Below are positions 1 through 24,575 of a DNA stretch of 24,575 bases, piece by piece. The notes under the pieces are model-generated. The model was not told the origin of the DNA. It ran no database searches and was given only the letters and a program-made list of their open reading frames with translations. The stretch lies in the IMG/VR virus record IMGVR_UViG_3300022200_002408, positions 1 to 24,575 of that record; one strand, 5' to 3'. The DNA comes from a virus. Both the position numbers and the translations under genes were made by a program. Positions within the stretch are counted from its first letter, which is position 1. The number at the start of each line of letters is the position of its first letter.

Positions 1-1
1 A

Positions 2-1036
2 CAGAGAACGAATTTACTTACTTATTCAGAGCAATTTGATAATGCTATTTGGACTAAATTCGGTGGAGTAGTATTAGCAAATACTGAAACAAGCCCAGAT
101 GGGGCAATTAATTCAGATACTTTACAAGGTAATGCTAGTAGTGTGCAAATTATTATATCACAAGGCAAAACTTTATCTGCTGGACAATTTACATCTTCTA
201 TTTTCGCAAAAGCTGGTACGGCTAATTTTTTAGAACTTACTTTTGATAACTTTGCAGGAGCATCAAATATTAGCGGTATTTTTGACTTATCAAATGGAAC
301 AACCTCAAGTGTAGGGGCAAATATACAAAGTTTTAATAATGGCTGGTATAAATGCTCTTTAACCTCTACCATTGTTTTGGGGGACGTTATTGGTAGTTTA
401 GGATTTAGAATAAGACCAAACGCTTCAAATATATTTTATCCAAATGCATCTGCTACAAATGGTCAAAATATTTATTTATGGGGTGCTCAATTAGAAGCAG
501 GCTCATACGCCACATCATACATTCCAACAGTAGCTACTACAGTTACAAGAAATGCTGATGCTATTAGTAAAACAGCAATTTCTGACTTAATAGGACAAAC
601 TGAAGGGACTATTTTTATAGATTTTCAAAATAAAGTTAATGAAATATCAACTGGAGTAGTAGTTAGAATGTTATATAGTATAACAGATGGAACTAATAAT
701 AACAGATTTTCACACGCAATAATTAGAACACCTACAAGAAATTATACGGATATAACAATACGTTCAAACAATGTAACTGTATCTAATATTAATGTAGATA
801 CACCAACCGGTAGATTTAAAATAGCAGTATCTTATAAAATAGGAGCAAATAAAATGTTTATAAATGGGGTATTAGTTGGGAATGTAGGTTTATCTGAAAT
901 TCCTATTATAAACAGATTATTTTTAGGTTGCTCTACTTCAACTGTTGCAGAAAATGCTAATGTTGGTATAAATACTTTTTTAATTTCAAAAACTGCTTTA
1001 ACAGATGCAGAATGCGTCGCATTAACAACTTTATAA
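2..1036 (+). CDS. Tail fibre / receptor-binding-like protein, 5' truncated by window
   Basis: The frame is open from base 2 to the TAA at 1034-1036, giving 344 visible residues; the true start lies upstream. A GTG at 143 is in frame, but the residues before it (NLLTYSEQFDNAIWTK) are a familiar opening of a carbohydrate-binding-like beta domain in phage fibre proteins, so the gene is longer. That domain closes near GAQLEAGSYATSYIPT (about residue 160-180). The second half (TEGTIFIDF to the C-terminal LTDAECVALTTL) resembles a LamG/concanavalin-like lectin domain, the usual fold for surface-glycan binding. Position just before a lysis cassette fits a distal tail fibre or adhesin. Role in host recognition is inferred; which virion structure carries it cannot be told from sequence. 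Confidence 0.7.
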   Translation, partial: QRTNLLTYSEQFDNAIWTKFGGVVLANTETSPDGAINSDTLQGNASSVQIIISQGKTLSAGQFTSSIFAKAGTANFLELTFDNFAGASNISGIFDLSNGTTSSVGANIQSFNNGWYKCSLTSTIVLGDVIGSLGFRIRPNASNIFYPNASATNGQNIYLWGAQLEAGSYATSYIPTVATTVTRNADAISKTAISDLIGQTEGTIFIDFQNKVNEISTGVVVRMLYSITDGTNNNRFSHAIIRTPTRNYTDITIRSNNVTVSNINVDTPTGRFKIAVSYKIGANKMFINGVLVGNVGLSEIPIINRLFLGCSTSTVAENANVGINTFLISKTALTDAECVALTTL

Positions 1037-1037
1037 A

Positions 1038-1379
1038 ATGAACATATACAAATTAAATTACACAGACAAAGAAACTGCAATAGCTGATTTATTAGCAAAA
1101 GGAGTTTATATTGAAACAGAAGAAGGAATTGTTTACGCGCAAGGCGTTCAAGCAGTTGTTGAAATTGGAAAGGTGGTAGAAATACAAGGTACTTACGACT
1201 CAGAAGGAAATGTAATTACAGAACCAATCTACTACGATGGCTATGCTTATGATGTTATGAGCGAGCAAGAGATTTATTTTGAAAGCGAGATATTCCCTGT
1301 GGATTGTAAACACAGCTTTGCGGGATATGCTCAAGATGCTGATGGATACATACCGGAATCATTAAATATAGTAAATTAA
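1038..1379 (+). CDS. Small tail-fibre-associated protein of unknown function
   Basis: 113 residues starting one base after the fibre stop codon, so almost certainly co-translated with it. The N-terminus MNIYKLNYTDKETAIADLL and the middle (GVQAVVEIG, YYDGYAYDVM) resemble a family I recognise directly after tail-fibre genes in Bacteroidetes phages and prophages. The protein is acidic, soluble, without signal peptide or membrane segment. The ...CKHSFAGYAQDADG... tail would suit a small beta-rich protein. A fibre-assembly chaperone or a small tail component are both possible; nothing in the sequence decides between them. Confidence 0.6.
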   Translation: MNIYKLNYTDKETAIADLLAKGVYIETEEGIVYAQGVQAVVEIGKVVEIQGTYDSEGNVITEPIYYDGYAYDVMSEQEIYFESEIFPVDCKHSFAGYAQDADGYIPESLNIVN

Positions 1380-1380
1380 A

Positions 1381-1515
1381 ATGGCAAAAGTTAAACAACA
1401 AGAAGGAACATACAAAGCAAAACCTAAGAAAACAGGTGTAGCTGCTAAAACAAAAACAAGCACTTTAAAAACAAGTAAGAACTACGTTAAATCGTATAAA
1501 TCACAAGGAAGATAA
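1381..1515 (+). CDS. Small lysine-rich protein (44 aa)
   Basis: A 44-residue frame from the ATG at 1381, one base after the previous stop, ending in TAA at 1513-1515. Twelve Lys and one Arg against one Glu make it very basic; Thr and Ser fill most of the rest (AKTKTSTLKTSKNYVKSYK). The stop overlaps the next ATG as TAATG, which supports it as a real translated gene in the cassette. No fold or family can be assigned with confidence. A nucleic-acid-binding or internal virion peptide would fit the composition, but that is inference only. Confidence 0.6.
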   Translation: MAKVKQQEGTYKAKPKKTGVAAKTKTSTLKTSKNYVKSYKSQGR

Positions 1516-1946
1516 TGAAATATATAAACTACATAGCGGCATCATTGATACTTTTATTCGTACCAATTTACGGATTACTAATAGCGGTTGGAGCAGCAAT
1601 AGTCCTTGATACATTCACAGGTATTTTCAAGAGCGTAAAGCTTAGAGGTTGGAGCAGTGTAAGAAGTAGAATTCTATCAAATATAATTTCAAAGATGGCG
1701 CTATATGAAATATGCATTTTATTTCTTTTTGTAATAGACAAATTTGTTTTAAATGAGTTTATTGTAAGATGGTTTGGATTTGATTTTATGTTTACTAAAA
1801 TATGTGCTATACTTTTAATCTTTATTGAATTGGTTTCAATAAAAGAAAATATTGAAGAGACTTTTAATGTAGATATTTGGAAGCTACTTAAAAAAGCATT
1901 CTTAAGAGCAAAAGAAATCAAAACAAATGTAAACGATATTGCGTAA
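1515..1946 (+). CDS. Phage holin (Phage_holin_4-like)
   Basis: 143 residues with about three hydrophobic segments (roughly residues 6-32, 57-80 and 92-110), few charges between them and a basic Lys-rich cytoplasmic tail. The motif DTFTG at 32-36 and the later SIKENIEE at 108-115 match the pattern of the Phage_holin_4 (TcdE/holin) family. Holins form lesions in the inner membrane that end the infection cycle and release or activate the endolysin. The start overlaps the upstream stop as TAATG and its own stop overlaps the next start in the same way, so it is embedded in a translationally coupled lysis cassette with a candidate endolysin directly downstream. Confidence 0.8.
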   Translation: MKYINYIAASLILLFVPIYGLLIAVGAAIVLDTFTGIFKSVKLRGWSSVRSRILSNIISKMALYEICILFLFVIDKFVLNEFIVRWFGFDFMFTKICAILLIFIELVSIKENIEETFNVDIWKLLKKAFLRAKEIKTNVNDIA

Positions 1947-2329
1947 TGAAAATAACAGTTAAAAGATTGCATAGAACAGAACACTCTACAATAGGAGAAT
2001 TATCTATTGATGGCAAGTTTGAGTGTTATACTCTTGAAGATAAAGAGCGCGATGTAAAAATTAAATCAGAAACAGCTATTCCTAAAGGAGAGTATAAGGT
2101 CATAATAAATCAGTCAAATAGATTTAAAAGACTTCTTCCTTTGTTGCTTAATGTTACAAACTTTGAAGGAGTTCGTATTCATAGCGGAAATTCAAATCAC
2201 GATACAGAGGGTTGTATATTAGTTGGAACAACAAGAACTCTCGATTATATTGGAAACTCTCGAGTGGCTTTTCAGAAGCTATTTAAAAAAATGCAATTAG
2301 CAAAAGATATAACTTTAATAATTGAGTAA
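1946..2329 (+). CDS. DUF5675-like protein, candidate L,D-peptidase/transpeptidase-type endolysin
   Basis: 127 residues resembling the DUF5675 family common in phages. The core motif GVRIHSGNSNHDTEGCILVG (75-94) carries His79, His85 and Cys90 and mirrors the H-(x)n-H-G-C arrangement of YkuD L,D-transpeptidases, where Cys is the nucleophile. The N-terminal half (TLEDKERDVKIKSETAIPKG) is the part that in this family precedes the catalytic-like core. It follows a holin by a TAATG overlap and lies one gene before a spanin-like lipoprotein, and no other muralytic enzyme is visible in the window, so it is the best endolysin candidate. Catalysis is inferred, not shown. No signal peptide is seen, which fits holin-dependent release. 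Confidence 0.65.
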   Translation: MKITVKRLHRTEHSTIGELSIDGKFECYTLEDKERDVKIKSETAIPKGEYKVIINQSNRFKRLLPLLLNVTNFEGVRIHSGNSNHDTEGCILVGTTRTLDYIGNSRVAFQKLFKKMQLAKDITLIIE

Positions 2330-2601
2330 TGGCAAAGACAGCAGCTTGGACAAGAAAAGAAGGAAAGTCTGAAACAGGAGGTTTAAATGCTAAAGGAGTA
2401 GCAAGTTATAGAGCCGCTAATCCGGGAAGCAAATTAAAAATGGCTGTAACAACAAAGCCTTCTAAGTTAAAGGCAGGTAGTAAAGATGCTAATAGACGAA
2501 AGTCATTCTGTGCTCGTATGGGAGGGATGCCGGGTGCTATGAAGAAACCAAATGGAGAACCAACAAGGAAAGCATTATCCTTAAAAAAATGGAACTGTTA
2601 A
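2329..2601 (+). CDS. Small basic DUF6321-like phage protein
   Basis: 90 residues, about 22 Lys/Arg against four acidic residues. The sequence pieces WTRKEGKSETGGLNAKGVAS, GSKLKMAVTTKPSK, RRKSFCARMGGMPG and C-terminal LKKWNC match a widespread family of small phage proteins that I associate with DUF6321, found in marine, cyanophage and Bacteroidetes phages. The function is unknown. Conserved GGLN, R-K-S-F-x-A-R-M and two Cys suggest a compact fold rather than a disordered tail. It starts in a TAATG overlap with the candidate endolysin and ends in another with the spanin-like gene, so it is part of the lysis operon by position although nothing in its sequence says lysis. Confidence 0.7.
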   Translation: MAKTAAWTRKEGKSETGGLNAKGVASYRAANPGSKLKMAVTTKPSKLKAGSKDANRRKSFCARMGGMPGAMKKPNGEPTRKALSLKKWNC

Positions 2602-3068
2602 TGAAAAAGATACTAATACTTTGTTTTTTAATACTTACTTCTTGTGCTGCAAGAAAGGTAAACGTAGACAAAGTCGATGCTTTGGTAAAAACAGATAGTA
2701 CTTCTGTAACTAAAAAAGAAACTGTAGCGACTCAAGATAATCATATTAGTATTGTAACCGATACTGATGAATTGGAGATAACGCCAATTGATACCGCAAA
2801 AGTCATTGAGGTTGATGGTAAGAAGTACAAAAATGCAAAGCTGAGATACAAAAAAGTAAAAAAGGTCTTAGTAGATAGCACTAAAATAAAAGTGTCTGAA
2901 AAAGCCTCTATTAAGGTCGAGGTAAAAAAAGACGCTAAAGTAAAAGCATTTAAAAAAGAAATTGATAAAGAAGCGAACTACTCAATTTATTTTTGGTGGC
3001 TTTTAATTCTATTGCTTATTGCCTTGGGATTTTATACTTACAAAAGAATCAACAGAACTTTATTTTAA
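2601..3068 (+). CDS. Unimolecular-spanin-like lipoprotein
   Basis: 155 residues from the ATG at 2601 (TAATG junction); the ATG at 2589 is possible but adds four residues before a perfect lipoprotein signal. MKK is followed by a hydrophobic stretch and the lipobox LTSC (12-15), so Cys15 should be lipidated. The middle is charged and Lys-rich (about 20-125). The C-terminus carries one strong membrane segment near 129-147 (FWWLLILLLIALGF) and a short basic tail. An outer-membrane lipid anchor at one end and an inner-membrane helix at the other is the topology of u-spanins, such as phage T1 gp11, which fuse the two membranes at the last step of lysis. Context after holin and candidate endolysin agrees. 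Function is inferred from topology and position. Confidence 0.7.
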   Translation: MKKILILCFLILTSCAARKVNVDKVDALVKTDSTSVTKKETVATQDNHISIVTDTDELEITPIDTAKVIEVDGKKYKNAKLRYKKVKKVLVDSTKIKVSEKASIKVEVKKDAKVKAFKKEIDKEANYSIYFWWLLILLLIALGFYTYKRINRTLF

Positions 3069-3074
3069 AATTTA

Positions 3075-3082
3075 TATCTTTG
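3075..3082 (+). promoter_or_regulatory. Bacteroidetes-type -7 promoter box
   Basis: TATCTTTG matches the TAnnTTTG box of Bacteroidetes primary-sigma promoters exactly. It sits seven bases after the spanin-like stop and about 33 bases before the next ATG, with an A/T-rich leader between. No TTTG element is visible 17-23 bases upstream. It would start transcription of the 3116 gene and those after it. Confidence 0.6.
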
Positions 3083-3115
3083 TATAATTAATAATCAAAT
3101 TAAAATCAAATTAAA

Positions 3116-3352
3116 ATGTCAAAAGAACAAGTAACACAAGAAGAATTAACAAAAATTCAAGAATTAAACTCAGAGTTTAATAAAGCAAAAATGGCTATTG
3201 GAGATGTTGAATTACAAAAACAACAAATCTTACGTCACATCGAAGAGTTAAAGATTCAATTCTCAGCACACGAACAATTATTAATTGATAAGTATGGTGT
3301 AGATGCAGTCATTAACATTCAAACAGGAGAAGTAACTCATAAAACAGACTAA
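3116..3352 (+). CDS. Small coiled-coil protein of unknown function
   Basis: 78 residues, mostly predicted helix with a heptad-like pattern (residues about 9-58: LTKIQELNSEFNKAKMAIG and EELKIQFSAHEQLLIDKYG), ending in a short beta-like tail with NIQTGEVT. I recognise similar small proteins in Bacteroidetes phages, where they are uncharacterised. First gene after a -7 promoter box; its start is preceded by a repeated A/T leader with TCAAATTAAA. It may be a small oligomeric structural or regulatory protein; no DNA-binding motif is seen. Confidence 0.6.
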   Translation: MSKEQVTQEELTKIQELNSEFNKAKMAIGDVELQKQQILRHIEELKIQFSAHEQLLIDKYGVDAVINIQTGEVTHKTD

Positions 3353-3357
3353 AACAA

Positions 3358-3996
3358 ATGGCAAAAATTAGCACATACTCTCAGCCAACGGCTCCAAGTT
3401 TATCGGACTACGTTATTGGAACAGACACTAGCGATGGATTAGCAACAAAGAATTTTCTTTTGTCAGACATCGTATCTTTAACTAGTACAAAAGGATTATT
3501 TGCACAAACAACTCTAGGAACACTTATAACAAATACTATAGTTGAAACGTCTTTAATAGGGGCAGGTGTAGGTAGTTTAATTGTGCCTGCTAATGGTTTT
3601 AGTGTGGGCGATAGCTTTACAGTAAAATTATGTGGTCCTCTTTCCTGCGCGAATAATGAAACAATCCGCATAAGGATAAAATCTGATGGAATTGTAATTG
3701 GCGATTTAGGAGTTTTTCAAATGAACACCACTACGAATAAGTTTTTTGAATTAGTAGTAGATTTTACAGTAACAAAAATAGGTGGACCGGGAGTTGCTGA
3801 ATTGTTTGTTAATGGTCAATACAGTTACAATCAAGATACCGCAGGTTTATTACAAGGAAGTAATTTCGGTTTAATATCTAATACTGTATTTGATACGACC
3901 GTATTAAACGCTTTATCAATTACCGCTGAATGGGGCACATCAAAAGTAGCTAATAAAATTCAATCACAAAACTTTGTGCTTACAAAAGTATATTAG
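3358..3996 (+). CDS. Small structural / fibre-like protein
   Basis: 212 residues. The N-terminus (PTAPSLSDYVIGTDTSDG, then TKNFLLSDIVSL at about 30-41) is the adaptor-like opening I associate with Bacteroidetes phage fibre and head-fibre proteins. From about residue 50 on, the sequence is rich in alternating hydrophobic residues with Gly turns, as expected for a jelly-roll or other beta-sandwich; it lacks charged helices and any signal peptide. A role as a head fibre, decoration or minor tail protein fits. Its neighbours are non-structural-looking small genes and then the packaging genes, so context does not settle the location on the virion. Confidence 0.55.
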   Translation: MAKISTYSQPTAPSLSDYVIGTDTSDGLATKNFLLSDIVSLTSTKGLFAQTTLGTLITNTIVETSLIGAGVGSLIVPANGFSVGDSFTVKLCGPLSCANNETIRIRIKSDGIVIGDLGVFQMNTTTNKFFELVVDFTVTKIGGPGVAELFVNGQYSYNQDTAGLLQGSNFGLISNTVFDTTVLNALSITAEWGTSKVANKIQSQNFVLTKVY

Positions 3997-4019
3997 AGTT
4001 TTGGTTTAAATTAAATTAA

Positions 4020-4247
4020 ATGGATATTAGAAAAATATCAATCGGACCTGACTATAAGAGTGGGGCAATGCACTACATAGTAGGTCAAAAAATACTTGGA
4101 GATTCAAATGAAATTAATTGTATTAAACGGCAAGCGAAAACGGGAAATGTATTAATTTACATTATTAATAAAAAAGAAGAGGTAGTTCTATGGAAAGAGT
4201 TTACCTTTACAGTTCCAATTTCAATCGAATTTAATATAGACTTTTAA
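4020..4247 (+). CDS. Conserved small phage protein, function unknown
   Basis: 75 residues: MDIRKISIGPDYKSGAMHYI opens it and VVLWKEFTFTVPISIEFNID closes it. I recognise this pattern as a small conserved protein of Bacteroidetes phages located a few genes before the large terminase, but it has no assigned role. It is predicted beta-rich, without signal peptide or membrane helix. The start is preceded by the leader TTAAATTAAATTAA; the stop overlaps the next ATG as TAATG, which couples it to the GroES-like gene. Confidence 0.65.
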   Translation: MDIRKISIGPDYKSGAMHYIVGQKILGDSNEINCIKRQAKTGNVLIYIINKKEEVVLWKEFTFTVPISIEFNIDF

Positions 4248-4810
4248 TGAAATCTCCATTCTACTTCATAGTAAAGCCTATGAATGGAAAGCGATACGAT
4301 AATACAAAAGACATAGGAGGAATTGACTTTATCGTTAGTACCTCAGAAGAGGACCACAAGTTCTCTAATAGATATGCAGAAGTTATCGAGCTTCCCGTAG
4401 GCTACACCGGACCTATCTCAATAGGAGACACGCTTCTTGTGCATCATAATGCTTTTAAGTATTATAATGATATGAGAGGTCGTCAAAAAAGCGGCAAGAG
4501 TTTTTTTAAAGATGACTTATTCTTTATAGAAACAGACCAATTCTTTTTATACAAGAAAGGTTCTACTTGGAATGCTTATGACAAGTATTGCTTTGTTAGA
4601 CCAATCCTTGCTACAGATTATTATATAAAAAAATCATTTAGCGAAGAGCCATTAAGAGGGCAGATGGTTTATCCAAACGAATACCTTTTAAACAAAGGAA
4701 TCAAAAAAGGGGATTTTGTTTGTTTTACTCCCGATAGTGAATATGAGTTTACTGTTGATGGAGAAAAGTTGTACCGTATGTATGACCATCAAATAACAAT
4801 AAAGCTATGA
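4247..4810 (+). CDS. Putative tandem GroES-like (co-chaperonin fold) protein
   Basis: 187 residues that read as two copies of a GroES-like barrel. Copy one, about 5-103: FYFIVKP, IGG at 23-25, RYAEVIELP at 42-50, ISIGDTLLVHHNAF at 57-70, then FFIETDQFFLYK. Copy two, about 114-187: CFVRPI at 115-120, PLRGQMVYP at 135-143, IKKGDFVCF at 152-160, then YEFTVDGEKLYRM and a closing ITI. The order (RP, G-x-V, V-x-x-GD-x-V-x-F, DGE, final I) follows GroES. GroES caps GroEL; phage co-chaperonins such as T4 gp31 adapt host GroEL for capsid folding. The mobile loop is not obvious, so it could instead be a structural protein reusing the fold. Overlaps the next gene by ATGA. Confidence 0.5.
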   Translation: MKSPFYFIVKPMNGKRYDNTKDIGGIDFIVSTSEEDHKFSNRYAEVIELPVGYTGPISIGDTLLVHHNAFKYYNDMRGRQKSGKSFFKDDLFFIETDQFFLYKKGSTWNAYDKYCFVRPILATDYYIKKSFSEEPLRGQMVYPNEYLLNKGIKKGDFVCFTPDSEYEFTVDGEKLYRMYDHQITIKL

Positions 4811-5373
4811 TAAATATTGTAGATGATTTTTTAGGGAAAGGAGTTTATGATTCTGTTTATAAACTTTTGTCAAATAACGAATTTCAAGAAGTTGAAGTTG
4901 GAGATAAAAAATTTTGGGTTCAATATAGCAACAAAGACTTTGACGAATATATTGTTGGAAAGCTATCTGCTATAGATGGAGTACAGCGTGAATGTCTATT
5001 AGGATTCTTTAGAGTAGCAACCGAAGAATTTGATACTGATTGGAGAATCCACGCAGACTCAAAAGTAGGCGATATTAGACCCGAAAGAGCACTCGTGCTA
5101 TATATATCTCCATCTACAAAAGAAGGTCTTCACGGAACTGCTTTTTGGAGACATAAAGATGTAGGTTATGAGATGCCTTTAGATGTTTCCAATGAAGAAG
5201 CTGATAGGTTTCTTTTAGATGAAGCAAATAACTTAGATAATTGGGATTTACATTCTGTAGTGGGATATAGACCAAATCGTGCTCTTATGTATCCTTCTAA
5301 TTATTTTCACAGTAAATATCCAAACACAGGTTGGAAAGAGGGACGTATGGTATATGTAATGTTTTATAGATAA
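4807..5373 (+). CDS. 2-oxoglutarate/Fe(II)-dependent oxygenase-like protein
   Basis: 188 residues with the spacing of a double-stranded beta-helix oxygenase: HAD at 82-84 gives the HxD iron ligands (His82, Asp84), YFHSKYP gives the distal His168, and GWKEGRMVYVMFY supplies Arg180, the likely 2OG carboxylate partner. Between them lie RALVLYISP and GTAFWRHKD, typical core strands. It resembles small DUF6445-like/prolyl-hydroxylase-like proteins. Members of the superfamily hydroxylate proteins, nucleotides or small molecules; the substrate here is unknown. It overlaps the GroES-like gene by four bases (ATGA), so the two are probably made together. Complete HxD...H...R supports activity, but the assignment rests on motifs only. 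Confidence 0.65.
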   Translation: MINIVDDFLGKGVYDSVYKLLSNNEFQEVEVGDKKFWVQYSNKDFDEYIVGKLSAIDGVQRECLLGFFRVATEEFDTDWRIHADSKVGDIRPERALVLYISPSTKEGLHGTAFWRHKDVGYEMPLDVSNEEADRFLLDEANNLDNWDLHSVVGYRPNRALMYPSNYFHSKYPNTGWKEGRMVYVMFYR

Positions 5374-5377
5374 CGAT

Positions 5378-5662
5378 ATGACAGCTAAAGAAACAAAATT
5401 AAAGATTATTGCTGCCGGTCATAAAGCAGTATTGGAACTTATAAAAGTAGCAGAAGAATCTATCTTAAATCCTGATATGGAAGGAGACGACTTAGCTGCC
5501 GACAAGTTAAAAAATGCAGCGGCTACAAAAAAATTGGCTATATTTGATGCATTCGAGATTCTTAGCAGAATAGAAGCTGAAAAAGAAAGTCTTGATATTG
5601 CCGAAAACGGAGGAAGTAAAACTGATACAAAACAAGGGTTTGCAGAAAGAAGGTCTAAATAG
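5378..5662 (+). CDS. Terminase-adjacent small protein, possible small terminase
   Basis: 94 residues, mainly helical and charged (KLKIIAAGHKAVLELIKVAE, then DDLAADKLKNAAATKKLAIF at about 37-56), with a polar tail (KTDTKQGFAERRSK). I recognise the family as the gene directly before the large terminase in related Bacteroidetes phages. Size, helix content and position fit a small terminase or a terminase-associated protein, but I see no clear helix-turn-helix, so the name stays tentative. Its last 71 bases overlap the start of the large terminase in another frame. Confidence 0.5.
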   Translation: MTAKETKLKIIAAGHKAVLELIKVAEESILNPDMEGDDLAADKLKNAAATKKLAIFDAFEILSRIEAEKESLDIAENGGSKTDTKQGFAERRSK

Positions 5663-7886
5663 TTTATATACAATAGTCAAAGGCTATATCCCATCCCATT
5701 CTATTACTAAAAAAAATGGCAATAAATCTTGGATATATGGTTATAACGACCAATATGATGTTATAGTAATATCTAAAACAGGTCAAATAGGAGACGTGGT
5801 AAATATTGCAGGACTTTATATTGCACTTCCACCTACTCCAAAAGATTGTATAAAAAGAAGTACTACAAAATCTGAACAACATTGGGAAAGACAAACTCTT
5901 CCAAAACAACTCTCAAGAATACAATCAATATTCCAATGGAATGAAATGCCATCTGAATTTAAGAATAGGTGGGTTGATTATATTGAAAACGAATTTGACT
6001 GTAGAGAGAATGGGGTGTGGTTTATGAATAATGGGGTTCATACATACATAACAGGTTCTCACTATATGTACCTTCAATGGGCAAGTATTGATATTGGGTA
6101 TCCTGATTTTCGTGAAGCAAATAGAATTTATTGGATTTTTTGGGAAGCGTGTAGAGCCGACCAAAGAAGTTTTGGTATGATATACTTAAAGATTAGACGT
6201 TCAGGATTTTCTTTTATGTCGTCATCTGAGTGTATCAATGTTGGAACACTTGCAAAAGACGCGCGAATAGGTATATTATCTAAGACCGGCTCTGATGCCA
6301 AGAAGATGTTTACTGATAAGGTAGTTCCAATAAATAGCAGACTTCCATTTTTCTTCAAACCTATTATGGATGGTATGGATAAACCAAAGACAGAGTTGGC
6401 TTTCCGTGTACCGGCATCTAAGATTACAAAGAAGAATATGTATGATTCTGAAGCAGAAATCATAGAAGGGTTAGACACGTCAATAGATTGGAAGAACACA
6501 GAAGATAACTCCTATGATGGAGAAAAGCTATTATTCTTGGCTCACGATGAGTCCGGTAAATGGACTAAGCCAAATAACATTAAGGAGAATTGGCGCGTAA
6601 CTAAAACTTGTCTTCGATTGGGTTCTAAAATTATTGGAAAATGTATGATGGGCTCAACTTCAAATGCATTATCTAAAGGTGGTCAAAACTACAAAGATAT
6701 GTTTGAAGATTCAGCGGTTACAACTCGTAACGCTAACGGTCAGACAAAAAGTGGATTGTACGCTTTATTTATTCCTATGGAATGGAATATGGAGGGATTT
6801 ATAGATGTGTATGGTATGCCTATATTTAGAACTCCTGAAGTTCCAATCACAGGAGTAGACGGTGGTATTATTAGTATGGGCGCTATTGATTATTGGGAAA
6901 ATGAGGTTGATTCTCTTAAAAATGATTCTGATGCATTAAATGAATATTACAGACAGTTTCCAAGAACAGAATCACACGCATTTAGAGATGAGAGTAAACA
7001 GTCTTTATTTAACCTTACAAAAATATACCAACAAATTGATTACAACGACAGTTTAATAAAAGAGCACTATACTACTCGCGGCTCGTTACATTGGAGAGAT
7101 GGTATGAAAGACACTAAAGTTGTTTTTACTCCTGACTCAAGAGGTAGATTCTTAGTTAGTTGGACTCCTGCAAAGCATCTTCAAAACAATGTGCATACAA
7201 TACACGGAATGAAACACCCCGGCAATGAATATATTGGTTCATTTGGGTGCGATAGTTATGATATATCAGCAGTAGTTGGCGGCAGAGGGTCTAATGGTTC
7301 TTTGCACGGACTTACGAAGTTTAATATGGATGACGCTCCTTCAAATGAGTTTTTCTTAGAGTATATAGCAAGACCTCAAACAGCTGAGATATTTTTTGAA
7401 GAAGTTCTTATGGCTTGTGTGTTTTATGGTATGCCAATTCTAATCGAGAACAATAAACCCCGATTGCTTTATCATTTTAAAAATAGAGGATATAGACATT
7501 ACTGTTTAAATAGACCTGACAAGCAATATAATAAATTATCAAAAACTGAACGTGAACTCGGTGGAATACCCAACTCATCTGAAGATGTAAAGCAATCTCA
7601 CGCATCTGCAATTGAGTCTTACATAGAAAAGTATGTTGGGATAGATTTTACAGGAGAGTATAGAGATGGAGGAGATATGGGAACTATGCCTTTTACACGG
7701 ACATTAGAGGATTGGGCAAAGTTTGATATAAACGATAGAACCAAATTTGATGCGTCTATAAGTTCGGGATTAGCTGTAATGGCTAATCAAAAGCATTTAT
7801 ACGTGCCGGAGAAAAAAGATTCAAAAATAAGTATTAACTTCGCAAGGTATTCTAATGATGGTTCAACAAGTCAATTAATCAAATGA
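5592..7886 (+). CDS. Terminase large subunit (TerL)
   Basis: 764 residues with a two-part terminase layout. ATPase: Walker A-like KIRRSGFS at 200-207 (the RRxGxS form seen in crAss-like and related TerL), Walker B LLFLAHDE at 313-320, coupling motif GSTS at 354-357. Nuclease, RNase H-like: Asp554 in FGCDSYDIS, Glu619 in ILIEN and probably Asp720 in KFDAS as metal ligands. It drives DNA into the procapsid through the portal and cuts the concatemer. There is no in-frame ATG before residue 119, and a TAG at 5571 closes the frame upstream; residues before that ATG (GLNSLYTIVKGYIPSHS) are conserved in the family, so a TTG (5592 or 5598) is the likely start. Overlaps the portal gene by ATGA. Confidence 0.9.
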   Translation: MILPKTEEVKLIQNKGLQKEGLNSLYTIVKGYIPSHSITKKNGNKSWIYGYNDQYDVIVISKTGQIGDVVNIAGLYIALPPTPKDCIKRSTTKSEQHWERQTLPKQLSRIQSIFQWNEMPSEFKNRWVDYIENEFDCRENGVWFMNNGVHTYITGSHYMYLQWASIDIGYPDFREANRIYWIFWEACRADQRSFGMIYLKIRRSGFSFMSSSECINVGTLAKDARIGILSKTGSDAKKMFTDKVVPINSRLPFFFKPIMDGMDKPKTELAFRVPASKITKKNMYDSEAEIIEGLDTSIDWKNTEDNSYDGEKLLFLAHDESGKWTKPNNIKENWRVTKTCLRLGSKIIGKCMMGSTSNALSKGGQNYKDMFEDSAVTTRNANGQTKSGLYALFIPMEWNMEGFIDVYGMPIFRTPEVPITGVDGGIISMGAIDYWENEVDSLKNDSDALNEYYRQFPRTESHAFRDESKQSLFNLTKIYQQIDYNDSLIKEHYTTRGSLHWRDGMKDTKVVFTPDSRGRFLVSWTPAKHLQNNVHTIHGMKHPGNEYIGSFGCDSYDISAVVGGRGSNGSLHGLTKFNMDDAPSNEFFLEYIARPQTAEIFFEEVLMACVFYGMPILIENNKPRLLYHFKNRGYRHYCLNRPDKQYNKLSKTERELGGIPNSSEDVKQSHASAIESYIEKYVGIDFTGEYRDGGDMGTMPFTRTLEDWAKFDINDRTKFDASISSGLAVMANQKHLYVPEKKDSKISINFARYSNDGSTSQLIK

Positions 7887-10318
7887 AAAACGTAACAATA
7901 GATATTACATCGTCAGCCTTTCCAAGTCAGTTAGCTACTGATGCGGAAAAAAAATCCGAACAATTTGGGCTGCAAGTTGGTCAAGCTATTCAGTATGAAT
8001 GGTTCAGAAAGGATGGAAGTAATTGCAGGTATTATGGTCAATGGAGAGAATTTCATAGACTAAGGTTATACGCAAGAGGAGAACAATCAATTAGTAAATA
8101 TAAAAATGAATTAGCCATTGATGGCGATTTATCTTATTTAAACTTAGATTGGACACCTGTTCCTGTTATACCTAAATTCGTTGACATCGTTGTTAACGGA
8201 ATGTCTGATAGATTATTCAAGGTAAAAGTATATGCACAAGATGCTATGTCTCAATCTAAGAGAAGCAAGTATCAAGATATGATTGAGGGGCAAATGATTG
8301 CCAAACCTGTTTTAAATCAAATAAAAGAAAGCACAGGATTTGATGCATTTACAATGGACCCTGAAAAACTTCCTGAAACAGATGAAGAGCTTTCTTTATT
8401 TATGCAGCTTCACTACAAACCTGCGATTGAGATTGCGGAAGAAGAAGCTATCAATACCATATTTGACGAAAATCATTATAACGATATTCGTTGGAGATTA
8501 GATTACGATGCTACAGTACTTGGTATATCTATTGCTAAACACGAATTTCTTCAAGGAACAGGAGTTAAAATATCTTACGTTGACCCTGCTAATGTTGTAT
8601 ATAGCTATACTGAAGACCCTCATTTTAAAGATTGTTTTTATTGGGGAGAAATTAAAACTCTTCCGATTAGCGAGTTAATGAAAATTGACCAAAGTCTTAC
8701 CAAAGAAGATTTACAAGAAATAACTCAATACAGCCAAGGTTGGTATGATTATTTTAATGTAGCTCAATTCTACGAGAATAGTGTATTCTCAAGAGATACT
8801 TGTACATTAATGTACTTCAATTATAAAACCACAAAGAAAATAGTTTTCAAGAAAAAAATCCTTGAGAATGGTGGTTCACGAGTTATACCTAAAGATGATA
8901 CTTTCAATCCTCCACAAGAAATGATGGAAGAAGGAAATTTTGAAAAAATAGAGAAAACTATTGACGTGTGGTATGAGGGTATTATGGTAATGGGAACTAA
9001 TATTTTGTTACAATGGAAGTTGTCTGAGAATATGGTAAGACCTAAATCAGCATCGCAACACGCGCTACCTAATTACGTAGCTTGTGCGCCAAGAATGTAT
9101 AAAGGAGCTATAGAATCTTTGGTACGTAGAATGATACCTTTTGCTGACCTTATTCAAATTACTCACTTAAAATTACAGCAAGTAATTAACCGTGTCGTAC
9201 CTGACGGGGTATTTATTGACGCAGACGGTCTTAATGAAGTTGATTTAGGAAACGGAGCTGCTTATAATCCTGAAGACGCTTTAAGGCTTTACTTCCAAAC
9301 GGGGTCGGTAATTGGTAGAAGTTTTACTCAAGATGGAGATTTCAACAATGCTAAAGTGCCTATTACTCAATTAAGTTCTAGCACAGGTGTAGGTAAAACT
9401 CAAATGCTTATCACTAATTATAATCACTATATGGATATGATTAGAACGGTAACTGGGCTTAATGAAGCACGAGATGGCTCTACTCCTGACCCCAATTCAT
9501 TAGTTGGATTACAAAAATTAGCTGCTTTAAACTCAAATACAGCTACTCGACATATACTTGAAGGCGGATTGTATATATACCGCTCAATGGCGGAAGCCTT
9601 AACTTATAGAATTGGAGATATTTTAGAGTATTCTGATTTTAAAGATGAGTTTATTAATCAAATTGGTAGATACAATGTATCTATTTTAGGAGACATAGCG
9701 GACCTTTATATTTATGATTTTGGTATTTTTATTGAGGTCGCACCTGATGAGGAGCAAAGAGCGCAGCTTGAAGCTAATGTAAATATGGCATTATCTAAAG
9801 GAGATATTAATCTTGAAGATGCTATTGATATTCGTGAGATTAAAAATCTTAAACTTGCTAATCAATTATTAAAGATGAAGCGAATCAAGAAACAAGAACG
9901 TGAGGACCAAATGGCAATGCAAAAACAAGCTATGCAGGCTCAGCAGCAATTGAAGTCTCAAGAGATGGCAGGTCAAATGGCTATACAAAAAATGCAGACG
10001 GAAGTTCAGACTAAAGGTCAATTAATGCAGATGGAAGCTGAGTTTAGTATTAGAAAAGTTCAAGTTGAAGCTGAATTAAAATCTCATTTAATGGCAGAGG
10101 AATTTATGTATAATCAGAAACTTCACGGTATGGAAATGGAAACATTAAATGGGCGTGAACAATCTCGTGAAGACGCTAAAGCTAAACGTATTAGTCAACA
10201 AAATACAGAGCAATCTAAACTGATAGACCAACGTAAAAACAATTTACCTCCATTGAATTTTGAATCAAACGAAGATAGTTTAGATGGGTTTGATTTCGCA
10301 GAATTTGAGCCGCGTTAA
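7883..10318 (+). CDS. Portal protein
   Basis: 811 residues, the size of long podovirus-type portals. The gene follows TerL with a four-base ATGA overlap. The body contains portal-like pieces: WREFHRLRLYARGEQSISKY near residue 52-71, IPKFVDIVVNGMSDRLFKVK, and YVDPANVVYSYTEDPHFKD. A long Gln/Met/Lys-rich coiled coil spans about 640-785, as expected for the barrel region above the crown that contacts DNA inside the head, and the protein ends DGFDFAEFEPR, which I recognise from portals of related Bacteroidetes phages. It forms the dodecameric ring at the head vertex, the docking site for TerL and later for the ring proteins. Confidence 0.85.
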   Translation: MKNVTIDITSSAFPSQLATDAEKKSEQFGLQVGQAIQYEWFRKDGSNCRYYGQWREFHRLRLYARGEQSISKYKNELAIDGDLSYLNLDWTPVPVIPKFVDIVVNGMSDRLFKVKVYAQDAMSQSKRSKYQDMIEGQMIAKPVLNQIKESTGFDAFTMDPEKLPETDEELSLFMQLHYKPAIEIAEEEAINTIFDENHYNDIRWRLDYDATVLGISIAKHEFLQGTGVKISYVDPANVVYSYTEDPHFKDCFYWGEIKTLPISELMKIDQSLTKEDLQEITQYSQGWYDYFNVAQFYENSVFSRDTCTLMYFNYKTTKKIVFKKKILENGGSRVIPKDDTFNPPQEMMEEGNFEKIEKTIDVWYEGIMVMGTNILLQWKLSENMVRPKSASQHALPNYVACAPRMYKGAIESLVRRMIPFADLIQITHLKLQQVINRVVPDGVFIDADGLNEVDLGNGAAYNPEDALRLYFQTGSVIGRSFTQDGDFNNAKVPITQLSSSTGVGKTQMLITNYNHYMDMIRTVTGLNEARDGSTPDPNSLVGLQKLAALNSNTATRHILEGGLYIYRSMAEALTYRIGDILEYSDFKDEFINQIGRYNVSILGDIADLYIYDFGIFIEVAPDEEQRAQLEANVNMALSKGDINLEDAIDIREIKNLKLANQLLKMKRIKKQEREDQMAMQKQAMQAQQQLKSQEMAGQMAIQKMQTEVQTKGQLMQMEAEFSIRKVQVEAELKSHLMAEEFMYNQKLHGMEMETLNGREQSREDAKAKRISQQNTEQSKLIDQRKNNLPPLNFESNEDSLDGFDFAEFEPR

Positions 10319-10337
10319 TAATGTCAAAAAAATTGCA

Positions 10338-10345
10338 TAGCTTTG
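10338..10345 (+). promoter_or_regulatory. Bacteroidetes-type -7 promoter box
   Basis: TAGCTTTG fits TAnnTTTG. It lies in the 48-base gap after the portal gene and about 20 bases before the next ATG, followed by the leader AAATTAAATCAAATCAA. No -33 TTTG stands at the normal distance. It would drive the scaffold-like gene and the capsid gene. Confidence 0.5.
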
Positions 10346-10366
10346 TAAAAAATTAAATCAAATCAA

Positions 10367-11500
10367 ATGGAAATGAAAGTAAGATTATTAGATGGTACGG
10401 AGGAAAAAGGAACTGCTCAAGTAGAACAAGAATTACTTGAAAAACACGAGCAACAATTTCAGAATGTTAATATACCCGGACAAGAACAACAACAAGAACA
10501 ACAACAAGAGCAACAACAAGAGCAACAACAAGAGCAAGAGCAACAACAAGAGCAACAACAAGAAGTTGAATTAAACGAAGAACAAGTTCTTTCATATATT
10601 GGAAAAAGATACAATAAGCAGATTAATTCATTAGATGAATTAACAGCTCAAAGGGAAGAAGTCGAGGCTTTACCTGAAGATGTTGCTGCTTATATGAAAT
10701 ACAAAAAAGAAACGGGTAGAGGTTTTGAGGATTTTTTGAGTCTTAAAAAAGACTTTGACTCAATGGACCCTGAAGATTTACTTGAAACTTATTTATCAGC
10801 AACCCAAGAAGGGCTTGATGATGAAGATATTGACACATTGATGGAATCGTATAGGTATGATGAAGATATTGACGATGATTCAACTATTAGAAAAATAAAA
10901 TTAGAAAGAAAAAAGGCTGTTGCTGAAGCAAAGAAATTTTTTAATTCTCAAAAAGAAAAATATAAAGTGCCACTTGAGTCAAGTGTTCCGCTAATTTCTG
11001 ATGAGGAAAAAGAAGTTTACGAAGGTTATAAGCAATATACCAAGCAAGCGAAGACACTTGAAGAAGAGAATGAGAGAAAGAGAAATTGGTTTAACCAAAA
11101 ATCTGATGAAGTATTTAGCGGAGAGTTCAAAGGTTTTGACTTCAACGTTAATGACAAACGAATCACTTTCAATCCCGGAGATGCCAATGAACTTAAAAAA
11201 GCACAAGCTACACCTGCAAACTTTATAAATAAGTTTTTAGATGAGCAAGGGTTAATTAAGGATGCGGCAGGTTATCATAGGTCGTTAGCTGTAGCTATGA
11301 ATCCTGAGAGATTTGCAAAGTTCTTTTACGAACAAGGGCAAGCAGATGCTACTGAAGGCACTATGAAGAATATTAAAAATATTCAAATGTCTGCCAATAG
11401 AGCGCCTGAAATTACAAAATCAACGGAAGGAATGCAGGTAAAAGCGGTAAACCCTGATTCCGGTAAAAGTCTAAAAATCCGTAGCATAAAACGAATATAA
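10367..11500 (+). CDS. Scaffold-like head assembly protein with Gln/Glu repeat
   Basis: 377 residues between portal and major capsid genes, the usual place for a scaffold. It is acidic and highly helical, with an N-terminal low-complexity run of QQQE units at residues 39-66, a long acidic helical middle (DDEDIDTLMESYRYDEDIDD), and a basic C-terminus ending SLKIRSIKRI. Scaffolds commonly bind the inner capsid surface through a basic C-terminal helix, which fits. No protease motif is evident. A scaffold role is inferred from composition and position; a minor head protein is the alternative. It has its own promoter box and A/T leader, and shares a transcript with the capsid gene 19 bases downstream. 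Confidence 0.6.
   Translation: MEMKVRLLDGTEEKGTAQVEQELLEKHEQQFQNVNIPGQEQQQEQQQEQQQEQQQEQEQQQEQQQEVELNEEQVLSYIGKRYNKQINSLDELTAQREEVEALPEDVAAYMKYKKETGRGFEDFLSLKKDFDSMDPEDLLETYLSATQEGLDDEDIDTLMESYRYDEDIDDDSTIRKIKLERKKAVAEAKKFFNSQKEKYKVPLESSVPLISDEEKEVYEGYKQYTKQAKTLEEENERKRNWFNQKSDEVFSGEFKGFDFNVNDKRITFNPGDANELKKAQATPANFINKFLDEQGLIKDAAGYHRSLAVAMNPERFAKFFYEQGQADATEGTMKNIKNIQMSANRAPEITKSTEGMQVKAVNPDSGKSLKIRSIKRI
10481..10563 (+). repeat. In-frame 12-bp tandem repeat (QQQE-coding)
   Basis: About seven imperfect copies of a 12-base unit, CAACAACAAGAG (or GAA), within the scaffold-like gene. One copy is shortened to CAAGAG. It encodes alternating QQQE blocks and stays in frame, so copy-number change would lengthen or shorten the protein without breaking it. 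Confidence 0.85.
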
Positions 11501-11519
11501 ATTTTAAAAATTAATCAAA

Positions 11520-12947
11520 ATGGCAGGTACATTATTATCAAATCCTACTTTTGCATTACAGCCAAGTGCTGAGCAAGTAGCATTGCAGACAAACTATATT
11601 ACTAACTTCAACTTCTTGAATCAGTATCTTCCTGATACTTACGAAAAAGAATTTGAGCGTTACGGTAATAGAACCATCGCATCATTCTTGAGAATGGTAG
11701 GTGCTGAGATGCCTTCAAACTCTGACCAAATCAAATGGGCAGAACAAGGTCGTCTTCACATTAAATACACTAACTGTACTACACCGGCGATTGCTACGGC
11801 TTCTACCGCTACTTTTACAGTTGCTGATTCAGGTGTTACTTACATCGCAATTAGAGTTGGACAAACTGTTATGATTCAACAAAACTCAACAGGAGTTTTC
11901 AACAAAGCAATCGTTACTGCCGTTCCTACAGCAACTACTTTTACAGTAGCTTACTACGAAGGTGGTGGTCAAGCGATTACTGCTGCTGCTCAATGTACTG
12001 TATTTATTTATGGTTCTGAGTTCAAAAAAGGAACTAACGGAATGGTTGGTTCTTTGGAAGCAGAAGATGAGTTCTACTCTAACAAGCCTATTATCATCAA
12101 AGATAAATATGCTGTTAACGGTTCTGATATGGCTCAAATCGGATGGGTTGAAGTTACTACTGAAAATGGTGCTACAGGTTACTTGTGGTATTTGAAATCA
12201 GAGCACGAAACTCGTTTACGTTTTGAAGATTATTTAGAGACTGCAATGATTGAAGCAGTTCCTGCTGCCGCAGGTTCAGGAGCTTTAGCTGCTTTAGGTG
12301 GTGTTGCAGGTGGTTCTGAAGGTATCTTCTATGTTGTAAACAATAGAGGTAACGTATGGGGAGGTGGTTCTCCAACTTCTTTATCTGAGTGGGATTCTAT
12401 CGTTTCTCGTTTGGACAAACAAGGAGCTATCGAAGAAAACGTTGTGTTTGTTAACCGTGGATTGTCTTTTGACATCGACAATATGTTAGCAACATTAAAC
12501 GGGTACACTTCAGGTGGTGTTGCTCAGTCTGCATCTTTCGGTTTATTCGACAACGATGTTGATATGGCGTTGAACTTAGGATTCACAGGATTCCGTAGAG
12601 GTTACGATTTCTACAAATCTGATTGGAAATACCTAAACGACCCAACTATGAGAGGTGGTTTATCTAACGTTGCAGCTACTGCGACAGGTACAATCACAGG
12701 ACTTATGGTTCCTGCAGGTTCTACATCTGTGTACGACCAAATTATGGGTAAAAACGCTAAGAGACCTTTCTTACACGTTAGATACCGTGCTTCAGAAGCT
12801 GAAGACCGTAGATACAAAACGTGGATTACAGGTTCTGCCGGTGGAGCTCAAACATCTGACTTAGATGCAATGGAGGTTAACTTCTTGTCTGAAAGATGTG
12901 TATGTACTTTAGGTGCAAACAACTTCGTATTATTCCGTTTCGGATAG
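11520..12947 (+). CDS. Major capsid protein (HK97-fold type)
   Basis: 475 residues, right length and place for the major capsid protein of crAss-like and related phages. Landmarks: N-terminal FNFLNQYLPDTYEKEFERYG (31-50) and GAEMPSNSDQIKWAEQGRLH (61-80), acidic EAEDEFYSNKP near 180-190 which suits an E-loop, and YLKSEHETRLRFEDYLETA near 224-242 which suits the spine helix. A Thr/Ala/Val-rich beta segment at about 84-165 looks like an inserted surface domain. Codon choice leans to C-ending codons (AAC, TTC, TAC) more than in neighbouring genes, as in very highly expressed proteins. A strong hairpin terminator follows 13 bases after the stop. No decoration or protease gene is fused to it. Confidence 0.85.
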   Translation: MAGTLLSNPTFALQPSAEQVALQTNYITNFNFLNQYLPDTYEKEFERYGNRTIASFLRMVGAEMPSNSDQIKWAEQGRLHIKYTNCTTPAIATASTATFTVADSGVTYIAIRVGQTVMIQQNSTGVFNKAIVTAVPTATTFTVAYYEGGGQAITAAAQCTVFIYGSEFKKGTNGMVGSLEAEDEFYSNKPIIIKDKYAVNGSDMAQIGWVEVTTENGATGYLWYLKSEHETRLRFEDYLETAMIEAVPAAAGSGALAALGGVAGGSEGIFYVVNNRGNVWGGGSPTSLSEWDSIVSRLDKQGAIEENVVFVNRGLSFDIDNMLATLNGYTSGGVAQSASFGLFDNDVDMALNLGFTGFRRGYDFYKSDWKYLNDPTMRGGLSNVAATATGTITGLMVPAGSTSVYDQIMGKNAKRPFLHVRYRASEAEDRRYKTWITGSAGGAQTSDLDAMEVNFLSERCVCTLGANNFVLFRFG

Positions 12948-12960
12948 TATATAATAAATT

Positions 12961-12990
12961 GGAGAGTGCTTTTAAAGGCACTCTCCTTTT
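12961..12990 (+). terminator. Intrinsic terminator after the capsid gene
   Basis: A perfect nine-base stem (GGAGAGTGC with GCACTCTCC) closes an eight-base loop TTTTAAAG and is followed by TTTT, then ATGTTTT. It lies 13 bases after the major capsid stop codon and would end or strongly attenuate the head transcript. No other strong + strand hairpin of this kind lies earlier in the window. Confidence 0.85.
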
Positions 12991-13031
12991 ATGTTTTAAA
13001 AAAAATAAATTAAATTAAATCATTATTAAAA

Positions 13032-13775
13032 ATGGCAACAGTAGTTTTAATAGACAAAGTCTATAAATTGACAATAGGCAATCCGCTTTCATATAGTTTA
13101 GCGGCAAGAAATCATCCGAGATTCCCACTAATGTGGTTCGATGAAAAAAAACAAGAAAATCGTGCTCTTAGATACGCGATAAATCAAAAGACTCCCTTTG
13201 AGGATGAACAAGACGGAAACGCAATACTTGAGCCAATTATGTTTGAAGATGGCTTTTTAAGCGTTCCAAGAACAAATCCCGCGCTTCAAGCGTTCTTACA
13301 TTACCATCCATTAAACGGAAGGATTTTCGTTGAAGTAGATGAAGAAAAAGATGCAGCTTACGAGGTTGAGAATTTAGACCTTGAGATTGACGCATTAGTT
13401 GAGGCGAGAAAACTTTCTCTTGAACAAATTGAAACTCTTACAAGAGTAATGTTCGGAAAAGACCCTTCAACAATCTCAACAGCAGAATTAAAACGAGATA
13501 TATTAGTGTTTGCTAAAAATGACCCAAGAGGATTCTTGGCTACATTGAATGACCCTGAACTACAGTTTCAAGCTAAAGTTAGATTATTCTTTGAAGAGAA
13601 ATTATTAGCACTACGCAATAATGATAAAGAGGTTTGGTTTAATACGCCTACTAACAAAAAGAAAATGTTATCAGTACCATACGGAGAAGACCCTTATGAT
13701 ATGGTAGGTGGCTTCTTATCAAGCGATGAAGGTATTGACTCTCTTAAAATGTTAGAGGCAAATTTACCTCAATAA
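13032..13775 (+). CDS. Conserved phage protein next to capsid, function unknown
   Basis: 247 residues that I recognise as a conserved protein of marine and Bacteroidetes phages but cannot name. The N-terminal half is distinctive: NPLSYSLAARNHPRFPLMWF (about 17-36), RALRYAINQKTPFEDEQDGN (about 44-63), then FLHYHPLNGRIFVEVDEEKD. The second half is helical and acidic, with TAELKRDILVFAKNDPRGFL near 155-174. No signal peptide or membrane segment. It sits alone between two terminators, after the major capsid gene and before the ring proteins, which favours a head or neck component or an assembly factor. No promoter box is clear upstream, so expression may rely on read-through of the capsid terminator. 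Confidence 0.65.
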   Translation: MATVVLIDKVYKLTIGNPLSYSLAARNHPRFPLMWFDEKKQENRALRYAINQKTPFEDEQDGNAILEPIMFEDGFLSVPRTNPALQAFLHYHPLNGRIFVEVDEEKDAAYEVENLDLEIDALVEARKLSLEQIETLTRVMFGKDPSTISTAELKRDILVFAKNDPRGFLATLNDPELQFQAKVRLFFEEKLLALRNNDKEVWFNTPTNKKKMLSVPYGEDPYDMVGGFLSSDEGIDSLKMLEANLPQ

Positions 13776-13808
13776 TATAATTGGATTAAAATATCCTTTA
13801 TTGAAATT

Positions 13809-13836
13809 AGCACAGATTTATTTCTGTGCTTTTTTT
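13809..13836 (+). terminator. Intrinsic terminator
   Basis: An eight-base stem (AGCACAGA with TCTGTGCT) encloses a six-base loop TTTATT and runs into a T tract of seven. It follows the 247-residue gene by 33 bases and directly precedes a new -7 promoter box. Confidence 0.85.
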
Positions 13837-13839
13837 ATG

Positions 13840-13847
13840 TATATTTG
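13840..13847 (+). promoter_or_regulatory. Bacteroidetes-type -7 promoter box
   Basis: TATATTTG fits TAnnTTTG and is placed four bases after the T tract of the preceding terminator and 16 bases before the ATG at 13864. It would start the long neck/tail transcript. A normal -33 TTTG is not seen; the terminator stem occupies that position. Confidence 0.55.
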
Positions 13848-13863
13848 TAAAAAGATTTAAAAA

Positions 13864-14820
13864 ATGATAAACGAAGTTAGAAATACAGTATTATCCGTAT
13901 TAAATAAAAATAATTATGGATATATTTCTCCATCAGACTTCAATTTATTTGCTGAAAATGCACAGATGGAGATATTTGAAGACTATTTCAAAAATTACAA
14001 CAAGGCTATAAATGCTGAAAATGCACGCACAGCCGGAAGTGATTACGCTGAAATTGAAGGCCCTATAGCCGAAACTCTCGAAGGTTTTTTAGTTACAAAT
14101 TATTTAGCGCATTTAGGCTCAAATAGATACTCAGCACCATCTCTAACTACAACAGGAGATGACGACTATTATATTCTTAAAGTATTATGTAGAACAAATC
14201 AACTTTCAAGTGGTTCAAATACAGGAGTTACAGCTCCTGCTCCTACTCCGTTTTTAATAGATTCTACAGCGACGTTTTTATCTGATGGAATATCTGTTGG
14301 AGATTTAGTCGTCAACACAACTACAGGTCTTATCGCTAATGTATTGTCTTTAACTTTATCTACAAATACTTCATTAGCTTTGACTGCTGATATATTTACA
14401 GTAATAGGAAATGAATACTCAATATTAAAAGAATCTATCTTAAAAGAAGCTGATAAGGTTAGTGTTGGAAAAATAACAATGCTTAACGCATCAAGCCTAA
14501 CAAGTCCAACTGAGTTTTACCCATCATATACTCTTGAGGAAGAGACAATTAAGTTATTTCCAAATACTATAAATTCTAAAGGAAAAGTTGAATGTGTTTA
14601 TTTTAGATACCCTAAAACTCCAAAATGGACTTATGTTACCTTGACAAGTGGGGAGCCGGCTTTTGACCAATCGCAACTTGATTATCAGGATTTTGAACTT
14701 CCTTTTTCAGATAATTATATATTAGCAATGAAGATACTTCAATATTGTGGCGTTTCAATTCGCGAAACTGAAGTTGCTCAATTTGGCATAGCTCAAGAAC
14801 AACAAATAAATCAACAATAA
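13864..14820 (+). CDS. Ring / head-tail connector protein 1
   Basis: 318 residues. The N-terminal helical region MINEVRNTVLSVLNKNNYGY and SPSDFNLFAENAQMEIFEDY (22-41) is a pattern I recognise as an adaptor/ring protein of crAss-like and marine Bacteroidetes phages. Such proteins stack below the portal and link the head to the short tail. A Thr/Ser-rich beta segment at about 113-188 (STATFLSDGISVGDLVVN) interrupts the family core, which resumes at SILKEADKVSVGKITML. The C-terminal PFSDNYILAMKILQYCGVSI is again helical. It heads the neck/tail transcript behind its own promoter box and precedes a second ring protein by 12 bases. Confidence 0.7.
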   Translation: MINEVRNTVLSVLNKNNYGYISPSDFNLFAENAQMEIFEDYFKNYNKAINAENARTAGSDYAEIEGPIAETLEGFLVTNYLAHLGSNRYSAPSLTTTGDDDYYILKVLCRTNQLSSGSNTGVTAPAPTPFLIDSTATFLSDGISVGDLVVNTTTGLIANVLSLTLSTNTSLALTADIFTVIGNEYSILKESILKEADKVSVGKITMLNASSLTSPTEFYPSYTLEEETIKLFPNTINSKGKVECVYFRYPKTPKWTYVTLTSGEPAFDQSQLDYQDFELPFSDNYILAMKILQYCGVSIRETEVAQFGIAQEQQINQQ

Positions 14821-14832
14821 AAATAACAAAAA

Positions 14833-15756
14833 ATGACATATATATCACAGTATGAATATTATGACAATAATGGGAATACGCCTCAAGACGCAAATTGGGG
14901 TTCATACCAATATGTTAGTTTAGATGATGTAGTCAATAATTTTTTATTGATGTACTCAGGAAACCATTCATTAGTAAATAACGAAGAGAGATACAAAATA
15001 ATATTTCACGCAAAACGAGCTATACAAGAGCTTAATTATGACGCGTTCAAGGAGATTAAGGTATTAGAGTTAAGTGTAACTGATTCGTTAAGATATGTAC
15101 TTCCATCGGACTATGTAAATTGGGTTCGTATTTCTTTATATAAAGACGGTTGGTTAAGACCATTAACTGAGAATATTCAAATTTTATCTTCTAATGCATA
15201 TTTACAAGATAATCAAGGAAATATTTTATTTGACCAAAACGGAAATATACTTCAACCTCAAAATTCTACTATAGATTTTGACAGACTTAGAGGAACAAAA
15301 AAAAGTATCTACCTAAATCAAGGAAGCCAATTTGATGGACAATATGGTTGGAATTATGATGGGATGTGGTATTTTGATTATGGAATAGGAACAGCATTTG
15401 GATTAAATACAGAAACTGCAAATTTTAACCCTACTTTTAAGATTGATAAAAAAACAGGAGTTATAAATTTTGATTCAAGTATGGCAGGAGAGCTTTGTAT
15501 TCTTGAGTATATATCCGATGGTATGGAGAGCGGAGATAATTCTTTAATTACTGTTAATAAATTATTTGAACAATATGTCTACGCAGCTATAAAATATGAG
15601 ATATTAAATTCTAAATTTAATGTTCAAGAATATGTAGTGGCAAGAGCAAGAAAAGACAAATCAGCATTATTAAGAAATGCAAGAATAAGAATTAGTAACA
15701 TTCATCCGGGAAGACTCTTAATGAATTTAAGAGGTATGGATAAGATAATCAAATAG
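14833..15756 (+). CDS. Ring / head-tail connector protein 2
   Basis: 307 residues. YQYVSLDDVVNNFLLMYSGN (25-44), HAKRAIQELNYDAFKEIKVL (59-78) and LPSDYVNWVRISLYKDGWLR (90-109) form the conserved core of a tail-tube or ring-like protein found next to the preceding gene in crAss-like and related phages. The middle contains an aromatic Gly/Asn-rich loop (QYGWNYDGMWYFDYG), and the C-terminus is basic and helical (RARKDKSALLRNARIRISNI). It is expected to form a ring between the connector and the muzzle protein. Start ATG follows an A-rich leader; the next gene begins one base after the stop. Confidence 0.72.
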   Translation: MTYISQYEYYDNNGNTPQDANWGSYQYVSLDDVVNNFLLMYSGNHSLVNNEERYKIIFHAKRAIQELNYDAFKEIKVLELSVTDSLRYVLPSDYVNWVRISLYKDGWLRPLTENIQILSSNAYLQDNQGNILFDQNGNILQPQNSTIDFDRLRGTKKSIYLNQGSQFDGQYGWNYDGMWYFDYGIGTAFGLNTETANFNPTFKIDKKTGVINFDSSMAGELCILEYISDGMESGDNSLITVNKLFEQYVYAAIKYEILNSKFNVQEYVVARARKDKSALLRNARIRISNIHPGRLLMNLRGMDKIIK

Positions 15757-15757
15757 T

Positions 15758-18700
15758 ATGGCGAATTTCACAAGAAATTTTTTAGCAGGAAGAATGAATA
15801 AAATCGTTGACCAACGAGTACTTCCTGATGGCGAATATGTTGATGCTATGAATATCAGAATGGGGTCAACAGAAATGTCTGAAGTAGGAGTTATTACCAA
15901 CACAATGGGTAATGATTTAGCTGCTCCTGCATTAAGATATATTGACGGAACAGTGTTAAGCACTCAGGCAAGAACAATTGGAGCTATGGAAGATAGCGCT
16001 AACGAGACTATTTATTGGTTTGTTCACGACCCTGCATTTCCTATCGCGCCTACAGGTAAACTTGATTTAATTGTATCTATTAACGTATTAACTAATGTAT
16101 TAACATATCACATCATTAGTATAAATGACGGAGGAAACGTAAACACTACATTAAATTTCAATCCTGCCTATCTTATTACGGGTATCAACTTAATTGATAG
16201 CCTTTTATTTTGGACAGATGATTATAATGCTCCACGAAATATAAACATAAATAGAAACTACCCTAATCCGATAGCAAATATTGATGCGTTGAACCCTGAA
16301 TCAATTCTTGTTATAAAAAAACCGCCGATTGAGGCACCTGAAGTAAGTCCAATTACTACAAGCGGACAACAAAATTTTTTAGAAACAAGATTTATTTGTT
16401 TTGCTTATAGATATAAATACGTAGATGGAGAGTATTCTGCTACATCTCAATGGTCTGCACCTGCATTTGTTCCTAATCAATTCCAATTTAGCGTTAATAG
16501 TATGCTAAATGAAGGTATGACTAATTTTTGCAATACAGCAATTATAAATTTCAATTCAGGAGGACCTCTTGTAGTTGGAATTGACTTATTATTTAAGCAG
16601 TCAGAAAATAATGTAATTAAAATTATTCAGCAATTTAACAAGGTAGATGCCGGATATGCGGATAATACCGTATATCAATATTCATTTAATAACAGTAAAA
16701 TATTTACAGTACTAAATGAAGCTGAAATTTTAAGACTTTACGATAATGTTCCTCGTTATGCTAAGGCTCAGACTATTATGGGAAATAGATTGATGTTTGG
16801 AAATTACGTTGAGGGATATGATTTAATTGATAAAAATGGTCAGCCAACTAAAATTGAATACTCTACAAATTTAATCACTGAAGTTATTGGAGATGCAGAT
16901 TTAATTGATAGCACAGGAGATGGAATTTACAATATAGACCCTGCGTCTACGGGATTAACAGTAGGAGATGCTATTATTAATTTTGACTTAGGCGCTTCTC
17001 CATTGGTTGAAGGTGCTGCAATATCTTTAGATATTACAATATCTCATAAATTATGGACAGGATATGTTCCTGAGCCTGACGAAATAACGGATGGAATTAC
17101 ACTTCAGTTTAGCTTCTTGCTGACTCAAAACTACAGTTCTGTATATCAATTAGCAACAAGCTCTCAATTTAAAAATGCAATAGGTACTTCTTTAAATATA
17201 CTTCCTGTTTCAACTACTATTTTAGGTCAAGATACGTCCTGTAACGGGGTTACATTTACTGATTCTTTTAATTGCGCATTGCCAAATAATTTAGGTTTAG
17301 CTCCTAATACGTTTATAAAATATGCAAGTGGTATCAATACTATCTCTACTGTTTTACAACCGATAAAAATAATAACTACTCCCGCAAGTACTGTAATTGG
17401 TTTGCAATTCCCATCTATGGTTTATGTTGATAATATAGCTACTCCTACAAAAAAAGCATACGAGTATTACCAAGTGACTTTTGCAAGAGCGGCTTTTCAA
17501 GAGATTGCAAATCCTCGAAGTTTACATAGTAATAGAGGGTACGAAGTGGGATTGGTTTATATGGATGAGTTCAATAGAGCTACAACTGCGTTAGTTAGTA
17601 CTAATAATGCAGAGTTTGTCCCTTGTGGATATGCTCCAAATAAAAATAGTATTCAAGTTATAATACCTACTACTCAAAGAGCGCCTAAGTGGGCTACACG
17701 ATATAAGTTTGTAATTAAACCTGACGCTGAAAGGTACGAAACAATTTATAGTAATTTATTTTTTATTAATCCCGAAACAAATGAAGCTTGGCTTTTGCTT
17801 GAAGGAGAGAATATGAGGAAAGTTGAAGACGGGGATAGATTGATTGTAAAAGCAGACACTCAAGGACCTACACTTAATTGTACTTATACTACTGTTCTTG
17901 AAAAAACTGCTCAAGCAGCAGGATTTCTTGAAATACCGACTGAAGATGACCCAACCGTATTTATTAACGTACCGGCAGGTTTATATATAAAGTTAAATCC
18001 TAATAGTTTTAATTTAGTACAGACTGAAAATGCTATAATAGCTCCGGGTCAAAAACAACAATGGGCAAGTGGAGGAAACCACACTATAATGTCTTACGAT
18101 ATGAATATTGAAGACCCTGCAAATCCGGGAATGTATATTGATTACAATATCCCTGCCGGAAGTAGAATCAATTGGTACGTAGATTGGAATAGAGCAGGTG
18201 TTGGAGGAGCTTGTGAACCAAGGGGTTACACATTAGAAAAAGTATATACCTCTACTCAGGACTATGATAATATGTATGAATGGTTTGTTGGAGATAATAT
18301 TCAACTTACAATCAATTCAGGTATTGATAAAGGAGATGACGAAACTAATGAGTTTGTTCCGGGAGTAGGTTCTCAATTAACTGCTGTTAATGACAGTATA
18401 AATTATTGGCAGTTTTATAGAAACCCAACTACTAATCAACTTACTATTAGTTGGAGTAGTACAAATAGTTGCACGGGTATTAATTATAAGTATTCACGTA
18501 GAATTTATATCACAGCAAACATTGAAGTGTTTCGTGCAGAAAATACATTAATTTTCGAAACAGAACCTTCTGATGCTTTGCCTGATGTATTTTTTGAGAA
18601 CGAACTATCATTTTCTATTGATTCTGATGGTAATCATTCAGGTAATATTCAAAATCAAAATATAGTAGCAGGTACTGCCGGTATAATTGACACTATGTTT

Positions 18701-20638
18701 TTTAATTGTTATTCTTTTGGAAATGGAGCAGAAAGTTACAAGATACGTGATTCTATTCTAGGAAGGTCTTTTAGTTTTGGAGAAAGAGTAACTACCGTTG
18801 CTGCTCAAGACTATAAAGTTGCTGATAGGTTTTCTGATATTACCTATAGTGGTGTTTATAATGGGGAGTCAAATATCAACAAATTAAACGAATTTAATTC
18901 GGGGTTATCTAACTTTAAGCGTTGCGAAGCTTCGTTTGGGGAAATACAATTGTTAGATGGTAGAAATACAGATATTCTTTGTTTACAAGAGGATAAAATA
19001 TCTTACGTTTTAGCGGAGAAAAACTTATTGTCAGATGCAAGTGCCGGTGGTATAATTACAGCTACTCCTGAGGTCTTAGGAACGCAAATAGCACGTACTG
19101 AAAAGTACGGTATTAGTTTCAACCCTGAGAGCTACGTTCAATGGGGATTTGATAGATTTTTTGCAGATGCAAAACGCGGGGCTGTTATTCAATTAAAAGG
19201 TGGGGATTCTCAAAATGAACAATTAATAGCAGTATCTGAACAAAATATGAGAACTTGGTTTAGAGATAAATTCAATTCATCATTTAACTATCAAAAACTC
19301 GGGGGTTTTGACCCTTATATGAATGAGTATGTGTTGTCTATGAACGACCAAGAACTCCCTTTAAATCCTCAATGTTTGAAATGCGGTATTAATCAAACAT
19401 TTACATTATCTATAGCAGATGAAAAATCTAAAGAAGTAGTATATTGTGTCGATTTAGGGCCTCTTGTAGGTATTACTGAAATAAGTTGGGATTTTGTTAG
19501 TATTGAATCAGGAACAGGAGGGTTAAATGTATCTGTAGAATACAATGGAGTTGTAACTACTTCAGGGTATACAAATATTCCGGGGAATTTATTTTTTGAT
19601 AAAAACAATGTATCTGTAGAAACTGCAACAATTACTCTTGAGTACAACTTAGATATGGTTGTAAATGTTCTTGCAGACTGTTGTAATGCAGAACCAATGA
19701 CTATAGTTGAAGTTGTTTTAACAAATGATTCAGAATCAGGTCAAACCATACATACTCAATACAGATATATAGACGGAGCATTTATTGGACCTCTTCTTTC
19801 TAACTTAGTTTTATTCTCAAGCGGAACAGCAAGTCCTCTTGTATCAAGATATAATACAGTATCAGGATTTGTTGGGGCAGGCGGCTTCCCTCCTGAAGGA
19901 AGTACTATGAGATTGTATTCAAACGCAATAGTTCCTGACAATTATGTGTTTAACATAGCTCAAGATAAATTTAGATATTTAAGAAGCGGTGTATTATACA
20001 ACAACAACGATATTGATATTAATTCTTTATTAGGCGTTTCCACAGTTGCTACTCCTAATTCAGGCTCAGCCCCTTTGTACTATGTTGACTTTACGGTTCC
20101 TGCAAGTTCATTTGGAGAATACCTTTACTTGATTTGGGATTTAAGAGATGCTATACCTGCTGAATTATGTTTTGGAGGAACTATTAGTGATTCTTGTTGT
20201 GATTGTGTTCCGGGTAGTTACTATTTGAACGCGTCATTCCCTACAGCAACCTCTATATTTAATGACGTTAATTTATCTATTCCTGCAACAAATGGATTTT
20301 ATTCAACAGGTGGAATTGTTAGAGAATTAGTTGACGGTGTGTTATTACCTCAGCAACCTTGTAGTTCTTGTGGAGTTGAAGTATCTTTGTGTTTTGGAAC
20401 AAGTGCAATTGACGTATGTTGCAGTTGTGACTTAATATGTACAACTCCTTACAATCTTTATCAAGTAACAAATAATGAAGCCTTTGATACAACGCTTTAT
20501 TTTTATGACTCGTATGGAATATTGACAAGTTTACCATTATCAGCCTCTGCAATAGGAGTATTTTATTGCTCTATTGGAACTCCTTTTGCAGATACAAGTA
20601 TATCTATTATCGACATAAAATGCGAATGTATAACATAA
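15758..20638 (+). CDS. Muzzle / tail stabilisation protein (1626 aa) with Cys-rich C-terminal modules
   Basis: 1626 residues. The N-terminal signature GRMNKIVDQRVLPDGEYVDA (11-30) with MGSTEMSEVGVITNTMGND is typical of the large stabilisation or muzzle protein of crAss-like and other phages, and GSQNEQ-type loops follow. The body is Asn/Thr/Ile-rich beta structure, matching a propeller-like tail-tip. From about 1206 on it turns Cys-rich: CLKC at 1206, CC at 1308, CCDC at 1480-1483, CSSC at 1535-1538, CCSC at 1554-1557, and CEC near the end. Residues 1488-1539 form a module repeated at the N-terminus of the next protein. In relatives a FYSY-type end domain belongs to this protein; here it is a separate gene (21584). 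It should plug the tail channel and carry host-contact parts. Confidence 0.75.
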   Translation: MANFTRNFLAGRMNKIVDQRVLPDGEYVDAMNIRMGSTEMSEVGVITNTMGNDLAAPALRYIDGTVLSTQARTIGAMEDSANETIYWFVHDPAFPIAPTGKLDLIVSINVLTNVLTYHIISINDGGNVNTTLNFNPAYLITGINLIDSLLFWTDDYNAPRNININRNYPNPIANIDALNPESILVIKKPPIEAPEVSPITTSGQQNFLETRFICFAYRYKYVDGEYSATSQWSAPAFVPNQFQFSVNSMLNEGMTNFCNTAIINFNSGGPLVVGIDLLFKQSENNVIKIIQQFNKVDAGYADNTVYQYSFNNSKIFTVLNEAEILRLYDNVPRYAKAQTIMGNRLMFGNYVEGYDLIDKNGQPTKIEYSTNLITEVIGDADLIDSTGDGIYNIDPASTGLTVGDAIINFDLGASPLVEGAAISLDITISHKLWTGYVPEPDEITDGITLQFSFLLTQNYSSVYQLATSSQFKNAIGTSLNILPVSTTILGQDTSCNGVTFTDSFNCALPNNLGLAPNTFIKYASGINTISTVLQPIKIITTPASTVIGLQFPSMVYVDNIATPTKKAYEYYQVTFARAAFQEIANPRSLHSNRGYEVGLVYMDEFNRATTALVSTNNAEFVPCGYAPNKNSIQVIIPTTQRAPKWATRYKFVIKPDAERYETIYSNLFFINPETNEAWLLLEGENMRKVEDGDRLIVKADTQGPTLNCTYTTVLEKTAQAAGFLEIPTEDDPTVFINVPAGLYIKLNPNSFNLVQTENAIIAPGQKQQWASGGNHTIMSYDMNIEDPANPGMYIDYNIPAGSRINWYVDWNRAGVGGACEPRGYTLEKVYTSTQDYDNMYEWFVGDNIQLTINSGIDKGDDETNEFVPGVGSQLTAVNDSINYWQFYRNPTTNQLTISWSSTNSCTGINYKYSRRIYITANIEVFRAENTLIFETEPSDALPDVFFENELSFSIDSDGNHSGNIQNQNIVAGTAGIIDTMFFNCYSFGNGAESYKIRDSILGRSFSFGERVTTVAAQDYKVADRFSDITYSGVYNGESNINKLNEFNSGLSNFKRCEASFGEIQLLDGRNTDILCLQEDKISYVLAEKNLLSDASAGGIITATPEVLGTQIARTEKYGISFNPESYVQWGFDRFFADAKRGAVIQLKGGDSQNEQLIAVSEQNMRTWFRDKFNSSFNYQKLGGFDPYMNEYVLSMNDQELPLNPQCLKCGINQTFTLSIADEKSKEVVYCVDLGPLVGITEISWDFVSIESGTGGLNVSVEYNGVVTTSGYTNIPGNLFFDKNNVSVETATITLEYNLDMVVNVLADCCNAEPMTIVEVVLTNDSESGQTIHTQYRYIDGAFIGPLLSNLVLFSSGTASPLVSRYNTVSGFVGAGGFPPEGSTMRLYSNAIVPDNYVFNIAQDKFRYLRSGVLYNNNDIDINSLLGVSTVATPNSGSAPLYYVDFTVPASSFGEYLYLIWDLRDAIPAELCFGGTISDSCCDCVPGSYYLNASFPTATSIFNDVNLSIPATNGFYSTGGIVRELVDGVLLPQQPCSSCGVEVSLCFGTSAIDVCCSCDLICTTPYNLYQVTNNEAFDTTLYFYDSYGILTSLPLSASAIGVFYCSIGTPFADTSISIIDIKCECIT

Positions 20639-20652
20639 TTTAATTAAATAAT

Positions 20653-21579
20653 ATGGCAATAAATGCACCTTACTTTCTAGATGCCGCTGACTTAGATTTA
20701 GCTACATCAATATATTTAGATTTAGCACTAACACTCGTAGCTCCTGATGGATTCTATGGAGATGGAACAATAACAAGAGAGCAGTCATCAGGAATACTTT
20801 TGGCTGCTGAGTCTTGTGCAACTTGCGGTGTTCCTTGTGGTGCTTCCGTAAGTGGCTCAGGAGGTCAAGGCATTTATCAAGTAAATTTAAATACAGGAAC
20901 TCTTGACACAGGAGCTATAATAATTAGATTTGACCCTTTTAATTTCCCTGATGGTGTTAGAGCAACTTATGATGGAGTTGTATATAATAAATTATCATCT
21001 CCTATAGATGGCTTGCATCAAAGTACAACTCCCGGAAATTTCACAGTTGCAGGAGAAGTAGCCGGAGATTGTGGATTGTCAGGAAATACTACGACTCTTC
21101 CATCATTAGTTGAGTATCTTTATGACGGAACTTCGTTTGTTGCGACAGGAAATACTCAATCAATTACCGTGCTTCCCGGAGACGTTTCGTTAGGAGCTCC
21201 CCCCGGTTTTTGTGTTTTAGTAATACCAAAGCCTTCAGGAACTCCTAACAATGTGTTTCTTGAAATGCTTGGGCCTTGTGGAGGAACTGCTTGGGATTTA
21301 AAAGCCGCTTGCCCATTGGCGTTGCCTGTATTTAATTCTTCTAATGTATTTGCAACTTCATCAATCCCTTGTGTTACCGCTTATGCTAATACTTTTTATT
21401 TTGCAAAGGTTCACACAGCATTAGATACGTTTATTGGATTGTATGATTATGTATTTGTAGATGCTAATGGACAGTTTACAGTTCCTGATGGGTTTTATCT
21501 TGTGGACAATACAGCAATACCAAATAGCGTGATAGAAGTAGTTAATGGGATAGTAGTAGGAATAACAAATTGCGTTTAA
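20653..21579 (+). CDS. Cys-rich tail-tip-like structural protein
   Basis: 308 residues in three parts. Residues 6-59 repeat the Cys module of the muzzle protein end: YFLDAA, LATSIYLD, PDGFYGDG, TREQSSGILLAAESCATCG. The middle, about 68-230, is a beta domain (GTLDTGAIIIRFDPFNFPDG, DCGLSGNTT, SLGAPPGFCVL, MLGPCGGTAWDL) that I recognise from Bacteroidetes phages without a known role. The last part, about 240-308 (FYFAKVHTALDTFIGLYDYV and FTVPDGFYLVDN), looks like a diverged further module. No signal peptide. By position and shared module it probably sits on the tail tip with the muzzle protein; a receptor-contact role is inferred only. Confidence 0.6.
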   Translation: MAINAPYFLDAADLDLATSIYLDLALTLVAPDGFYGDGTITREQSSGILLAAESCATCGVPCGASVSGSGGQGIYQVNLNTGTLDTGAIIIRFDPFNFPDGVRATYDGVVYNKLSSPIDGLHQSTTPGNFTVAGEVAGDCGLSGNTTTLPSLVEYLYDGTSFVATGNTQSITVLPGDVSLGAPPGFCVLVIPKPSGTPNNVFLEMLGPCGGTAWDLKAACPLALPVFNSSNVFATSSIPCVTAYANTFYFAKVHTALDTFIGLYDYVFVDANGQFTVPDGFYLVDNTAIPNSVIEVVNGIVVGITNCV

Positions 21580-21583
21580 TATT

Positions 21584-22396
21584 ATGAATTATACATTATC
21601 ATATAGCGAAGGAGTTGCCGGATGGGTATCTTTCTATTCTTATTATCCTGATTGGATGATTGGAATGAACAATTATTTTTACACCTTTAAGGGTGGTAAT
21701 ATTTACAAGCATAATGTAAATGCTTCACGCAATACATTTTATCAGCCTTGGTGGACTCAGTTTGGTCAACCTGCAAATGCGTTTACACCAACATCTATTC
21801 AAACGGTATTTAATAATGCTGCTCTTGAAAATAAATTATTTAAAACCTTAAATATAGAAGGAGATGCTCCTTGGGGTGCTACTTTAGAGACTGATTTACA
21901 GTTTTCAGGATTCATAGACCAATCTTGGTTTTCTAAAAAAGAAGCATCTTATTTTGCATTTGTTAGGAATAATAGCATTGGAGAATTTGCTCTTAGAAGT
22001 TTGAACGGTATAGGAAATAGTTTAACGGTTACAGGTGCAGGTACCAATATCGCCCAAGTTAACTTTAGCATAAACCCATTAGTATCTATAGGAAATATTA
22101 TAAGCATTGGAGACTATGTTTATTTCGGAACAAATGCTCAATTTGCAGGAACTGTAGTTGATGTTATAGTCGATTATCCGGCAGGTATAAATAGAATAAT
22201 TGTAAACAACAATATGTTGTCTCCGCTAACTATCCCAATACCGGGGAATGTTAATTATTTCTTATACGTTAAAAATTCTGTAGCTGAGTCTCACGGAGTT
22301 TTAGGGCACTATTGTACAACTACATTATCTAATAGTTACAATAGTAAAATTGAGTTATTTGCAGTTGAAGCTAATGTAATGAAAAGTTTCCCTTAA
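21584..22396 (+). CDS. Separated C-terminal domain of muzzle/stabilisation protein
   Basis: 270 residues. The start MNYTLSYSEGVAGWVSFYSY with MIGMNNYFYTFKGGNIYKHN (26-44) and the end HGVLGHYCTTTLSNSYNSKI followed by ELFAVEANVMKSFP match what I know as the C-terminal part of the large stabilisation protein in crAss-like and related phages. A beta segment at about 165-230 (SIGNIISIGDYVYFG) looks inserted. Here the part is an independent gene, two genes after the muzzle N-terminal body. It is likely to assemble with the 1626-residue protein. Begins four bases after the previous stop, with an in-frame ATG and no alternative that keeps the FYSY motif. Confidence 0.65.
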   Translation: MNYTLSYSEGVAGWVSFYSYYPDWMIGMNNYFYTFKGGNIYKHNVNASRNTFYQPWWTQFGQPANAFTPTSIQTVFNNAALENKLFKTLNIEGDAPWGATLETDLQFSGFIDQSWFSKKEASYFAFVRNNSIGEFALRSLNGIGNSLTVTGAGTNIAQVNFSINPLVSIGNIISIGDYVYFGTNAQFAGTVVDVIVDYPAGINRIIVNNNMLSPLTIPIPGNVNYFLYVKNSVAESHGVLGHYCTTTLSNSYNSKIELFAVEANVMKSFP

Positions 22397-22402
22397 ATTT
22401 AA

Positions 22403-22410
22403 TATCTTTG
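22403..22410 (+). promoter_or_regulatory. Bacteroidetes-type -7 box, almost leaderless
   Basis: TATCTTTG, identical to the box at 3075, ends only seven bases before the ATG at 22418. With transcription starting about six or seven bases past such a box, the mRNA would begin at or next to the start codon. No -33 element is clear. Confidence 0.5.
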
Positions 22411-22417
22411 TATCAAT

Positions 22418-22828
22418 ATGGAATTAGAAATCAGACCTCTTAACGAAAATGATTATCAAGAAATCCTTGTAGAATGGTGGAAACAATGGAATTGGGAGCC
22501 ACCGGCTAAGGACTTTTTGCCTGAAGATGGTAAGGGTGGAGTTATAGTTTATGATGGAGCTATACCAATTTGTGCGGGATTTATATACGTTACAAATTCA
22601 AAAGTGGCTTGGGTAGATTGGATTATATCTAACAAAGAGTATAGAATAAAAGATAAAAGAAGAGAGGCAATTAAATTATTAATAGAGTCTCTTACTAATA
22701 TTTGCAAAAATACAGGAAGTAAATACGGTTACGCATTGATTAAAAATCCAAGTTTAGTCCAAACTTATAAAGACCTTGGGTGGTCTAAGGGAGAAGGGTA
22801 TACAAGTGAAATGATAAAAATATTATAA
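22418..22828 (+). CDS. GNAT-like acetyltransferase
   Basis: 136 residues resembling the GNAT fold: an opening strand IRPLNENDYQEILVEWW (5-21), central strands GGVIVYDGAIPICAGFIYVT (40-59) and KVAWVDWIISNKEYR (62-76), a helix KRREAIKLLIESLTNIC, and a closing NPSLVQTYKDLGWSKGEGYT (110-129), where GNATs read N-x-x-x-x-x-x-Y-x-x-x-G-F/W. The usual acetyl-CoA loop R/Q-x-x-G-x-G/A is not present between strand and helix; KDKRRE stands there, so activity or cofactor binding is uncertain. Acetyl-CoA-dependent modification of a host or phage target would be the family role. It lies between tail-tip and internal-virion genes, behind its own promoter box. Confidence 0.55.
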   Translation: MELEIRPLNENDYQEILVEWWKQWNWEPPAKDFLPEDGKGGVIVYDGAIPICAGFIYVTNSKVAWVDWIISNKEYRIKDKRREAIKLLIESLTNICKNTGSKYGYALIKNPSLVQTYKDLGWSKGEGYTSEMIKIL

Positions 22829-22829
22829 T

Positions 22830-23624
22830 ATGGGAGTAGCAACAGCAGTAGCAATAGGAGGATTGGCTCTTTCGGCAGGTACAACAGCAATGTCGTTTGC
22901 TCAGGCAGGAGAACAAAAATCCAAACAAAGAGCAGCAGAAGCAGCAGCTTCAGCGGCAATGGAAGAAGCTAAGAAAAAATTGTCAATAAACTATACCGAT
23001 GAATTAGCGGTTAATAAAGAACCTTATGAACTCCAAAGGGAAGCTATGCTTTCTCAAGGAGCTTTAGCTATTCAAGCAGGTCAAGAATCTGAAAGAGGAG
23101 CAGCTGCTACAGCAGGTAGAGTTCAAATGGCTCAGAACGAAGCTCAAGCAGGTATAAGAACGGCTATGGGGGCTGAAATGACAGACATACAAAAACAACA
23201 AATTGCAGAACAAAGTAGATTGAGAGATTTAGGTGTTCAATTAGATTTAGGAGAAGTTGAAGGTCAACAGATGATGGCGGCTAATGCCGAACAAGCAGCT
23301 ACAGCAGCTACAGCTCAAGGTATTCAAGGACTCGTATCAACAGCTCAACAAGGGTTGAATATGATGCCTTTATACTTTAAAGATAAAGCTCCTATTCCTA
23401 CAGAAACGACTTCAACTAGCCAAGTAAATTCAACTGCCGCTAAATATAGCGGGTCAAGTTTTACTCCAATGGATACATCTCTTAATACGTTAGGATACGC
23501 ACCTAAATATAGCGGGACAAGTGGAGTTATTCCTCAAACTGCTCCTCAATTTGGAGGAACATTTAGTACAGGAAACCAACCTATGTTCCCGCAATACGAT
23601 GCTTTTGGAAATATAATAAGATAA
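22830..23624 (+). CDS. Ala/Gln-rich internal virion (ejection) protein
   Basis: 264 residues. It begins with a hydrophobic Gly/Ala stretch (VATAVAIGGLALSAGTTAMS, 3-22), then a long amphipathic Ala/Gln/Glu helix region to about residue 175 (KSKQRAAEAAASAAMEEAKK; ESERGAAATAGRVQMAQNEA), then a Ser/Thr/Pro/Gly-rich tail ending FPQYDAFGNIIR. This layout recalls podovirus ejection proteins such as T7 gp14 or P22 gp7, which leave the head with the DNA and line the envelope channel. I recognise close relatives in marine phages as structural proteins. The role is inferred. Two near-identical 20-base stretches lie in the tail, coding for KYSG in each. Confidence 0.6.
   Translation: MGVATAVAIGGLALSAGTTAMSFAQAGEQKSKQRAAEAAASAAMEEAKKKLSINYTDELAVNKEPYELQREAMLSQGALAIQAGQESERGAAATAGRVQMAQNEAQAGIRTAMGAEMTDIQKQQIAEQSRLRDLGVQLDLGEVEGQQMMAANAEQAATAATAQGIQGLVSTAQQGLNMMPLYFKDKAPIPTETTSTSQVNSTAAKYSGSSFTPMDTSLNTLGYAPKYSGTSGVIPQTAPQFGGTFSTGNQPMFPQYDAFGNIIR
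23440..23522 (+). repeat. Pair of in-frame direct repeats in the ejection-like gene
   Basis: CTAAATATAGCGGGTCAAGT at 23440-23459 returns as CTAAATATAGCGGGACAAGT at 23503-23522, 19 of 20 bases identical and 63 bases apart (21 codons). Both code for KYSG followed by Ser or Thr in the disordered-looking tail. Confidence 0.8.
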
Positions 23625-23637
23625 AAAAATATAGATT

Positions 23638-24575
23638 ATGCCTTTAGGATATAAATATGTAGAACGGACAGCAGACTCTCAAATAAATTGGGCTGAGGTT
23701 GGTAGAGAAGCAAGTGGAATGCTTTTGGAAGTAAATCGTGTACGCGAAGAAAAGAAAGAAGCATACAATCAGGCTACTCGTGAGGAGATGAATAATATTA
23801 TGAACGCTCCTCAAGGCGAAAATCAAGATGCTAATGGCTTTATAAATAACTATGCTCACGATATGATTAATCAGATGAAGATTGATGAGGATTTATTTAA
23901 AAGAGGTATGCTAAAAGAAAGAGAATATACTCTAAAGAGACAAAATAATATGGATGGAACAAAAAGTTTGTTTGAAATCCAAAAATTATACCAACAAAAG
24001 TACAAGGAGAAAATGGACGGTGTTATGTCGGGCAAACTGCAAGCTATGAATATTTTCAATATGGGTATGGTAGAAGGTTACGGAGATTTTAATAATTCAA
24101 AAGCAACCATTTCTGCTGATGGAACTGTGGGAATTGGTTTAATGGAGAATAAAATGATTGATGGAAAAATGGTTCGTGTTCTTTCTACAAACATAGCACC
24201 TGTAAATGTTATTAAAGGTAAAATTATGCACGACATTCCTACATTTGATGTCGATAAAGCAACAACTAATACAGTAGCCAACTTTGGCTCTCGTAAAGAC
24301 ATATTATATAAAGCAGCTACTTTATCAGGAGCAGGAACTATAACTGAACTTATGGGACCTGACTTCTTAGCAACATTGGAAGACCCTGTTGACCAAAAAA
24401 TAGTGTCCGATATGAATACCGCTATTAATGACCAAGTAGATAGCTTTTTGTCTCCATATAATTTAAGTTCAGTAATGACTGAAAATTTAGGAAAATATAA
24501 TGCTCAGTCTTTTACGTTTGATAAAGACGAAGCAGATAAAGACCCAAACAAAATACTTGTAAAAGTTGACCCGAA
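23638..24575 (+). CDS. Internal/structural virion protein, 3' truncated by window
   Basis: The frame opens at ATG 23638, 13 bases after the previous stop, and stays open to the end of the window: 312 complete codons, no stop. The N-terminus MPLGYKYVERTADSQINWAE followed by VGREASGMLLEVNRVREEKK is a signature I recognise in uncharacterised structural proteins of Bacteroidetes and marine podoviruses that follow the ejection-like protein. The visible part is hydrophilic and helical with many Met, Lys, Asp and Asn (NNMDGTKSLFEIQKLYQQKY), no signal peptide. Position suggests another internal or cargo protein, usually large in such phages. Function is inferred from neighbours only. Confidence 0.6.
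   Translation, partial: MPLGYKYVERTADSQINWAEVGREASGMLLEVNRVREEKKEAYNQATREEMNNIMNAPQGENQDANGFINNYAHDMINQMKIDEDLFKRGMLKEREYTLKRQNNMDGTKSLFEIQKLYQQKYKEKMDGVMSGKLQAMNIFNMGMVEGYGDFNNSKATISADGTVGIGLMENKMIDGKMVRVLSTNIAPVNVIKGKIMHDIPTFDVDKATTNTVANFGSRKDILYKAATLSGAGTITELMGPDFLATLEDPVDQKIVSDMNTAINDQVDSFLSPYNLSSVMTENLGKYNAQSFTFDKDEADKDPNKILVKVDP

Follow-up and report, generated by a model that had tools for sequence, protein, structure and literature searches.

A crAss-like phage muzzle encoded as two chains, with a probable exchangeable adhesin gene between them

In a 24,575-base virus fragment (the window, by which we mean this whole stretch) the muzzle of a crAss-like phage was found to be encoded by two separate genes, with a third gene, B, lying between them. 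We consider it probable that the locus represents a split muzzle carrying an adhesin, B, that is swapped by recombination, the adhesin role being proposed from the pattern of exchange described below. The fragment bears head and tail genes of the crAss-like type, starting with the portal, going on to virion structural proteins and the muzzle, and then to B and C. The features of the locus are as follows.

15758–20638, plus strand: muzzle N-terminal chain, 1626 aa (ORF list; phrog_14478, 1.4e-203)
19355–20164, plus strand: D domain (muzzle residues 1200–1469), inserted where fused muzzles run straight into the C segment
20165–20206, plus strand: Cys joint copy 1, LCFGGTISDSCCDC (1470–1483; motif comparison)
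20219–20371, plus strand: module copy in the muzzle (1488–1538; local alignment, tblastn, family profile)
20387–20428, plus strand: Cys joint copy 2, LCFGTSAIDVCCSC (1544–1557; motif comparison)
20429–20635, plus strand: T domain (1558–1626), with homologues also within some B proteins
20653–21579, plus strand: B protein, 308 aa, Cys-rich accessory chain (ORF list; AF2 pLDDT 91.5)
20671–20826, plus strand: module copy at the B N-terminus (residues 7–58; alignment, family profile); swap breakpoints are most frequent at its end
20836–21357, plus strand: Bmid, the beta-rich middle domain of B (about 62–235); phi13:2 has a homologous stretch as part of its muzzle chain
21433–21573, plus strand: degenerate further module copy b2 (B about 261–307), the second swap breakpoint in relatives
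21584–22396, plus strand: C protein, 270 aa, the muzzle C-terminal part as its own chain (ORF list, PF25729, hhalign to gp44)

The ORF list agrees with an earlier sequence-only reading of this DNA, which had placed three genes here with a Cys-rich protein in the middle. All three ORFs are on the plus strand, and the gaps between them are 14 nt (muzzle–B) and 4 nt (B–C). The signature GRMN...LPDGEYVDA, also pointed out in that reading, corresponds to muzzle residues 11–30, and SEGV...FYSY and the terminal KSFP are on the third protein. The muzzle N-terminus is homologous to that of crAss001 gp44: its profile aligns with gp44 1–160 (hhalign, prob 59, E 9e-5), and PF25731 (crAss_MUZ) exceeds the Pfam cut-off in the relatives L006 and L021. 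For the window muzzle itself no PF25731 match was reported by Pfam at E 0.1, though phrog_14478 matches it at 1.4e-203; a PDB sequence search gave no match for muzzle or C. Like gp44, the muzzle gene comes after a series of small structural genes. Another gene, at 10367–11500, follows the portal gene and precedes the next one for a virion structural protein; it contains a long Q/E run (QQEQQQEQQQEQ...).

The identity of C was clear from several comparisons. Its residues 65–130 match PF25729 (crAss_MUZ_C) at 3.1e-12 (47.2 bits; cut-off 27) and residues 2–36 match the last 35 positions of PF25731, under the cut-off (both Pfam), while the C profile can be aligned over its whole length to the final 175 residues of crAss001 gp44 (1197–1371; hhalign, prob 99.4, E 4.7e-21). 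As judged by these matches, the C gene product is the C-terminal part of the muzzle, the crAss_MUZ_C domain being present in the window but encoded by a separate gene.

A single-chain muzzle is found in crAss001, an elemovirus (elemo gp22), phi38:1, Calle_1 and Gundel_1. At the corresponding point, the fused relatives pass from ...EYVLSM-type into TLSYSEGV.GW.SF-type sequence with about 5–18 residues between core and C (5 in phi38:1 and Calle_1, 8 in Gundel_1, 18 in elemo). Homology thus shows that the window muzzle core and the C product together equal the single muzzle chain of these phages. Because fused chains with so short a junction exist, we regard the muzzle as split in two and B as an added chain. 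The expectation that the end domain belongs on the muzzle chain and is fused to it in relatives was therefore borne out by Pfam, hhalign and the fused forms themselves. A split over three genes, as first proposed, was not: the putatively ancestral muzzle comprises two genes only, and B is an extra chain within the insertion. Since the window carries both muzzle ends on two ORFs and not on one polypeptide, it is filed as a split variant rather than as a standard crassvirus muzzle. That the separate-C phages form one clade was not rejected (p-AU 0.075) on a tree with long branches, which fixes neither the number of fissions nor the fused form as ancestral. Wherever a surveyed locus has a D insert as well as a C gene, the latter is a separate ORF. 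A limited search of the open-access literature gave no description of a split muzzle. It appears that a large oligomeric tail protein here tolerates a chain break at a point where the fused form continues unbroken.

The published description of gp44 assigns the later propeller blades and the ring-joining part to the sequence beyond residue 1021, and has the crass domain as the distal one, probably in contact with the host (PMC10172136). By comparison with this structure, the break would lie between neighbouring segments of the fused muzzle, within what should be the propeller part; the exact blade we infer. The sequence-only reading had placed the locus at the part of the virion that meets the host. 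A role in diversification stands, but the break falls in the probable propeller part and not in the crass domain, which is the most host-facing.

Between the core and C points the window contains an insertion of about 430 muzzle residues and the entire B gene. The muzzle chain runs in the order core (residues 1–1199), D domain, Cys joint, module, second Cys joint and T domain, and the AF2 model of residues 1184–1626 has a mean pLDDT of 90.3. In the relative L095 (1185–7946) the muzzle chain reaches 2253 aa, and its extension holds seven bacterial surface Ig-like domains (PF16403) past the D domain.

The muzzle and B stretches previously described as one module do resemble each other far above chance: the best local alignment scores 118 (maximum 77 among 500 shuffles), tblastn pairs them at E 2.5e-9 with 41% identity, and a family profile matches the muzzle and B copies at 7.5e-27 and 8.3e-26. 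When compared by secondary structure, the two copies also share the same predicted pattern of strands. The clusters CCDC (1480–1483) and CCSC (1554–1557) are indeed spaced by 74 residues, and both proved to belong to copies of a joint motif, LCFG....D.CC.C, at 1470–1483 and 1544–1557 on either side of the module. Muzzles without the module have a single joint in 63 of 66 cases, while those bearing it mostly have two (30/36). Since joint number follows module presence, the spacing of the clusters shows how long the duplicated unit is. Both muzzle extensions and B proteins were found to contain the module, T and a third small Cys motif (YNC).

The module had also been called mobile. A profile search found every examined copy at the muzzle/B/C locus, including all of the best 80 of 535 matching viral stretches, and this ruled out the module as a mobile element. 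A scan of a genome collection, built on an alignment of close relatives because a broader one was too diverse, gave 2 confirmed matches among 84,980 species, each of them within the same arrangement of genes. The idea of module copying holds in part: the module is shared and duplicated within the locus, with no spread elsewhere among the examined copies. An 84-nt DNA match (78.6%) between the muzzle extension and B in L143/L156 is suggestive of recent copying at the DNA level.

It should be mentioned that one locus of this phage group (L110) comes from CP070801.1, titled as an Aenigmatarchaeota MAG chromosome; the fetched stretch has 200 N bases, which suggests a chimeric bin.

The layout of the locus varies among relatives (counts refer to fetched loci, not deduplicated). 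The commonest arrangement (61 loci) is a muzzle without the module, a B with module, Bmid and b2, and C. The second (35) has the module in the muzzle, followed by B and C, and in the third (24) the B between muzzle and C has, of these parts, the module only. Loci without B are few (L006, L044, L057), as are those with B fused to the muzzle. Two unusual variants were seen: L048 (5806–7990) carries a tandem pair of B-type genes between muzzle and C, the first of which ends with an extra module, and in L022 (7216–7998) an internal gap, distant from the usual joints, makes B about 50 residues shorter than that of L028.

The window B matched no family in Pfam, PHROGs or NCBIfam. A Foldseek search of the PDB with its confident AF2 model (pLDDT 91.5) gave nothing significant (best E 0.02), the weak matches being to beta-sandwiches such as a collagen-binding-like domain; the fold recurs in predicted viral proteins, mostly without a name. 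A tie between B and the muzzle is provided by phi13:2, L040 and L100, where homologues of B form one chain with the muzzle.

Could B instead serve structure or assembly, as a brace that holds the two muzzle chains together by Cys bridges and whose varied remainder reflects drift? Its gene sits between both muzzle genes, six cysteines (C55, C58, C62, C209, C220, C240) are invariant in 64 sequences, B proteins as small as 120–160 aa exist among relatives, and the crAss001 tail is disulfide-stabilised (PMC10172136), all of which would suit a brace. However, L006, L044 and L057 do without any B, and wholesale swapping for unrelated domains (Fib_succ_major) between muzzles 92–98% identical would be unexpected of such a part, so we find this role unlikely.

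Identity across 102 non-redundant loci shows how differently B behaves from its neighbours. The Spearman coefficient against core identity was 0.66 for C and 0.70 for D, 0.20 for whole B and 0.51 for the B module. Breakpoints were located in 113 pairs of loci, not independent of each other, that have cores at least 80% identical (80–98%) and differ in B. DNA homology from the muzzle side stops at B codons 55–63, the module end, in 60 of the 113 pairs and at codons 300–320, the end of the degenerate second copy, in another 28; past the breakpoint it mostly resumes within a few bases of the B stop codon. For example, L060 and L072 are 92.8% identical in the core, 92% in the B module and 97% in C, with 18% over whole B, and L037 and L041 (core 95.7%, C 98%) have B proteins of 308 and 624 aa. 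In the window itself, homology to L018 reaches B codon 305 (of 308), and beyond this point L018 has a Fib_succ_major domain. On the core tree of the 102 loci, the B payload class changed at least 24 times. These alignments show that in relatives the B module is kept and the remainder is replaced wholesale at the module end or at the end of the second copy. The suggestion of a diversification device is well supported, in the form of payload swapping between close relatives.

Phage receptor-binding proteins with a conserved N-terminus and a variable remainder are common, and separate C genes are very common too (346 matching stretches in viral contigs). Ordinary gene-order variation plus phage mosaicism might thus suffice, C and B being plain virion genes in their own right and no site being specialised for swaps. 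Against this, fused forms are found on several branches, and the breakpoints are sharp at the module ends and stop codon, not scattered; we therefore judge this explanation improbable.

Fib_succ_major (PF09603) was detected in 4 of 62 B proteins (L018, L041, L042 and L047) and is absent from the window B (Pfam). It is a C-type-lectin-like target domain of DGRs (PMC4159848, PMC8143477), and one crAss-like phage carrying a DGR is already known (PMC7290462). A DGR might accordingly be thought to diversify B, as for other phage Fib_succ_major targets. No reverse transcriptase gene (RVT_1) was found in any of 22 relatives, several of them over 60 kb and L018, L041 and L042 included, whereas control genomes gave matches; the window record is a 24.6-kb fragment. 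Besides, the B differences are replacements of whole domains. We consider the action of a DGR on B very improbable. The likeness to known DGR targets lies in the payload domain of four B relatives; unlike those targets, the window B lacks the domain and these phages yielded no RVT_1.

Among known systems, crAss001 gp44 (PF25731/PF25729; PMC10172136) is homologous to the window muzzle and C at both termini; in the window, unlike gp44, a separate gene encodes the C segment, and the break is occupied by an insertion of the D domain, the Cys modules and the B gene. Cellulophaga phage phi13:2 (Pachyviridae; gp120/gp121) resembles the window in having C as a gene of its own (gp121) and in its D-like insert. 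The insert is followed by a B-like stretch (29.8% over 168 columns) which, unlike B, forms part of the muzzle chain; no copy of the 52-residue module was detected in gp120/gp121. The Manatee Spring podovirus MW202828 has the three-gene layout of the window, with a muzzle 48% identical and a middle protein bearing the module at 7–58. It differs in that the muzzle chain lacks the module and the middle protein, annotated as 'putative glycosidase', is 183 aa long with other sequence past the module. B also resembles modular phage receptor-binding proteins in its conserved N-terminal module and exchanged distal remainder, the N-terminal part being the presumed attachment. Unlike them, it sits between the muzzle halves, has homologues fused to the muzzle and uses small Cys modules as joints.

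Returning to the split muzzle with an exchangeable B, the following scheme can be proposed. The muzzle chain is broken at the fused-form junction, with a large insertion (D domain and small Cys-rich domains) and gene B at that place. C may fold back on the core and complete the propeller and ring-joining parts, as homology and the published domain description of gp44 suggest, and the N-terminal module of B may be the part by which it docks on the muzzle. On the upstream side the conserved module DNA, and on the downstream side the conserved C gene, could act as homology arms; flanked by them, the cell-contacting domains would be swapped by recombination while the muzzle fold stays untouched. 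Wholesale exchange of this kind, with the module kept, points to B as an exchangeable muzzle-mounted adhesin or receptor-binding protein. Contact of B with the cell is likewise suggested by the lectin-like replacements, the Ig-like domains of L095 at the same site and the fusions to the muzzle. More tentatively, it can be hypothesized that the propeller of a tail gatekeeper has been opened to give a protein of two chains, and that a Cys-module-anchored adhesin docked there is swapped by homologous recombination, the module end and stop codon serving as fixed joints in a retroelement-free diversification of receptors. Contact between muzzle and host in crAss-like phages has been proposed earlier, and this locus points to a concrete candidate for the part in contact with the cell, and one that can be swapped. 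The phage group has hundreds of sequenced relatives, in which near-identical natural pairs differing only in B provide a ready comparison.

Finally, a small gene located 3' of C (22418–22825) matches phrog_17252 (2e-42), which has no function assigned in PHROGs; its counterpart in MW202828 is annotated as an N-terminal acetyltransferase complex subunit.
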